From positions 868,001 to 932,000 of the forward strand of contig NZ_AP021861.1 in the NCBI RefSeq assembly GCF_009177095.1: DNA of 64,000 nt, read 5' to 3'. Positions 1 to 64,000 of the stretch are shown here, piece after piece (within the stretch, counting starts at the first letter, position 1; the number at the start of each line of letters is the position of its first letter). Source of the stretch: Lacipirellula parvula (lineage in GTDB: Bacteria > Planctomycetota > Planctomycetia > Pirellulales > Lacipirellulaceae). Below the pieces are notes generated by a model. That model was not told where the DNA came from, searched no databases, and saw only the letters and a program-made list of their open reading frames with translations. The position numbers and the translations under genes were made by a program.

Positions 1-1
1 C

Positions 2-235
2 GACATCGCGCGGCAGTCGATTCGCTCGTTCGGACTCGACGTCTGCGCGGATCGCATTTTGGAACTGTACGAGTCGCTCGTCGCCCAGCACTCGCAACGC
101 CCCGACGCCGACCCCGGCCCGTGGGACCGTTTGCTCGGCCGGCTCGAAATCGAGTGGAACCTGTTCCTCGAAAAGACGAGCGCGCTGGCCGCCGCAGTCG
201 TCGAAACTGAAGCCACGCGGAGCCACCTTGATTAG
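2..235 (+). CDS. C-terminal end of a truncated gene, possibly a GT4-type glycosyltransferase
   Basis: An open frame enters from the left edge and ends at a TAG at 233-235, giving 77 residues. The piece is predominantly helical. Its stretch CADRILELYESLVAQ resembles the C-terminal helix of GT-B (GT4 family) glycosyltransferases, where a LELYESL-like motif closes the fold. That resemblance is the only functional hint. The stop overlaps the TTG start of the next gene by 8 bp, which suggests translational coupling and one operon. The product name is an inference; that the frame is coding is better supported, because of the overlap and the uninterrupted high-GC codon use. Confidence 0.5.
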   Translation, partial: DIARQSIRSFGLDVCADRILELYESLVAQHSQRPDADPGPWDRLLGRLEIEWNLFLEKTSALAAAVVETEATRSHLD

Positions 236-2681
236 CCCGCTCGTACTGTTGAAGCGTCGCTGGCGCCGCAAGATCAGCCGCACGCGGTGGATTGCGCGGT
301 TGCTCAAGCGCGATCTCTCGGCGCCACACGGCGACGAACCGGGGCTCGTCATCTTGCAGATCGACGGCCTCGCCCGCACGCAACTCGATCGGGCCCTCGC
401 CGACGGGCGGATGCCGTTCCTGAAGAAGCTCGTCGATCGCGGCCACTTCGAGCATCTCAGCTTTTACTCCGGCCTTCCTTCGACGACGCCAGCCGTGCAA
501 GCCGAGGTGATGTTCGGCGCACGCTGCGCCGTGCCGGCGTTTCAGTTTCTCAATCGCGAGTCGGGCGAGACGGTGCTCATGTACGAGCAGGAGTGGGCCA
601 AGCGCGTCGGCACGCGGCTCGCCGCCGAGCATCAGCCGCTGCTCGAAGGAGGCCGCTCGTATTCGAACATCTATGCCGCCGGGGCCGTCGAGTCCCGCTT
701 CTGCGCCGAAACGATGGACGCCGCCAACCTCCGCGACATGACGCGGCCCTGGAAGCTCGCGATTGTCGCCGCCCTCTACTTCTTCACGATCTTGCGGGTG
801 ACGGCGCTGGCGATCCTCGAATTGTTCATCGCCGTCGGCGACATGATTCGCGGCCTCGCCGGCCGGCAACATTGGCGGGCTGAACTGCACTCGATTCCAT
901 CCCGCGTCGGCGTTTCGATTGTGATGCGCGAATGGCTCCGCGTGATACTCAAGCTGTCGATCGAGGAAGGCGCCCCGATTATTTACGGCAACTTCCTCGG
1001 CTACGACGAACAGGCCCACCGCCGCGGGCCCGACAGCTGGTTCGCACACTGGGGGCTCAAGGGCATCGACGGCGTTATCGAAGACGTCTTTCGTACGGCC
1101 CATCGCTCCGATGCTCGCGACTACGAGGTGATCGTCTTCTCCGACCACGGACAAGAGCGAACCGCGATTTACGAAAACGAAACCGAGGCGACGATTCATC
1201 AGGCGGCGGAACGGGCATTCAGCGCCGGCACGCTCGCCGGTCGCAAAGTTCGCGGCCTCGACGATTATGGCGCACGCGGGCCTGAGACCGATCAACGCGA
1301 CCGCCATCTGCTGCGGATGAAACGCGGACGCAAGGACGTGCCGCAGGCGACCACTGAAGAGTTGGAGAACGATGTCATCGTCACGGCGCTTGGTCCGTTG
1401 GGGCACATTTATCTGCCAGTTAAGTTGTCGCACGCGGAGCTGCGCGACTATGCTCGTCGGCTCGTGCAGGAAGAGCACGTTCCGCTCGTGCTGTTCCGCG
1501 GCGAGCATGGGCGGCTTGAAGCCCGCAACCCGCTCGGTGAGTGGCGGCTGCCGGAAGACGCTGTGCAGATTTTCGGCCCGGACCACCCGTTCCTCGCCGA
1601 GGCGGTGGGCGATTTGATGCGGCTTGCCGAGCATCCCGACGCCGGCGATCTGATGTTCAGCGGTTGGAGCAACCAGCGCGAGCCGAGCACGTTCGTCCAC
1701 GAGAATGGCGCCCACGGCAGCATCGGCAGCGAAGAGACCCGCGGCTTCGCGCTGATTCCGCACGCGATCCACTTGCACCATCGTCGCGCGGCTGACGGCC
1801 AGCGCTATATTCGCGGCGTCGACCTCTACCGCGGCGCGTGGCGGTTCGTGCATCCCGATCGGCCGCTGGCGCATCATCGCGATCACGATGCCATACCTGG
1901 CTCTGCCTCATTCGCACCAGCGACCGACGACCAGTCGCCCCAACCGCTCCGCGTGATGACCTACAACATCCACAGCTGCATCGGCATCGACGGCAAGATC
2001 CGCCCCGAGCGGATCGTCTCGGTGATTCGCTCCTGCCGCGCCGACGTGATCGCGTTGCAAGAGGTCGACGCCAACCGTCATCGCTCCCGCCGGCACGAGC
2101 AGGCTCGCATGATTGCCGAGGCGCTGTCGATGAGCCACCACTACTACGCCGTTGCCGATTGGGACGGCGAGCAATACGGCCTCGCCGTCATCAGCCGCTT
2201 CCCGCTCGAACATGTGCAGTCGGCTCACCTCACCGCCGCCGACCACGCCAAACGGAGCGAAGCCCGCGGCGCCATGTGGGTGAAGCTACAAACGCCCGCC
2301 GGCGTCGTGCACGTGATCAACACCCACTTCGGTCTCCGTCGCGCGGAGCGGCAACGGCAAACGGCGATCCTGCTCGGCGATGATTGGCTCGGCAAGATTC
2401 CGGCCGACGAACCAGCGCTCCTCTGCGGCGATCTCAACGCCGGCCCCAAGTCGCCCGTCTGCGCGTCGCTCGGCAGAAGACTCGTCGACGTCGCCTGCCG
2501 TGCGCCGAACTACAAACCACGCGCGACGTTCATCTCAACGATGCCGGTGCGACGGCTCGACTACATCTTCGCAAGCGAACACTTTGAAGTGGTCGCGATT
2601 CGGCAGCCTCGCACGCCGACGGCGAAGCTGGCGTCAGACCACTTGCCCGTTTGTGCGGAGCTGCGTCTTCGCAACGAGTAG
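228..2681 (+). CDS. Fusion of an alkaline-phosphatase-superfamily phosphodiesterase and an endonuclease/exonuclease/phosphatase (EEP) domain
   Basis: 817 residues from a TTG start. Residues about 40-520 form an alkaline-phosphatase-superfamily (type I phosphodiesterase/NPP-like) domain. Its apparent metal ligands are all visible: D46 in QIDG, D260 and H264 in GYDEQAH, D306-H307 in SDHG and H496 in NGAHG. A Thr at 86-87 (PSTTP) is the candidate nucleophile. A hydrophobic stretch at about 179-204 could anchor the protein in the membrane or be a domain insertion. Residues about 570-815 form an EEP domain with N580 (MTYNIHS), E612 (LQEVD), D735/N737 (GDLNAG) and D803-H804 (SDHLP). Both active sites look intact, so the protein probably cleaves two classes of phosphoester, perhaps in lipids or glycoconjugates. 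Substrates are unknown. It overlaps the end of the upstream probable glycosyltransferase gene. Confidence 0.85.
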   Translation: MISPLVLLKRRWRRKISRTRWIARLLKRDLSAPHGDEPGLVILQIDGLARTQLDRALADGRMPFLKKLVDRGHFEHLSFYSGLPSTTPAVQAEVMFGARCAVPAFQFLNRESGETVLMYEQEWAKRVGTRLAAEHQPLLEGGRSYSNIYAAGAVESRFCAETMDAANLRDMTRPWKLAIVAALYFFTILRVTALAILELFIAVGDMIRGLAGRQHWRAELHSIPSRVGVSIVMREWLRVILKLSIEEGAPIIYGNFLGYDEQAHRRGPDSWFAHWGLKGIDGVIEDVFRTAHRSDARDYEVIVFSDHGQERTAIYENETEATIHQAAERAFSAGTLAGRKVRGLDDYGARGPETDQRDRHLLRMKRGRKDVPQATTEELENDVIVTALGPLGHIYLPVKLSHAELRDYARRLVQEEHVPLVLFRGEHGRLEARNPLGEWRLPEDAVQIFGPDHPFLAEAVGDLMRLAEHPDAGDLMFSGWSNQREPSTFVHENGAHGSIGSEETRGFALIPHAIHLHHRRAADGQRYIRGVDLYRGAWRFVHPDRPLAHHRDHDAIPGSASFAPATDDQSPQPLRVMTYNIHSCIGIDGKIRPERIVSVIRSCRADVIALQEVDANRHRSRRHEQARMIAEALSMSHHYYAVADWDGEQYGLAVISRFPLEHVQSAHLTAADHAKRSEARGAMWVKLQTPAGVVHVINTHFGLRRAERQRQTAILLGDDWLGKIPADEPALLCGDLNAGPKSPVCASLGRRLVDVACRAPNYKPRATFISTMPVRRLDYIFASEHFEVVAIRQPRTPTAKLASDHLPVCAELRLRNE

Positions 2682-2691
2682 CCACGTTACT

Positions 2692-2779
2692 CTAGCCCCG
2701 GGCTCCGCCCGGGGGTTGGCTACCATGCCGGCAGGCGTAGTCGTTCGCCGCGCTACCCCCTGGCGGAGCCAGGGGCTAC
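2692..2779. repeat. 88-bp palindromic element, family A copy 1
   Basis: Two 25-nt arms (2692-2716 and 2755-2779) face each other across a 38-nt spacer. Each arm is itself a hairpin: CCCCGGGC-TCC-GCCCGGGG on the left and the CCTGGC/GCCAGG version on the right. It lies at the convergent junction of the phosphodiesterase fusion and the symporter. The last codons and the stop of the symporter are inside the right arm. It may act as a bidirectional terminator. The same 25-38-25 layout recurs at 15524, 39975 and 45755. Confidence 0.9.
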
Positions 2780-4228
2780 GAATAACTTCGAAACGCCCAA
2801 GCCGACCAGGAAGATTACGAGCGTTCCCACCACGATCGTAAGGTTCGCATCGAGCGGACTCCGCACCTCCGGTGGTACGTCGACAAACGACGGCAGCATC
2901 ATCCACGCAATGACGATCAATCCCGTCACCGTGCCGATCAAGCTCGCGACATTGTTCGCGCGGGTCATCAAGCCGAGTAAAAACAGTCCCACGACGCCGC
3001 CCGAAAACATCCCCGCCAGTTGCCACCACGCGTCGAGCGCACTCTCAACGCGGATCATCGCCAGCCCCATCGCCGTGCCGGCGACGCCCCAGAACAGAGT
3101 CGCCAACCGCAGCACGTGCAGCGATTCCCGCTCGCTCGCCGCGGGGCGGAAGTAGCGTTTGTAAATGTCGCACAGCGTGAGCGTCGCCATGCTGTTGAGG
3201 TTCGAATCCATCGACGCCGCAAAGATTGCCGCCACCACCAGCCCCGCCATTCCCGCCGGCAGTTGCGTCGCGATGAAGTGGGGAAAGACCTTGTCGGCCT
3301 TCGTGATTCCGTCAAGCAGTTCCGGCTGCACGCGGTACAGCACGAACAGTCCTGTCCCGATGAAGAAGAACACCGCGGAAGTCGGCACGTAAAGCGCGGC
3401 CGTCAGCCACACGCTCTTCGCCGCTTCGCGATCGTCGCGAGCCGTGATGTATCGTTGCACGTAACTTTGGTCGGTCGCGAAGTTGCTCAGGTTGATCACG
3501 AGCCCATAGGCGAGAATCACCCAAAACGTCGGCATGCTTAGCGAGGCGCCAAAACTGCCGAGGCTGAACTTGTCAAACTCCATCCCGGTGCGAGCAATCT
3601 CCGCAACGCCGCCGGGAACCTTCCACACGACGGCCAGCACGCACGCCGCGGTGCCGGCCACGAGCACCAAGCTTTGCAGCGCCCCGATCCACACGACCGC
3701 CTTGATGCCGCCGGCCATCGTGTAGATCGTCATGAGCGCACCGGTGCAAACGATGGTCGCGGGAATTGACCACCCCGTGAGCGGCGCCACCGCCATCCCG
3801 AGCAGCAGCACCACCGTTCCCATCCGCGACATCTGGTAGAGCAGAAAGCACGCGACGGCGTACGTCCGCGCCCACGGCCCGAAGCGATGTTCCAAATGCT
3901 CGTACGCCGACACCTCGCCGCTGCGGCGAAAGAACGGTACGAACCACTGCACCGCCGCGGCCGCTGCGATCGGCGTGGCCAGCGAGAAGACAAACGCGTT
4001 CCAATTGCCGCCGTACGATTTGCCGGGGTTCGCGAGAAACGAAATGCTGCTCACGTACGAGCCGAACATCGACAACCCGACCGCCCACCCAGGCAGCGAG
4101 CGGCTGGCCGACATGTAGTCGTCGGCGCCGTTCTGCCGTCGCGCGAACCAGACGCCGAGGCCGATCATCGCGACGAGGTACGCGACGAGCACGGCGAGAT
4201 CGACATGAGCAAGATGAGCGTCAGCCAT
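2753..4228 (-). CDS. Sodium:solute symporter (SSS family)
   Basis: 491 residues from ATG. It is a polytopic membrane protein with about 13 hydrophobic segments and the SSS-type sequence GGIKAVVWIGALQSLVLVAG around residues 170-190. The family couples Na+ uptake to import of sugars, sialic acids, amino acids or other organic solutes; the substrate cannot be read from the sequence. It is codirectional with the FG-GAP protein upstream (133-bp gap) and close to a DapA/NanA-family aldolase, a pairing seen in sialic- or sugar-acid catabolism, so a carbohydrate-acid substrate is plausible. The last eight residues, VAPGSARG, and the stop are encoded by the palindromic element at 2692-2779, so the native C-terminus was probably replaced by the insertion. 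Confidence 0.88.
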   Translation of the reverse strand: MADAHLAHVDLAVLVAYLVAMIGLGVWFARRQNGADDYMSASRSLPGWAVGLSMFGSYVSSISFLANPGKSYGGNWNAFVFSLATPIAAAAAVQWFVPFFRRSGEVSAYEHLEHRFGPWARTYAVACFLLYQMSRMGTVVLLLGMAVAPLTGWSIPATIVCTGALMTIYTMAGGIKAVVWIGALQSLVLVAGTAACVLAVVWKVPGGVAEIARTGMEFDKFSLGSFGASLSMPTFWVILAYGLVINLSNFATDQSYVQRYITARDDREAAKSVWLTAALYVPTSAVFFFIGTGLFVLYRVQPELLDGITKADKVFPHFIATQLPAGMAGLVVAAIFAASMDSNLNSMATLTLCDIYKRYFRPAASERESLHVLRLATLFWGVAGTAMGLAMIRVESALDAWWQLAGMFSGGVVGLFLLGLMTRANNVASLIGTVTGLIVIAWMMLPSFVDVPPEVRSPLDANLTIVVGTLVIFLVGLGVSKLFVAPGSARG

Positions 4229-4251
4229 GCATTTGAGCAGAAAAAGATTTC

Positions 4252-4336
4252 AACACAGAGGACACAGAGAGCACTGAGAAATACAAAATGTCAGCCTTTG
4301 TCGTTTTCTCTGCGTCCTATGTGCTCTCTGTGTTAA
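4252..4336. repeat. Imperfect inverted repeat of the CACAGAG type
   Basis: Left arm 4252-4281 (AACACAGAGGACACAGAGAG...) and right arm about 4305-4334 (ending CTCTCTGTGTT) are inverted copies matching at about 23 of 30 positions across a spacer of about 23 nt. It is AT-richer than its surroundings and sits between the stop of the FG-GAP gene and the start of the symporter, both on the minus strand. It could attenuate transcription between them or be a non-autonomous mobile palindrome. Only one copy is present in the window. Confidence 0.75.
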
Positions 4337-4361
4337 ATGTATTTTTTGAAAAGGGGAATGA

Positions 4362-6356
4362 CTACGGCGACAACTGCGGAGGCCGCTGCTCCAAATAATA
4401 AAAATGCCCATCCTCCGCCCCCAGCAACAACTCCCGCACGCCATCCCCGTCCCAATCAACCGTCGTCGGGCTCGTATCATGCCCCGCGAGTCTTAATTTG
4501 TCGACCGGCCCCAAATTACGAAACGTCGTGACTCCATCCGCCTCGCCAACGTTGAGCAGCACGTTCGCATTGATGCTGTTCACAATGAGATCGAGCCGGC
4601 CGTCGTTGTTCCAATCGACGACGCACAGCTTCCGCCGGCCACTCTTCCCGGCCGGGAGCGCGTTGAGTCGCAACCCCGTCGCATCTGTGCCGATCCGATT
4701 GTGATTGCCGTCGAACGCCGCATCCCCTTCGATCCGAAACGCCCGTCGCCCTGGTTTCAATCGCAACCGATCGCCGTCGCGGAACCGTTCGAATAGCGCG
4801 AGATACCCTTCGTGATCAAGCATCACCAAATCGCACAGCCCGTCGCCGGTCCAGTCGACCGCGACCGGCGTCGTCCGCCATTCGGGGGCAAGCTCCGTCT
4901 TCCCTGGCGTCCACCAAGTCCACGCCGGCTTCGGCGGCGCTTGGCTTTCCGCAAGTTCCCACGCCACATCGACTGGCTCCGCCGCTGCGAGCCGCGGTTC
5001 CGTCCGCGTGCCGATGTTCCGCAGCCACTCGACGCGGCCCAAGATCGAATTCAGCACAATATCGGCGAGCCCGTCGCTATCCCAATCGGCAACGCTGAAC
5101 GTCGTGTATCCCCACTTCGCTTCGCAAGGGCCTTGGATGGAACCATTGGCCCCGGCCTGAATGCGAAACGGTTTGCCCCCTGCCTGCAGTAACACCGGCG
5201 GCGCCCACCGCGGCGGATTGCCGCCATCGAGGTTTTCAATGAACCCGATGTGTCCTGCCGTGTTGCCGCACAGCAGATCTTCGTCGCCGTCCCCGTCCCA
5301 ATCGAAACTCACCGGCGTCACGAGCGCCCCGAACTTCACCGCGTCGGCTTCCTGTTGAAAATAAACCGGCGGCAGAAACTGCGGCAATCCATCGACTACT
5401 TGGCCCGTGTGTTCCACGAGCGCCACGCGGCCATCTTCGTCGCCCACCACGAGGTCGAGATCGCCGTCGCGATCCCAATCGACCGCCGCCGGGATGATCA
5501 TCTGCAAATCCATCGCCAGCGGCCGCCCGTCGTGCATCAACCGCCGCCCCGCCGCATACTCGGGCGCCGTGCGCGTGCCGATGTTTTCAAAATAGTTGAA
5601 GCCATCCATAAATTCGCCGCAGAGCAGGTCGAGGTCGCCGTCGCCGTCGAAGTCGCCGAAGTTCAGCGTTGGCGCTCCGTAGACATCGATCACGGCGCCG
5701 CCGGCCGCTAGCTTTTCCGGTTTTGCGTACTGCGGCTGCTCGTTCGTCCCGCCGTTACGCAGCAAATAGACGTACCCATGTAGAGGGCCGTTGGTCCACT
5801 CGCCGGCCGCGTTGAACGCATTGTCCCAGCCGTACTCGCTCCAATCCCCGACGCCGACGATCAGATCGCGCACGCCGTCGCCGTCGTAGTCAACGAAGCG
5901 CCACTGGTTGCCGCGGACTTTCACGGGGTGAATGTTGTCGAGCGGATGGATGCGTTTCTGCTGGCTTAGTTGGTTCTTGCGAAAGTCGATCAACTCATGC
6001 CCCGGCACAAGCAACCGCGTCTCGCCCTCGACGTCGCTTGCCTGAATGTCGTGAAACCCAGGGCCGACGCGTACCGGCGGCTTGAACACCGGCAGCTTCG
6101 CGTCGCCGCCGGGATTCTCAAACAAGTACGTCCCATTGAACGGCACATCAGGGCACGACACGACCAAATCAAGATCGCCGTCGCCGTCCCAATCGAACGC
6201 CATCGGCCACGCCCACAGCCCAACGCCCAGATCGACCGCCGGGGCGCCCGCACCATACTGCAAGCGTTGCAGTCCCTCGCCCGCCAACACTGGCGCTTCA
6301 GCAAAATGGGCTGCCGCCAGCAGCGCCGAGACGACAAGTAAAACGGTACGTCGCAT
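4362..6356 (-). CDS. Secreted FG-GAP/VCBS-repeat protein
   Basis: 664 residues from ATG. An N-terminal signal peptide (about residues 1-26, ending near VLAGE) directs export. The rest carries about eight repeats of the type FDWDGDGDLDLVVS, spaced 50-90 residues apart. These are the calcium-binding Asp/Gly loops of FG-GAP/VCBS beta-propellers. No catalytic domain is visible, so a binding or scaffold role on the cell surface or in the periplasm is most likely. The gene starts 88 bp from the divergent aldolase gene, with which it may share a control region, and precedes the symporter in the same direction. Confidence 0.85.
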   Translation of the reverse strand: MRRTVLLVVSALLAAAHFAEAPVLAGEGLQRLQYGAGAPAVDLGVGLWAWPMAFDWDGDGDLDLVVSCPDVPFNGTYLFENPGGDAKLPVFKPPVRVGPGFHDIQASDVEGETRLLVPGHELIDFRKNQLSQQKRIHPLDNIHPVKVRGNQWRFVDYDGDGVRDLIVGVGDWSEYGWDNAFNAAGEWTNGPLHGYVYLLRNGGTNEQPQYAKPEKLAAGGAVIDVYGAPTLNFGDFDGDGDLDLLCGEFMDGFNYFENIGTRTAPEYAAGRRLMHDGRPLAMDLQMIIPAAVDWDRDGDLDLVVGDEDGRVALVEHTGQVVDGLPQFLPPVYFQQEADAVKFGALVTPVSFDWDGDGDEDLLCGNTAGHIGFIENLDGGNPPRWAPPVLLQAGGKPFRIQAGANGSIQGPCEAKWGYTTFSVADWDSDGLADIVLNSILGRVEWLRNIGTRTEPRLAAAEPVDVAWELAESQAPPKPAWTWWTPGKTELAPEWRTTPVAVDWTGDGLCDLVMLDHEGYLALFERFRDGDRLRLKPGRRAFRIEGDAAFDGNHNRIGTDATGLRLNALPAGKSGRRKLCVVDWNNDGRLDLIVNSINANVLLNVGEADGVTTFRNLGPVDKLRLAGHDTSPTTVDWDGDGVRELLLGAEDGHFYYLEQRPPQLSP

Positions 6357-6444
6357 GGTAGACTGACGCCGGTTGTCGGTGAGTCGAACGGCCGGCGGGC
6401 GATGCGTTTCGCCGCGGACCAGACAAGATGAGCCGGCATTCTAA

Positions 6445-7428
6445 ATGAAACCGCACGACCGTGGTAACCTCTTCCCGATGAATCAACATTCAGCGCAGAA
6501 CCTTGCCGCCGCTCAGCGCGATTGGCCCCGTCCCTTGCGCGGCATCATCCCGCCGCTGGCCACGCCGCTCAAGTCGCGCGACGAACTCGACGCGGCGGCG
6601 CTCGAACGTCTCACCGAGCGCATCATCGCCGGCGGCGTCCACGGGCTGTTTGTGCTCGGCACCACCGGCGAAGCGGCCGCACTTTCCGTGCGGATGCGTC
6701 GCGAGATCGTCGAGCGCGTCACGCGGCAAGTCGCCGGTCGCATCCCCGTGCTCGTCGGCGTCTCCGACACGTCGCTTGTCGAAGCGCTCGCCGCCACCGA
6801 GCATGCCGCGGCCGTCGGCGCCGACGCGATCGTCGCGACGACGCCGTATTACGTCCCGCCCGAGCAAGAAGAATTGCTCGCGTTCTTCAAGGCGCTGCAC
6901 GACGAGTCCCCCCTGCCCCTCTACCTCTACAACATGCCGGGGCTTACGAAGACGTGGATTTCGCTCGAAGTGGTTCGCGCCGCGATGGAATGGCCGAACG
7001 TGCACGGCTTGAAAGATAGCTCGGGCGATCTCGCGTACTTCCGCGAGGTGGCGAACGAACTCCACCGCCGTCCCGATTGGTCGCTGCTTGCCGGCTCCGA
7101 GAGCTTGCTCGTCGACACGATGGAAGTCGGCGGCCACGGCTGCGTCAGCGGCGGTGCGAATGTTTGGCCGCAACTTTACGTCGGGCTCTACGAGGCGGCG
7201 CTGCGCGGCGACGACGCGGCGATCGAGCAGCTGCAAGCGCAGCTCAACCAATTCTCGGCGATCTACGAAGATGGCCAGTACGGCGCCTGCGCGATCCGCG
7301 GCATCAAGACGGCGCTCGCGCTGCTGGGGATTTGCGACGAGCAAATGGCTGCGACGTTCCGCCCCGCGACTGCCGAGCAGCGAGCGACGATCGCCGCTTG
7401 TCTCCAGAAGCTCAACGTTCCCCGTTAG
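6445..7428 (+). CDS. Dihydrodipicolinate synthase / N-acetylneuraminate lyase family aldolase
   Basis: 327 residues; an internal ATG at 6478 is an alternative start, and neither has a clear Shine-Dalgarno. It is a TIM-barrel class I aldolase. The GTTGE phosphate/carboxylate loop is present, as are the catalytic Tyr162 (YNMPG) and the Schiff-base Lys190 (GLKDSSGD). In true DapA the Tyr motif is followed by an Arg (YNVPxR) that binds the dicarboxylate. Here that position is Leu167, which argues against lysine biosynthesis and for a catabolic aldolase of the sialic-acid or keto-sugar-acid type. The neighbouring SSS symporter fits that reading. Exact substrate is unresolved. Confidence 0.85.
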   Translation: MKPHDRGNLFPMNQHSAQNLAAAQRDWPRPLRGIIPPLATPLKSRDELDAAALERLTERIIAGGVHGLFVLGTTGEAAALSVRMRREIVERVTRQVAGRIPVLVGVSDTSLVEALAATEHAAAVGADAIVATTPYYVPPEQEELLAFFKALHDESPLPLYLYNMPGLTKTWISLEVVRAAMEWPNVHGLKDSSGDLAYFREVANELHRRPDWSLLAGSESLLVDTMEVGGHGCVSGGANVWPQLYVGLYEAALRGDDAAIEQLQAQLNQFSAIYEDGQYGACAIRGIKTALALLGICDEQMAATFRPATAEQRATIAACLQKLNVPR

Positions 7429-7450
7429 AAGGCGTCACCCCATTTCACAG

Positions 7451-7470
7451 GGTGGGTGCGTGCACCCACC
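7451..7470. terminator. Perfect 9-bp hairpin between convergent genes
   Basis: GGTGGGTGC-GT-GCACCCACC is a perfect 9+2+9 palindrome in the 50-bp gap between the aldolase (+) and the GH99-like gene (-). There is no strong U-tract on either side. Its position suggests a bidirectional terminator or a short member of the genome's palindromic repeats. Confidence 0.6.
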
Positions 7471-7478
7471 TTACGATT

Positions 7479-8690
7479 TCACGGCGTTTCAATCTCATCC
7501 AGCAAAACGCGGGCTTCGCTGGTTTTCAACGCATTCAACAGTTTCGCAACCCGATCGAGCGACTCCGTCTTCGCCGCATCGCCGGCATGTCGCTGCCGCG
7601 CTTCGTAAAGTCGGTAAGCAATTTCGAGGTCTGCTTCGTTGTGCGGTACGCCGGTGAACTTCTGCACCTGCGCGAGATAGTCGAACCCCGTCTCCGCGGT
7701 TGGCTCGAACATCGTCCCCTCGCCAAAATCGTTCCATGTGGCCAGCTGCAGCATCGCGAGTTCGTCGCGGTGCTTGTTTGCGAGTTCGAGCGTGCGGGCG
7801 AGTGTTTGGCCGTCGTCGTGCGCGATTTCAAACGGCACGACGGCGCCGTCGCCTCCCTCCTCGTAGTAATCGTTGAACCCGGGATAAGCGACTCCGCATA
7901 CAGTCTTCAATTGCGGCGCCCGGTTCTTGAGGAAGTCGGCGAGCACTTCGATTGCGTTGTCTTTCGTTTCGTCTTCCCAAATCCACTGGAACTCGCCGCT
8001 GGCATTGGCGCCCGCTTCGGCCGATTCGTACGGCAGCGTTAGCAGCGTAAGCGGTTCGCCCGCTTCGGCGACGATCGCATCCCACTCAGCCGGCTTTTGA
8101 AACGTGATTGGCCCGAACACCAGCACCAGCGGCCGCTGCTGTTTTCCGTAGCGAATGTACTCGGGCCGTTGGAAGTAGTGCTCGCGGAGATAGCGCATGT
8201 TCGCTTGCGCCTGCCCGAGGTTCGCGGCGAAGCGATCTTCGAACACGACGGCGAACTTGAGGCCGTACTTGCCGACGCGCTCGACGATCGCGTTGGAGTT
8301 CTTCAGCAACTGCGCCACGTCGCCGTTGGTTCCTTGCTCGCCGTACCAGTTGATCAGTACGCCGTCGACGCCGGCGAGCTTCATGAGCAGCAGGTGGTAC
8401 TCGATGACGTGGGGATCGCTCGACGCGTAGGGGCCGATCTTCGGGTAATAGTGCGAGGCGATCTGCCGGCGGCCGTTCGAGTCGATGACGTTCGGGTCGC
8501 GGTTGCGCATCGTCCAGTGGTGGCCCCAACCGTCGCCGACGGGCGCGGCGGGGGCGTCGAACCAGGGCATGTAGTGCATGTAAACCGGCAGCGGGTTGGT
8601 CTTCGCGACGGCTGGCGGGGGCTCGGCGCGGGCGGTTGCCGCGAGGAGAGAAGCGGCAAAAACGACGAGCCAATGGAGTGAAATGCGCAT
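7479..8690 (-). CDS. Secreted glycoside hydrolase family 71/99-like protein
   Basis: 403 residues from ATG with a signal peptide at about 1-22 (ending TARAEP). The start of the mature protein, VYMHYMPWFDAP, and the region HYYPKIGPYASSDP followed by GVDGVLINWYG are characteristic of GH71/GH99-like (endo-alpha-mannosidase/endomannanase clan) barrels. GH99 enzymes carry an NEW(H/G)EGT motif near the C-terminus; here it reads W319-N-D-F-G-E324-G-T, so the first acidic residue is Asp321 while Glu324 is kept. Activity on alpha-mannan-type substrates is possible but not shown. It converges on the aldolase gene. Confidence 0.75.
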   Translation of the reverse strand: MRISLHWLVVFAASLLAATARAEPPPAVAKTNPLPVYMHYMPWFDAPAAPVGDGWGHHWTMRNRDPNVIDSNGRRQIASHYYPKIGPYASSDPHVIEYHLLLMKLAGVDGVLINWYGEQGTNGDVAQLLKNSNAIVERVGKYGLKFAVVFEDRFAANLGQAQANMRYLREHYFQRPEYIRYGKQQRPLVLVFGPITFQKPAEWDAIVAEAGEPLTLLTLPYESAEAGANASGEFQWIWEDETKDNAIEVLADFLKNRAPQLKTVCGVAYPGFNDYYEEGGDGAVVPFEIAHDDGQTLARTLELANKHRDELAMLQLATWNDFGEGTMFEPTAETGFDYLAQVQKFTGVPHNEADLEIAYRLYEARQRHAGDAAKTESLDRVAKLLNALKTSEARVLLDEIETP

Positions 8691-9074
8691 GGCGACGCGA
8701 CCAGAAAGGGGGGTGGGGAGGAGGCCCAGGCCGGTCCGCCAGCGTTACCAAGAACAGGCGGGCAGGCTGCAGCTGGGAGCCCCAGTTTACCCGCTAAAGT
8801 GCCGATTTCACGCAATTCTCAGTGAGAAAACTCTGCGCAAAAAAGGCAGCGCTCCCCCTGTTGGAGGGAGGGTGTTCCGAGTACCCTTTTAGGAACTGAG
8901 ACTCAGTATCAAGAGTCTCGTGCTAAGAAAGCGCAGCGAAGCCAGCTAGGCCGTTCCCACCCGCCTGTCAGCCACGCCACAGCACACGTCTCGTCGGACG
9001 CGACGTCCCACCCGGGCTGACCTTCACTTTGAATACCGTTGCGTTGCGTTTGCGAACGCCGCGCAACGCGATCC
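8691..9074. other. Intergenic region without a recognisable gene
   Basis: 384 bp between the divergent GH99-like gene and the pseudopilin-like gene. Short frames here are arginine- or proline-rich shadows. A purine/pyrimidine-rich stretch and an A-run near 8838-8846 are present. No convincing promoter boxes, tRNA or repeat of the families found elsewhere could be assigned. It must contain the promoters of both flanking genes. Confidence 0.6.
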
Positions 9075-9713
9075 ATGGTTCGCACCAACAACTGCAACAA
9101 CCGCCGCGTAGGCTTCACGATCGTCGAACTGCTGGTCGTCATCGCGATCATCGGCGTGCTGTTGGGCTTGTTGTTGCCTGCCGTGCAATTGTCGCGAGAG
9201 GGAGCACGCATCACCTCCTGCTCGAACAATCTTCGGCAATTCGGGCTAACGACTCACCAGTATCGGGAACTTAACAACGGCTTCTTTCCCAACTCACGAA
9301 TTACAGGCGGTTACGCCTACCGCCTAGCGCCCGGAATGAAGACGATCGGCGATCCGGGGGCGCTGCCCGAAAGTTACGGACTGCAAGCAGTTTTCGAGGA
9401 GAAGCGATTTATCGAAGCGGGTTCCGGAATCTGGATTTGTCCATCCCAGCCTGACTACATGCAGCTCTACAGGAACACCTACGCCTTCAGCACCGCGCCG
9501 AAGCTGGACGAGCGCAACCCGGAAGATCAGGACACCAACCCCTGGGTTTGGGATAACTTCAATTTCAAGCCGGGGCTCAGCGGCTTTCGAGGTCCTTTCG
9601 GGCAAGGTTACACGCTTCCTAAAGCCGAGCAGGTCTATCCGCATCAGTCGTGGAAGCAGGATGGATATAACTTGCTTTATCTGGACGGACATGTCGAATA
9701 TAAGTCGTTGTGA
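9075..9713 (+). CDS. Short DUF1559-like pseudopilin protein (type II secretion/type IV pilin N-terminus)
   Basis: 212 residues from the ATG at 9075; an upstream in-frame start at 9039 would add 12 unlikely residues. The prepilin peptidase site and hydrophobic helix are clear: [20 protein letters not shown], cleaved after the Gly with Phe as the new N-terminus. The C-terminus has the H...DG motif typical of planctomycete pseudopilins (HQSW...LDGHVEY). At 212 residues it is shorter than the usual 300-350 of DUF1559 proteins, and the middle part is compressed. The next gene starts 83 bp downstream on the same strand. Confidence 0.85.
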
Positions 9714-9796
9714 GGCGGCGCGTCGTTTGATCATCGCTCGCCGTCACAAGAACAAACTGCGATACATCTAGAAGTTACACGCGAGGAGTTTCACTA

Positions 9797-11785
9797 ATGT
9801 TTACCGGCCGATTGATCATGAAAATAACGCTGATCGCGTTGCTGCTTGGCGTCAGCTTGTGCGCTGCACCAGCGTTCGCCGCCGTCGACTCGCTCGTGCA
9901 GATCGTGAGCGGACCCGTGGCGACAGGGGGATCCAATAGCATCGCTTCGTTCGGATACGATCCGATCGGCGACGTCATGTACGTGAGTAGCTTTGGAGCC
10001 GGCGGTTCGCTACGCAAAGTCGTCGACGTCAGCACAAATCCTGTCGGGACGACGGTGGTCTTCGAATCAAGCTTGCAACTCTACTATCGCGACGGCGACG
10101 CCGATCGCGGCGTCGGCAGCCCCATGCAAAGCGGGATTTCGTTCAATCCTTTGCCGATCGTTAACGGGAATAACGTCATCGCTCCCTACTCCATGGCGAT
10201 TATCGCGGACGCCAGCACAACGTACAAACCTGGATTTTCGAGTGGAACGGCGAACCGCGACCCCGCTGCTTCGAAGCGATTCTACACCTACAACCGCGGC
10301 GAGCTGCTGAGCGGCGGAAACGCGTCGGCCGTCTACACGACGATCGCTACGATGGCCGACCTCAATAACGCCGCGGGCGTTCCGTTAAATACCACCACCA
10401 ATAACGGCCGGCAAGTCGCTTGGTCCGGCAATGGGCAGTGGGCTTACTTTGGCGAGTCCAGCGCTGATCACGGCGGCATCTGGAAGCTCGATCCGCTGAC
10501 GGGCGACATGGAGCGTCTTGTTACCGGCGACGCGAATACCGAACCAGCCGTCGTCCACAACGCCGGCGTCGACACGATTTTTTTCCGTGGCATCGCTTCC
10601 ACCGGAAACGTCGGCGGCATCGATAAGATCACTTACGACGGCACGACCGCAAGCGCCGCGTCGGTGGCTGTTTCCATCGCTGACCTACGAAGCTTTCTTG
10701 AAGCCGACTCCACGATGACGCCCACCATCTTCGCGATGTCGTCCGACAGCGAAGGCAATGTTTACTTCAGCCACAGCGACAGCACCCCGGAACGACGCGG
10801 CATCTTCAAGCTCGATACGGAAGGGCGATTGGCGAAGGTTGCCACGCAGGCTGAACGAAATCAGTATCTGACGGAATTGCTGGGCGCCACGACTGCCGCG
10901 AACTCGAATACTCTTCGCATGCAGCCGCGCACCATCCAGCATCCGACGGCCGGCGCCATCACGCAGATCCTGTATGCGGAGAACGCCACGAACGGCGTTA
11001 CCGGCGTCAACGTTTTCAAAACAGGCGATTTTGATCGCAACGGAGTCGCGGGCCAAGCCGCCGACATGTCGCAGTTTAGCGCTGCTCTCAAGGTTCGCGG
11101 GGCCGCGATCACGAACGTCGACAATCACAAGTTCGATCTCAACGCCAACGCAGTCGTCGACTGGAAGGACGTCAAGATCCTCCAGCAGTTCGTCGACCTC
11201 CCCAACGGCGATGCGAACTTCGACGGCGTGCTCGACCTCGTCGATCTCGACGTTGTCGGCGCCAACTACTACACCGCCAGCCCGACGGCCAACAAGACGT
11301 GGGCGACCGGTGATTTCGCCAGCGTTGATCCGCTGTACGCCACGACCGCCGTCGATGCGAACATTGTGAACCTCGTCGACCTGCAGTTGTTCGCCGACAC
11401 GTGGCTGAACGTCCTCGACCAGCCGATCACCAAAACGCAGCTCACGAGCCGCGGTTACGTCGGCCAGTTCCTGGACGACGTGCTCGACGTCTTCGGGTTC
11501 AACACCGCCCTGGCGGGCGACTTCGACCTGAACGGCGTCGTCGACGGCGCCGATTTCCTCGCCTGGCAGCGGCAGTTCGGCACGAACGTCACGCCCGGCA
11601 CGGGCGCCGATGCGGATGGCGACGGGCTGGTCGATGGCGACGACCTCGCGGTCTGGCAGGGTAACTTCGGCGCCACGGCCGCAGCGCCCGTCGCGGCCGC
11701 GGTGCCGGAACCGTCGGCATTGCTGCTCGGCACGCTGGCGGTGGCTGGCGTCGCGGGCCTCCGTCGTCGACAATCGGTGCGTTAA
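9797..11785 (+). CDS. PEP-CTERM secreted protein with several dockerin-like calcium loops
   Basis: 662 residues. GAGGAG at 9783-9788 is 8 nt before the ATG and decides the start. A signal peptide (about 1-30, ending APAFAAVDS) is followed by a propeller-like region of about 370 residues with no recognised enzyme signature. From about residue 407 to 630 there are dockerin-type loops (GDFDRNGVAG, NGDANFDGVLD, GDFDLNGVVDG, ADADGDGLVDGDD). The tail is a canonical PEP-CTERM signal: VPEPSALLLG, a hydrophobic helix and a basic end (RRRQSVR), which should be processed by an exosortase encoded elsewhere. The 24-bp gap to the cytochrome c peroxidase gene implies co-transcription. Confidence 0.85.
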   Translation: MFTGRLIMKITLIALLLGVSLCAAPAFAAVDSLVQIVSGPVATGGSNSIASFGYDPIGDVMYVSSFGAGGSLRKVVDVSTNPVGTTVVFESSLQLYYRDGDADRGVGSPMQSGISFNPLPIVNGNNVIAPYSMAIIADASTTYKPGFSSGTANRDPAASKRFYTYNRGELLSGGNASAVYTTIATMADLNNAAGVPLNTTTNNGRQVAWSGNGQWAYFGESSADHGGIWKLDPLTGDMERLVTGDANTEPAVVHNAGVDTIFFRGIASTGNVGGIDKITYDGTTASAASVAVSIADLRSFLEADSTMTPTIFAMSSDSEGNVYFSHSDSTPERRGIFKLDTEGRLAKVATQAERNQYLTELLGATTAANSNTLRMQPRTIQHPTAGAITQILYAENATNGVTGVNVFKTGDFDRNGVAGQAADMSQFSAALKVRGAAITNVDNHKFDLNANAVVDWKDVKILQQFVDLPNGDANFDGVLDLVDLDVVGANYYTASPTANKTWATGDFASVDPLYATTAVDANIVNLVDLQLFADTWLNVLDQPITKTQLTSRGYVGQFLDDVLDVFGFNTALAGDFDLNGVVDGADFLAWQRQFGTNVTPGTGADADGDGLVDGDDLAVWQGNFGATAAAPVAAAVPEPSALLLGTLAVAGVAGLRRRQSVR

Positions 11786-11809
11786 CGTCACCTCTTTACA
11801 ACTAGAAGC

Positions 11810-13171
11810 ATGTCACTTGTGACTCGATACCGTGTAAGCGCGCCGGCCGCATTCATGCGGTCGGCTGCGCTCGTTTTGTCTCTGGCAGTTGGCCAAGCGT
11901 CGCAGTGGGCCAATGCTCAAGCAGTGGCGACCCCGCCGGCGCCCGCGGCCGAGCCTGCGAACGCAGCGGCCAGCGAATCATCTGCTGACGATGGAACGAC
12001 AGCGGCAACGCCCGCTCCGCAGCGCCGTCCGCTACCGCCGACGGTGCTTCGCCGTTTACCGCGTCGTCCAGAGCGAACCGACGAAGAACGCCAGGAGCTT
12101 GCCGCCCAACTCCGCGAAATCTACCGCAAGACGCCGTCGACTTGGCCGGCCCCTGCCGTCGACGCCGGCGTGAAGTGGCAAGAGATCGGCCTGTTGCCTG
12201 ATGTGCAGCACCCTGAGGACAACCCGCTCACCAAGGAGAAGGTGGCGCTCGGCAAAATGCTCTTCTTCGATCCGCGCGTCTCCGGCAGCGGGCAGATGGC
12301 GTGCGCGTCGTGCCACGATCCTGACCTTGGGTGGGGCGATGGCCGGACCACCTCGTTCGGCATCGATCGCAAGCCGCTCGATCGCAACGCCCCCAGTTTG
12401 ATGAACGCGGCGTACCACACGTCGCTCTTCTGGGATGGCCGCGCCGAGTCGCTCGAAGATCAGGCGAAGCAGGTGCTGCTGAACCAAGACGAAATGCGCT
12501 CGGCGCCCGCCGACCTCTCGGCAAAGCTCGGCGCGATCCCCGGCTATCGCGAAAAGTTCAAAGAAGTCTTCGGCTCGGAAGAAGTGACGATCGAGCGCGT
12601 GACGCAGGCGCTCGCTTGCTTCGAGCGGACAATCACCGGCGGCCGCACGCCCCTCGATCACTTTCTGAAGGGTCGCAAGTCGGCCCTCAGCGACGAGGCC
12701 ATGCTCGGCCTCGATCTGTTCCGCCGCGAGGCCCGCTGCATGAATTGCCATCACGGGCCGCTCATGTCGGACGGCGAGTTTCACGAAGTTGGCCTCAGCT
12801 ATTATGGCCGCAAGTTCGAGGACCTCGGCCGCTACGACGTCACTGGCGAAGCGGCGGACGTCGGCCGGTTCCGCACGCCGTCGCTGCGGAATTTTAAAGA
12901 GTCGGGGCCATACATGCACAACGGCCTGTTCCCGACGGCTCGCGGCGTGCTGAACATGTACAACGTCGGCATGCCGACGATCCGCCGGCACGCCCACCAA
13001 CTGGAAGATCCGCTCTTCCCGAAGAAGTCGTCGCTGCTGAAGCCGCTGGGGCTGAACAATCAGGACTTGTCCGATTTGGAAGCATTCCTGGAAGCGGCGT
13101 CGGAGCCGTATCTGCGGATGCGTCCGCCGGAACTGCCGCCTGCCGAGCCGCAAGAAACGGCGGCGAAGTAG
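11810..13171 (+). CDS. Di-haem cytochrome c peroxidase (MauG/CcpA family)
   Basis: 453 residues from ATG. A signal peptide (about 1-38, ending ANAQA) and a Pro/Ala-rich, probably disordered linker (about 39-85) precede the catalytic region. Two covalent haem c sites are present: CASCH at residue 165 and CMNCH at residue 310. The N-terminal domain signature LGKMLFFDPRVSGSGQMAC and the second-domain segment RTPSLRNFKESGPYMHNG are typical of the bacterial di-haem peroxidase family. It acts in the periplasm, reducing H2O2 or oxidising a partner protein. Its 24-bp distance from the PEP-CTERM gene suggests a functional pair. Confidence 0.9.
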   Translation: MSLVTRYRVSAPAAFMRSAALVLSLAVGQASQWANAQAVATPPAPAAEPANAAASESSADDGTTAATPAPQRRPLPPTVLRRLPRRPERTDEERQELAAQLREIYRKTPSTWPAPAVDAGVKWQEIGLLPDVQHPEDNPLTKEKVALGKMLFFDPRVSGSGQMACASCHDPDLGWGDGRTTSFGIDRKPLDRNAPSLMNAAYHTSLFWDGRAESLEDQAKQVLLNQDEMRSAPADLSAKLGAIPGYREKFKEVFGSEEVTIERVTQALACFERTITGGRTPLDHFLKGRKSALSDEAMLGLDLFRREARCMNCHHGPLMSDGEFHEVGLSYYGRKFEDLGRYDVTGEAADVGRFRTPSLRNFKESGPYMHNGLFPTARGVLNMYNVGMPTIRRHAHQLEDPLFPKKSSLLKPLGLNNQDLSDLEAFLEAASEPYLRMRPPELPPAEPQETAAK

Positions 13172-13290
13172 TCACTGGGTGGCATGGCCTCGACGGTACT
13201 CCGTTGTGGCCATGGGGCTCGGCCGCGGCGAGCGTTTAGCATGCTCACGCCTTGAAGGCCGAGAGCATGCCACCCCAGATTTATCTCTTC

Positions 13291-13394
13291 TGGTCCCCTC
13301 CCCTTGAGGGGGAGGGTTAGGGAGGGGTGACAGCAGCGGGTACCGGGGGTCTTCCCCCCTCCCCAGCCCTCCCCTCCGGGGGGAGGGAGCCACA
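13291..13394. repeat. 104-bp G/C-tract palindrome, family B copy 1
   Basis: An imperfect inverted repeat. The left side reads TCCCCTCCCCTTGAGGGGGA then GGGTTAGGGAGGGG; the right side mirrors it with CCCCTCCCCAGCCCTCCCCT. A GGTACC-like core lies at the centre. It sits at the convergent junction of the peroxidase and a KUP transporter. G-tracts on both strands give G-quadruplex potential. Other copies are at 19308, 22981 and 52783. Confidence 0.9.
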
Positions 13395-13427
13395 GCATTT
13401 GTGAATAGGCAGTGCAACCCGTCCTCG

Positions 13428-15356
13428 CTACAGTTCCACCTGCGCCCCAACTTCCACCACCCGCTCCGCCGGCAGCTGGAAGTACAGCGTCGCCGCGTGG
13501 GTGTTGCGCACCATGTACGCGAACAGCTTCTCGCGCCACCGCCACATGCCGCCGTTGTTCTGGCTCGGCAGGATAATTTCGCGGCTCAGAAAGTAGCTGG
13601 CGTTGCTGAGGTCGACCGGCTCGTCGCCAAGCTTGGCGGCCGCGAGGTCGGCCGGGATGTTCGGCCGCTCGATAAATCCGTATCGCAACAGCGCCCGATA
13701 GACGCCTCCTTCGATCGCCTGCACATGGAGCCGATCGCCCGGCGCCACGCGCGGCGTCTCGACCGTTTCGACGCGGAGGATCACCACATGCTTGTGCAGC
13801 ACGCCGTTGTGGACGACGTTCTGTTGCATCGCGATCGGCGTGCCATGGGCGTTGGCTGTGAGGTAGATCGCCGTGCTCGCCGGCTGCAACAGCGGCGTCG
13901 TCAGGCCCGCGAGGTACGCCTCGGTCGGCAGAATGCTCGAACCCTTTTCATGGAGCATCAGTCGGCGCCCTTCGCGCCAGGTGCTCATCACCAGATAAAT
14001 CAGCCCCGCCATCAGCAGCGGGAACCAACCGCCGTTGATCACCTTCACCAAGTTCGCGGTGAGGAACGACAAATCGATCGGCAGGAACACGAGCACGAAC
14101 GCCCCGGCAATCCATCGCGACCACTTCCAGTGGAACGCGATCAGCGTGAAGAACAGCACGGTCGTCGCGGTCATCGTCATCGAGATCGCGATGCCGTACG
14201 CCGCGGCGAGGTTCGTCGAGGTGCGGAAGCCGAGCACCAGCGCGATCGTCGCCGCCATCAGCAGGTGGTTCACCGCGGGAATGTAAATCTGCCCGCGCTG
14301 CTCGGCCGAGGTGTGTTTGATCTTCAGTCGCGGGCAGAAGCCGAGCTGAATCGCTTGAAAGGTGAGCGAGAACGACCCGGTGATAATCGCCTGCGACGCG
14401 ATCACCGCCGCCATCGTCGCGAGGACGATCATCGGATAGAGGGCCCAGTGCGGCGTCATTTCGAACAGCGGGTTCGCCATCGCCGCCGGCCGCTGCAGCA
14501 GCAAGGCGCCCTGGCCGAAGTAGTTGATCAGCAGTGCGGGGAACACGACGGCGAACCACGACAGCCGAATTGGCCGCACCCCGAAGTGCCCGACGTCGGC
14601 GTACAGCGCTTCGCCGCCAGTCACCGCGAGGAACACGGTGCCGAGCACGAGGAACCCGGCGGTTCCGTTGTTCGCGAAAAAGAGGACCGCATGATGGGGG
14701 CTCACCGCCGCCAGAATGCCGGGCGACTGCATAATGTGCCACACGCCGAGCCCGGCGAGCACGGCGAACCACGCGAGCATAATCGGCCCGAAGAGCGTGC
14801 CGACCCGCGCGGTTCCCTTCGCTTGCAGGCGGAACAGTCCCAATAGAATCGTGATCGAGATCGCAATGATCCAGTACCGCTCGAGCGTTGGCTCGGCGAG
14901 CCGCAAACCTTCGACGGCGCTGAGCACCGAAATCGCCGGCGTGATCATGCCGTCGGCGTAGAGAAATGCCGCGCCGAACAGCCCCAACGTGATGACGATT
15001 TCTCGCCGGCGCGGACTCTTCGCGAGCGGCGACAACAACGCGGTCAGGGCGAGGATGCCCCCTTCGCCATGGTTGTCGGCCCGCAGAATGAAGATGACGT
15101 ACTTCACCGTCACGACGAGCGTGAGGGCCCACAAAATCAGCGAGAGGACGCCCAGAATGTTTTCGGGGCGCGTGGCGACGGAATGATCGCCGACGAAGCA
15201 GCTTTGCAACGCGTAAAGCGGACTGGTGCCGATGTCGCCGTAGACGATGCCGAGCGCCGCGAGCGCGAGGCCGCGCGTCGGCAGGTTGCCGCAGTTGGCC
15301 GGATGGCGGCGGAGCGCTGCATCTTCGCACATGGAAGCGGTGGCGGAAGCGTTCAT
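13428..15356 (-). CDS. kup: KUP-family potassium uptake protein (paralogue 1)
   Basis: 642 residues from ATG. It has the KUP/HAK/KT signature LAALGIVYGDIGTSPLYAL at the N-terminus, about 12 hydrophobic segments to about residue 460, and a cytoplasmic C-terminal domain of about 180 residues. KUP proteins are K+/H+ symporters of the inner membrane. It lies directly downstream of a second kup gene in the same direction, separated by 276 bp that include a family A palindrome. The two proteins align over their whole length (for example ADNHGEGGILAL and LFGAAFLYADGMITPAISVL in both), so they are tandem duplicates. The divergence is too large for a recent event. Confidence 0.93.
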   Translation of the reverse strand: MNASATASMCEDAALRRHPANCGNLPTRGLALAALGIVYGDIGTSPLYALQSCFVGDHSVATRPENILGVLSLILWALTLVVTVKYVIFILRADNHGEGGILALTALLSPLAKSPRRREIVITLGLFGAAFLYADGMITPAISVLSAVEGLRLAEPTLERYWIIAISITILLGLFRLQAKGTARVGTLFGPIMLAWFAVLAGLGVWHIMQSPGILAAVSPHHAVLFFANNGTAGFLVLGTVFLAVTGGEALYADVGHFGVRPIRLSWFAVVFPALLINYFGQGALLLQRPAAMANPLFEMTPHWALYPMIVLATMAAVIASQAIITGSFSLTFQAIQLGFCPRLKIKHTSAEQRGQIYIPAVNHLLMAATIALVLGFRTSTNLAAAYGIAISMTMTATTVLFFTLIAFHWKWSRWIAGAFVLVFLPIDLSFLTANLVKVINGGWFPLLMAGLIYLVMSTWREGRRLMLHEKGSSILPTEAYLAGLTTPLLQPASTAIYLTANAHGTPIAMQQNVVHNGVLHKHVVILRVETVETPRVAPGDRLHVQAIEGGVYRALLRYGFIERPNIPADLAAAKLGDEPVDLSNASYFLSREIILPSQNNGGMWRWREKLFAYMVRNTHAATLYFQLPAERVVEVGAQVEL

Positions 15357-15523
15357 GCGGAGCGACCGTAAGCGACGCGGCCGAGGATTCGCTGCATGCC
15401 TGCCAGCCGCTGCAGGACGGCAAACTATACCCCGCCGGCACGACGCGACGCGCTGGCGTGCTTAGAAATGCCGAACTCCGCGGGCGTTGCAGGCGGTACA
15501 ATGCGCACGTCGCACATGCGATT

Positions 15524-15611
15524 CTAGCCCCTGGCTCCGCCAGGGGGTGGCAGCACGCCAGGTTACGCCGATCAGCATGGCGACCGACCCCCTGGCGGAG
15601 TCAGGGGCTAG
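15524..15611. repeat. 88-bp palindromic element, family A copy 2
   Basis: Arms 15524-15548 and 15587-15611 with a 38-nt spacer. The left arm hairpin is CCCCTGGC-TCC-GCCAGGGG, where T and A replace the G and C of other copies at paired positions, so the stem is kept. The spacer matches copy 1 best when read in reverse complement. It lies between the two tandem kup genes, just after the stop of the upstream one. Confidence 0.9.
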
Positions 15612-15632
15612 AAATTCGGCGTTACGCCAGAG

Positions 15633-17567
15633 CTACAACTCCACCTGCGCTCCGATTTCCACCACCTGCTCCGGCGGCAAGTGAAAGAACAGCGTCGCCG
15701 GCTGCGCGTTCCGCGAGAGGAACGAAAACAGACTTTCGCGCCACATATACATCCCCGACCGCGGCGTCGCCAGCAGCGTTTCGCGGCCGAGGTAGTAGCT
15801 CACCTTTTTCAAGTCGAACCCCGCGCCCAGGCACTCCAGCTTCGTAAGGTCAGCCGGCACGTCGGGCTCTTCCATGAAGCCGTACCGCAGCGTCGCGCGG
15901 TAAAAACCTTCGCCGATCTCTTCGGTCTCCAGCCGCTGCTCATCCGGCACGTGCGGCGCCTCGGCCGTTTGCACGCCGAGGATGATGCTGCGGTCGTGCA
16001 GCACATGGTTGTGGGCGACGTTCTGCCGCAGCGCGAGCGGGGTCCCCATCGGATTGCCTGACATGAACACCGCCACCCCCGGCACGCGGATCGGCGGGTT
16101 CACCATGATCTCGGCGACGAACAACTCGGTCGACAGCATCGACGCCCGCAGTCGCTCGGCGAGCAGCCGCCGGCCATCTTGCCACGTGCTCATCAGCACG
16201 TAAATCGCCGCTGCAATCACGAGCGGGAACCAACCGCCGTGGAAGATCTTTAGCAAGTTGGCGCCGAAGAATGACAGGTCGATCCCCAGAAAGAATCCGG
16301 CGAAAAGCACCGCCACCCACGTCGGCCATTTCCAGTGGTGATGAATCAGCACGTAGAACAGCAGCGTCGTCACCACCATCGTGATGGTGATCGCAATGCC
16401 GTACGCCGCGGCGAGGTTGCTCGACGATTGGAAGCCGAGCACCAACGCAATCGCCGCGATCATCAGCGATCGATTCACCGCTGGAATGTAAATCTGCCCC
16501 TTCTGGTCGGACGAGGTGTGCTCGATCCGCAGCCGCGGACAGTAGCCAAGCTGGATCGCCTGCAGCGTCAGCGAGAACGAACCGGTGATCACGGCCTGCG
16601 ACGCCATCACGGCGGCCAGCGTGGCGATCACCACCATCGGGTAGAGAGCCCAGTCGGGCGCCATTTCGAACAGTGGATGAATGGCCGCTTCGGGGTGTCG
16701 CAGCAGCAGCGATCCCTGGCCGAAGTAGTTCAGCAGCAGCGACGGGAACACCACGGCGAACCACGACGCCCGAATCGGCAGCACGCCGAAGTGGCCGATG
16801 TCGGCGTAGAGCGCTTCGCCGCCGGTGACGACGAGGAACACGGTGCCGAGAATCAGAAAACCCGTGACGCCGTTCTCAACGAAGAAATGGAATGCGTATA
16901 GCGGGTTGATCGCCGACAGCACGCTTGGCATTTCGAGGATGTGCCACACGCCGAGCGCCGCCAGCAGCAAAAACCAGAACAGCATGAACGGGCCGAACAG
17001 CGCGCCGACCTTCGCGGTGCCGCGCGACTGCAAGCGGAACAAGCCCAGCAGAATGACGACGGCGATGATCTCGACGAACCACGTCTGAAAAATATCTTCC
17101 GACGCCAGTCGCAACCCCTCGACCGCGCTGAGCACCGAGATCGCCGGCGTGATCATGCCGTCGGCGTAGAGAAACGCGGCGCCGAACAGACCGAGCACGA
17201 CGACCCACGTCCGCCGCGAGATGCCGCGACCCGCGGGAGCAAGCAGCGCCATCAGCGCGAGGATGCCTCCCTCGCCGTGATTGTCGGCGCGCAGGATGAA
17301 GACGAGGTATTTCACCGCGATCACGAGCGTCAGCGCCCAGAAGATCAGCGATAGCACGCCGAGGACGTTCGTCTCGTTCACCGCGAGCGCGTGGCTGCCG
17401 TGGAAGCACTCACGCACCGAGTAAAGCGGGCTCGTGCCAATGTCGCCGTAAACCACCCCGAGAGCGGCCAGGGCGAGAAGTTTCCAACGACGGGGATCGG
17501 CCGAATCGTGCCCCCCGTGAACCGGCGACGCCGGTTCTCCCCCGGAGGCTTCAACAGCAGATGGCAT
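15633..17567 (-). CDS. kup: KUP-family potassium uptake protein (paralogue 2)
   Basis: 644 residues from the ATG at 17567. A TTG at 17627 would add 20 residues, but the ATG gives a length equal to that of paralogue 1. The N-terminal signature LAALGVVYGDIGTSPLYSV, about 12 membrane segments and a C-terminal cytoplasmic domain ending in EQVVEIGAQVEL are present; the same last residues occur in the neighbouring copy. It is an inner-membrane K+ uptake system. Being first in the pair, it may supply the promoter for both copies, although the palindrome between them could terminate transcription. The start is not supported by a clear Shine-Dalgarno. Confidence 0.93.
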   Translation of the reverse strand: MPSAVEASGGEPASPVHGGHDSADPRRWKLLALAALGVVYGDIGTSPLYSVRECFHGSHALAVNETNVLGVLSLIFWALTLVIAVKYLVFILRADNHGEGGILALMALLAPAGRGISRRTWVVVLGLFGAAFLYADGMITPAISVLSAVEGLRLASEDIFQTWFVEIIAVVILLGLFRLQSRGTAKVGALFGPFMLFWFLLLAALGVWHILEMPSVLSAINPLYAFHFFVENGVTGFLILGTVFLVVTGGEALYADIGHFGVLPIRASWFAVVFPSLLLNYFGQGSLLLRHPEAAIHPLFEMAPDWALYPMVVIATLAAVMASQAVITGSFSLTLQAIQLGYCPRLRIEHTSSDQKGQIYIPAVNRSLMIAAIALVLGFQSSSNLAAAYGIAITITMVVTTLLFYVLIHHHWKWPTWVAVLFAGFFLGIDLSFFGANLLKIFHGGWFPLVIAAAIYVLMSTWQDGRRLLAERLRASMLSTELFVAEIMVNPPIRVPGVAVFMSGNPMGTPLALRQNVAHNHVLHDRSIILGVQTAEAPHVPDEQRLETEEIGEGFYRATLRYGFMEEPDVPADLTKLECLGAGFDLKKVSYYLGRETLLATPRSGMYMWRESLFSFLSRNAQPATLFFHLPPEQVVEIGAQVEL

Positions 17568-17711
17568 AAAGGTTTTGCGAAGGATGCGTGCGGCCAACCG
17601 TGGCGGCAGGAAAATAGAAGCTCCCAATCGTAGCAGACGACTATCCCCGCCGCCTCTCCCTATTTACCCTGAAAGTCGACTTGGCGGCGTCCACGCATAG
17701 GGGTTGCATTG

Positions 17712-19280
17712 ATGAAATCGTTCCGTTCGTTGGTTTACTTCGCCGCAGCCGCGGCCCTCTTGCTGGCCGCCCGGCCCGTTTTTGCCGAAACCAAGGCCCA
17801 ACTCCAAGCGGCGCGGGAACTTATCGCCCAAGGCGAGTTCCGCGAGGCTGAAAAACTGCTCAAGCCAGCCGTCGATCCGCAACTCCCCGCGACTTCCGAA
17901 GCGGCGGTGATTTTGGAGGTCCTCGACCGCACCCGCGCCGACTTCCCGCATGACGAAGCAGAGATCACCAAGCAGGTGCGTGAATCAATTCCGGACGTGA
18001 AGGAAACCGAGATCGAAGAGTGGCGCGACGCCGGCAAGCTTCACTCGAAGCAAATCGACGGCGAGCATAAGTACTTCCGCAACGCCGCGGCCAACCTCTT
18101 CCGCGTGAGCGAGGAGGCCCGCAAGCGCCGCGAAAAGACGCCGGCTGCTGAAAAGCGGTTCGACCTCGACGGCCTCATCGCCGAGTTGAACACGATCGCC
18201 AAGACGGCCGATACGCCAGCGATTTACCCGGTGAAGCATCACGTCGTTTACACGCTGACGCTGAAGGAAGGGAACAAGCGGTTGAAGCCGGGCGCCACCG
18301 TACGGGCGTGGTTGCCGTTTCCGCAGGCGTATCGCATTCAGCAGACGGACGTGAAGCTAATCAAGCCGGTGATTGAAGTCGCTGGCGATGAAATGGGAAT
18401 GGGCCGTCCGATGGGACAGCTTCAGCAAGTTACCACCGATTCGGGAGAGCAGTCCGTGGAACTCTCTCCCGCGAGCGCGCCGCAACGCACCATCTACTTC
18501 GAGCAAGTCGTCGACGACAAGGGAACGCCGCCTAAGTTCGTCGCGGAGTTTGAATTCACCACCGCTGCGTATGTCCCGACGCTCAAGCCGGAGATGGTGA
18601 AGCCGTACGACGAAGAGAGCGACGTCTTCACCGAGTTCACCGCGCAGCGACTGCCGCACATCGCCTTCACGCCTGAAGTGAAGAAGCTGGTGAAAGAGAT
18701 TGTCGGCGACGAGAAGAATTCGCTGAAGAAGGCGCAACTGATCTTCAACTGGGTCTCCGAAAACCTGCCGTGGGTTTCCGAGATGGAATACAGCACGATC
18801 CCCAGCCTGTCGAAGAAAGGCATCGCCGCCCGCTGCGGCGACTGCGGCGTGCAAAACACGACGTTCGTCACGCTCTGCCGTGCGGCTGGCATTCCGGCCC
18901 GTTGGCAATCGGGCTTCGGCACGAAGCCAGGCGAAGAGGGGATGCACGACTGGGCGGAAATCTACATCGAACCGTGGGGCTGGCTCCCCGCCGACGCCTC
19001 GTACGGCGCCCGCAAGAGCGACGATCCCGCCGTACGCGATTTCTTCTGCGGCCATATGGACCCGTACCGGTTGATCGTCAATCTCGACTACGGCCGCACG
19101 CTCCACCCCGCGAAGACGAGCTTCCGCAGCGAGCCGATCGACTTCCAACGGGGCGAAGTCGAAGTCGACGGGCACAACCTCTACTTCAACGACTGGGAAT
19201 GGGACCTCGACTGCAAGTCGGAGCCGCTGGAGAAGGCGGCGGATAAAAAGGAAGCCGAGAAGGGCGAAGAAGAAGAGTAG
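17712..19280 (+). CDS. Secreted transglutaminase-like (papain-fold) protein
   Basis: 522 residues from the ATG at 17712, with AGGGG about 8 nt upstream; a TTG immediately before it is less likely. A signal peptide (about 1-26, ending PVFAETK) is followed by a helical region of about 150 residues and an immunoglobulin-like beta region. The transglutaminase-like core covers about residues 310-440, with the triad C378 (RCGDCGVQ), H412 (GMHDWAE) and D428 (LPADAS). Such domains act as peptidases or amidases in bacteria. The C-terminus is a Lys/Glu-rich tail. It stands alone between kup and sdaA, with a family B palindrome at its 3' end. Confidence 0.88.
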   Translation: MKSFRSLVYFAAAAALLLAARPVFAETKAQLQAARELIAQGEFREAEKLLKPAVDPQLPATSEAAVILEVLDRTRADFPHDEAEITKQVRESIPDVKETEIEEWRDAGKLHSKQIDGEHKYFRNAAANLFRVSEEARKRREKTPAAEKRFDLDGLIAELNTIAKTADTPAIYPVKHHVVYTLTLKEGNKRLKPGATVRAWLPFPQAYRIQQTDVKLIKPVIEVAGDEMGMGRPMGQLQQVTTDSGEQSVELSPASAPQRTIYFEQVVDDKGTPPKFVAEFEFTTAAYVPTLKPEMVKPYDEESDVFTEFTAQRLPHIAFTPEVKKLVKEIVGDEKNSLKKAQLIFNWVSENLPWVSEMEYSTIPSLSKKGIAARCGDCGVQNTTFVTLCRAAGIPARWQSGFGTKPGEEGMHDWAEIYIEPWGWLPADASYGARKSDDPAVRDFFCGHMDPYRLIVNLDYGRTLHPAKTSFRSEPIDFQRGEVEVDGHNLYFNDWEWDLDCKSEPLEKAADKKEAEKGEEEE

Positions 19281-19307
19281 GCCACGAGATGAAATAGAAT
19301 TCGCTTC

Positions 19308-19411
19308 TGGTCCCCTCCCCTTGAGGGGGAGGGTTAGGGAGGGGTGACTGGAGCGTGTACCAGGGCTCTTCCCCCCTCCCCAGCCCTCCCCTCCAGGGGG
19401 AGGGAGCCACA
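19308..19411. repeat. 104-bp G/C-tract palindrome, family B copy 2
   Basis: It has the same length as copy 1 and is nearly identical in both G/C-tract sides; differences cluster in the middle (GTGTACCAGG instead of GGGTACCGGG). It occupies the convergent junction between the transglutaminase-like gene and sdaA. Confidence 0.9.
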
Positions 19412-19452
19412 GCTTTCAAATAGCGAGCGCAAAAGGTTCCCGACCCCTTCGC

Positions 19453-20850
19453 TCAGCACTCCGTCACCGCGACCGCCAACCCGCCGCGGGACGTCTCCTT
19501 ATACTTCGTGAGCATGTCGCGGCCCGTCTCGCGCATCGTACGGATCACGCGATCGAGCGAAACGCGATGCTCGCCGTCGCTGCCGAGCGCCATCCGCGAC
19601 GCGTTGATCGCCTTCACCGCCCCCATCGCGCACCGCTCGATGCACGGCACTTGCACCAGTCCGCCGATCGGATCACAGGTGAGGCCCAAGTTGTGCTCCA
19701 TGCCAATCTCGGCCGCCATTTCGACCTGACGCGGCGTGCCGCCAAGCACCTCGGTGAGCGCCCCGCCCGCCATTGAGCACGCGACGCCGACCTCGCCCTG
19801 ACAACCTACCTCGGCTCCGGAGATCGAGGCGTTGAGTTTGTACAGAATGCCGATCGCCCCCGCAGTGAGCAGAAACTTAACCACTCCCGCGTCGTCGGCG
19901 TCGGGCGTGTGGCGCCGATAGTAGTGGAGCACCGCGGGAATGATTCCCGCCGCGCCGTTCGTCGGCGCGGTAACCACTCGACCGCCGGCCGCATTTTCTT
20001 CGCTGGTGGCGAGCGCGTAGAGATTCACCCAATCGAGCGCTGCGAGCGTGTCGTGATCGCCGTTGTTTGCGGCTGCCGCTGCACGTTGCTTCGCCGCAAG
20101 CCGCCGATACAGTTCCGGCGCTCGCCGCTTCACTTTGAGGCCGCCCGGCAGCGTCCCCTCTTCGCGGCAGCCCCGCTCGACGCACGCTTGCATCACGCGC
20201 CAAATCCGCAGCAGCCGCTCCTCGATCTCCGCACGGCTCCGCCACCGCTCTTCGTTCGCGAGCGTCATCGCGCTGATCGACAACCCTGTCTCCGCCGCCA
20301 TCGAGAGTAAATCGTCGCCACAGTGGTACGGGTACGGCAACCGCGTCTCGTCGCCGCTCACCACGTCGCGAGCCGCATCCTGTTCGTCGACAACGAACCC
20401 GCCGCCGATTGAATAGCAGACGTAGCGGTCGAGCATCTCGCCGGCAGCGTCGTACGCAGTGAACTCCATCCCATTGGGGTGATAGGGCAAGCTCTCGTTT
20501 CGCAAGAAGAGCAAGTCACGCGGCTCGTCGAACCGAATCCGCCGTCCACCCGGCAGCGTCATCTCGCCATCGCTGCGAATCGATTCGACAATTCGATCGA
20601 CCTGATCAGGGTCGACTCCCTCCGGGGTTTCGCCGACGAGGCCGAGCAAGATTGCCTTGTCGGTGCCATGCCCTTTGCCCGTGAGCGCGAGCGACGCGTA
20701 GAGCTTCACTTCGATCCGCTCGCACTTTTCCAGCAGGTGCGCGTGCCGCAGCCGCTCGAGAAATCGCCCCGCCGCGCGCATCGGTCCAATCGCATGCGAA
20801 CTCGAAGGTCCGATGCCGATCGTGAACAGATCCAAAACGCTGAGGGCCAT
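19453..20850 (-). CDS. sdaA: L-serine dehydratase (L-serine ammonia-lyase), single-chain iron-sulfur type
   Basis: 465 residues from ATG. The start [20 protein letters not shown] is the hallmark of the beta domain. The alpha domain carries the [4Fe-4S] cysteines in [12 protein letters not shown] and CAMGA, and the loop [15 protein letters not shown]. The enzyme deaminates L-serine to pyruvate and ammonia in the cytoplasm. Length and domain order match the fused single-polypeptide type of E. coli SdaA. It is transcribed alone; a composite palindrome array lies upstream, between it and the divergent regulator. Confidence 0.95.
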
Positions 20851-20978
20851 GGTTGGTATCGCGGAAGAGCGGTGCGTAAGCGGCTGACAAGGAATTATAC
20901 GCCGCTGCCAGCCGGTCGTTGGTCGATCGTTGGCGGCTGGCCGATCGATCTTCGACGCACCACGCGGGACGCTACGCC

Positions 20979-21163
20979 AAGCCCCGGAAGGGGCGGCATG
21001 TTGTAGCCAGGAGGCGCCAGCCCCTGGTTGCGAGCATCTCGCATAGTTGAAGCCCCGGAAGGGGCGGTACTGTTCTCCGAAGTTGAGGAGAGCGATGCCG
21101 CCCCTCGCGGGGCTTGAATGTCACACACCGACCGCCTACCAGGGGCTCGCGCCCCTGGCTACA
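20979..21163. repeat. Composite array of GC-rich palindromic units
   Basis: Unit X (AAGCCCCGGAAGGGGCGG) occurs forward at 20979-20999 and 21049-21070 and inverted at 21094-21120. Unit Y (TAGCCAGG...CCCCTGGT) occurs forward at 21004-21029 and inverted at 21137-21163. The whole forms a nested inverted structure of about 185 bp with short hairpins in every unit. It resembles the other palindromes in composition (CCCC...GGGG stems) but not in layout. It lies between the divergent starts of sdaA and the XylR-like gene, so it is not at a transcript end. Confidence 0.85.
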
Positions 21164-21602
21164 TCACCCGGCCCCTCCGCGCCAATGCGGGCGCTAACTT
21201 ACGACGTTCGCCAACGTATTGGCTAAGCTTTCCCACAGCTCGCGGCCCGGTCCGCACGGGTAGGCTCAGTCAGAGGTATATCACCATGCGCAACGATGCG
21301 TCGATATTACGCACACCCCGTGACGCCGCACGATCCAACGATGTAGTCACAACCACGCCGCGACCACGGCGCCGCCGCTCCCCCCGCAGCGCTCCACTCC
21401 GAGAAAAGCAGGCTATTCTGCGCGGTTATCCAAGATCACTGCGAACAGCATGCCAGCGTCGCGAGCGACCCGAACGCTGCGCCTCTCGCTAGCGCCGCGA
21501 TTTTGCTCGCACTGCGCCGCGACGCCAGTCATGCTACACTGCTCCCAGTGAAGTGATCCGAGTCGACGCGCGGCACGCCGACGACTTGCCGTGAGGCGGC
21601 CC
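21164..21602. other. Intergenic region upstream of the XylR-like gene
   Basis: About 440 bp with no supported gene. Open frames here are very arginine/proline-rich and overlap the palindromic array. The region should hold the promoter of the downstream regulator. A GAGG at about 21593 precedes the chosen ATG by 7 nt. No operator palindrome was recognised. Confidence 0.5.
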
Positions 21603-22934
21603 ATGAATCTCCCTCCGAAGCACTCGCCCGCCATGATTGACGAGACTCGCTCGCTCCCCAGCGTCGATCCCGCGACGCCTCCCGCCGTTGCCGCCGTACC
21701 CCGGCCACTTGATGTCGCCGTGCTCGTCGAGTTCGACGACATGTGGGGCCGCAACGTCCTCGAAGCGATTTCCTGCTACGCCCGCGACGCCGGTTGGCGG
21801 CTCCTCGTATCGCCCCGCGACGAGCAACGCCGCCTTCGCATTCCCGCGAAGTGGCGCGGCGACGGCGTCATCGTCATGCTTCGCGAACGTTCGCTGCAAG
21901 AGCACATCCGCAAGCTCGACCTGCCGACTGTCGACGTCGGCGCCACCTTCCTCAACGATACCGCTTGCGGCCGCATCGCCACCGACGACGTCGACCGCGC
22001 TCGGATGGCTTTCGAGCATTTTCGCAGCCGGCAGCTCGTCCATTTCGCGTACTTCTCCCCCGCCGACGATCGTTACCCGCAGCAGCGTGGCGAGGAGTTC
22101 CGTCGCGTCGTCGAGGATGAGCGGTTCAGCTGCTCCGTCTATTCGCCGGACCCGTCGGTCGACGCCAACGATTACGACGCCATCGGCGACTGGATCGCCG
22201 GCCTGCCAAAGCCGGTCGGCATTTTCGCTCCCGATCCGTTTCCCGCACGGCAACTCGTCGAAGCGTGCCATGCCCGCAAGATCGACATCCCGAGCGAAGT
22301 CGCCGTCCTTTCCGGCGACGAGGACGAACTGCTCTGCAGCATGGTCCTGCCAGAAATCACGAGCATCGAGCTGGCGACGCATCGCATCGGGTTCGAAGCG
22401 TGCCAGATGCTCGCCTCAATCATCGACGGCGGCGCCATCCCGGAAAAGCCGCTGCTGATTCCGCCGCTGCGGGTCTGCGCCCGCCGTTCGACGGAAGCAT
22501 TTGCCGTCGACGACCCCGCGCTGGCCGCGGTGGTGAAGATGATTTGGGAGAAGGCGAGCGCCGGCATTCAGGTCCGCGATCTCGTTCGCGCGTCGTCGAT
22601 GTCGCGGCGAGCGCTCGAGCTGCGCTTCCGCCGCGCCTTGGGCCGCACGCCGGCCGAAGAAATCCGCCGCGTTCGACTGGAGATCGCCCGCCAGCTAATC
22701 GTCACCACGTCGATGAGCGTCGGCCGCATCGCGCTGGCCACCGGCTTCTCCAGCGGGCCGTACCTGACGCACGCCTTCCGTCGGCAGTTCCGCGTGACGC
22801 CGAGTGCGCTCCGTGTGGGACTGAAGTTCGTCTCGGCGTTGCCGTCGCGAACGAAGACGCCGCTCCGCCGGCCCGAAGCGCCGGCTGTGCCTGAAGCTGC
22901 GAACCGCCTACCCCGCACGGTGCCGACGAAGTAA
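21603..22934 (+). CDS. XylR-type transcriptional regulator (periplasmic-binding-like domain plus AraC HTH)
   Basis: 443 residues from the ATG at 21603; a GTG at 21591 is an alternative. Residues about 40-305 form a LacI/ribose-binding-like sensor domain (DVAVLVEFDDMWGRNVLEAI, then VLSGDEDELLCSMVLPEITS). Residues about 325-420 are a double AraC helix-turn-helix with the typical end ALATGFSSGPYLTHAFRRQF. XylR of E. coli has the same architecture and binds D-xylose. The ligand here is unknown. A related regulator lies at 44562. No sugar operon is adjacent, so its targets may be the divergent amidohydrolase region or distant genes. Confidence 0.88.
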   Translation: MNLPPKHSPAMIDETRSLPSVDPATPPAVAAVPRPLDVAVLVEFDDMWGRNVLEAISCYARDAGWRLLVSPRDEQRRLRIPAKWRGDGVIVMLRERSLQEHIRKLDLPTVDVGATFLNDTACGRIATDDVDRARMAFEHFRSRQLVHFAYFSPADDRYPQQRGEEFRRVVEDERFSCSVYSPDPSVDANDYDAIGDWIAGLPKPVGIFAPDPFPARQLVEACHARKIDIPSEVAVLSGDEDELLCSMVLPEITSIELATHRIGFEACQMLASIIDGGAIPEKPLLIPPLRVCARRSTEAFAVDDPALAAVVKMIWEKASAGIQVRDLVRASSMSRRALELRFRRALGRTPAEEIRRVRLEIARQLIVTTSMSVGRIALATGFSSGPYLTHAFRRQFRVTPSALRVGLKFVSALPSRTKTPLRRPEAPAVPEAANRLPRTVPTK

Positions 22935-22980
22935 CGGGCGACGAATCGGCAGCCACCCGACGGCTTTTCAAGAGAAATCT

Positions 22981-23083
22981 TGTGGCTCCCTCCCCCTTGA
23001 GGGGAGGGCTGGGGAGGGGGTGGAACCCTGGTACCCACCGCCGTCACCCCTCCCTAACCCTCCCCCTCAAGGGGAGGGGACCT
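22981..23083. repeat. About 103-bp G/C-tract palindrome, family B copy 3 (reverse orientation)
   Basis: Begins TGTGGCTCCCTCCCCCTTGA and ends GGGGAGGGGACC. It is the reverse complement of copies 1, 2 and 4, with the central GGTACC intact. It occupies the convergent junction between the XylR-like gene and the amidohydrolase fusion. Confidence 0.9.
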
Positions 23084-23150
23084 CAGAGTTTCAACTTCTC
23101 CATGCTTCACGCAGCTAGCTATTGAATAAGCTTCAGTAAAGGTCAGCAAC

Positions 23151-26045
23151 CTACTCCCCCGCTCCCGCCGCCGGCTCCAACTTCCCCTCGAAGTAATCCA
23201 CCGCGGGCCACTCCTCCACCGTATCAATCGCCCGCATCAACTCCGCACTCGCGGCTTCAGCGACGCGATCGGTCGTCGGCGTTTGCCGACCATTAAACAG
23301 CACGGCAAAGTTCCGCCCATCGGCCCGGCGAACCATCTTCGTGTTTGTGCCGTCGAGCGAACCCCCATGCCCCACCGAGGCCATCTTGCCATCCTTGTCG
23401 CACTCGACGCGCCAGCCGGCCGAGTAGAACCCCGGCAAGTCCTTTCCTTCCTTGTCATGCCCCGCGAGTCCCGGCGGCCGCGCGAACATCGTCTCGATCG
23501 TCTGTTCCTCCAGCAGCGGGCACTCGCTCGCGTCGTCGAACGCGGAGGAGAACTTCACCAGGTCGACTGCCGATGCAATCCAAGCCCCGTGCGAATCCAT
23601 CGCCTCCAAATCCCACGCGCCGTACGCCACTGGTACGATCTTCTTCTCGTCGCCGCTGAAGAGCGACTGCCCGCGATACGGGGCGTAGTACCGCACCTCG
23701 CCATCCTTACGCCCCTCGAGCAGCGTCGCCCCGATCGCCATCCGATCGACCTTCACCGGCGCGAGCACATGTTCCTTCACATAGTCGTCGTACTTCTGCC
23801 CCGTGATCTTCTCGATGACGCGGCCGAGTAAACAGTAGCCGTAGTTCGAGTAAGCAAACCGTTCACCCGGTTCAAAGTCGAGCGGCGTCCCCAGCATGCA
23901 GCGGATGATTGCCGTGTGGCTCGCCGGCGTCTTCTCGCCGACCGCCTTCGCAAACTTCGCCGACTGAAACATCCCGTCAAACGACTTGTCGCGATCCCAC
24001 CCGCCGCGATGCTGCAGGCAGTGTCGAATCGTGATGTCGCGCTGCCGCTTGTCGAACTCGACCCCCTCCGCGAGGTACGGTTCGTACTCGTTGAGAATGT
24101 CGTACACCTTCGCATCGAGGTCGAGCTTCCCCTGCTCGACGAGTTGCATGACCGCCGTCGCGGTGAGCGGCTTCGAAATGCTCGCGATGCGGAACAAGCT
24201 CTCCGGTTCCACCGCTTCGCGCTTCGCCACGTCGGCGTAGCCGTAGCCACGGGCGTACACCAGCCGGCCGCCATCGGTGATCGCCACCGCCGCTCCCGGC
24301 ACCGGGTGCCGTTCCATGAACCGCCGCATCACGCGGTCGATTGATTCCAACCCCGGCCCCACCTTGCCGGTCGCCACCGCATGCGGAGCCCGTGACCGCT
24401 GGTAACCCGGACCGCGCAACACGCGCCCCGGCCGCTTGTCGGTGAGCTCACCGTTCTTCAACACCGTCGTGCCGTTCACCAGCACATGCTTCATCCCGGT
24501 CGACAGCTTTCGCGGCTCGGCCGGCGTCGAGTGATCTTGAATCTCCGCCGCATCGAACAGCACGAGGTCCGCCGCCAACCCTTCGGCAATCCGCCCGCGG
24601 TCGTACGCCATCACTTCGTTCGCCGCGACGGCGCTCGCCTGCGACACCGCCTGTTCCAATGAAATCACGCCCAGATCGCGCACGTATCGCGACAGCACGC
24701 GCGGGAACGCTCCCGCCGCCCGCGGATGCGAAACGCTTCGCGATTCCCCCGCCGGACCGACGTCGGTGCAGTACGAAATAAAATCTTCTTGCATCGCCGC
24801 GATGATGTTCGCATCGCTCATCGTCTGCGGCAACGCGAACGACTGCGCCTGCACCAGATCAAAGAACGTATCCCACGGATCTTGCTTCATCTCTTTCGCA
24901 ATCGCCGCGACGCTCTCACCCCCCAACCGCGCGTACTTCGCATCCGCACAATTGCCGATGAGGACGCGATTCCAATCTTTCCCCACATGCCGATACCAAT
25001 TTTCCCACTCGCCCTCCCCTTCCATCTCCGCACGAATCTCGGCCCGCAGTTCCGGCTTATCGAGTTGCGACAACAACTGCTCGCGTCCCTTCGCAAAGTG
25101 CCGCGGATGAATGAACGCCTCAAGCCCCAGCCCATTCATTTGGTAGGGGTACACGTCTGCCGCGATCTGCATCCCCGCCGCACGGGCCGCTTTGATCCGC
25201 GCGATTGCCAGCGGCATTTTCCCCCAGTTCGCGCGGCCCGCCGCCTTCAAATGGTAGATGTGCACCGGCGTTCCCGCCGTCTCGCCGACGTCGATCGCTT
25301 CGTCGATCGCCTCCAGCAGTCGTGCCCCCTCGTTCCGCATGTGCGTGTAGTAACGGCCGCCATACTGGCCCGCCACCTTCGCGAGCGCCGCAATCTCTTT
25401 GGTCGTTGCGTAAACTGCCGGCGGATAGATGAGAGCCGTCGAAACGCCGATCGCTCCCGCTTCCATCGCCTCGCGGACCATCGCTTCCATCTGCGCGAGT
25501 TCCTCGTCGCTCGGCCGACGATCTTCCTCGCCGATGACGATCGTCCGAATCTGCGTCAGCCCCACCGTTTGCACAACGTTCAGCGGCAGCCCTTTCTGTT
25601 CGAGCGCGAGAAAATATTCGGCCATCGTCTGCCAACCTATCTCGGCCGCTTCCCTGTCGCCCAGCGGCGCCGCCGAATCTCCCTCGCCAGCGTTGATCGT
25701 CGTGATTCCCTGCGTCAGCAAGTTGAGCGAGGTCTTCGGATCGTCGAACATCGGGTTCGCCGTCTGCCCCATCATGTCGATGAAGCCCGGCGCCACGACG
25801 AGCCCGGTCGCGTCGATCGTCTCGCGGCCCTTGGCGCCCTCAAGCCGCCCAATCGCCGCGATCCGCCCGTCGCGCACGCCAACGTCGGCCCGATACCACG
25901 GCGCTCCGGTGCCATCGACGACGCGCCCGCCGGTGATCAACACGTCGAAGTGCTGCGTCGGTTCATCGCCCTGCCCCATCGAGATCCCCAGCAACAACGC
26001 CATCGGCAACACGCACAACGTCTTTACGGAACTTGGCAATATCAC
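23151..26045 (-). CDS. Fusion of an N-acyl-D-amino-acid deacylase-like amidohydrolase and a class C beta-lactamase-family serine hydrolase
   Basis: 964 residues from a GTG start, with a probable signal peptide (about 1-26). Residues about 30-545 match the D-aminoacylase family: FDVLITGGRVVDGTGAPWYRADVGV at the start, metal-site His in YYTHMRNEG and IYHLKAAG, and the Asp of CTDVGPAG. The usual HxH after GFID is missing (GFIDMMGQ), and the usual GNCG loop reads GEGDS. Residues about 565-950 form a beta-lactamase/DD-peptidase-like domain with S622-x-x-K625 (ASISK) and YSNYGYC. The protein probably acts in the periplasm on D-amino-acid-containing peptides. It is divergent, by 213 bp, from a second beta-lactamase fusion. 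Confidence 0.87.
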   Translation of the reverse strand: MILPSSVKTLCVLPMALLLGISMGQGDEPTQHFDVLITGGRVVDGTGAPWYRADVGVRDGRIAAIGRLEGAKGRETIDATGLVVAPGFIDMMGQTANPMFDDPKTSLNLLTQGITTINAGEGDSAAPLGDREAAEIGWQTMAEYFLALEQKGLPLNVVQTVGLTQIRTIVIGEEDRRPSDEELAQMEAMVREAMEAGAIGVSTALIYPPAVYATTKEIAALAKVAGQYGGRYYTHMRNEGARLLEAIDEAIDVGETAGTPVHIYHLKAAGRANWGKMPLAIARIKAARAAGMQIAADVYPYQMNGLGLEAFIHPRHFAKGREQLLSQLDKPELRAEIRAEMEGEGEWENWYRHVGKDWNRVLIGNCADAKYARLGGESVAAIAKEMKQDPWDTFFDLVQAQSFALPQTMSDANIIAAMQEDFISYCTDVGPAGESRSVSHPRAAGAFPRVLSRYVRDLGVISLEQAVSQASAVAANEVMAYDRGRIAEGLAADLVLFDAAEIQDHSTPAEPRKLSTGMKHVLVNGTTVLKNGELTDKRPGRVLRGPGYQRSRAPHAVATGKVGPGLESIDRVMRRFMERHPVPGAAVAITDGGRLVYARGYGYADVAKREAVEPESLFRIASISKPLTATAVMQLVEQGKLDLDAKVYDILNEYEPYLAEGVEFDKRQRDITIRHCLQHRGGWDRDKSFDGMFQSAKFAKAVGEKTPASHTAIIRCMLGTPLDFEPGERFAYSNYGYCLLGRVIEKITGQKYDDYVKEHVLAPVKVDRMAIGATLLEGRKDGEVRYYAPYRGQSLFSGDEKKIVPVAYGAWDLEAMDSHGAWIASAVDLVKFSSAFDDASECPLLEEQTIETMFARPPGLAGHDKEGKDLPGFYSAGWRVECDKDGKMASVGHGGSLDGTNTKMVRRADGRNFAVLFNGRQTPTTDRVAEAASAELMRAIDTVEEWPAVDYFEGKLEPAAGAGE

Positions 26046-26258
26046 GAGTTAATCCCCCAGCGCATTCGCAACTGACAACGGACCACTGACAACTGACGAC
26101 CGCCCGATTGTCGCACGAATTCCCTCGTCGCGGCGCACTGTGCGCAAAATCGAACCCGCGATGCGTACCGCAGGTGCGTTGGCCCTCGACGGCATTCGAG
26201 GCATAATGTCTCGCACGGCGGCGTCATTGCGCAGAAGTCATCACAGGAGGTCCCCCGC

Positions 26259-28664
26259 GTGAGCATCATCCGAACCCCCCGCGCCGCCATGCTGCTCGCG
26301 TGTACGATCCTCGCCACTCTCGGCGCGCACCAGAATCAAGTGCTCCACGCCGCCGACGCGCCTGCCCCGCAAGCGGACGTCGCCCCCGGCTACGAAGCGA
26401 TCGCGGAAAAAATCGCCGCCTTCGTCGCCGCTGAACAAGCGTCAAAGAACCTCCCCGCCGTCTCGATCGCCATCGTTTCCGGCGACCAAATCGTTTACGC
26501 CGCCGGCTTCGGCGAGCAGCACGCCGCCGACGGCTCCCGCGCCGATCGCCACACGATCTACCGCGTCGGATCGGTGTCGAAACTCTTCAACGACGTTGCC
26601 GTGATGCAACTCGTCGAGCAGGGCAAGATCGACCTCGACGCCCCCGTCTCGAAGTATCTCCCCGACTTCAAACCGGAAAACCGCTTCGACAAGGAGCCGA
26701 CTGTCCGTCAGTTGATGAACCACCAGTCGGGCCTCATCCGCGAGTCGCCCGTCGGCAACTATTTTGACGCCAACCAGCCGTCGATCGCCGAGACCGTCGC
26801 GTCGCTCAACGACACAGCCCTCGTCGACGAACCCGGCGCGAAAACCAAGTACTCAAACACCGCCGTCTCCGCCGCCGGCCTCATCGTCGAGCGCCTCGTC
26901 GGCAAACCATTCGCTGAGCATTTGCAAGCAACGCTGCTCGAACCGCTCGGCATGGAATCGAGCTCCTTCCTCCGCGCCGACGTTCCCGCGGAACAAATCC
27001 CCGACGCCTGGATGTGGGCGCCCCACTTCCCGCACGACCCGCCGCGAGCCCGCTTCGCGGCGCCGACCTTCGACCTCGGCACGCTCCCCGCCGGCAACCT
27101 CTACGCCAGCGTCGACGATCTCGCCAATTTCCTCATCGCCCTGTTCGACGGTGGCAAATTCCACGGCCAGCAGATCATCTCCCCCGCCACGCTCGCCGCG
27201 ATGCTCAAACCGGTCGGCGCCGGCAAAGAAGCAAAACCGCTCTACGGCGTCGGCTTCCGCGTCGACCAGTTCGACGGCCACCCCACCTTTGGCCACAATG
27301 GCGCTGTCTACGGTTACTCGACGAACCTCATCGGCCTGCCGGAAGAAAAGATCGGCGTCGCCACGGTCTGCGCGCTCGACGGCAGTGGCGGCTTCGTTCA
27401 CCGGCTTACCGAGTATGCGTTGCGGCTGATGCTCGCGCAGCGCGCAGGGAAGCCACTGCCTGCGATCGACCTCACGACGCCGTTACCCGCCGGACAGGCC
27501 CGCGCGCTCGCCGGCCTCTACCAGAATGGCGACCGCACGCTCCGCCTGCTCGCCGACGGCAACCAGCTGTTGTTGAGCCACGACTATCTTCTCAGCGAAG
27601 TCCGCGCCCTCGGCGAGCGGCTCATCGTCGACGATCCACACACTTATGGCCCCGAGATCACACCTGCCGACGACGGCCAATCGATCGCGATCGCCGGCGA
27701 AACGTGGACGCGGCTCCCTGACGCGAAGCCCGCCCCCTGCCCTGCCAAGTGGGAAGGCTTCCTCGGCGAATACGGCGAAGATCACAACATCCTCTATATC
27801 TACGAAGACCGCGGCCAACTCTGGGCGCTCATCGAGTGGTTCTACAACTACCCGCTCACCGAAGTTTCGGAGAATGTCTTCGCCTTCCCGAACGCCGGCC
27901 TCTACCCGGCCGAGCAAATCGTCTTCAAACGCGACGCCAACGGCGCCGCGACCGAAGCGGTTGCCGCCGACGTGACGTTCAAACGCCGCAACTTCGGGGA
28001 CTTCCCCGGCGGCGTCTTCCAGATTCGCCCCCTCCGTCCAATGGAAGTGCTGCGGACCGAAGCCCTCGCCGCAACGCCGCCGAAAGAGGCCCGCCCATTC
28101 CGCAAGCCCGACCTCGCCGAGCCGAGCAAGCTCGACCCGACGATCAAGCTCGACGTCCGCTACGCCACCGACCGCAACTTCACCGGCGTGCCCGTGTACG
28201 AGTCGGCCCAATCGTTCCTGCAACGCCCCGCCGCCGAAGCGACCGTCCGCGCCCACCAAGTCCTCAAAGAAAAAGGCTACGGTTTGCTGATCCACGACGG
28301 CTACCGCCCGTGGTACGTCACGAAGATGTTTTGGGACTCGGTTCCCGACAACTTCCATGGCTTCGTCGCCGATCCCGAAAAGGGCTCCCGCCACAACCGG
28401 GGCTGCGCGGTCGATCTCACGCTCTACGACCTGAAGACGGGCGAGCCAATCGAAATGGTCGGCGTCTACGACGAGATGTCGCCGCGATCGTTCCCGCTCT
28501 ACCCCGGCGGCACGTCGCTCCAACGCTACCACCGCGAGCTGCTGCGCGAAGCGATGGAAGCTCAAAACTTCACGGTGAACCCGATCGAATGGTGGCACTT
28601 CGACTACAACGATTGGCAGCAATACCCGATCGTCAACAAACGCTTCGAAGACCTCTCAAAGTAA
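26259..28664 (+). CDS. Fusion of a class C beta-lactamase-family serine hydrolase and a VanX/DdpX-type D-Ala-D-Ala dipeptidase
   Basis: 801 residues from a GTG preceded by CAGGAGG at 8 nt. The signal peptide ends near HAADAP. Residues about 45-410 form the serine hydrolase domain with S105-V-S-K108 and YSNTAVS. A central region of about 200 residues resembles the lipocalin-like C-terminal part found in such hydrolases. Residues about 625-800 form a peptidase M15D domain: zinc ligands H712 and D719 (SRHNRGCAVD) and H780 (EWWH, with the catalytic Glu before it), plus the Arg of DGYRPW. VanX cleaves D-Ala-D-Ala. Together with its divergent neighbour this suggests scavenging of peptidoglycan-derived D-peptides. 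Vancomycin resistance is not implied, since vanH and vanA are absent. Confidence 0.88.
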   Translation: MSIIRTPRAAMLLACTILATLGAHQNQVLHAADAPAPQADVAPGYEAIAEKIAAFVAAEQASKNLPAVSIAIVSGDQIVYAAGFGEQHAADGSRADRHTIYRVGSVSKLFNDVAVMQLVEQGKIDLDAPVSKYLPDFKPENRFDKEPTVRQLMNHQSGLIRESPVGNYFDANQPSIAETVASLNDTALVDEPGAKTKYSNTAVSAAGLIVERLVGKPFAEHLQATLLEPLGMESSSFLRADVPAEQIPDAWMWAPHFPHDPPRARFAAPTFDLGTLPAGNLYASVDDLANFLIALFDGGKFHGQQIISPATLAAMLKPVGAGKEAKPLYGVGFRVDQFDGHPTFGHNGAVYGYSTNLIGLPEEKIGVATVCALDGSGGFVHRLTEYALRLMLAQRAGKPLPAIDLTTPLPAGQARALAGLYQNGDRTLRLLADGNQLLLSHDYLLSEVRALGERLIVDDPHTYGPEITPADDGQSIAIAGETWTRLPDAKPAPCPAKWEGFLGEYGEDHNILYIYEDRGQLWALIEWFYNYPLTEVSENVFAFPNAGLYPAEQIVFKRDANGAATEAVAADVTFKRRNFGDFPGGVFQIRPLRPMEVLRTEALAATPPKEARPFRKPDLAEPSKLDPTIKLDVRYATDRNFTGVPVYESAQSFLQRPAAEATVRAHQVLKEKGYGLLIHDGYRPWYVTKMFWDSVPDNFHGFVADPEKGSRHNRGCAVDLTLYDLKTGEPIEMVGVYDEMSPRSFPLYPGGTSLQRYHRELLREAMEAQNFTVNPIEWWHFDYNDWQQYPIVNKRFEDLSK

Positions 28665-28676
28665 CTTCCCCAGCGA

Positions 28677-28699
28677 GCCCCCCGGTTCATCCGGGGGGC
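28677..28699. terminator. Perfect 9-bp GC hairpin between convergent genes
   Basis: GCCCCCCGG-TTCAT-CCGGGGGGC in the 47-bp gap between the beta-lactamase/VanX fusion and the lipase-like gene. The flanking GCGAG and the hairpin match one arm of the element at 30705-30808, so it looks like a solitary half-element now serving as a bidirectional terminator. Confidence 0.7.
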
Positions 28700-28711
28700 C
28701 CCGTCGCCCCG

Positions 28712-30424
28712 TCACCGATGCGGTCGCGCCGTGAATCGCAACGTCCCCTTTACTCCCGGCGTCCTCTCGGTCGTATCAATCGGAATCGAAAACTGCACCA
28801 TCTCTCCGGCCGTCGTCAACGCGGCCGTTTGATCGGGCACGCCAATTTCCTTCTCCGTCTTTGCGGAGCCCCACTTCACGCTCCACTCGCTGCGCGGCGG
28901 CGTCGCAGCCGCGTCGGGAGGAGTCGCCGTGAAGTGATATGCTTCCGACAACAAGTCGCCCCCTTCAAAGTGTTGGTCGAGCCAGAGCCTTTTCTCAACC
29001 ACGTACTCCGGCACCTTAATGGCCAACGTCATGCCGAATCCCAAGCTGGGGTCGTGCTCCTTGATGCGCGACTTGCTCCGCAAGTAAAGCGAGAAGAGGT
29101 GCTGAATTCGCTTCTCCTTGTCATTATTCCCGACGAGCTCGTCGTACTCGCGGAACGAAGCCGACCCGTCGCTCACGGCACGGCGATGAAATTCCACCCC
29201 CATGCCGCGAATCGTGACCGTACATTCCGTATTGTACGACGCTCTCACCTTTTGCCCGGCGGCCTTCTCCGCGGCAAGCGGCGCCGGCAGCGTCACCGCG
29301 TCGAGTTCAAGTTGGCAGTCGACGCGCACGTCGCCGAATAGAAACCGCGCGAGATTCTGGTAGCCTTCTTCGCTGTTGACGATGCCGAACGGCCCCGAAT
29401 GACTGCGGTGCACGAACGCCCGCGGGCACTGCTGGGCATCGGCCGCCGCCGTCGCCTGGCTGTGAAGCGTCGCGTTGCCGATCCGCACCAGCCCGTCGCT
29501 CATCGGCCCGACCAAGCGTTGCGACCAACCATACAGCACCGCGTAGTCTTGATGGTTCGTGCCCACAAGCGTGAAGAACCGCTCCGCCGGAAACTTGCCC
29601 AGCAAGTTACCGATCTGCCCTCCGTCGACGCTCCACTTGGGAAGCGCGAGATACTCCGCCATTCGCCGCCGATTGAAATTGTCGGCGTCGCCTGCCGTGA
29701 AGAACGACGGCACATTCCCCAGAATCTCGAGCTCGATGCCGTTGTGCGGCGTTGCGTAAGTAAAAACCTTGTCGACGCACGATTTCGCCGTGATGAATTT
29801 CTTCTCCCACGCGGCCGTGTATCGTTTGCGGACGTCGGTTCCGCCCGTTCCGACGAATTGCAAGAAGCTGCGGATGATCAACCCGCCCATCGAGTGCCCA
29901 ACGAGGTGCACCTTGAAATCCGCCTTCAACTCGGCAGGCACGTGCGGCGACGCTTCGTAGCGTTTGCGGAGTCGCAGAATCAACTTCCCCAAGCCAGCGG
30001 CAAAGTCTTCAATGTCGCGTCGCTTGCCGACGACCTCGTTCTCCTCGCGCGAACGTTTCGGCTTGATCCCCGCCAGACCGTCGTCTTCGTCGTCGCTTAA
30101 TTCGTCGTAGAACTGCCCGTCGTAATAGCGATAGATGACGATCGGGCGCGCCGGCAGCGGCCGATCAAGCGGCATGTAAACGCCGTCGGTGTAAACGTCG
30201 CTGTAGCCGAAATCTTTACCAAGTCGCACGAGCGGCGACTCAAAGTAATGCCGCCGCACCACCCCTTGGTGATTTTGCCGGTACTTGGTCGCTCCCAAGT
30301 TGAATCCCATGTAAGGATCGGCGACCGTCTCTTCGATCTCATTCTCCGTCCCGGCGAAACCGCGGACGTAGATGATCGGTCGCAGCCGCAAATCGACGCC
30401 AGATTCCTCGCTCGCAACAGGCAT
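28712..30424 (-). CDS. Alpha/beta-hydrolase (lipase/PGAP1-like esterase)
   Basis: 570 residues from ATG with no signal peptide. The N-terminal IIYVRGFAG is a lipase-type oxyanion-loop beginning. The nucleophile elbow GHSMGG has Ser178, preceded by KVHLVGHSMG, as in cytosolic or PGAP1-like lipases. An acidic insertion (DELSDDEDDG, about 107-116) lies between strand and elbow. The C-terminal 200 residues look beta-rich and are unassigned. The substrate is unknown; an ester or acyl hydrolase is likely. It converges on the VanX fusion and diverges from the HTH gene. Confidence 0.75.
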   Translation of the reverse strand: MPVASEESGVDLRLRPIIYVRGFAGTENEIEETVADPYMGFNLGATKYRQNHQGVVRRHYFESPLVRLGKDFGYSDVYTDGVYMPLDRPLPARPIVIYRYYDGQFYDELSDDEDDGLAGIKPKRSREENEVVGKRRDIEDFAAGLGKLILRLRKRYEASPHVPAELKADFKVHLVGHSMGGLIIRSFLQFVGTGGTDVRKRYTAAWEKKFITAKSCVDKVFTYATPHNGIELEILGNVPSFFTAGDADNFNRRRMAEYLALPKWSVDGGQIGNLLGKFPAERFFTLVGTNHQDYAVLYGWSQRLVGPMSDGLVRIGNATLHSQATAAADAQQCPRAFVHRSHSGPFGIVNSEEGYQNLARFLFGDVRVDCQLELDAVTLPAPLAAEKAAGQKVRASYNTECTVTIRGMGVEFHRRAVSDGSASFREYDELVGNNDKEKRIQHLFSLYLRSKSRIKEHDPSLGFGMTLAIKVPEYVVEKRLWLDQHFEGGDLLSEAYHFTATPPDAAATPPRSEWSVKWGSAKTEKEIGVPDQTAALTTAGEMVQFSIPIDTTERTPGVKGTLRFTARPHR

Positions 30425-30930
30425 GACAACTCCTCGCCGGTGCTGGCAACTGGTTCAACTCGCCTCGTTCGTGGCCTTTGTCGCTGACCCTAGAAAAAGC
30501 GATTCGAAGCGACCGTCTTGTGGTTAAGGCCACAAAGAAAATAGTAGATATGCAAAAATAAGCAATGGTTAGCCGACAAATCCCCGCCGTTTGCGTGGTA
30601 GCGTCAATCCCCAAATACCGGCCACCAGTCCGTTTTGTTCGCCCGAGTTTTGCTAACGTGAACGCCGGTTCACATCGCAACATGCAGCGCGCGCACTTTC
30701 TCAAGCGAGCCCCTGGTTTATCCAGGGGGTCGTCCGCAGTGCCCTCCGCATTGCCAATCGCAACGTAGCGCACGCCGAATTCCCCCCCGGACAAGCCGGG
30801 GGGCTCGCCATCACTCGATCACGCCGCGCCAAGCGCGCTTCTTCACTTACTCACCTAAACACCTACTCACCAACCAAACCAAACGATTCAACAACTTCAG
30901 TCACACGTTCACACAGAGGAGAACCTTCCC
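30425..30930. other. Intergenic region between divergent genes
   Basis: 506 bp. The first part (about 30490-30560) is AT-rich compared with its surroundings and is the likely promoter zone of the lipase-like gene. A palindromic element lies at 30705-30808. Just before the next gene there is a clear AGAGGAGA ribosome-binding site (about 30914-30921). No coding frame is supported. Confidence 0.6.
30705..30808. repeat. 104-bp palindromic element with GCGAGCCCC arms
   Basis: The left arm (30705-30730) holds the hairpin CCCCTGG-TTTA-TCCAGGGG; the right arm (30782-30808) holds CCCCCCGG-ACAA-GCCGGGGGG and ends GGCTCGC. The arms are inverted relative to each other across a spacer of about 51 nt. The architecture is like family A, but arms, loops and spacing differ. 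A single arm of the same type is at 28677. Confidence 0.8.
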
Positions 30931-31920
30931 ATGCAACGTCAATACATCCGCCAACGCGAGCGGGTCTTCACCGAAGAAATGAAGGTAAAATTCTGCCGAC
31001 TGGTGCGAGAGAGCTACTCGCTCGCCGAGGCCGCTCAAGGAGTCGGCGTCACCCTCCGCACGGTGCAGCGCTACCGCCGCGAGGAAGAAGACTTCGACCA
31101 AGAAGTTCGCATGGCGAAGCTCTCCAAGCCCGATCCGCTCAAGCTGATGGAATCGGCGGCGAGAACGCACTGGCGGGCCGCGGCCTGGCTGCTCGAGCGT
31201 ACCAAACCCGAGACCTACGCCCGCAAGCGCGGCGACCTCGCCTCGGGCCTCAAAGTCACAAAGGCCTTACGGCTGATGATGGAAACCGCGCTCGCGAACA
31301 CGCCGGAGGAAGCGCGCAGCGAGCTCTTCAAGCATCTCGACAAAACCTACGAACACGCGCTCGACTGCTGCTTCCCCAGCCTCGGCCCCTGGGACCGTCC
31401 GCGCGAGCCAAAGATGGCCGACACGCCGCTAGTCTTCCGCGAGCGCGCCAAGTCGGCGCCGGTGATCCACAACTACGGCCTCGGCACGCCGGACGAATGG
31501 TCCTTCGCCGCGCCGGAACCTCGTTCCCACGCTCCGCGTGGGAACGCAACCCCCGACGCTCCGCGTCGCGAGACCGACGTACCCGCTGCGCCTTCACGAC
31601 TAGAAACCGCATTGCCGCAGGAGCGGCCAGAAGAACATTCCCACGCAGAGCGTGGAAACGAGGAGGCGCAGCACGCCGCCAGTTCAGACCTCATGTCGCC
31701 GAAAATGCAAAATGCGACATCAGCGACACGACGCGACACGACACGCGACATTACCGACGCACGCCCAGCGCCAACGCCGCCTCGGCCGTCAACGTCGGCC
31801 GATAGCAGTTCGCCTTGCAATGAAATTGCGGCGACCACTTGGGACCAACGTCCGTCAGCGACTCCGACGAACCAACCAGAATCCAGCCGTTCGGCTGCAG
31901 AATCTGCCCCATGCGGGTGA
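30931..31920 (+). CDS. Helix-turn-helix protein with a C-terminus rewritten by a palindromic insertion
   Basis: 329 residues; the start is fixed by AGAGGAGA 9 nt upstream. Residues about 20-50 form a helix-turn-helix (AEAAQGVGVTLRTVQRYRRE) like that of phage terminase small subunits or transposase N-terminal domains. About residues 60-195 continue as an ordered, mostly helical region (HWRAAAWLLERTKPETYARK). From about residue 197 the frame enters the 146-bp palindromic element at 31519-31664 and becomes low-complexity (RSHAPRGN, HSHAERGN). The last 170 bp lie antisense to the end of cheR. The true protein probably ended near residue 195-200; the rest is likely an insertion product. The function is unknown. 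Confidence 0.65.
   Translation: MQRQYIRQRERVFTEEMKVKFCRLVRESYSLAEAAQGVGVTLRTVQRYRREEEDFDQEVRMAKLSKPDPLKLMESAARTHWRAAAWLLERTKPETYARKRGDLASGLKVTKALRLMMETALANTPEEARSELFKHLDKTYEHALDCCFPSLGPWDRPREPKMADTPLVFRERAKSAPVIHNYGLGTPDEWSFAAPEPRSHAPRGNATPDAPRRETDVPAAPSRLETALPQERPEEHSHAERGNEEAQHAASSDLMSPKMQNATSATRRDTTRDITDARPAPTPPRPSTSADSSSPCNEIAATTWDQRPSATPTNQPESSRSAAESAPCG
31519..31664. repeat. 146-bp palindromic element inside a coding frame
   Basis: The left arm CCTCGTTCCCACGCTCCGCG continues as TGGGAACG (31519-31546). The right arm (31637-31664) is its inverted copy with about four mismatches. Each arm is a hairpin with a 10-bp stem (31522-31531/31537-31546 on the left). A third small hairpin, CGACG-CTCCG-CGTCG, follows the left arm. 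The element is fully inside the open frame of the HTH gene, close to the convergent junction with cheR. Confidence 0.85.
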
Positions 31921-32620
31921 AGATGTTCTTCCGATCCGCCGCCGTGAAGTAAATCGCGACATTGCGGCAGAAGATCACGTCGAACGGACCGAAGCCAGCG
32001 AACGGATCGTGCAAATTCCGCGTGCTGAAGTTGCACATCGAGCGGATTTCGTCGCTGATCTTCCAGTGCGCGCCATGCTTCGTGAAATGTTTGTTCAGCC
32101 GCTGCGGATCCATGCCGCGGCCCATTTCCATGTCGCTGTACATGCCGCGGCTGGCCGTTTCGACCGAACCAGGCGAGATGTCGGTGCCGACGATTTGCAC
32201 GTCCCAGCGGTGGACGTCGGGCACGACGTCCGCCAGCGTCATCGCGATGCTGTACGGCTCCTGCCCCGTGCTGCAGGCGGCCGACCAGATGCGGATCCGT
32301 TTCGGGTACGGCGTCCCCGCCTTCGCGTCGATCAGCTCCGGAAAAATCTTGTGCTTGAGCGCCTCGTACGGCGAGTTGTCGCGGAACCAGAGCGTTTCGT
32401 GCGTCGTGACCGCGTCGATTACCTCGCCGCGCAGTTGCGGCAGCAGGTTCGCTTGCACCTTGCGCGCGAAGTCGCCGTAGTTCGCGCAGCCGCTGCGCTT
32501 GAAGATGTTCGATAGACGTGCTTCGATGAGGTAGCTCTTCGAGCTATCCCAACAGATGCCACACAGGTTGTCGACGAGGTCGCAGACGGCGTCGACGTCG
32601 GCTGGCGTGAGATTGCTCAT
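31751..32620 (-). CDS. cheR: Chemotaxis protein methyltransferase CheR
   Basis: 289 residues. It has an N-terminal helical domain and a SAM-dependent methyltransferase domain with the nucleotide-binding stretch RIWSAACSTGQEPYSIAM. TTHETLWFRD and VIFCRNVAIYF are conserved CheR segments. It methylates glutamates on chemoreceptors. Its ATG overlaps the TGA of cheB by 4 bp (ATGA), so translation is coupled. It is the last gene of the chemotaxis operon. Its 3' end overlaps the open frame of the convergent HTH gene. Confidence 0.95.
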   Translation of the reverse strand: MSNLTPADVDAVCDLVDNLCGICWDSSKSYLIEARLSNIFKRSGCANYGDFARKVQANLLPQLRGEVIDAVTTHETLWFRDNSPYEALKHKIFPELIDAKAGTPYPKRIRIWSAACSTGQEPYSIAMTLADVVPDVHRWDVQIVGTDISPGSVETASRGMYSDMEMGRGMDPQRLNKHFTKHGAHWKISDEIRSMCNFSTRNLHDPFAGFGPFDVIFCRNVAIYFTAADRKNIFTRMGQILQPNGWILVGSSESLTDVGPKWSPQFHCKANCYRPTLTAEAALALGVRR

Positions 32621-33732
32621 ACTCCGGCTCCTTGCAGCACGGATTCATTGATGCGGCTCGCGATCGTCTCCAGCGGAGCGACGACGTCGACGAGGCCCGC
32701 CTCGGCGACCGAGCGCGGCATGCCGTAGACGACGCAGGTCGCTTCGTCCTGGGCGAAGATCGCGGCGCCTCGTTCCTTCATCGCGCGGGCCCCGAGCGTG
32801 CCGTCGTCGCCCATGCCGGTGAGGATGGCGCCCCACGCGCGGGAACCGTACTCCGCGGCGATCGAACGGAAAAGGTAATCGACGGCCGGCCGGCAGTTGC
32901 GTTCCGGCGGGTCGTCGGTGATTTGAACGGTGGTGCGGAACTCGTCTCGCACGATTCGCATTTGCTTGCCGCCCGGGGCGATGATCGCGCGACCCGGCTG
33001 AACCACCATACCGTGCCGGCCTTCGACCACTTCGATCTGGCAGCGGCGATTGAGATCGTCGGCCAGCGTCTTCGTGAAGATCGGCGGCATGTGCTGGACG
33101 AGCACTACCGGCGGCGTCGCGGGCGTCAGCAGCGGGAGCAACTTGTGGAGAGCGACCGGGCCGCCGGTCGAGACGCCGATGCCAATGATTTCGGGAGTCT
33201 TGCGAAGCGAAGCGCACGGCAGCTTCGGCGGCGCGGCGGCCATGCGGGCGGCGAGAGGCGCCCCCATCGCAGCGGCAGCGGGCGTCCGTGTCTCGCCGCC
33301 GGCCGGCAGCTTGCCGCGGCTGATGATCCGGCACGCCTCGATCCGCGGAGCGAGATCGGCCCGCAGTTGCCGAGCGTTGGCTTCCATATCAGGCAGCGTC
33401 GGCTTCAGCACGAAGTCGAACGCACCCAACTGCAGCGCTGCGCTCGTCGCTTGGGCGCCCGCTGTGGTGAGCGTGCTGATCATGATCGCCGAGAGCTTGA
33501 TCTGCCGCTCTTTCAACTCGCGGAGTAGCCCGAGCCCGTCGAGCTCCGGCATCTCCATGTCGAGCGTGATCACATCGGGCTTATCGGCAATGATGCGATC
33601 GAGCGCGAGCCGGCCGTTCTGGGCGTGGCCGATTACTTCAACGTTCGGCAACTGTTCGACGACCGACCGCACGACCTTGCGATACAGGGCGGAGTCATCG
33701 ACGACGAGCACGCGTAGCGGAGCGGGATTCAT
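32617..33732 (-). CDS. cheB: Chemotaxis response regulator protein-glutamate methylesterase CheB
   Basis: 371 residues from ATG. The N-terminal receiver domain has acidic VDDS and the phospho-acceptor D58 (TLDMEMPELDG). A Pro/Ala-rich linker (about 140-180) leads to the methylesterase domain with the triad S188 (GVSTGGP), H214 (VQHMPP) and D310 (GMGDDG). It removes methyl groups from receptors when phosphorylated by CheA. It follows the receptor gene with a 175-bp gap that contains a strong hairpin, and overlaps cheR. Confidence 0.95.
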   Translation of the reverse strand: MNPAPLRVLVVDDSALYRKVVRSVVEQLPNVEVIGHAQNGRLALDRIIADKPDVITLDMEMPELDGLGLLRELKERQIKLSAIMISTLTTAGAQATSAALQLGAFDFVLKPTLPDMEANARQLRADLAPRIEACRIISRGKLPAGGETRTPAAAAMGAPLAARMAAAPPKLPCASLRKTPEIIGIGVSTGGPVALHKLLPLLTPATPPVVLVQHMPPIFTKTLADDLNRRCQIEVVEGRHGMVVQPGRAIIAPGGKQMRIVRDEFRTTVQITDDPPERNCRPAVDYLFRSIAAEYGSRAWGAILTGMGDDGTLGARAMKERGAAIFAQDEATCVVYGMPRSVAEAGLVDVVAPLETIASRINESVLQGAGV

Positions 33733-33813
33733 GGCGAGTCATTTACAAACACGGATGTCGAAAAAGTCAGCAGACAAGGGAAGCCTACTACGGCTTTCCG
33801 GTCGCGCAACAAG

Positions 33814-33843
33814 AAGGGGGAGAACTTGCGGGTTCTCCCCCTT
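33814..33843 (-). terminator. Perfect 12-bp hairpin between the receptor gene and cheB
   Basis: AAGGGGGAGAAC (33814-33825), a 6-nt loop and GTTCTCCCCCTT (33832-33843) form a perfect stem 65 nt downstream of the receptor stop on the minus strand. In the direction of transcription it is followed by CTTGTTG rather than a long U-run. It is probably a partial terminator or mRNA-stabilising structure that lowers cheB-cheR expression relative to receptor, cheW and cheA. Confidence 0.7.
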
Positions 33844-33907
33844 CGTTGGCATTACGCGGGGCGCGCGTCGTGGGACTACGAGCGCCCGTCAGCCGTTGCG
33901 TCCTGGC

Positions 33908-35824
33908 TTACAGTTGGAACTGAGCGACCATGCTGCGGAGTTGTTCCGACAGAGCCGACAATTCCGAACCAACCACTTGCGTCTGCGAAGCTCCTTGAGC
34001 AGTCTGCTTCGCGGCCTGATCGACGCCCACCATGTTGCGGGTGATCTCCGCACACGCGGAAGCCGACTCGGTGACGGCGGTCGACACCGTGCTCGCGGCA
34101 GCGGCCGTTTGGTTGACGTTCGACGCGATCTCGCGGGTGGTGATGCTTTGCTCTTCCACCGCGGCGGCGATCGTGGTCGACGCCGAGTTCACCCGTTGAA
34201 TCGCTTCGCCGACTTCCTTGATCGAGCGAACCGCTTCGCTGGTCGAAGCTTGGATCCCTTCGATACGGCTGCGGATGTCTTGCGTGGCGCTGGCGGTTTG
34301 CTTGGCCAGTTCCTTGACTTCCGTGGCGACCACGGCGAAACCCTTGCCAGCTTCGCCGGCGCGGGCCGCTTCGATCGTGGCGTTCAAGGCCAGCAGGTTC
34401 GTCTGCTCGGCGATGTCCTGAATCACCTCGATCACCTTGCCAATTTCGTCGGCAGCCGAGCCGAGTTGGCCGATCGTCACGTTGCTCGAGTCGGCGAGCT
34501 GGGCGGCCGTGTTGGCGATCGCCGAGGTCTGGCCGGCCGTCTTGGCAATCTCGCCGATGCTGGCGGTCAGCTCTTCGACGGCGGTCGAGACGTTCTTCAC
34601 GTTCGCGGTCATCTCTTCGGTCGACGCGGCCATGTTGGTCATGTTCGTCGACATTTCTTCCGCAGCAGCGGCCACCGTGGCGGCTTGGCTGTTGGTCTCT
34701 TCGGCGCCGCTGGCGAGTTGCGTCGCCGTGGCCGAAAGTTCGGTCGAGGTGGCGGCCAATTGGTTGGCGTTGTTCGTCAGCCCGCCGAAGACATGCCGCA
34801 GGTTTTCGCCCATCGCGTTGACGGCGCCGGCGATCTTCGTGAACGTCCCCCACACTTCGCGGGTGTCGTCATCGGCCGCGGCCACGTCGTACGACCTGGT
34901 GAGGTCGCCCGAGGCAACCGCGCTCAAGACGGTCGAGACCTTCGTCACTTCCGCTTCTTGGTAAGCGGCCAGCTTCGCCGTGCGAGCCAAGGCCCGCTCC
35001 GCAGCGTGCTTCTGCTCGGTGACGTCGGTGGCGTATTTCACGACCTTGAACGGCTTGCCGTTGAGGTCCATGATCGGATTGTAAGAGGCTTGAATCCAGA
35101 TCTCACGACCACCCTTGCCAAGCCGCTTGTATTCAGCAGCTTGGTATTCGCCGCGATTCAGAGCTTCCCAGAAGGCGCGGTACTCGAGCGACTGAGCGAA
35201 GGCCGGCTCGCAGAACATGCGGTGATGCTTCCCCTTGATCTCGTCGAGCGAGTAGCCGAGGCAAGCGAGGAAGTTGTCGTTGGCCTCGACGATCGTGCCG
35301 TCGAGATTGAAGGAGATCACCGCTTGAGCCTTGCCGATGGCGGCGAGCTGCCCTTGGTAATCGGCGTTCTGCAACTTCGCAGCGGTGACGTCGGTGGCGT
35401 ACTTCACGACCTTGAACGGCATGCCAGCAGCGTCGAAGATTGGGTTGTACGAAGCTTGAATCCAGATCTCGCGGCCGCCCTTGCCGATTCGCTTGTACTC
35501 GGCTGCTTGGTACTCGCCGCGATTAAGGGCGTCCCAGAAGGCGCGGTATTCGGCCGTCTGAGCGTAGCCGGAATCACAGAACATGCGGTGATGTTTGCCC
35601 TGAATTTCGTCGAGCCCGTAGCCAAGGCAGCTCAGGAAGTTTTGGTTTGCCGTGATGATCGTGCCGTCGAGTTCGAACTCAATGACGGCCATCACCTTGT
35701 TGATGGCGTTGATCTGGCCGAGCAACTCGACGCTGGCGGCGCCAGACTTCGGGCTCGTCTTGGTGGTCTTCGCCTTCGATTGAGGCGCCTTCTTGGTCTT
35801 AGCGTTCAGCGTAGCGGCGGGCAT
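33908..35824 (-). CDS. Soluble methyl-accepting chemotaxis protein with two near-identical PAS domains
   Basis: 638 residues from the ATG at 35824, which has an AGGAG 8 nt upstream; an upstream start at 35878 is not needed. A Lys/Ala-rich leader (about 1-30) is followed by PAS1 (about 35-160) and PAS2 (about 160-280). Both contain [25 protein letters not shown] and [15 protein letters not shown]. The signalling domain (about 370-638) has the conserved tip [19 protein letters not shown]. There is no membrane segment, so it should sense an internal or redox/energy cue in the cytoplasm, possibly through haem or flavin bound to PAS. It is third in the operon cheA-cheW-mcp-cheB-cheR. Confidence 0.93.
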
Positions 35825-35893
35825 GGAAGTCACTCCTGGAAAACGTTGGAGGCAGATTGTTTTGGTAACGGATGTCAATGCGAGGCGATGGCG

Positions 35894-36367
35894 TTAGGCG
35901 TCGGCGCGTTGGTCGGCGAGTACCTTTTCAATGTCGAGCAGTACGAGGATGCCTGTCGGAAGCGTATGGACACCGGCGATGAACCGTCCGTCGAGATCGT
36001 CGACGTTGGCTGGGGCCGGGCTGATTTCATCGGAACGAAGCGTCAGGATGTCGGAGATGCGGTCGACCAGCAGGCCGATCGCTTCGTCTCCCGAATGGAC
36101 GATCAAGTTGCGGCGATCGCGATTGGCGACCGTGCGCGGCAGGCCGAGCACCGATCGCAGGTCGATCACCGTCGCGACGTCGCCGCGCAGGTTGATCACG
36201 CCGCAGACATATTCCGGGGCGTGCGGCACGTGCGTGATTTCGTTCTGGCGATTGATCTCTTGCACCACCCGAATATCGACGCCGAGCAGCATGTGCCCGA
36301 CGTAGAACGTCGCGAACTGCTGTTCGACGACGCCCTTCTGGCGGTTAGGCGATTTAGCGGCAACCAT
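35894..36367 (-). CDS. cheW: Chemotaxis coupling protein CheW
   Basis: 157 residues from ATG. It is a single CheW domain with typical segments (VVQEINRQNEITHVPHAPEY, GVINLRGDVATVIDLR, IGLLVDRISDIL). It links CheA to the receptor array. It lies 60 bp after cheA and 69 bp before the receptor gene on the same strand. Confidence 0.95.
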   Translation of the reverse strand: MVAAKSPNRQKGVVEQQFATFYVGHMLLGVDIRVVQEINRQNEITHVPHAPEYVCGVINLRGDVATVIDLRSVLGLPRTVANRDRRNLIVHSGDEAIGLLVDRISDILTLRSDEISPAPANVDDLDGRFIAGVHTLPTGILVLLDIEKVLADQRADA

Positions 36368-36427
36368 AAAAAACGACTCCCAAGGACGATGCGACGCGGC
36401 GTCGGCCGGCGTCGACGTAGTTCAGTG

Positions 36428-39172
36428 CTAGGCGGATTGCAGGCAGCGGCGATTGGCGCCCGCCTTCGCGCCGGTAAAGTTATGGAGCGCGGTCAACAAC
36501 TTCTCGCGATCCATCTTGATTTGGTAATCGTCGATGCCGACGTCCATGCCGCGTTGCATGTCCGAGGCGCCGGCGAGCGAGGTCAGGGCGATCACCGGCA
36601 CCTTCCCCCATCCCGAGGAATCCTTGATCCGTTGGCAGAGCTCGAAGCCGTTCATGTTCGGCATCTCGATGTCGGTGACGACGACGTCGATCTCGAGTTT
36701 CTCTTCGTTCAAGCGATTCCAAGCGATCTGACCGTCTTCGCAATCGATGACGGTGTAGCCGCGCTCTTCCATCATCGCCTTCACTTGCTTGCGGAAGAAC
36801 GTCGAGTCTTCGGCGAGCAGCACGACCGGCGCCTTGCCTGGCTCGCTCGTCGGCTTCGGCTGGTCGGCGAACCACTCGGGGTGGACGCGTTCGGCCAGCT
36901 TGAACAGATCGACCAAGCGCGTCGCCCGGTCGTTGATCACCAGCGAGCCGATGACGCCGACTTCTTGGAACGTCTGGGTGTCGACGTCGGTCGGCACGCG
37001 GCGAATGTCTTCGAGATTCGGCGCCACGAGGCCGACTTCCTTCGCGCCGATGGTAAACACGATGACGTACACCCAGCTTTGGGGATCGGTCGGTCGCGTG
37101 GCGATGATGTTTTCCAAGCGGAGCAGCGGCACGCTCGATTGGCGGTACTGCACCAGTTCCTGACCGCCAACGGCGTCGATCTGGTCGCAGCGAATCCGCT
37201 CGATCCGCGAGACGACGTCCATCGAAACGGCGAAGTGTTCCTTCGGGTGGTTCGTGAACAGGAGGACCGATTGCAAGTCGGCGTTGACGCCGGCGCCGTC
37301 GTCTCCCTTGCTCGCCATCGCCTCTTCGTGAGCAGCGCGAATTTGCTGATGGATGGCGATGCCCGCCACGTCGAGAATCAACGCCACATGCCCGTCGCCA
37401 AGGATCGTCGCGCCCGAGAGGCACGGCACGTTCTTGATGTGCCGGCCGAGGGGCTTCACGACGATTTCTTCGGAATCATGCAAGGCGTCGACGACGATGC
37501 CGAACCGCTGTTGACCCGATTCGACGACGACGATGTGCGTCGTCGCCCGTTCCCAGGCCGCTTCGCCGTCGGTCGAGCCGTCGGGGTTCAGGACGTTGTT
37601 CAGACGCACCAGCGGCAGCAGCGAGCCGCGGAGCCGCAGCACTTCAGCCGATTTGACGCGATCGAGCCGTTTACCAATCTCTTCGCGACGGAGACGCACC
37701 AGTTCCGAGATATTGACCTGCGGAATAGCGAACCGTTCGTCGCCGCACTGAATGATCAGCGACGGGATGATCGCCAGCGTGAGCGGCAGCGTGATTTGGA
37801 TCGTCGTGCCCATGCCGGGGCGGGAATCGACGTCGACGGCGCCGCCGAGCTTTTCGATGTTCGTGCGGACAACGTCCATGCCGACGCCGCGGCCGCTGAT
37901 ATCGGTGATCTTCTCAGCCGTCGAGAAGCCCGGGTGGAAAATCAAGCGAATCGCATCGCGATCGCTCAGCCGCGAGGCTTGTTCAGCGGTGACGACTCCC
38001 TTCTCAACAGCTTTCGCCCGCAGCTTTTCCGGATGAATGCCGCCGCCGTCGTCGGCGATGTCGATGCGAACTTTGCCCGCCTCGTGGTACGCCCGCAGGA
38101 AGATCGTCCCCATTGCCGGTTTGCCGGCCGCGGTGCGAACTTCAGGCCGCTCGACGCCGTGATCGATCGAGTTGCGCACGAGATGCGTCAGCGGATCGCC
38201 GATGGCTTCGAGGATCGTCTTGTCGACGTCGACCTCTTTGCCGTCCATGATGATATTGCATTGCTTGCCGAGCTTCGCGCTCAGGTCGCGGATGACGCGA
38301 GGGAACTTGCTGAAGACGGCGCCGATCGGCTGCATGCGAGTCCGCATGATCGCTTCTTGGAGTTCCGTCGTCACCTGGTCGAGCCGCGAGGCGACCGCAT
38401 CGATGCCGGCGTGTCCGTCGGCGTTCAAGGCTTGAATCAACTGATTGCGACCGAGCACCAACTCGCCGGCCAGATTCATCAGGCTGTCGAGGACGCCGAC
38501 CTGCACGCGAATGCTCGATTCGGCGGGGGCCGTCGTTGCGCCGTTCGCGGCAGGAGCCGCAGGCTGATCGCATTCGTCGGAGCGATTAGCCGCTTTAGCC
38601 GGAGCAGTGATTGGCTGTGCGGCGGGCATTTCGACGATCGGCGCCGGGGCCAGCGTTGCTTCGCACTCTTCGACGAACATCGCTTGCTCGACGAAGTCGA
38701 CCGCCGCTGTCATATCGAGTTGGCGTTGCTCCTCGGCAGAGACGGCGACGTGCGTCGTCACGGCGACGGTTTCGAGCGTCAACTGAGCGCCGGCGAAGAT
38801 ATCGTCGAGCTGGCTGACGTGTTGATCGATGTCGGCGCCTTCCGACGCGGCGGGGTCGTTCACGAGCTTCGCCAAGGCATCCGACGCGCGGAGCATGACG
38901 TCGACCTTCACCGAGTCGGGCGTCAACTCGCGGGTACGCATCAGGCCGAGGACGTTCTCCAGACTGTGGGCGAGCCGATTCACGGTCACCAGGCCGAGGA
39001 AGCCCGCAGCGCCTTTGATGGAGTGAATGCCTCGAAAGACCTGGTTCACGAGGTCGACGTCGATATCGGCCCCATTGGCTTCAATTTCGAGAAATTGGCC
39101 TTCAATGTTGCTCAGATGATCGCGCGATTCGGCGACAAATTCTGCAATCAGGTCGAGATCGTCGTCGGCCAT
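36428..39172 (-). CDS. cheA: Hybrid chemotaxis histidine kinase CheA with two CheW-like domains and a C-terminal receiver
   Basis: 914 residues from the ATG at 39172. The frame is open up to 39403, but the extra 77 residues show no homology and would consume the divergent promoter. The HPt domain has H50 (RGIHSIKGAAGFLG). The dimerisation helices begin at VGVLDSLMNLAGELVLGRN. The ATPase domain has N-box HLVRNSIDHG, G1 DDGGGI and G2 GRGVGMDVV. A CheW domain, a second CheW-like domain (from about FAVSMDVVSRIE) and a receiver with D834 (VVTDIEMPNMNG) follow. The P2 CheY-binding domain is replaced by an Ala/Pro-rich linker. The receiver suggests internal phosphotransfer or use as a phosphate sink. 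Confidence 0.95.
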   Translation of the reverse strand: MADDDLDLIAEFVAESRDHLSNIEGQFLEIEANGADIDVDLVNQVFRGIHSIKGAAGFLGLVTVNRLAHSLENVLGLMRTRELTPDSVKVDVMLRASDALAKLVNDPAASEGADIDQHVSQLDDIFAGAQLTLETVAVTTHVAVSAEEQRQLDMTAAVDFVEQAMFVEECEATLAPAPIVEMPAAQPITAPAKAANRSDECDQPAAPAANGATTAPAESSIRVQVGVLDSLMNLAGELVLGRNQLIQALNADGHAGIDAVASRLDQVTTELQEAIMRTRMQPIGAVFSKFPRVIRDLSAKLGKQCNIIMDGKEVDVDKTILEAIGDPLTHLVRNSIDHGVERPEVRTAAGKPAMGTIFLRAYHEAGKVRIDIADDGGGIHPEKLRAKAVEKGVVTAEQASRLSDRDAIRLIFHPGFSTAEKITDISGRGVGMDVVRTNIEKLGGAVDVDSRPGMGTTIQITLPLTLAIIPSLIIQCGDERFAIPQVNISELVRLRREEIGKRLDRVKSAEVLRLRGSLLPLVRLNNVLNPDGSTDGEAAWERATTHIVVVESGQQRFGIVVDALHDSEEIVVKPLGRHIKNVPCLSGATILGDGHVALILDVAGIAIHQQIRAAHEEAMASKGDDGAGVNADLQSVLLFTNHPKEHFAVSMDVVSRIERIRCDQIDAVGGQELVQYRQSSVPLLRLENIIATRPTDPQSWVYVIVFTIGAKEVGLVAPNLEDIRRVPTDVDTQTFQEVGVIGSLVINDRATRLVDLFKLAERVHPEWFADQPKPTSEPGKAPVVLLAEDSTFFRKQVKAMMEERGYTVIDCEDGQIAWNRLNEEKLEIDVVVTDIEMPNMNGFELCQRIKDSSGWGKVPVIALTSLAGASDMQRGMDVGIDDYQIKMDREKLLTALHNFTGAKAGANRRCLQSA

Positions 39173-39424
39173 ATCAAGTTTCCGTAGTTCGCTGAGGGCT
39201 CGCCGCGCTAGCACGCTCAAAACGTGCGGGTTGACGCGTGGCGAGGTTTGCGGACAAACGAAAGCTAGGTCAAGCCGGTGTATTTGCTTGCGAGATGATG
39301 AAAATTTATGCGCATCAAAACTGATACGATCGTTACCCCACAGTTCGGGGGTGGTAGTATCTTCCCACGTTATTCCGTAATAGGCATGTGCTAGGTTTGA
39401 CAATCACTCAGACATAAGCCGCGA
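39173..39424. promoter_or_regulatory. Divergent control region of the chemotaxis operon and cheX
   Basis: 252 bp between cheA (-) and cheX (+), with an AT-rich stretch at about 39290-39345 that contrasts with the GC-rich genes. It must carry promoters in both directions. No sigma-factor boxes are assigned with confidence. A TTGACA at 39397-39402 is too close to the cheX start to serve that gene. Confidence 0.4.
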
Positions 39425-39958
39425 ATGGTCCATGAGCTGATCGATAGAACCGTGAAAGCCGAGCACATCAATCCGTTCCTCAGCGCAGCCGTGGACGTCT
39501 TCTCCACGATGCTGAACTGCCAACTGCAGCGCGGTCCGCTCGCGCTGGGGACGAACTTTCAGCCGGCGCACGAAATTAGCGGAGTGATTACCCTCTCGGG
39601 GAAGGCCAGCGGCACAGTGGTTTTCAGCGTCGAACGCGAGGTCGCGCTCTGCGTGGCGGAACAAATGCTCGGTGAGCGGCCCGAGTCGCTCAACGCCGAA
39701 GTCGCCGACGCCATCGGCGAAGTGACGAACATGATCGCCGGTCGCGCGAAAGCGGGGCTTGAGCACTTGGAGATGCGGCTCGGCCTGCCGCGCGTCGTCG
39801 TTGGCAGGAACCACGCGATCGACTTCGGCAGCGTGCTGCGGAAGATCAGCATCCCGTACGTCTGCCCGTGGGGCGAGCTGACGGTCGACGTGGGACTGCT
39901 CGAGCGGGTTGAAGAGACGAGCGGTTCGGAGATCCGGTTCAACTTTGCGAACGCGTAG
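39425..39958 (+). CDS. cheX: CheX-like chemotaxis phosphatase
   Basis: 177 residues from ATG. It is a CheC/CheX-fold protein. The single phosphatase helix motif is GEVTNMIAGRAK (about residues 100-111), with the Glu and Asn that position water for dephosphorylation of phospho-Asp in receiver domains. One such motif rather than two favours CheX over CheC. It is divergent from the chemotaxis operon. No free CheY is in the window, so its local substrate could be the receiver of the hybrid CheA or of CheB. Confidence 0.85.
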   Translation: MVHELIDRTVKAEHINPFLSAAVDVFSTMLNCQLQRGPLALGTNFQPAHEISGVITLSGKASGTVVFSVEREVALCVAEQMLGERPESLNAEVADAIGEVTNMIAGRAKAGLEHLEMRLGLPRVVVGRNHAIDFGSVLRKISIPYVCPWGELTVDVGLLERVEETSGSEIRFNFANA

Positions 39959-39974
39959 CGGCCATGCCCGCACT

Positions 39975-40062
39975 CTAGCCCCGGGCTCCGCCCGGGGGTC
40001 GGTCACCACACCGCGCGCCGTTGCGTAATGTTACGCGACCCCCGGGCGGAGCCCGGGGCTAC
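39975..40062. repeat. 88-bp palindromic element, family A copy 3
   Basis: Arms 39975-39999 and 40038-40062 with a 38-nt spacer. Both arms have the CCCGGGC-TCC-GCCCGGG hairpin and are exact inverted copies of each other. It fills the convergent junction between cheX and the PVC cytochrome gene. Confidence 0.92.
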
Positions 40063-40079
40063 AAGAAACGCGCGCCCGG

Positions 40080-43000
40080 CTACTCCTCAATCTGATGCCC
40101 CGCCGCCGAATCCTCAGCCGCTTCACCAGACGCCTTCCGTCGCGAGCCAAGGAACGCCACCAAGTCGCGCAGATCGCGCGGCGACATGTACTTCATGAGA
40201 TCTTCCGGCATGGCCGAGAGTCCCTGGACGCGGTCCTCGACCGTCTCCATATCAACTTCAACTTCCTTGCCGTCGGCGTTCAGCAGCACGGCCCGCTTGT
40301 CGTCTTCGCTGCGGATGATGCCGGTGACGACCATGCCGGTGTCGAGCAGCATCGAGGTGGTTTGGAAACCCTCGACCACCTTGGCATTGGGGCGGGTGAT
40401 CGATTCGATGATCTCGCTCGGCGTCCGTTTGGCGCCGACGTCGGCGAGGCTGGGCCCGACGAGTTGCTCGCCCGGCTTTAGCGAATGGCAACGCCGACAA
40501 GAGAGCGATTCGTTCGAGAGAAACAACTCGCGACCATGGGCGCGGTTGCCGCCCGCGAGCGAGCTGGCGTAGATCTCCGCGGGGACGTCGCTGGCCGCTT
40601 GCTTGGCAGCGAATCGCTCGGCTCGCTCCACGAGCGACTTGTCGGACGACGCTTTGGCGCCGTCGAGCACCTCGAGCAGCAGCTCCGGCGGGCAGCTGCC
40701 ATCTTCGACGCGAGTCATCCAGGCGGCGATCACGTCGCGCGCCTCGGGGAGATCGATCTTCGCGAGCGTTTCGAGCGCTGCTTGCCGTTCGGCAGTCTTT
40801 GCTTGCTCGGCGGTTTGCTTAAGATGTCCCACGGCCTTTGCTGGGAACCGCTTGGCGAGCAATCGGCCCGCGGCGGTGCGGGCTGCGGGCGACTTTGATT
40901 GTAGACCGATCGCAATCACTTGTTCCGCAATCGCGTCGTCGGCGTGGTCGAGCGCGGCGATCGCGCGGGCTTGCAGCGCGCCGTCGAGCTTGGCGTCGGC
41001 CAAGAGTTTTGGCAGTGCGTTGAGCGCCGCCGGCAGGCCGAGTTCCGCGGCAACGACGGCCCCGGTCGAATCAGAGAACTCCGCCCCTTCCCCTACCGGC
41101 CACGCCGCCGCAAGTGCGGCGACTACCTCCGCTTGCGGCTGCGGGGCGAGTGGCCGCCACTGGCCATGGACCGGATCGCGCGGCGACGGTTCGGCCCAGT
41201 GGCCGACGAGGTCCCAAGCGTGCTCGCGCATCGCGGCGGGCGCCTGCGGATTGCGTGCGAACTCGATGACTTGTTTCAAATTCGCCGCGGTGCGCATCGC
41301 TTGATTCGCAGCGAGGGCGCGGCGGACCAGCGGCTCGTTGGTTGGCTTGACCTTGTTCAGCACGTCGGCCAACGCCGCGTTCGCTGCTGGAATCGGCACG
41401 TCCCAGATCTCGCGGGCCGCTTCGAGGACGACTGCTTCATCGGCGTCGTTCAGAAACTTGGCCACTTCCGCCGATTGTTGCTTGCCGAGCGCGAGCGTCA
41501 GGATGATCCGTTGCGTAACGTTGGCGTCTTTCGCCGCGGCGACGAGCGCTGCGGCCGGCTGGCTCCCCGCGAGGCCGACGACGATGCCGGTGCGGACGAT
41601 CGGGTCGCTCGCCGCGGCGTCTGTGCCGGCTGCTTTTAACAACGCGGCGAGCGCCGGTTCAAACTTGAGGGAACCAAGCGAAGTGGCTGCGGAGGCTCGC
41701 ACGCGGAGCGAAGCATCTTCGAGCAGCGCGACGAGCGTTGGACCAAACTTGCTAGGCTCTTGGTTGGGCAAGTGGCGAGCACGTCCCAAGACGCGGGCCG
41801 CTTGGTTGCGCACTTCGGCGTCGGAGCCTTGGCAGAGTTTGGCCAATTCGTTGAACAGCGCCGGCTGCTCGATCGCGAGCGAGCCGAGCGCCCAAATGCT
41901 GTGGAGCCGAGCGAGCTGGTTGGCTTGCTCATCGGCAGCGAGTTGTTGCAACGGTTGAGCGGTATCGGAGCCGATGGCGACCAGCCGTCGCTGCGCTGCC
42001 TGCCGCACGCGGAAGTTCGCGTTGCTGAGCAACGCGATCAGCTTGTCGACGGCGAGCGACGGAATCTCTTTCAGCTCACGCGCCGATTGCTCGCGTGCGG
42101 CGACGAGTTCCGGTTTGTCGTCGGCAATCCGGTAGAAGCGGCCCATGCCGGTGCCGTTCCAACCGTCGATCCAGTCGGCGACGTAGAAGTTGCCGTCGGG
42201 ACCGAAGTCGCAATCGGTGGCGAGGATGCCTTTCATGAACATCGAGTGGTCGGCCAGCTTGTAGCCGGCGCCCTGCTGTTCGAGGCGAAATCGCATGATG
42301 CCGCTCGCTGCCGCGCCGCCACGGAAGTCGGCGAGGAAGAAGCAGTTCCGGCAGTCGGGCGTCATCCCCGTGCCGGGGTAGTAGCAGAGGCCCGATGGGC
42401 CGTCGCTGATGTGGGCAATCGGCGGGACGATGCCGCGCGGCTGCTCGTCGTTTTGCGTGTGCCAAATCTTCTCGCGGTTGAACGGGCCGCGATCGGGAAG
42501 GTATTGGTACGACATCCGCCAGCCGGTGCGCATCCCTTCGACGATCTGAATGACGCGCGCGCGGTCGCCCGAGTCGGAGTTGTTGTCGACCGAGAAGAGG
42601 TCGCCATACTCGTTGAAGGCGAGCTCCTGCGGATTGCGCAGCCCCGTGGCGAACAGTTCCAATTCCGAACCGTCGGGATTGCAACGCAGCACGGAGCCCG
42701 AGTCAGGATTCGTCAGTACCCCGTTCGGCGTCTCGACATGGAGTCCGCGATCGCCGAGCGAAAAGTAGATCTTGCCGTCGGGACCTTCGGTTAGACCGTG
42801 CAGGTCGTGTCCGAACAGCGCGAAGTGAACGCCGAAGCCCGAGGCGAGCGACTTGCGCTCCTCCGCCTTGCCGTCGCCGTCGGCGTCGCGCAATTCCCAC
42901 AGATTGGGGATGCAGGTGAACCAGAGCCGATCGCCCAACCATAGCACGCCGGCCGCGGCGCCATCTTCGATCTGATTGTAACCCTCGGAGAAGATGCTCG

Positions 43001-43478
43001 AGTGATCGTAGACGCCGTCGCCGTCGCGATCTTCGAGTAAGCAGACGAGCTCACTTGATTCGGTGTAGTGGTTCAGCTTGTCGGCCATGCGGCGTTCGAT
43101 GTACGCGCGACGCTGGGCGACCGTTTGCGCGGCGAGATCGTCGTCGAGCCAATCCATGTGGTTGCGGTTGTCCTCGGTGCCATGGTGCACGCGATGCGTC
43201 TCGGCGATGAAGATGCGGCCTGCGGGATCAAAGCAGAAGGCGACTGGGTTGGCGAACAGCGGTTCGCTCGCCACGGGAGTGACGGTGTAGCCAGGTTCGA
43301 CTTGAAACGACGCGGCGGAGAGTTTGGCTGCTTGCGAGATGGGCCCGTCGCTCTGCGGTTCTTCAGCGAGTGCCTGCGCAGCCAAGCCAGCAGCGGCGAC
43401 TAAAACAGCGAAGCCTACGAGCGAAAACCAAGTGAGCCGAGCGGAAACAGCGAGCCGCATCAAACGCGAAACTTGCAT
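40080..43478 (-). CDS. PVC-type membrane-bound dehydrogenase-like protein: beta-propeller, HEAT repeats and cytochrome c
   Basis: 1132 residues from the ATG at 43478. The frame extends to 43649 but would then overlap the divergent biotin ligase, and the signal sequence begins at the chosen Met (hydrophobic AVLVAAAGLAAQALA, about residues 23-37). Residues about 50-460 form a propeller of the planctomycete PVC-type (DUF7133-like) family (GLRNPQELAFNEYGDLFSVD). About residues 480-960 are HEAT-like helical repeats. The C-terminal domain has one haem c site, C994-R-R-C-H998, with Met candidates for the distal ligand. The family is abundant in planctomycetes; its substrates are unknown, probably sugars or alcohols oxidised in the periplasm. 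Confidence 0.9.
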   Translation of the reverse strand: MQVSRLMRLAVSARLTWFSLVGFAVLVAAAGLAAQALAEEPQSDGPISQAAKLSAASFQVEPGYTVTPVASEPLFANPVAFCFDPAGRIFIAETHRVHHGTEDNRNHMDWLDDDLAAQTVAQRRAYIERRMADKLNHYTESSELVCLLEDRDGDGVYDHSSIFSEGYNQIEDGAAAGVLWLGDRLWFTCIPNLWELRDADGDGKAEERKSLASGFGVHFALFGHDLHGLTEGPDGKIYFSLGDRGLHVETPNGVLTNPDSGSVLRCNPDGSELELFATGLRNPQELAFNEYGDLFSVDNNSDSGDRARVIQIVEGMRTGWRMSYQYLPDRGPFNREKIWHTQNDEQPRGIVPPIAHISDGPSGLCYYPGTGMTPDCRNCFFLADFRGGAAASGIMRFRLEQQGAGYKLADHSMFMKGILATDCDFGPDGNFYVADWIDGWNGTGMGRFYRIADDKPELVAAREQSARELKEIPSLAVDKLIALLSNANFRVRQAAQRRLVAIGSDTAQPLQQLAADEQANQLARLHSIWALGSLAIEQPALFNELAKLCQGSDAEVRNQAARVLGRARHLPNQEPSKFGPTLVALLEDASLRVRASAATSLGSLKFEPALAALLKAAGTDAAASDPIVRTGIVVGLAGSQPAAALVAAAKDANVTQRIILTLALGKQQSAEVAKFLNDADEAVVLEAAREIWDVPIPAANAALADVLNKVKPTNEPLVRRALAANQAMRTAANLKQVIEFARNPQAPAAMREHAWDLVGHWAEPSPRDPVHGQWRPLAPQPQAEVVAALAAAWPVGEGAEFSDSTGAVVAAELGLPAALNALPKLLADAKLDGALQARAIAALDHADDAIAEQVIAIGLQSKSPAARTAAGRLLAKRFPAKAVGHLKQTAEQAKTAERQAALETLAKIDLPEARDVIAAWMTRVEDGSCPPELLLEVLDGAKASSDKSLVERAERFAAKQAASDVPAEIYASSLAGGNRAHGRELFLSNESLSCRRCHSLKPGEQLVGPSLADVGAKRTPSEIIESITRPNAKVVEGFQTTSMLLDTGMVVTGIIRSEDDKRAVLLNADGKEVEVDMETVEDRVQGLSAMPEDLMKYMSPRDLRDLVAFLGSRRKASGEAAEDSAAGHQIEE

Positions 43479-43623
43479 GGTGGCCTGTTCTGCATCTATC
43501 GGAGGAGGATCAGCAAAAGCGAGCGGCGGACCGCAAGCCAGCATTGTACTCGGGAACGTGGGGGCAAGTTCAGCCCCCAAAACGCGGTAATCGCGGCCCT
43601 GCTCGCCCCGCCGCACGTGGAGT

Positions 43624-44451
43624 ATGCTGGGCCTCACCATGCGACGCATTCATTTCGACGTGACCGACTCGACCAACACGCAGGCCCGGCTGCTCGCCGC
43701 GATTCATCCCGGCGAGCGCGTGCTGGTGACCGCGGCGGAACAGACTGCTGGTCGCGGCCGGCAGGGGCGGCAGTGGCTGAGCCCGCGCGGCGGGGCGTGG
43801 ATGACGATCGCTTGGCCGATGCGGCTGGAGCCAAGTACATACCGCACCGCGTCGCTGGCAACGGCGGTAGGCGTGCGGCGAGCGCTACTGGAACTCGCCA
43901 CGCGCGGCATGCCGGCCGAAGCGGCTGCGTTTGCACTCGATGTCCGCGTGAAGTGGCCGAACGATTTGCTGATCAACGACGCCAAGGTGGCCGGCATCTT
44001 ATGCGAGCAGTCGGTCGGCGCGCAGCACGGCGGCGACGCGATTTTCATTGGGATCGGCGTGAACGTTGAGTTCAGGCAGGAGATTCTCGACGAACCGGCG
44101 AGCGGCGAGCCGCTGCGGCATCGCGCGACGACGCTGTCGAATGCGGCCGGGCGTCTCGTCGACGTGTCGGAAGTCGTCGAGCGGACGGCGCTCGAGGTCG
44201 CGGCGGCGATGGAACAGCTGGAAGCGTGCGGCTTTGCTGGAGCGCCTGCAGATGGCGGACGGTCGTTGCTGGACGAGCTGCGCGACGCACTAGCCTACGT
44301 CGGGAAAATACGCCGCTGGCGTTCGCCGCGCGGCGACGTAACGGGCCGCGTTCTCGGCATCGACGACGACGGGCGGTTGCTGCTGGAAGGGGACGCCGGC
44401 GTCATCGTCTGCGATGCCGGAGAACTCGAAACGAACGATCGGCCGCGGTGA
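43624..44451 (+). CDS. birA: Biotin--[acetyl-CoA-carboxylase] ligase
   Basis: 275 residues; a second ATG at 43639 is an equally plausible start. The ligase signature GRGRQGRQWLSPRGG and the lysine motif KWPNDLLI are present. A short SH3-like C-terminal domain (ending VIVCDAGELE) completes the class I fold. There is no N-terminal DNA-binding domain, so it is a ligase without the repressor function of E. coli BirA. It attaches biotin to the carboxyl carrier protein in the cytoplasm. Confidence 0.93.
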   Translation: MLGLTMRRIHFDVTDSTNTQARLLAAIHPGERVLVTAAEQTAGRGRQGRQWLSPRGGAWMTIAWPMRLEPSTYRTASLATAVGVRRALLELATRGMPAEAAAFALDVRVKWPNDLLINDAKVAGILCEQSVGAQHGGDAIFIGIGVNVEFRQEILDEPASGEPLRHRATTLSNAAGRLVDVSEVVERTALEVAAAMEQLEACGFAGAPADGGRSLLDELRDALAYVGKIRRWRSPRGDVTGRVLGIDDDGRLLLEGDAGVIVCDAGELETNDRPR

Positions 44452-44561
44452 CCGGCGAACTCATGGCGTTGCTTTGACGGCTCGCGGCGGCGTGGTTAAG
44501 TTGGAGCCCAAAGGCGCGGGCCCGTTCTGGCTTTTCGCCTCCCCTCCTCTCCAATCGCCGC

Positions 44562-45734
44562 ATGAAGCAAGATATTCCCAAGGTGGCCTTGCTGATCGAG
44601 ACCTCGCGCGGCTACGGCCGGGCGATGCTCCGGGGCATCGTGCGCTACGGCCGACTGCATGGGCCGTGGCGGTTCTACGTGACGCCGGGCGATTTTGAAC
44701 AAGCTCTGCCGCAGATGAAACAGTGGGGCGGCACGGGAATCATCGCCCGGATCGAGACGGCGAAGATCGCCCAAGTGATCGCCGCGGCGAAGCTGCCGAC
44801 GATCGCGCTCGACATCTCGCAGAATCTGCCGACTGACCTGCCGCAGCTCGCGAAGTTCAGCGAAATTTGCTCCGATTCCGTCGCAGCGGCTCGACTGGCT
44901 GCAGAGCACCTCATGGAGCGCGGCTTCCATCAATATGCGTTTGTCGGCGAGCCAGGGCGGCTGTGGTCGCACAATCGCGAGCGGGGGTTCTGCGAGCGGC
45001 TGGCCGAAGCGGGCTTCAAGCCGATTGTCTACGATTGTCCGCGGCGTCGGCATGGCGGGCGGTGGGATCGCGAGCAGTCGATCCTCGCAGATTGGTTGTC
45101 GCAGCTGCCCAAGCCGATCGGGCTGATGGCGTGCAACGACGATCGCGGGAGGCAAGTGCTCGACGCCTGCCGCGCGGCGGGGATTTCGGTGCCGCTGGAG
45201 GTGGCGGTGATCGGCGTCGACAACGACGAACTGCTGTGCGAGCTGGCCGATCCGCCGATGTCGAGCGTGGCCTTGGCCGCCGAAGCAGGCGGCTATCGGG
45301 CGGCTGCACTGCTCGACCGCATGATGAGCGGCGAGGTGAAGAAACGCGAACGGCTCGTCGTCGAGCCGACCTACGTCGTCGAGCGGCGTTCGACCGAAGC
45401 GTCGGCGGTGCACGATCCGGAAGTGGCCGAAGCGTTGCAGTTGATGCACAACCACGCCGCGGAGCAGATTGGCATCGACGACATCGTCGAGCATCTGCAG
45501 ATTTCGCGGCGGGCGCTGGAGCTGAAGTTCAAGAATACGATCAATCGAACGCCGTACGACGAACTGCAGCGAGTGCGGCTCGTGCGGGCGCAGCGGTTGC
45601 TGTTGGAGACCGACTTTCCGATTCCGAAAGTGGCGGAGCTGTCAGGCTACGGCAGCGGGGCGTATTTGGCGCAGGTGTTTCAGAAGCAACTGCACAAGAC
45701 GCCGGCGCAATTTCGCCGCGAGCATCGGCACTAG
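44562..45734 (+). CDS. XylR-type transcriptional regulator at the edge of the carbohydrate island
   Basis: 390 residues from ATG. Residues about 5-275 are a periplasmic-binding-protein-like sensor (KVALLIETSRGYGRAMLRGI; VIGVDNDELLCELADPPMSS). The C-terminal 100 residues are a double AraC helix-turn-helix (ISRRALELKFKNTINRTPYDE; ELSGYGSGAYLAQVF). The architecture equals E. coli XylR, which activates xylose genes. It lies just before the block of GH39, GH127, GH51 and GH43 genes and is the best candidate for their regulator, with xylose or arabinose as ligand (inference). A family A palindrome follows its stop. Confidence 0.9.
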   Translation: MKQDIPKVALLIETSRGYGRAMLRGIVRYGRLHGPWRFYVTPGDFEQALPQMKQWGGTGIIARIETAKIAQVIAAAKLPTIALDISQNLPTDLPQLAKFSEICSDSVAAARLAAEHLMERGFHQYAFVGEPGRLWSHNRERGFCERLAEAGFKPIVYDCPRRRHGGRWDREQSILADWLSQLPKPIGLMACNDDRGRQVLDACRAAGISVPLEVAVIGVDNDELLCELADPPMSSVALAAEAGGYRAAALLDRMMSGEVKKRERLVVEPTYVVERRSTEASAVHDPEVAEALQLMHNHAAEQIGIDDIVEHLQISRRALELKFKNTINRTPYDELQRVRLVRAQRLLLETDFPIPKVAELSGYGSGAYLAQVFQKQLHKTPAQFRREHRH

Positions 45735-45754
45735 AGTAGATTGCAAACTTACTT

Positions 45755-45842
45755 CTAGCCCCGGGCTCCGCCCGGGGGTTGCGTTGCGCACCGCGACATC
45801 GATCGGAGTGGCGGCTGACCCCCGGGCGGAGCTCGGGGCTAG
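45755..45842. repeat. 88-bp palindromic element, family A copy 4
   Basis: Arms 45755-45779 and 45818-45842 with a 38-nt spacer. The right arm has one uncompensated change (GAGCTCGG). The spacer aligns with those of copies 1 and 3 better in reverse complement. It lies at the convergent junction of the XylR-like gene and a PEP-CTERM gene. Confidence 0.9.
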
Positions 45843-45935
45843 GGATGCAGCCGCCGCCTAAAGGAACGCAGCGACCCGTCTCTCCGAGGCTGCCCCTGCG
45901 AGCGGCTCGGAGAGACGGGGCTTCTACTACGTCAG

Positions 45936-47576
45936 TTAGTGTGACTTGCGGCGGCCCCCCGTCCGCATGCCGCACGCGATGACGACCGCACCCGCTGCGA
46001 GCAGCAGCGAGCTTGGTTCGGGAACGGCGACGATCGGCCCGGTGGTGACGTAGCTCACGCCGCCGCCGCTGAGCGCCGGATCGCCCTTCACGCCGTACTT
46101 GAAGGTGAGATTGCCGTTCTGCCCGGCGCCGAAGATCGCCGTGTTGAACGCGTTGCCAATGTTGAGCTGCGCCCCGGGAGCAAGCGTCGTCGAGCCGTTG
46201 AGAAAGAGCTCGGCGAGGGTCGTGTTCGACGAACCGGCCGATTCGTCCCAGCTATCGCCCTCGCCTGCCGTTTGGCCGAACTGCTGCTGCCAGAGGAGGA
46301 AGTCGGCGCCGTCAGTCTTGCCGTCCTTGTTGGCGTCGCCGTTGGCGTTGACGCCGAATGCCGCTTTCCAAACGGCGAGGTCGGCCGCATTAACGCCGCC
46401 GACGCCGTTGAAATCGGCCGCCAATGTGCCTCCGATATTCTGATCGCTGAGGCTGTTCCAGCCGGCGACGCTGAGCGCCCCGCCGGGCGTTCCGCCGGGG
46501 CCATCGGGATCGGCGCTTTCGATTTGATAGTAGTCGAAAGTGATTGGCGCGGCGCTCGTGTTCTTGATCGCGACGGCGCCGGTGTTCTTGTTCACCGTGA
46601 GCACCATGTTCGGCTGCGGCTTGAACAGAAATTGCGTCGGGTCGAGGGCCACGTCGCTGAAGCGGACTTCGTCGATGTAGCCGAACCAGCGATCGGCGTG
46701 GTTGTCGTTGGGGTTATCGCTCGTGCCGTAACGGCCGCGGCCAACGGTCCAACCCCAGCTATCGCCGTTGACGTCGACGCCAGGGTTGATCATCGCCCGA
46801 TTGGCGCTCGCGCTGATATCGGTCGAGGCCACCATTTGATAACCGGCGCCATCGAGTTGGTCTTTAAACAGCTTGAGCGTGTTGCCGTCGCTCGTGGCTG
46901 AATAGTGGTACCACTGATTGGTCGTCATGGGATTGGGGTCGATTGCCGCGTGGGGAATTCCCGCTGCATCGACGAACTGAATCCGGACGTGGTCGACGTC
47001 GTTGAACGCGGTGTCCGGCAGATCGGCGCCGATCTTTTGGAAGTAGAAGGGCGCTAGACCTGCTTCGTTGGGGTTCACGTCGTTCCCGTCGCGGCCAACG
47101 AACGTCCGCCAGCCGCCGAGCGTCGTCGTGTTGACCGAGGCTTCGATGGTCCAAGCCGCCGGGGCCCAGGTTTGGACGTTGACGCCGCTGGGGTTCGATT
47201 GCTGCGACCAGGTGAACGACGCGGGGAAGTTGCCGTTGTTCTGGATGCTCCAGTTGTTCGACAGTCCCGACTGCAGCACGGTGGTTTGCGGGGTGTTCGG
47301 GCGATACTGGTGCCCGGTGGCGTTGTTGTCCCACGTGTAGAGGGTGTTGCCGTTGCCGGAAACGTCGATCACGGGGATGCCGTCAGGCTGAACGGCGGTG
47401 CGGCCGTTGGTGTCGCGAACGAAGGCGCCGTCGGTGGGCGTGGTGACGCCGTCGCCTTCGAACCGCCAGTAGGCGACCGTCGCTGCGTGGAGCGGCGCGG
47501 CGACGGCGCCCGCCGCGATCGCCAGCGAGGCCGCTGCAATTCGTCCTGCTCTGAAGTAACGTCGTTGTCCGAACAT
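45936..47576 (-). CDS. LamG-domain PEP-CTERM protein with an internal dockerin-like segment
   Basis: 546 residues from ATG. The signal peptide ends near LHAATVAYW. A concanavalin-like LamG domain covers about 33-320 (VAYWRFEGDG; NQWYHYSATSDGNTLKLF; FGYIDEVRFSDVAL). From about residue 322 a module begins with LTVNKNTGAVAIKNTSAAP. This is interrupted at about 382-437 by a dockerin-like pair of loops (ADFNGVGGVNAADLAVW; GDANKDGKTDGADF) and then resumes (STTLAPGAQLNIGN). The end is VPEPSSLLLAAG, a hydrophobic helix and GGRRKSH. It is likely a surface carbohydrate-binding protein and the last gene of a three-gene minus-strand set. Confidence 0.85.
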   Translation of the reverse strand: MFGQRRYFRAGRIAAASLAIAAGAVAAPLHAATVAYWRFEGDGVTTPTDGAFVRDTNGRTAVQPDGIPVIDVSGNGNTLYTWDNNATGHQYRPNTPQTTVLQSGLSNNWSIQNNGNFPASFTWSQQSNPSGVNVQTWAPAAWTIEASVNTTTLGGWRTFVGRDGNDVNPNEAGLAPFYFQKIGADLPDTAFNDVDHVRIQFVDAAGIPHAAIDPNPMTTNQWYHYSATSDGNTLKLFKDQLDGAGYQMVASTDISASANRAMINPGVDVNGDSWGWTVGRGRYGTSDNPNDNHADRWFGYIDEVRFSDVALDPTQFLFKPQPNMVLTVNKNTGAVAIKNTSAAPITFDYYQIESADPDGPGGTPGGALSVAGWNSLSDQNIGGTLAADFNGVGGVNAADLAVWKAAFGVNANGDANKDGKTDGADFLLWQQQFGQTAGEGDSWDESAGSSNTTLAELFLNGSTTLAPGAQLNIGNAFNTAIFGAGQNGNLTFKYGVKGDPALSGGGVSYVTTGPIVAVPEPSSLLLAAGAVVIACGMRTGGRRKSH

Positions 47577-47650
47577 CTGCTGTATCCCCTATGCGCTTAT
47601 GGCGTTGAGTTCAATGTGCGAATGCTGTGGTTTCAACCGTCGCGGGCGGA

Positions 47651-49129
47651 TCAGACCGTCGTGCGGCGGCGTGACGTTCGTCCGCTTAGGAGCAGAGCGC
47701 TGACGGCCGAGAGGCCAATGGCGAAGCTCGATGGTTCCGGCACGGCGCCGACGAGCGCGCTGAGGGCGCCGACGCCGTTGGCGGCGTCGAAGTCGGCTTG
47801 GAACACGCGGAAGTCGAGGAAGTTGCTGACGCCGTCGCCGTTGAGATCGCCGAGCGCAGCCGTTTGGGCGTCGGAAAGGTTCGGGTCGAGCGCGACGAGG
47901 TTGTTGTTGCGGAAGACGATCCAATCGTTGCCGTTGATCACGTTGTCGAAGTTGAGATCGCTCCGCTTGAAGGGCTGACCGCCGTTGCCAACGTACTTGA
48001 TGTCGGGGATCAGCGTCGTCGGCACGCCGTTGATGAGCGCTTGCGTGGTGATGGCGACGTCTTCGCGGAACGATTTGATCCAGCCGCCGTTCGTGCTGAA
48101 CGTGACCGTGCCGAGCGTGCCGCCATCTTCGGCCCCGCCGTCGCCGAAGGGTTCTTCTTCGGTGATGGCCGTCTTGGTGAGTGCGGTCGTCGACCAGGCG
48201 TCGTTCGAGTCAAATGACCCGTTGCCCGCGGAATCGAAATGTCCGGCGACCGTCGTCCAGCTTGCAGGGTTCAAGCCGCCCGAAGCGGAGGTGATCGAGT
48301 AGGAGAAGACTTGAATCGCCGCCTGCTGATTGGAGAGGGTAACGGCGCCGGTATCGCGGTTGATCGTGAGCGTTGGCCCTGCCAGACCTGCGGGGCCGGC
48401 GGTGGAACTCGCCGCGATTTGGGCGGGCGTCAGGACGTCGTTGTGAATGCGGAACTCGTTGATCGATCCGGTGAAATAGGGATCATTCGCGTAGACTGAT
48501 TTGCCGAGGTAGGCGACGGCGTTGCCGACGTCTGCAAGGTCGTCGGTTCCGTTGGCCGTGCCGATGAGGGCGCCGTTGATGTAGTAGGAGAGCGTCGTGT
48601 TGTCGACGCCGGCGGAAGAGTCGATCGTCACGGCGAGGTATTTCTGGCCCGTCCCGGCGAGGATCGAGCCGTTGACGCCGGTCTCTTCGCTGTAGGTACC
48701 GTCGGTGATCGCCGCGCGGCTGAAGAGTTCGCCGGCTCCGCGGGTTGGCTGGACCATGATGTAGTCGTAGCCGAGGTTGGCGTCTTCGCCGGCGCCGGCG
48801 CCGGCGTTGCCATGCCGACCGAAGGCGGCGGCCATGGTGAACTGATTGTTACTCGCCGGGGCGGCGTTGACCCATAGCTCCAGCGTCGTCTTGGTGTAGG
48901 CGTTGATGCCGATCGTCGCCGCGGGGAGGTTCGCGAACTGGCCGCCGCCGCTGAGCGTGAGTTGGCCGGCGACGATCACCGCCCCCGCTTCGAGCGTGCC
49001 GTTGGCGCCGCCGACGCTGTCGGTGACGGCGCCGTCGTTGAAGGTGTAAAGATGCTTGAGCGCAGCTGAGGCCGAGTTCGACAGCGTCGCAACCGCGGCA
49101 AGGCTCAGACAGAATGTTCGTATCGCCAT
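47651..49129 (-). CDS. LamG-domain PEP-CTERM protein with shared module and dockerin-like linker
   Basis: 492 residues from ATG. The signal peptide ends near SASAALKH. A LamG domain spans about 25-245 (LYTFNDGAVTDSVGGANGTL; FTGSINEFRIHNDVL). A module starting LTINRDTGAVTLSNQQA covers about 250-395 and ends at YVGNGGQPFKRSDLNFD. A dockerin-like linker with two loops (DLNFDNVINGNDW; GDLNGDGVSNFLDF) leads to the PEP-CTERM tail VPEPSSFAIGLS and RTSRRRTTV. Module and linker are shared with the PQQ dehydrogenase at 50694. It is the middle gene of the LamG set. Confidence 0.85.
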   Translation of the reverse strand: MAIRTFCLSLAAVATLSNSASAALKHLYTFNDGAVTDSVGGANGTLEAGAVIVAGQLTLSGGGQFANLPAATIGINAYTKTTLELWVNAAPASNNQFTMAAAFGRHGNAGAGAGEDANLGYDYIMVQPTRGAGELFSRAAITDGTYSEETGVNGSILAGTGQKYLAVTIDSSAGVDNTTLSYYINGALIGTANGTDDLADVGNAVAYLGKSVYANDPYFTGSINEFRIHNDVLTPAQIAASSTAGPAGLAGPTLTINRDTGAVTLSNQQAAIQVFSYSITSASGGLNPASWTTVAGHFDSAGNGSFDSNDAWSTTALTKTAITEEEPFGDGGAEDGGTLGTVTFSTNGGWIKSFREDVAITTQALINGVPTTLIPDIKYVGNGGQPFKRSDLNFDNVINGNDWIVFRNNNLVALDPNLSDAQTAALGDLNGDGVSNFLDFRVFQADFDAANGVGALSALVGAVPEPSSFAIGLSAVSALLLSGRTSRRRTTV

Positions 49130-49228
49130 CGTCTCCTCCGATAGGGAAACTGTTGTGAGTTGAAAGTGCGATGAGTTGGTGATGAGTGGCCGGATGGCTC
49201 CGCGCCTAGTCGCTTCTCGGAACGACGC

Positions 49229-50218
49229 TTACGCGCGACGGCGACTCGCGACGATTCCCATGGCGGCGAAGCCCGCTAGTGCGAGCGTCGCCGGTTCCGG
49301 AATCGCGACGAACAGCATCTGTGCCGGCGCGAGCGCGGCGTTGCTGATCCGTACGTCGTCGATGTATCCATTCACGCGATCGCCGTGGCCGTCGTTGTAC
49401 ATGCCGCGGTGCGTCGTCCAGCCGTATGGCGCTACCGTTCCCGTTCCTTCGAAGCCGGCTTCGTTCAAGGCGGCCATGGAGCGATCCGTCGACAGCGTCG
49501 TCGTCATGTCGAACGACTTCTCCAGCACGCCGTTGACGAACAGTTTGAGCGAGTTGCCGTCGCTGGTCGCCGACAGGTGGTACCACTGGCCGATCGCGGC
49601 TTGCGTCGTGCCGTCGGCGATGTGGACGTAACCTTGGACGTCGACGAAGTTGATCCGAAACACGTTCGTATTCGTTTTCTGCAGGTAGAGAATCGCCTGC
49701 CGCGTGTCGCCGTTCGTTGCTTCGCCGAAGCCGTCTTTACCGACGATTGTTTGGTAGCCGTTGACCCCTTTGAAATTCACTGAGGCCTCGATCGACCATT
49801 GCGGCAAGGCGCCGATGTTGACGCCGCCGACTTCGAGATCGTCTTGCGTCGACAACACGCCGCAACAAGCGGTCGGAGCGTTCTCGATGCTCAGCGTCGT
49901 TCCCGATTGAGCATTTGGCGCCACAACGTTGCTGAACAGCATCGCCGTGAAGCTGCCGTTCTGGGCGAACGCCGACAGGTGGTTGCCGTTGCCCGAGAGA
50001 TCGGGGATCGCGTTGTCGTGCAGGCCGTTGGCCGAGGGGTGCGAGACCGTTTGCCCCGTCGTCGCCGAGCCGGCGATCATGTCCGTTTCGAACGTCCAGT
50101 GGGCGATCGTGGCAGCCGATGCCCCGCTTGCCGAAAGCGTTCCGGCAAGGACGGCGGCGTGACGAACCCAGCGGCAGACTCCGCCGCGACGAGCACCAGC
50201 GATACGACTCAGTTTCAT
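49229..50218 (-). CDS. LamG-domain PEP-CTERM protein
   Basis: 329 residues from the ATG at 50218; GAGG lies 9 nt upstream, so the longer frame to 50272 is not used. The signal peptide ends near SGASAATIAHW. A single LamG domain fills most of the protein (FKGVNGYQTIVGKDGFGE; QWYHLSATSDGNSLKLFVNG; VNGYIDDVRISNAALAPAQM) and resembles the first domain of the gene at 45936, so the two are paralogues. The tail IPEPATLALAGFAAMG...SRRRA is a PEP-CTERM variant with Ile before Pro. There is no dockerin linker. It is the first gene of a set of three on the minus strand. Confidence 0.85.
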   Translation of the reverse strand: MKLSRIAGARRGGVCRWVRHAAVLAGTLSASGASAATIAHWTFETDMIAGSATTGQTVSHPSANGLHDNAIPDLSGNGNHLSAFAQNGSFTAMLFSNVVAPNAQSGTTLSIENAPTACCGVLSTQDDLEVGGVNIGALPQWSIEASVNFKGVNGYQTIVGKDGFGEATNGDTRQAILYLQKTNTNVFRINFVDVQGYVHIADGTTQAAIGQWYHLSATSDGNSLKLFVNGVLEKSFDMTTTLSTDRSMAALNEAGFEGTGTVAPYGWTTHRGMYNDGHGDRVNGYIDDVRISNAALAPAQMLFVAIPEPATLALAGFAAMGIVASRRRA

Positions 50219-50693
50219 GAGAACAGACCTCAGTTGAAGACTCAGAGAAGATGCGTCGCGAGCGACGCGCACAGTGCCTCGTCACGAACCGAACGACTAC
50301 GACCCGACGGGTCTGCACGGCGACGCTGCCTGCGCGAAGCATTTCACGCGGCGAGAAAGCAGTGCATGACTTGCGTGCGAACTAACGTCGGCGATGCATG
50401 GTTGCGTCGCGCGACGCTGCATGGAAAAGGGATCGACAAGCGTTGAAGCGAGCGACGCGACTGGCGACAGTCGAATCAGATAACTTCAGCGCTCGTATGA
50501 TGATTCGATCGTCGCTTTGTCGCAATCGGATATCGCGGAAATAAATTTAGAGATTGCGCAACGATTTTGCATCGAGCGCACTGTGGGGTTATAGATAGCT
50601 TCGTTGCGCGAGGGCGGTTGTCGCCGCTCGCGCGGCCTCTTCTGCTTCTCGTCGAATGTTCGATCGGCTTGCTCTCTTCCGAGGATCCAACCC
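50219..50693. other. Divergent intergenic region between LamG and PQQ dehydrogenase genes
   Basis: 475 bp. It is AT-richer around 50505-50560 (GCGGAAATAAATTTAGAGATTG), the likely promoter zone. A short GCGAGCGACGCG sequence recurs near 50258 and 50452. GAGGA at 50681-50685 is the ribosome-binding site of the next gene. No coding frame is supported. An operator for the XylR-type regulator could lie here, but none is recognisable by eye. Confidence 0.5.
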
Positions 50694-52760
50694 GTGACGA
50701 TGCCCCGTCGAATCGCGGCGGCGACGCTGCTTGTCGTTGCCGCGCTATCGCTCTGCGTCCGCCCGCTTGCCGCTGCCGGCTACCATGTGAAGCGGCTGAC
50801 AGACGATCTCCACATCCCCGTCTATGCGACGACGGCGCCGGGCGACAACAATCGGATTTTTATCGCGCAACTCGGCGGCGTGGCAGGCGATGGAACCGAC
50901 GGCAGCCCAATCACGAGTGCTCTGGGGCGGATAGTCATCTACGATCGGACGACGGGACTCGTTGATTACAACAATCCGTTTCTAACGATCAACGACACGA
51001 GCCTGCTTGAGGAATACGCCGTTCCCGAGGTCGGGCTGTTCGGGATGACGTTTCATCCCGACTTCCAGACGAACGGCAAGTTTTACGTCAACGTGGCAGT
51101 GAATCACGTCGGCACGCCGCCGACAGTTGACGGCAGCGTGTCGGAGTTCAAGACGGTGGTGCGCGAGTACACGGTTGATCCCGGCAATCCGAACTTCGCC
51201 AACCCGTTGAGCGCCCGGACGATCCTGTCGCTGAACCAGCCCCATTCAAATCACAATGGCAGCTGGCTCGGCTTTAGCCCGCAGGAAGTCGCGGCGGGCG
51301 AGCGGAATCTTTACATCACGCAAGGCGACGGCGGGATGCAGCGCGATCCGTCGAACCATGGCCAGGACAAGAACAGTTGGTTCGGCAAAGTGATGCGCGT
51401 CGATGTGAGCGGCGACGCCTTTCCAGACGACCCGGAGCGAAACTACGCGATTCCCGCCGACAATCCGTACGTCGGCGTCGATGGCGCCGATGAACTGTGG
51501 GCGATTGGCCTCCGCAATCCGTGGCGGGCGAGCTTCGATCGGCAAACGAGCGATTTCTGGATTGGCGACGTTGGACAAGATCGCCGCGAGGAAATCAACT
51601 TCCAGCCGGCCAGCAGCGTTGGCGGCGAGAACTATGGCTGGCGGCTGCGCGAGGGAAGCGTCGCGAGTCCCACCGGCGGGATCGGCGGCCCGCCGCCCGT
51701 GGGCAACGTGAACCCGACCTATGAATACTTCCATCCAGGGCTATCGCCCGATCCGAATTTTCAAGGGAACTCGGTCACCGGCGGATACATTTACCGTGGG
51801 CCGGTGAGCGAGCTGCAGGGGCGGTACGTTTTCGGCGACGCGGTTTCCGGTCACGTTTGGTCGTTCAATCCTGCCAACCCGAGCGGTACCGTGCAGAACA
51901 TGGATGCACTGTTTGCCCCCGACGCGGGGCAGATCGTCAGCGTCACTTCGTTCGGCGAGGATAATCAGGGCAACCTGCTGATCGTCGATGGCGCCGGACA
52001 GTTGTTTCAGGTGATGCCGAACTTCGCAGTGACGCTCACCGTCAATCGCGCGACGGGGGCGATGACGCTCGTCAACGAGACGGGTGCTGTCACGGGGATT
52101 CGTTCGTACTCAATTTCGTCGGATGTGGGGGCAATCAATGCCGCTAGCCTCCAGACGATAGCGGGGAATTTTGATGCGCCACCTGGCGGCAACGGCTCGA
52201 TCGATCCAAACGACGATTGGCAGGTGACGTCGGCCGCTGGGAATCGTGGTTTCTTCCGCGAAGCGTCGCTCGGCGACGGCGGCACGCTTGGCGTGGGCGC
52301 CCAACTCAATCTCAGCGGCAGCGGCGGGTGGATTCGCTCGCCGGTGGAAGATTTGGCGCTGTCGATCACGCTGGCCGACGGCAGCATCGTCGCAGGAACT
52401 GTCGCGTACGTCGGCAACGGCGGGCAGCCGTTGGGCCGGAGCGATCTCAACTTCGACGGCCAGCTGACGCTCGCGGACTGGAGTGTGTTTCGCAGCTTTA
52501 ACTTGACGAATCTCGCGGGGTTGAGCGACGCCGAGCAATATGGCCGCGGCGATCTTGATGGCGACGGGCTCAACAATTTTAAGGACTTTAGACTGTTTCA
52601 GGCGGACTACGATGCGGCTAATGGCGCTGGGGCCTTCGCGGCGGCGACCGGCGTGCCGGAGCCGGGCGGATTGTTGTTATGCTGCTTGGGATTGTCGGCG
52701 CTGGCGATGCTGCGGCGAGTTAGGGCTACTGGACCGCGAAGCCAATTCAGTAGCTGTTAG
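50694..52760 (+). CDS. PQQ-dependent sugar dehydrogenase-like protein with PEP-CTERM tail
   Basis: 688 residues from the GTG at 50694, which is 8 nt after GAGGA; the ATG at 50700 is too far from it and the frame back to 50604 lacks a signal. The signal peptide ends near PLAAAGYHV. Residues about 25-440 form the six-bladed propeller of the glucose/sorbosone dehydrogenase family (GLFGMTFHPDFQTNGKFYVN; ELWAIGLRNPWRASFDR; NYGWRLREG). Residues about 445-580 are the module starting LTVNRATGAMTLVNETGA, followed by a dockerin-like linker (SDLNFDGQLTLADW; GDLDGDGLNNFKDF) and VPEPGGLLLCC. It probably oxidises sugars or binds them at the cell surface. Confidence 0.87.
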   Translation: MTMPRRIAAATLLVVAALSLCVRPLAAAGYHVKRLTDDLHIPVYATTAPGDNNRIFIAQLGGVAGDGTDGSPITSALGRIVIYDRTTGLVDYNNPFLTINDTSLLEEYAVPEVGLFGMTFHPDFQTNGKFYVNVAVNHVGTPPTVDGSVSEFKTVVREYTVDPGNPNFANPLSARTILSLNQPHSNHNGSWLGFSPQEVAAGERNLYITQGDGGMQRDPSNHGQDKNSWFGKVMRVDVSGDAFPDDPERNYAIPADNPYVGVDGADELWAIGLRNPWRASFDRQTSDFWIGDVGQDRREEINFQPASSVGGENYGWRLREGSVASPTGGIGGPPPVGNVNPTYEYFHPGLSPDPNFQGNSVTGGYIYRGPVSELQGRYVFGDAVSGHVWSFNPANPSGTVQNMDALFAPDAGQIVSVTSFGEDNQGNLLIVDGAGQLFQVMPNFAVTLTVNRATGAMTLVNETGAVTGIRSYSISSDVGAINAASLQTIAGNFDAPPGGNGSIDPNDDWQVTSAAGNRGFFREASLGDGGTLGVGAQLNLSGSGGWIRSPVEDLALSITLADGSIVAGTVAYVGNGGQPLGRSDLNFDGQLTLADWSVFRSFNLTNLAGLSDAEQYGRGDLDGDGLNNFKDFRLFQADYDAANGAGAFAAATGVPEPGGLLLCCLGLSALAMLRRVRATGPRSQFSSC

Positions 52761-52782
52761 CCACCAAGAAAACAAAACTCTG

Positions 52783-52884
52783 AGGTCCCCTCCCCTTGAG
52801 GGGGAGGGTTAGGGAGGGGTGGATGCAACGGGTACCAGGATTCCACCCCCTCCCCAGCCCTCCCCTCAAGGGGGAGGGAGCCAG
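52783..52884. repeat. About 102-bp G/C-tract palindrome, family B copy 4
   Basis: Starts AGGTCCCCTCCCCTTGAGGG and ends GGGGGAGGGAGCCAG, with a central GGTACC. It is the only family B copy between codirectional genes (PQQ dehydrogenase and GH39), again directly after a stop codon. Confidence 0.9.
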
Positions 52885-52984
52885 AACATTCAGAGAAGGC
52901 AAGCTCTCTAGCAAACTACACGGCATCACGCAGTTAAAGCTACATTGACGACCGCGATCCCTCTCACTAGTTCCTCACAGCTTG

Positions 52985-54691
52985 ATGCATAATACGACGC
53001 GGCTACTTGCCACTATTCTGTTTGCGTTGGCCTTCATTTGCACCACCGCAGCGCATGCCGCCGAGGGTTCTTTCCCCGTCGAAATCCGCGTCGACGCCGC
53101 CGCCACGCGCGGCCCGCTGCGCCCCATCTGGCGGTTCTTCGGCGGGGACGAACCGAACTACACCTACATGAAAGATGGCGAGCGGCTCCTTGCGCAACTC
53201 GGCGAACTGAAGCCCCGCGAGGTTTATTTTCGTACGCACAATTTGCTCACCTCCGGCGACGGGACGCCGGCACTGAAGTGGGGCAGCACCAACGCCTACA
53301 CCGAGAGCGCGGCTGGCGAACCGATCTACTACTGGACGATCACCGACCGCATCTTCGACACGCTCCTCGAACGAGGCGTGCGGCCATACGTGCAAATCGG
53401 GTTCATGCCCGAGGCCCTCTCGACGCATCCGCAACCATATCGGCACGAATGGCGGCCGGGGTTGCCGTACAACACGATTAGCACTGGTTGGCGGTACCCG
53501 CCGAAAGACTACGACAAGTGGCGGGAATTGGTCTACCAGTGGACGCGGCATTGCATCGAACGCTATGGCGTCGACGAGGTGAATGGCTGGTATTGGGAAA
53601 CGTGGAACGAAGCGAACAGCCTCCCCGACGGCTACTGGGGCGGGACGCGCGAGGAGTTTTTTAAGCTGCACGACTACGCCGTCGACGGCGTGCGGCGGGC
53701 ACTGCCGACGGCTCGCGTTGGCGGGCCCCATTCGGCGGGCGACGGGGGCGATTTTACGCGAGCGTTTCTGGAGCATTCGATGCGCGGCAAGAACTTCGCC
53801 ACCGGCGAACGCGGCACGCCGCTCGATTTCGTCGCTTTCCACGCCAAGGGCGCCCCGACGCATGTCGATGGCCATGTGCGGATGGGGATTGCCGCGCAAC
53901 TCGCGACGATCGACCGCGGGTTCGGCATCGTCGCCTCGTTTCCCGAACTGAAGCAGACGCCGATCGTCATTGGCGAGTCGGATCCTGAGGGGTGCGCCGC
54001 TTGCCAGGGGCCGATGTTCAGCTACCGCAACGGTACGGTCTACTCCAGCTACACCGCGGCAAGCTTCGCACGGAAGCATGACCTGGCCGACAAGCATGGC
54101 GTGGCATTCGACGGCGCCGTCACGTGGGCGTTCGAGTTCGAAGATCAGCCCTACTTTGCCGGCTTCCGGCAACTGGCGAGCAACGGCATTCCGCTGCCGG
54201 TACTGAATATCTTTCGGATGTTCAGCCGGATGGGGGGCGATCGACTGGCCGTGACGAGCAGCGGCGAGATTCCGCTCCAGGAGATGATCGAGCGCGGCGT
54301 CCGCGACCGGCCCGACGTGGCGGCGCTTGCCAGCCGCGCGGGGGACGAGGTGGCGATTCTCGCGTGGCACTACCATGACGACGACGTCGCCGGCCCCGAT
54401 GCGGAGGTTGCGCTGACAATCGACCAACTACCCGCTGAGTGGGCGGCGGCTGAAGTCCGTCACTACCGCATCGACGATCTGCACAGCAACGCCTATGCCG
54501 CATGGCGACGAATGGGCTCGCCGATCGCGCCGAGCCAAGAGCAGTATCGCGAACTGCAAGCAGCGTCCGAGCTGACGCTGCTGGAGGACCCGGCAGCGAT
54601 CGAACTCGCGAAGCAGGCTGGGCGACTGGCATTCCGCCTGCCGCGGCAAGGCGTTTCGCTGCTTCTCATGCGGCCGAAGGCTTCGCCCTAA
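52985..54691 (+). CDS. Glycoside hydrolase family 39 (beta-xylosidase-like), secreted
   Basis: 568 residues from ATG; a TTG directly before it is less likely. The signal peptide ends near AHAAEGSF. It is a TIM-barrel enzyme with the acid/base E209 in WYWETWNEAN and the nucleophile E331 in IVIGESDPEG. RFFGGDEPNYTYMKDG near the N-terminus is typical of GH39. The family includes beta-xylosidases and alpha-L-iduronidases; with GH51 and GH127 nearby, xylosidase-type activity is the likelier. It has no PEP-CTERM tail, so it is probably periplasmic or released. Confidence 0.88.
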   Translation: MHNTTRLLATILFALAFICTTAAHAAEGSFPVEIRVDAAATRGPLRPIWRFFGGDEPNYTYMKDGERLLAQLGELKPREVYFRTHNLLTSGDGTPALKWGSTNAYTESAAGEPIYYWTITDRIFDTLLERGVRPYVQIGFMPEALSTHPQPYRHEWRPGLPYNTISTGWRYPPKDYDKWRELVYQWTRHCIERYGVDEVNGWYWETWNEANSLPDGYWGGTREEFFKLHDYAVDGVRRALPTARVGGPHSAGDGGDFTRAFLEHSMRGKNFATGERGTPLDFVAFHAKGAPTHVDGHVRMGIAAQLATIDRGFGIVASFPELKQTPIVIGESDPEGCAACQGPMFSYRNGTVYSSYTAASFARKHDLADKHGVAFDGAVTWAFEFEDQPYFAGFRQLASNGIPLPVLNIFRMFSRMGGDRLAVTSSGEIPLQEMIERGVRDRPDVAALASRAGDEVAILAWHYHDDDVAGPDAEVALTIDQLPAEWAAAEVRHYRIDDLHSNAYAAWRRMGSPIAPSQEQYRELQAASELTLLEDPAAIELAKQAGRLAFRLPRQGVSLLLMRPKASP

Positions 54692-54926
54692 CGGCGAGAA
54701 GTCGAGAAATGGCATTGCGCGAAGTCTAAAACTTTCTACGCAATTCTAGATGGGGCGCACTCCTTTCATCTGCCATAATGCGAGGGCGACGCAAGAGGAA
54801 TCGTGACGAAGCATCACGCCGTTCGTTGCTCGCAACTCATCACGCGACTTGTCCTGGGCGCCTGCCGTCGGCTCGCATCGACTGGTTGAGGCGACGCTAA
54901 TTCTAACTGCAGGTGGTTCTGTGGTC

Positions 54927-55331
54927 ATGCGATTTGTATCGCTGCTTGCGCTGATCGCGACGTTCTGCTGGTGCACCGGCTGCGGCGGCAGATCATCGAC
55001 CGGGAATACGGCGCATCTCCAAGGCCAAGTCACGATCGGCGGCCAGCCATTGCCTGCCGGAGCAGATGGAGCGATTACTTTCCGTACGACCGCCGGCGGC
55101 GCCGTCACGGTGCCGATCGCAGAGGGGAAGTACGATTCTCCCGCGACGCCGAGGGGCGCCGTGAAGGCGTACTTCAGCATCAACAAGCCGACCGGCAAGA
55201 CATACAAGAGCGCGCGAACTGGGACCGACGTCGCGGAGACGGTCAGCATCGTTCCGGCCAGCGTGAGCAACGGGGTCGAAGTCGAGGTGTCCGGCGATAA
55301 GGCGGACCAGAATTTCGATCTCGGGAGTTAG
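54927..55331 (+). CDS. Small lipoprotein with a carboxypeptidase-regulatory-like fold
   Basis: 134 residues from the ATG at 54927. A lipoprotein signal with CWCTGC places the lipidated Cys near residue 19. The mature part is a short beta-rich domain (LQGQVTIGGQPLPAGADGAI; GAVKAYFSINKPTGKTYK), like the transthyretin/carboxypeptidase-regulatory domains that planctomycetes often encode beside DUF1559 genes. A DUF1559 gene indeed follows 69 bp downstream. The role is unknown; envelope-anchored partner of the pseudopilin is an inference. Confidence 0.75.
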   Translation: MRFVSLLALIATFCWCTGCGGRSSTGNTAHLQGQVTIGGQPLPAGADGAITFRTTAGGAVTVPIAEGKYDSPATPRGAVKAYFSINKPTGKTYKSARTGTDVAETVSIVPASVSNGVEVEVSGDKADQNFDLGS

Positions 55332-55400
55332 CATGTTCGAGCGAGGCGAGTTGCGTCGCCGAAGCGCGGTGCTTCAGCGAGATGACTCAAGGAGATTTCG

Positions 55401-56474
55401 ATGGTTCACGATCGTCAACGCAGTGCGGGATTCACGTTAGTGGAGCTGCTGGTGGTCATTGCGATCATCGGCGTGTTGGTGGCGCTGCTGCTGCCCGCCG
55501 TGCAAGCGGCCCGTGAGGCGGCGCGACGCGGGCAATGTCTCAACAATCAGAAACAATTGTCGCTGGCGTTCTTGAACTACGAGAGCAGCAAGAAGGGGCT
55601 GCCGCCGATGGCGAAGTTTTGGTGGAACACGGCCACCCCGGGACAAGAGAAAGGGTATCTGGACGTATTTCCCGCCGGACCCGGCGGTTGGTACGACGAC
55701 CATGGCTGGTACTTGCCGGTGATGCCCTACATGGAGCAGGCGGGGCTTTCGAAGCTCGCCAGCCCGAGCAAGTCGTTCAGTGATGCGTCGAACCTGGCCG
55801 CGCGCACGGCGTTTGTGCCGATGCACCAGTGCCCCAGCGATATTGGCCTCCAGCGCAACGAATGGGACGTCCCCACCTGGGCGCGCGTGCGGTCGAACTA
55901 CGTTGTCAACGCCGGCAACACGGTGTACGGCCAACACGATTTGTCGACGGTCAACGTGATCTTCGCGGGAGCGCCGTTCCGGCCGCGGATCGACACGCCG
56001 CTCAGCATGATTTCCGACGGAACGTCGAACACGCTGATGACCTCTGAGGTGAAAGTGCTTCCTGAGTCGGCGGCGTGGGGTGGGCCTTACTCGGATGCTC
56101 AAACGGCTCTCGGCGGGCAGATCTTCACGGGTTGGAACACGCCGAATTCAGCTGCGGCGGACGCCCTCTGCCGGCAAGGGGAATGGTTGGCCAACGTCGA
56201 GACCGGATTTGCTCAACAGGGGGTCCCGAAACCGCTGACGGCGACGGTTAGCGCGGCAGGCGATGTGACACTCGGCCGGCTGGCGGGAGAAGCCATTCAA
56301 GATAGCAACGGCCATAAGCAGCAACACATCGCCGCGCGGAGCCAGCATGCCGGCGGCGTGAACGCTTCGCGTTGCGACGGCTCGGTGAAGTACTACGCCG
56401 ACGGGATCGATCCGCTGTTGTGGCGAGCCCTCACCTCCGCCGCGGGCGATGAAACCTTGAGCGACGCGCCGTGA
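55401..56474 (+). CDS. DUF1559 pseudopilin-like protein
   Basis: 357 residues; AAGGAG 6 nt before the ATG fixes the start. It has a type IV pilin-like N-terminus, [20 protein letters not shown], with the cleavage Gly and downstream AREAARR typical of DUF1559. The body has a conserved Cys (MHQCPSD), and the C-terminal H...DG signature ([20 protein letters not shown]) is present. Members are numerous in planctomycetes and thought to form envelope fibres or capture macromolecules. The TGA overlaps the start of the GH127 gene, so the two are translationally coupled, which links this pseudopilin to the polysaccharide locus. Confidence 0.92.
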
Positions 56475-58897
56475 TGCCACAGAGATCCAGGTTGATGTAC
56501 TGCTGCAAGCGGGGCATTGTTCGTCGATTGGCGGTTGCCGTGGCGCTGTTGGTTGGCGTCGTGGTATCTGCTAGAGCTGGCGAAGTCCGCGTCCGCGATC
56601 GCGTCGATCCTAGAATTAAACTGCTGGCTCAATCGTTCGAGCCGGGCGACGTCAAACTCCTGCCCGGCCCCTATCGTCACGCGATGGAGCTCGACGCCAA
56701 GTTCCTGCTCAGTCTCGACGCCGATCGTTTGCTCAGTTGGTACCGCAAAGAGGCCGGTCTGCCGGAGAAGGCGCCGAACTACGAGGGGTGGGAAGCGCAG
56801 GGGATCGCCGGACATTCGCTCGGACATTATCTCTCGGCCTGCGCGCGGATGAGCCGTGCCGCCGACGACCCGCAGTTTTGCGCGCGGGTGGCGCACGTCG
56901 TGGCAGAACTTGCCGAGTGCCAGGCGGCCAACGGCGACGGGTTCCTCGGGGCGATGCCGAACGGCAAGCAGGTCTTCAGCGAAGTCGCGCGCGGCGAGAT
57001 TCGCTCGGCCGGCTTCGATCTCAATGGTTCGTGGGTTCCCTGGTATAACCTCCACAAACTATTCGCCGGCCTGATCGACGCCCACCGCTACTGCGGCAAC
57101 GAGCAAGCATTGCAAGTCGCTTGCGGCTTAGCCGATTGGGCGGGTCACGTTACCGCCAAGCTCACGCCGGAGCAGTGGCAGCAGATGCTCGCCTGCGAGC
57201 ACGGCGGTATGAACGAATCGCTGGCCGAACTTTACACGCTCACCGGCAACGAGGCTTACCTCGACCTAGCGAAGAAGTTTTATCACACGCAAGTGCTCGA
57301 CCCGCTCGCTGCGGAACGCGACGAACTCGCCGGCAAGCATGCGAACACGCAGGTGCCGAAGGCAATTGGCGTCGAGCGGATTTACGAGCTGACGGGCGAC
57401 GAGCGGTTTGCGCGGATCGCTCCCTTCTTCTGGCGGACGGTGACCGAGAATCACACCTACGCCAACGGCGGCAACAGCGATAGCGAGCATTTTGGCCCGC
57501 CGCGTCGGTTGAGCGACCGGCTCGGCCATGCCACCAGCGAAACGTGCAACACCTACAACATGCTCAAGCTGTCGTCGGCCCTCTTCTGCCGCGAGCCACA
57601 GGCGGCGTACGCCGACTACATGGAGCGGGCGCTCTGGAACCACATCCTTGCTTCACAACATCCGGAGACGGGGCAGGTTTGCTATTATGTGTCGCTCCGT
57701 TCGGGCGATTTTAAGAAGTTCATGGGGCTGCTCGACTTCACCTGCTGCAACGGCAGCGGCATGGAGAACCATTCCCGCTACGGCGACGTCATCTATTTTC
57801 ACTCCGGCGGCGACGAGCTGTGGGTGAACCAGTTCATTGCGGCAGAACTCGACTGGCAAGATGCCGGCGTGCGTGTGACTCAAGAGACGGAGTTTCCTCG
57901 CGGTGACACGGTGCGGTTGAAATTCGCCGCCGATCAGCCTAAGCGGTTCATTCTCAACCTACGACGCCCGCCATGGGTGGCAGGCGAGTTGGCGGTGGCG
58001 CTCAACGGCGAACCTGTGGAAGCGAACGCTTCCGCCGGCGGTTATGCGACGATTGATCGCGAGTGGCAAGACGGCGACGTGATCGAGTTTCGATTGCCGA
58101 TGTCGCTGCGCAGTGAGCCAATGCCCGATCGAGCCAATCGCGTCGCCGCATTCTACGGTCCGATCTTGTTGGCGGGCGACATGGGTACGGCGGAGAGCCG
58201 GCCCGAGACGCCGATCATCGTCAGTACGAGCGAGGCGGCCGGCGATTGGATCGCCGCGGAGAACGCCACGGTGCAGGGTGCAAATCAATCGCTCCGCTTC
58301 CGCACGCACGAAGCGAGCCAGCCCGAGGATGTGTTACTGAAACCCTTTTACGACACGTATGATCATCGCCACCTTGTCTACTGGGATCGCCTCACGCCGC
58401 CGGAGTGGGAAGTCCGCCGCGCCGAGATTGCCGCCGAGCACGCGCGGCTGCAGGAGCTTGAGGCGCGGACGATCGACCAGTTCGCGATCGGCGAGATGCA
58501 GGCCGAACGCGATCATCAACTCACCGGTGAAAAGTCGACGCCGCACGAATTCAACGGCCGCAAGCTGCGGCACGCCGTCGATGGCGGCTGGTTCGCATTC
58601 GACATGGCGGTGTCGCCCGACGCAGCGACCAATCTCGTCGCCACCTACTGGGGCAGCGAGTCTGGGCCGCGGGAGTTCGACGTGCTCGTCGACGGCGAGC
58701 GTGTCGCCACGCAATCGCTCCATCAAGATCGGCCCGAACGGTTCTGGGATCAAACGTACAAACTGCCGCAGAAACTGACCGCGGGCAAACAGAGCGTCAA
58801 CGTCCGCTTCGCCGCGAAGCCCGGCAACTACGCCGGCGGCGTGTTCGGCATCCGCACCGTCCGCCGCGAATCGACAGGCGCATCCAATCCACAGTAG
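56471..58897 (+). CDS. Glycoside hydrolase family 127 (beta-L-arabinofuranosidase-like), secreted
   Basis: 808 residues from a GTG at 56471; an ATG follows immediately at 56474. The signal peptide ends near VSARAGEV. The alpha/alpha-barrel domain carries [18 protein letters not shown], the Glu of [15 protein letters not shown] and the paired cysteines C425-C426 (FTCCNGSG), which in GH127 bind zinc and include the nucleophile. C-terminal beta domains follow, the last possibly a carbohydrate-binding module. The enzyme releases L-arabinose from beta-arabinofuranosides. It is coupled to the DUF1559 gene and followed at 45 bp by GH51. Confidence 0.92.
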
Positions 58898-58942
58898 TAC
58901 TTAGTCGACCAACTACCTCTTTCTCCCATCTAGAGATACGCC

Positions 58943-60943
58943 ATGAGAACCTCACCCGCCTTCGCGTTCGCCGTGGCGGCGATTCTTTGTTCCTCGCCTA
59001 TCGCACGGCTCGATGCCGCCGATGCCGTGTCTGAACCCGCAGCGTCAGCGCCTAAGACTGCGACAACGGTGAAGATCAACGCCGCTGAGCGCCGTCCCGA
59101 TATCAATCCCTTCATCTACGCTCAATTCATCGAGCACCTCGGCCGCTGCATTTACGGCGGCATCTGGGCCGAGATGCTCGAAGACCGCAAGTTTTACTTC
59201 CCGATCACCGAGAACTACGCTCCCTACAAGTCGCTGGAGAAGACCGAGTTTCCCGTCGTCGGCGCCTCGCCGTGGCAAATCATCGGCTCCGCCGATGGCG
59301 TCGCGATGACGAAAGAAAAGCCGTTCGTCGGCGAGCAGACGCCGCAAATCGCCGCGGGACACGGCATTCGCCAGCGCGATCTCGGCGTGGTGCAGGGGAA
59401 GAAGTACATCGGCTACGCGTGGCTAAAATCGGCAGGCGACAAGCCGGCTGCCGTGGAAGTGGTGCTCAAGACGAGCGACGACGCCAAGCCGACCGCGCAC
59501 AAAATTGCCAAGCTGACCGGCGACTATCAAAAGTATCCCTTCGAGTTCACCGCTGATGCGACGACTGATCACGCGAATCTCGAACTCAACGCCGTCGGTG
59601 AAGGGAACGTCCTCGTCGGCACGATTTCGCTGATGCCGGCCGACAACGTGAAGGGAATGCGGGCCGACACGCTCGCGCTGCTGAAAGAACTTGACGCCCC
59701 CATGTATCGCTGGCCGGGCGGCAACTTCGTGAGCGGGTACGACTGGCGCGACGGCATCGGCGATCGCGATCGTCGTCCGCCACGTAAGAATCCGGCCTGG
59801 ACAGGCGTCGAGCACAACGACGTCGGTCTCGACGAGTTCCTCGTCTTCTGCCAAGAGGTTGGCGCCGAGCCGCTGATCGCTGTGAACACCGGCTTTGGCG
59901 ACGATTACTCCGCCGCTCAAGAAGTCGACTACTGCAACGGCGCCGCCGACACGATCGGCGGCGAGTGGCGCGTGAAGAACGGCCGCGTCGAACCCTACGG
60001 CGTGAAGTATTGGTGCGTCGGCAACGAGATGTTCGGCAACTGGCAGCTCGGTTACATGGCCCTGCCACAGTACGCCCAGAAGCACAATCTCGTCGCGAAG
60101 GCGATGCTCAAGGCTGATCCGACGATCGAACTGATCGGCGTCGGCAACTTCGATCCGAAGGACAACGCCAAGTGGTCGGAGGGGATGCTCAAGGATTGCC
60201 ACGAGCATATGGATTACATTTCCGAGCATTTCTACCGCGGCCGGACGCCGTGGGGCGAAAAAACCCCCGACGACGTCGCCCAGCATGTGGCGATGCTCAA
60301 GGAAGAGGTGAAGAAAAAGGCCGACGGCCATCGCGACATCCAGAAGCGGCAAGGGCTGCTACCCGATCGCACGATCCCGATTGTGATGGACGAGTGGAAC
60401 TACTGGCACAACGACTACGTCTACGGCGAACTTGGCTGCGCGTACGACTTGGCTGATGCACTTGGCGTCGCCGCGGGCCTCCACGAGTTCTTCCGCAATA
60501 CCGACATCATCCGGATGGCGCACTACGCTCAGACGGTGAACGTCATCGGCTGCATTAAGACGACAAAAACCGATGCGTTCCTCGACACAACCGCGTATCC
60601 GCTGATGCTCTACCGCAAGCACTTTGGTACGCAACCGGTGGCGGTCGACTACGAGGCGGGCGAGCAGAATCTCGACGTCGCCGCGGCGCTCAGCGAAGAC
60701 GGCAAGACGCTAGCGATCGGCGTCGTGAACCCCTCGAATAAACCCGCGCAGCTGAAGTTCGACGTCGCCGATCTGAAGCCGAGCCAAGCGGCAACGCAAT
60801 GGATCGTCGCCGGCAAAGATCCCCGCGCGACGAACGACGCCGACAACGATCGAATCAAAGACGTGCAGAGCGACGTCGAGTTCGACGGCAACTGGGAAGT
60901 CCCCGGCTTCGCCTTCGGTATCTTGAGCATTCCGCTGCAATAG
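58943..60943 (+). CDS. Alpha-L-arabinofuranosidase (GH51), secreted
   Basis: 666 residues from ATG. The signal peptide ends near LDAADAV. The N-terminal segment NPFIYAQFIEHLGRCIYGGI is diagnostic. The acid/base is E362 in WCVGNEMFGNW and the nucleophile E484 in IVMDEWNYWHND. A galactose-binding-like insertion of about 120 residues after the first motif and a C-terminal beta-sandwich match the longer GH51 enzymes. It removes arabinose side chains from arabinan or arabinoxylan. It forms a compact run with GH127 upstream and GH43 downstream (78-bp gap). Confidence 0.93.
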   Translation: MRTSPAFAFAVAAILCSSPIARLDAADAVSEPAASAPKTATTVKINAAERRPDINPFIYAQFIEHLGRCIYGGIWAEMLEDRKFYFPITENYAPYKSLEKTEFPVVGASPWQIIGSADGVAMTKEKPFVGEQTPQIAAGHGIRQRDLGVVQGKKYIGYAWLKSAGDKPAAVEVVLKTSDDAKPTAHKIAKLTGDYQKYPFEFTADATTDHANLELNAVGEGNVLVGTISLMPADNVKGMRADTLALLKELDAPMYRWPGGNFVSGYDWRDGIGDRDRRPPRKNPAWTGVEHNDVGLDEFLVFCQEVGAEPLIAVNTGFGDDYSAAQEVDYCNGAADTIGGEWRVKNGRVEPYGVKYWCVGNEMFGNWQLGYMALPQYAQKHNLVAKAMLKADPTIELIGVGNFDPKDNAKWSEGMLKDCHEHMDYISEHFYRGRTPWGEKTPDDVAQHVAMLKEEVKKKADGHRDIQKRQGLLPDRTIPIVMDEWNYWHNDYVYGELGCAYDLADALGVAAGLHEFFRNTDIIRMAHYAQTVNVIGCIKTTKTDAFLDTTAYPLMLYRKHFGTQPVAVDYEAGEQNLDVAAALSEDGKTLAIGVVNPSNKPAQLKFDVADLKPSQAATQWIVAGKDPRATNDADNDRIKDVQSDVEFDGNWEVPGFAFGILSIPLQ

Positions 60944-61021
60944 CATGACCGTTTGAAAGACGCCGGGCCAGCTCCCCACGTTGGCCCGGCGTTGTGCATT
61001 TTCTCGCAGAGAGCAGGCAAC

Positions 61022-62296
61022 ATGATTTTCTATCGATCGATTGGTCGGCGTACCCTCGCGGGCGCGCTGTTGACGTTGGCGTTCATTTGCGGTGCCTCCC
61101 CTGCCCTGGCGGCTGACCCGACCGGGTACGTTTACGCCTACTTCAAAGGGGGCTGGCCGACCGGCGGATCGAGCGGCGTCTTCCTTAGCTTCAGCACCGA
61201 CGGGCTGAACTTCACGCCGCTGAACAACGACCAGGCGGTCATCACGCCGCCGCGGGCGCCTGCGTTCCCCGCCGGCGAAAACCAAATGCGCGATCCGTCG
61301 GTCGTCCGCGGGCCCGACGGCAAGTTCCACATGGTGTGGACCACCGGCATTACGACGAAGACGATCGGCTACTCATCGTCAGACGATCTCGTCACCTGGT
61401 CGACGCCGAAGCGAATCGAGGTGTGGGGCGCCGGCGTCAACGTCGCCAACACCTGGGCGCCGGAACTTTACTACGACGAAGAGCAGGAGAAATATCTCGT
61501 CGTCTGGGCGTCGAACCTCAACAACGGACCGCACAAGCTTTACTCGTTCACGACGACCGACTTCGATACGTTCAGCCAGCCGAAGGAATTTTACTACGCT
61601 GGTCAAACGGTGATCGACGGGATGATCGCTCGTGACGAAGCGAACGATCGCTACCTGATGGCCGTGAAGGACGAGCTAAACGGTTTCAAGAATGTTTGGC
61701 TGGCGACGAGCGACGAGGCTCAAGGGCCTTATGTGCGCGGCGCGGCGCCGATCATTGGGCCTGGCTCGGCAATCGAACCAAATGCGGTCGAAGGTCCGTC
61801 GATCATCAAAGTTGGCGACACTTGGCAGTTGCACTACGACGCCTACGGCGCTGGCTACCTCGGCGTGGCGACTTCCACTGATTTGCAAACATGGGTCAAT
61901 CGCACAGCCGAAGCGAAGCTGCCGAACACGGGCAACCCGCACCATGGCACGGTCTTCGCCACGCCGATTTCGGCGATCGGCTTCGACCTGCCGTTTGAAA
62001 AAAGCGATCTCAACGGCGACGGCGCCATCAACCTGCAGGATTGGTCAGTGTTCCGTGCGAATCACCTCGTTGACCTGAGCGGATTGACGCCGGCGCAACG
62101 CGCGGCTCGCGGCGATCTCGACGGCAACGGCCGCATCGGCTTCGCCGACTTCCGGCAATTTCAGGCAGACTACAACTTCCTGAACGGCGCCGGCGCCTTC
62201 GCGGCGATGCTGGCGAGCGTGCCGGAACCGGCGTCGGCCCCGATGCTGGTAGGCGGGCTGGTGCTGGCCGGTTGGCATGCGCGGTTGCGGCAGTAG
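61022..62296 (+). CDS. GH43-like five-bladed propeller glycosidase with dockerin-like linker and PEP-CTERM
   Basis: 424 residues from the ATG at 61022 (a longer frame from 60953 lacks a signal). The signal peptide ends near ALAADPTG. The propeller has the GH43-type Asp91 (MRDPSVVRGPDGKFHMVW), a middle WAPELYYDEEQEKYLVVWAS and Glu257 (VEGPSIIKVGDTW). Next comes a dockerin-like linker (SDLNGDGAINLQDW; GDLDGNGRIGFADF) and the tail VPEPASAPMLVGG...RLRQ. It is a surface-anchored arabinosidase or xylosidase candidate. Its stop lies inside the ribosome-binding site of the next gene, so the two are coupled. Confidence 0.87.
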   Translation: MIFYRSIGRRTLAGALLTLAFICGASPALAADPTGYVYAYFKGGWPTGGSSGVFLSFSTDGLNFTPLNNDQAVITPPRAPAFPAGENQMRDPSVVRGPDGKFHMVWTTGITTKTIGYSSSDDLVTWSTPKRIEVWGAGVNVANTWAPELYYDEEQEKYLVVWASNLNNGPHKLYSFTTTDFDTFSQPKEFYYAGQTVIDGMIARDEANDRYLMAVKDELNGFKNVWLATSDEAQGPYVRGAAPIIGPGSAIEPNAVEGPSIIKVGDTWQLHYDAYGAGYLGVATSTDLQTWVNRTAEAKLPNTGNPHHGTVFATPISAIGFDLPFEKSDLNGDGAINLQDWSVFRANHLVDLSGLTPAQRAARGDLDGNGRIGFADFRQFQADYNFLNGAGAFAAMLASVPEPASAPMLVGGLVLAGWHARLRQ

Positions 62297-62307
62297 GTGA
62301 TCATTTC

Positions 62308-64000
62308 ATGTTGAATTGGCGATCACTCCTGCTCGTAGCGCTCTCGACTGTCGCTCTCCTCAGCGGAGAGCGCACGGTCATGGCAGTCTATTGGAACGCC
62401 GATCCAGCGTTTGGTTCAGCGTCGGTCGGCGGCCTAACGAACCGCCCGCTCTGGTTCGAGAACGTCCACGTCATCAACAACGGGACGAACAACACCCGCG
62501 GCACGGCGATGTTGCTCGATTCGCAGTGGGCCCTCACCGTGCGGCACGTCGTGCAGAACGGCGGCAACTACGGGGCGATCGCTCCGGCGGGGCAAATCTC
62601 GGTCAACGTCCTCGGCACGATCTACACGGGGAGCCAAGTCTTCACGCCCGACGGCGGTTCAGAGATGGCGCTCGTGCGTCTCTCGGCGAACGTCCCCGGC
62701 GTGCAGCCTGCGGCGCACCTGTTGAACTCGACCTTCGACGAGCCGGGCCGCATTCTGAACATCGGCGGCTACGGCCAGTGGGGGACGATCAACACGACCA
62801 ACGCCGGCGGTACGGTCGCGGGGACGAGCAGCAGTGCGGTGAGCTTTCATCATGCCTACAACACCGGCACGATCGCCGGCAACGGGCAGATTCAGATCGT
62901 TGCGAACGGCGAGCCGCTGCTGTCGACCAATCGGCTCGTCGAAGGATTGGCAGGCCCTGGCGACAGCGGCGGCCCGATGTTCGGTTTTTACGGCACGAAC
63001 TTCGGGACGCAAGCAAGCGATCCCAATCAGTGGCGGATCGTGGGGCTGACAGCGACGAGCAGCAACCCGACGGCATGGGGCGGCGCTTCGCACTACACGC
63101 GCGTCGCCGCCTATCGGAACTGGTTGGTAAGCACGATCACCTCGCGCAGTGATCTGAACAACGATCGCTTCGTCAACGGCGCCGATTGGGAGCGGTTCAA
63201 ACTCTACAACCTGACGGATCTCAGTGGACTTACGCTGGCCGAGCGTGCCGCCCGCGGCGATCTCACCGGCGATGGGTTCAACAATTTCGCCGACTTCCGC
63301 ATGTTCCAACGTGATTTCAATCTCGTGCATGGCGAAGGAGCGTTCGCTGCATTCTTGGCGAGCGTGCCTGAACCGAGCGGCGCAGCGTTGCTTGCCGTTG
63401 CATTGGCCTGCTTCGGCCGCCGTCGTCGTTTTAGCAGACTTAAGGCGTTGCGTTGCACTTTGCTCACCACGTTACTCATCGCGATGGCGACGTGCGTTGC
63501 GAAGATGGATGCGACGCAGGCCGATCCGCCCGGCGCCGGCTGGCATCTCATCCATGCAGACGAGTTCTCGACGGCGACGGTCGATCCGGTGAAGTGGGAC
63601 ACCGACTACGCCTGGGGCCGTACGCACAACCACGACGCTTACATGCTCGACTCGAACGTGACTCAATCAGGCGGGGTCCTCAGCCTCACCGCGACGCGCG
63701 AGGCGACGGGTGGCAAGGGGTTTAGCTCCGGCGTCATCAGTTCGCACAACGACTTCCGCTACACTTACGGCTACGCCGAGATGCGGATCAAGATGCCGAG
63801 CAAACGCGGTTCGTGGCCCGCCTTCTGGATGCTCGACGCCGGCTGGCCGCCGGAGATCGACATCATGGAATACGTGCTGTTCACCAATGAAACGATCAAC
63901 GATCAGTACTACGCGAACAGCCATTGGTCGACCAGCTCGGGGAACGCGTCGAACGGTCAGTGGATCGACCGCAACGTCGATCTCGGCGCCGCGTTCCACA
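62308..64000 (+). CDS. Trypsin-like protease with PEP-CTERM tail running in frame into a GH16 domain (3' partial)
   Basis: The frame opens at the ATG at 62308 (AGGTGA 7 nt upstream) and stays open to the window edge, 564 codons. A signal peptide (about 1-30) is followed by a trypsin-like domain: H80 (TVRHVV), S220 (GDSGGP) and, where Asp is usual, E119 (SEMALVRL). A dockerin-like linker (SDLNNDRFVNGADW; GDLTGDGFNNFADF) and VPEPSGAALLAVALACFGRRRR form a complete PEP-CTERM end at about residues 355-374. No stop follows: a signal-peptide-like stretch (TLLTTLLIAMATCVA) and a GH16 domain (FSSGVISSHNDFRYTYGYAE; catalytic E516-I-D-I-M-E521) continue. Either a true fusion or two genes joined by loss of a stop; a GH16 start at TTG 63448 or ATG 63484 would fit the second. 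Confidence 0.82.
   Translation, partial: MLNWRSLLLVALSTVALLSGERTVMAVYWNADPAFGSASVGGLTNRPLWFENVHVINNGTNNTRGTAMLLDSQWALTVRHVVQNGGNYGAIAPAGQISVNVLGTIYTGSQVFTPDGGSEMALVRLSANVPGVQPAAHLLNSTFDEPGRILNIGGYGQWGTINTTNAGGTVAGTSSSAVSFHHAYNTGTIAGNGQIQIVANGEPLLSTNRLVEGLAGPGDSGGPMFGFYGTNFGTQASDPNQWRIVGLTATSSNPTAWGGASHYTRVAAYRNWLVSTITSRSDLNNDRFVNGADWERFKLYNLTDLSGLTLAERAARGDLTGDGFNNFADFRMFQRDFNLVHGEGAFAAFLASVPEPSGAALLAVALACFGRRRRFSRLKALRCTLLTTLLIAMATCVAKMDATQADPPGAGWHLIHADEFSTATVDPVKWDTDYAWGRTHNHDAYMLDSNVTQSGGVLSLTATREATGGKGFSSGVISSHNDFRYTYGYAEMRIKMPSKRGSWPAFWMLDAGWPPEIDIMEYVLFTNETINDQYYANSHWSTSSGNASNGQWIDRNVDLGAAFH

Follow-up and report, generated by a model that had tools for sequence, protein, structure and literature searches.

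A PEP-CTERM tail is usually read as marking where a protein stops, and internal tails have been discounted as possibly without function. According to Haft et al. (2006), these tails lie at the extreme C-terminus, 87% of them being followed by fewer than 10 further residues; the very few found far from the C-terminus may, in the wording of that paper, be non-functional. A locus of Lacipirellula parvula, whose genome assembly is a single contig of 6.92 Mb, raises the question of what such a tail means when it stands in the middle of a reading frame. At the end of the window (the whole stretch of 64,000 nucleotides analysed here), one frame runs from a protease through a PEP-CTERM tail into a GH16 glucanase. 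The reading that we favour, and consider likely on sequence grounds, is that this ORF encodes a polyprotein of two PEP-CTERM surface proteins, which would be cut into two separately anchored enzymes. Held slightly less firmly, and still probable in our judgement, is a broader proposal for Planctomycetota, above all for the host order: chains of exosortase substrates would be made as polyproteins whose modules number from two to at least ten, the hairpin at each junction would serve as a repeatable stop-transfer/start-transfer cassette with two protease sites, and exosortase and signal peptidase would be the processing enzymes that set equal amounts of the products.

The reading frame and its two modules

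The features of the locus, in window coordinates, are the following.

60953..62296, + strand: upstream neighbour, a GH43-dockerin-PEP-CTERM gene whose tail is terminal in the ordinary way; the gene stops 11 nt short of ATG 62308
62308..64000, continuing past the window to 65919, + strand: putative polyprotein ORF, a single open frame from ATG 62308
62308..62385, + strand: first signal peptide MLNWRSLLLVALSTVALLSGERTVMA, read by eye, with a predicted cleavage site
62491..63126, + strand: S1-like serine protease domain (Pfam PF00089, trypsin, E 1.3e-05; residues 62-273)
63148..63315, + strand: dockerin-like repeat of module 1 (PF00404, residues 281-336, E 0.005, under the curated cut-off)
63364..63432, + strand: internal PEP-CTERM tail (VPEP, hydrophobic helix, RRRR; TIGR02595)
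63364..63522, + strand: junction hairpin, consisting of the tail helix, the Arg/Lys loop RRRRFSRLKALR, and a signal-peptide-like helix with a predicted site between DATQA and DPP (leave-one-out profile; signal-peptide-like rule)
63637..64000 (domain to 64170), + strand: GH16 glucanase domain (PF00722, E 8.9e-22, residues 444-621)

From ATG 62308, the frame stays free of stop codons through the end of the window and meets its stop only beyond it (L002:7919, which is window coordinate 65919), encoding 1203 aa; the uninterrupted passage from protease to tail to GH16 reported in the preliminary description is confirmed. The first module consists of a putative signal peptide, picked out by eye and by a hydropathy rule, an S1-like protease, a dockerin-like repeat, and a PEP-CTERM tail. 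The second consists of a signal-peptide-like stretch, GH16, an autotransporter-type repeat (residues 929-960), a second dockerin, and a second PEP-CTERM tail, Dockerin_1 matching the ORF as two stretches. This arrangement, several complete proteins in one uninterrupted frame, is one of the two traits of a polyprotein; the other, proteolytic separation of the modules, is predicted here from the two putative cleavage signals of each hairpin. ExDxxE is the catalytic motif of GH16, and both the family profile and this motif are present, the latter as EIDIME at 63853-63870. The second tail (VPEPGG from 65818) is terminal and scores only 12.2 bits with TIGR02595, under the cut-off of 16.

In the protease domain, the His motif and GDSGGP are intact, and the usual position of the catalytic Asp, aligned by eye, is occupied by Glu. 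The same replacement (SEMAL or SEISL) is seen in all four S1-like proteases aligned in this way, that is, the present one (window 62659-62673) and those of L005, L006, and L009, with the His motif and GDSGGP kept.

The internal tail (residues 353-375) reaches 22.9 bits with TIGR02595 when the genome is searched and 17.3 bits when module 1 is taken by itself, both above the cut-off of 16, and falls just under the cut-off of PF07589. It is followed by more than 800 residues. V-P-E-P is encoded at 63364-63375 and the Arg cluster at 63418-63429; a TTTT run occupies 63429-63432, and an out-of-frame TAG lies at 63432-63434. These positions, like that of EIDIME, are all as previously described. Against a hairpin profile from which this ORF was left out, the junction scores 31.4 bits (single-sequence E 9.3e-12), the match covering positions 1-39 of the 48 in the model. 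In leave-one-out tests of this kind, scores range from 23.8 to 38.7 bits for the eight junctions found in this genome (see below) and from 11.3 to 23.8 bits for the tails that close the same six ORFs. The loop of the protease-GH16 junction is longer than at most junctions, and its site, T-Q-A, fails the strict A-x-A pattern and passes the looser signal-peptide-like rule.

Internal tails in the genome and in its relatives

A census of the genome yielded 146 places matching TIGR02595 at E up to 0.1, with 150 of 433 candidates scored. In 140 of these places, the frame reaches a stop about 22 to 39 codons from where the motif begins; the other six tails, identified with the tail model alone, are internal, the frame continuing for at least 256 codons beyond, and all six run into a signal-peptide-like segment both by eye and by rule. 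The full frames of the six ORFs hold two more junctions, eight in total, and all six ORFs end in a tail as judged by our own pattern. ORF A is the protease-GH16 frame, B and C have three modules each, and D, E, and F have two. The genome also contains one exosortase match (PF09721, E 9.9e-56) and a signal peptidase I. ORF B (1408 aa) is separated from ORF C (1422 aa) by no more than about 15 kb (G000:C1:2844588-2862000; L103, L162), and modules 1 and 2 of C resemble, by eye, one another and module 3 of B.

The profile of the eight own hairpins was run on 43 genomes of the host family, the present one included. Twenty loci from 10 other genomes were picked for stop-free matches to the hairpin profile over all or most of its length and for long frames; five further full-length matches (one each in G014, G027, and G018, and two in G002) were left out of the count. 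Internal tails were found in 20 of these 20 selected loci, with 28 junctions, and a tail closes every one of the 20 ORFs, among which one comprises four modules (1658 aa). A second profile was made from 27 of the 36 hairpins, the nine omitted being that of the protease-GH16 junction and eight more whose loops are long or unusual; its sequences were hand-cut at the presumed site, and it was run over 246 genomes of the host order and 294 of the phylum. From its top-ranking matches, 20 loci outside the family were taken and the other matches were left out. The same detector found internal tails in 19 of these selected loci (49 junctions, 13 genomes); it missed the twentieth, L295, where the hairpin is present on a looser reading. 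Outside the family, the frames of L278 and L288 are still open at the 3′ limit of their stretch; of the 17 ORFs with their 3′ end in view, 15 end in a tail. The two exceptions, L289 (G237) and L293 (G193), have an internal tail followed by a signal-peptide-like segment and a second module without a tail of its own.

Altogether, 45 ORFs were inspected, and they contain two modules in 29 cases, three in 8, and four in 3; five, six, seven, eight, and ten modules occur in one ORF each. The longest series, in G068 (L276, G068:C91), has ten tails in 2531 aa, its 5′ end being open at a contig edge, and another frame of the same genome (L280, G068:C80) has eight PEP-CTERM tails. In G086 (L281, G086:C14), 2427 aa carry seven tails, and all but one of these seven modules cluster together by similarity. 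The supposition behind the preliminary description, that a PEP-CTERM tail has to end its protein, does not hold here, since tails inside the frame were found repeatedly both in L. parvula and in the relatives inspected.

In the phylum set of 294 genomes, which includes the present one, only G322 and G404 besides it have full-length stop-free matches near the top, among the matches listed. In the class of G322, represented by 101 tail-rich genomes, such matches are few among those listed, including ones in G322, G604, G552, and G563. The join of tail to signal peptide looks much rarer in that class; in both sets, the best candidates of each genome were scored, and absence is a weak sign.

One of the chained ORFs is conserved between species. 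ORF C, with its three modules, is matched in the congener G003 by an ORF that also has three, with 78.5, 73.2, and 82.6% identity by module, and the differences are mainly at third codon positions. The two hairpins are 64 and 48% identical, diverging faster than the modules, and both are in frame; they retain VPEP, the Arg cluster, hydrophobicity, and the small-x-small site, and their indels are whole codons. Such a pattern would be expected if both species translate through the junction, and the conservation speaks strongly against a sequencing error in ORF C.

Common architecture of the junctions and the proposed processing

At 81 of the 85 junctions, no more than 25 residues separate the Arg cluster from the start of a signal-peptide-like segment, defined as a hydrophobic core followed by a small-x-small site. 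When the terminal tails of the L. parvula genome were read through their stops as a control, such a segment was found in 2 of 140, the control demanding both the segment and an otherwise stop-free run of 60 codons. Because 77 of the 85 junctions come from loci of relatives that were picked with the hairpin profile, their likeness to signal peptides is partly selected; the unselected part is the own genome, where six of six internal tails pass. The four junctions that fail the rule (L203, which is G006:C13, L276, L278, and L280) do so owing to a longer loop. At least three of these four have a Met ahead of the signal peptide, and they may be intermediates between separate genes and the tight hairpin.

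The loops, which start at the Arg cluster by definition, contain 414 Arg/Lys against 10 Asp/Glu in 748 residues. Such a charge pattern is the one expected for a cytoplasmic loop under the positive-inside rule, a rule that Haft et al. (2006) applied to the PEP-CTERM tail itself.

The following route may be proposed from what is observed: an open frame, the motifs, the charge pattern, an architecture that recurs and is conserved, and genes for exosortase and signal peptidase. Translation would pass straight through both modules. Module 1, the protease, would be exported until the PEP-CTERM helix stops transfer in an N-out, C-in orientation, with the Arg/Lys loop remaining in the cytoplasm. The next hydrophobic segment would then act as an internal signal peptide and start the export of module 2 (GH16), whose N-terminus would be freed by signal peptidase I cutting after the small-x-small site. 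Exosortase, for its part, would cut at each PEP motif and anchor the module that precedes it. The hairpin would be left in the membrane, and one message would give two anchored enzymes in a 1:1 ratio. In this scheme, the membrane topology, both cleavages, and the equal stoichiometry are predictions.

The recurrence of internal tails in long ORFs of up to ten modules, at least one such ORF being conserved between species, suggests that bacteria may use polyproteins to coat their surface. An internal PEP-CTERM site would also offer a direct assay for exosortase, as cleavage there would alter the size of the product, and predictions of surface proteomes that expect one tail per protein would miscount such genes.

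Alternatives, origin of the pair, and known systems

Several points count against the polyprotein reading at the present locus: the protease-GH16 pair is not conserved as a fusion, the final tail is weak, the internal tail falls short of the PF07589 cut-off, the loop is long and its site departs from A-x-A, a TAG is near, and there is a possible TTG start; for the class, L289 and L293 lack a final tail. The leading alternative, although we regard it as unlikely, is that a one-base deletion, whether an assembly error or a recent frameshift mutation, joins two neighbouring genes here only, the class being real elsewhere. The TAG lies directly behind the Arg codons, and no more than 3 of 36 junctions, the present one among them, have an out-of-frame stop this near (within 15 nt of the Arg cluster); within 60 nt, however, such stops are common (25 of 36). 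A TTG 13 nt past the TAG could start the signal peptide of a separate GH16 gene, and the upstream gene pair has a similar gap of 11 nt, but a separate GH16 gene would have this TTG alone, there being neither ATG nor GTG between the tail and the signal-peptide core. A further objection comes from the same genome, in which seven sister junctions have the same architecture. In addition, 100 of 110 PEP-CTERM frames with their start in view (36 frames are cut) pass a simple and rough signal-peptide test, and several of the 10 that fail look intact by eye, so that indel errors are seemingly not frequent, as far as this indirect bound goes. The assembly error considered in the preliminary description is unlikely yet conceivable for this locus, given the near TAG and the TTG, but it does not account for the class. 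As the whole explanation, a frameshift at a single locus is rejected, because the 45 inspected ORFs with their 85 junctions share the architecture.

The distribution of the two halves among relatives also favours the deletion in part, and it informs on the origin of the pair. Long matches to the protease were found in G008, G010, G011, and G075, and long matches to GH16 in G010, G015, G025, and G075. In G010 and G075, which have both halves, these are separate genes on different contigs, and the other four genomes have one half. In G015, the separate GH16 protein begins with a signal peptide of its own at the place that the second helix occupies in the hairpin; in the 1203-aa ORF, the corresponding segment is preceded by the Arg-rich end of the protease tail. 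No fused protease-GH16 counterpart was seen among the matches listed for 147 genomes, the present one and five congeners included, with the best four candidates at most per genome. A search of genome contigs for the fused pair gave one distant locus, near records possibly being missing from that search. Since the halves are separate elsewhere and no fused counterpart stands among the matches listed, the pair looks lineage-specific, and it probably arose by the fusion of two PEP-CTERM genes in this lineage. The gene fusion proposed earlier is therefore supported. It had also been suggested that two separate genes in all relatives would make this an ordinary gene pair; protease and GH16 are indeed separate where both were found, but the same junction architecture is fused at many other loci.

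A little less probable again is a genuine fusion that stays uncut, in which the internal tail has no sorting function and the protease and the glucanase form one membrane protein with two helices. Cleavage is deduced here from sequence, and the view of Haft et al. (2006) that internal PEP-CTERM tails may be non-functional would agree with such a fate. On the other hand, C-terminal sorting tags in mid-protein do work according to Guo, Haft and Wall (2025, PMC11980579), who cite two works on this point. The hairpins of ORF C and its G003 counterpart likewise argue for function, as they diverge yet keep the PEP motif, the Arg cluster, the hydrophobicity, and the small-x-small site.

The remaining two readings are both very improbable. 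In the first, a start codon inside the junction would allow the second module to be translated separately. Between the tail and the signal-peptide core, ATG is present at 22 of 85 junctions and GTG or TTG at 48 more, but 15 have none of the three, so that downstream modules generally would be unable to start separately; an SD-like tetramer precedes the last ATG in only 3 of those 22, and without a stop the upstream protein would read through regardless. Internal initiation as a general rule is rejected on account of the 15 junctions without a start codon. Programmed slippage or readthrough, raised in the preliminary description and just as improbable, would give a stand-alone anchored protease together with the fusion by a shift at 63429-63432 that reaches the TAG, but four T in a row make a poor slip site, and slippage is unnecessary because the frame is simply open throughout.

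Returning to the polyprotein reading, its components are those of the PEP-CTERM/exosortase (EpsH) system (TIGR02595, PF07589, PF09721): the motif, the helix, the Arg cluster, a putative signal peptide per module, and an exosortase gene. Unlike in that system, the tail here is internal and is followed at once by another putative signal peptide, an arrangement repeated within a single ORF. A partial parallel is MXAN_5598 of Myxococcus xanthus, with an internal MYXO-CTERM tag, for which a gene fusion was suggested and N-terminal processing proposed (Guo, Haft and Wall 2025, PMC11980579). It resembles the present case in having its sorting tag in mid-protein and in being thought a fusion of two genes; it differs in its sorting enzyme and tag, it is the one case named in the relevant passages of that paper, and its second part is described there as an outer-membrane barrel with OmpA domains, with no mention of a second tag. 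In Haloferax volcanii, the tripartite tag of a Tat substrate, handled by the archaeal enzyme ArtA (an archaeosortase), is likewise reported to lie inside the protein and away from the C-terminus (Abdul Halim et al. 2017). Internal sorting tags are thus already known as a kind. A literature search, which covered few subscription journals and is no proof of novelty, found no report of exosortase-substrate chains joined by a tail-signal-peptide hairpin. For the ArtA system of H. volcanii, we know of no chain of several tagged modules. FbcH of Bradyrhizobium, a cytochrome b/c1 polyprotein, is cut by signal peptidase at an internal signal peptide; it shares this cut with the proposed scheme, and is not known to have a sorting tail or repeated modules.

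Two further observations concern the PEP-CTERM genes of L. parvula. By a rough rule, 11 of 43 candidate genes lying closely behind a PEP-CTERM gene on the same strand start with a prepilin-like segment, examples being found at G000:C1:463568, 3265307, 4723527, and 6279823. At G000:C1:5857624-5857735, PEP-CTERM matches overlap on opposite strands (5857624 on the + strand, 5857664 on the - strand), which may represent convergent genes sharing tail-coding DNA or a chance antisense match.
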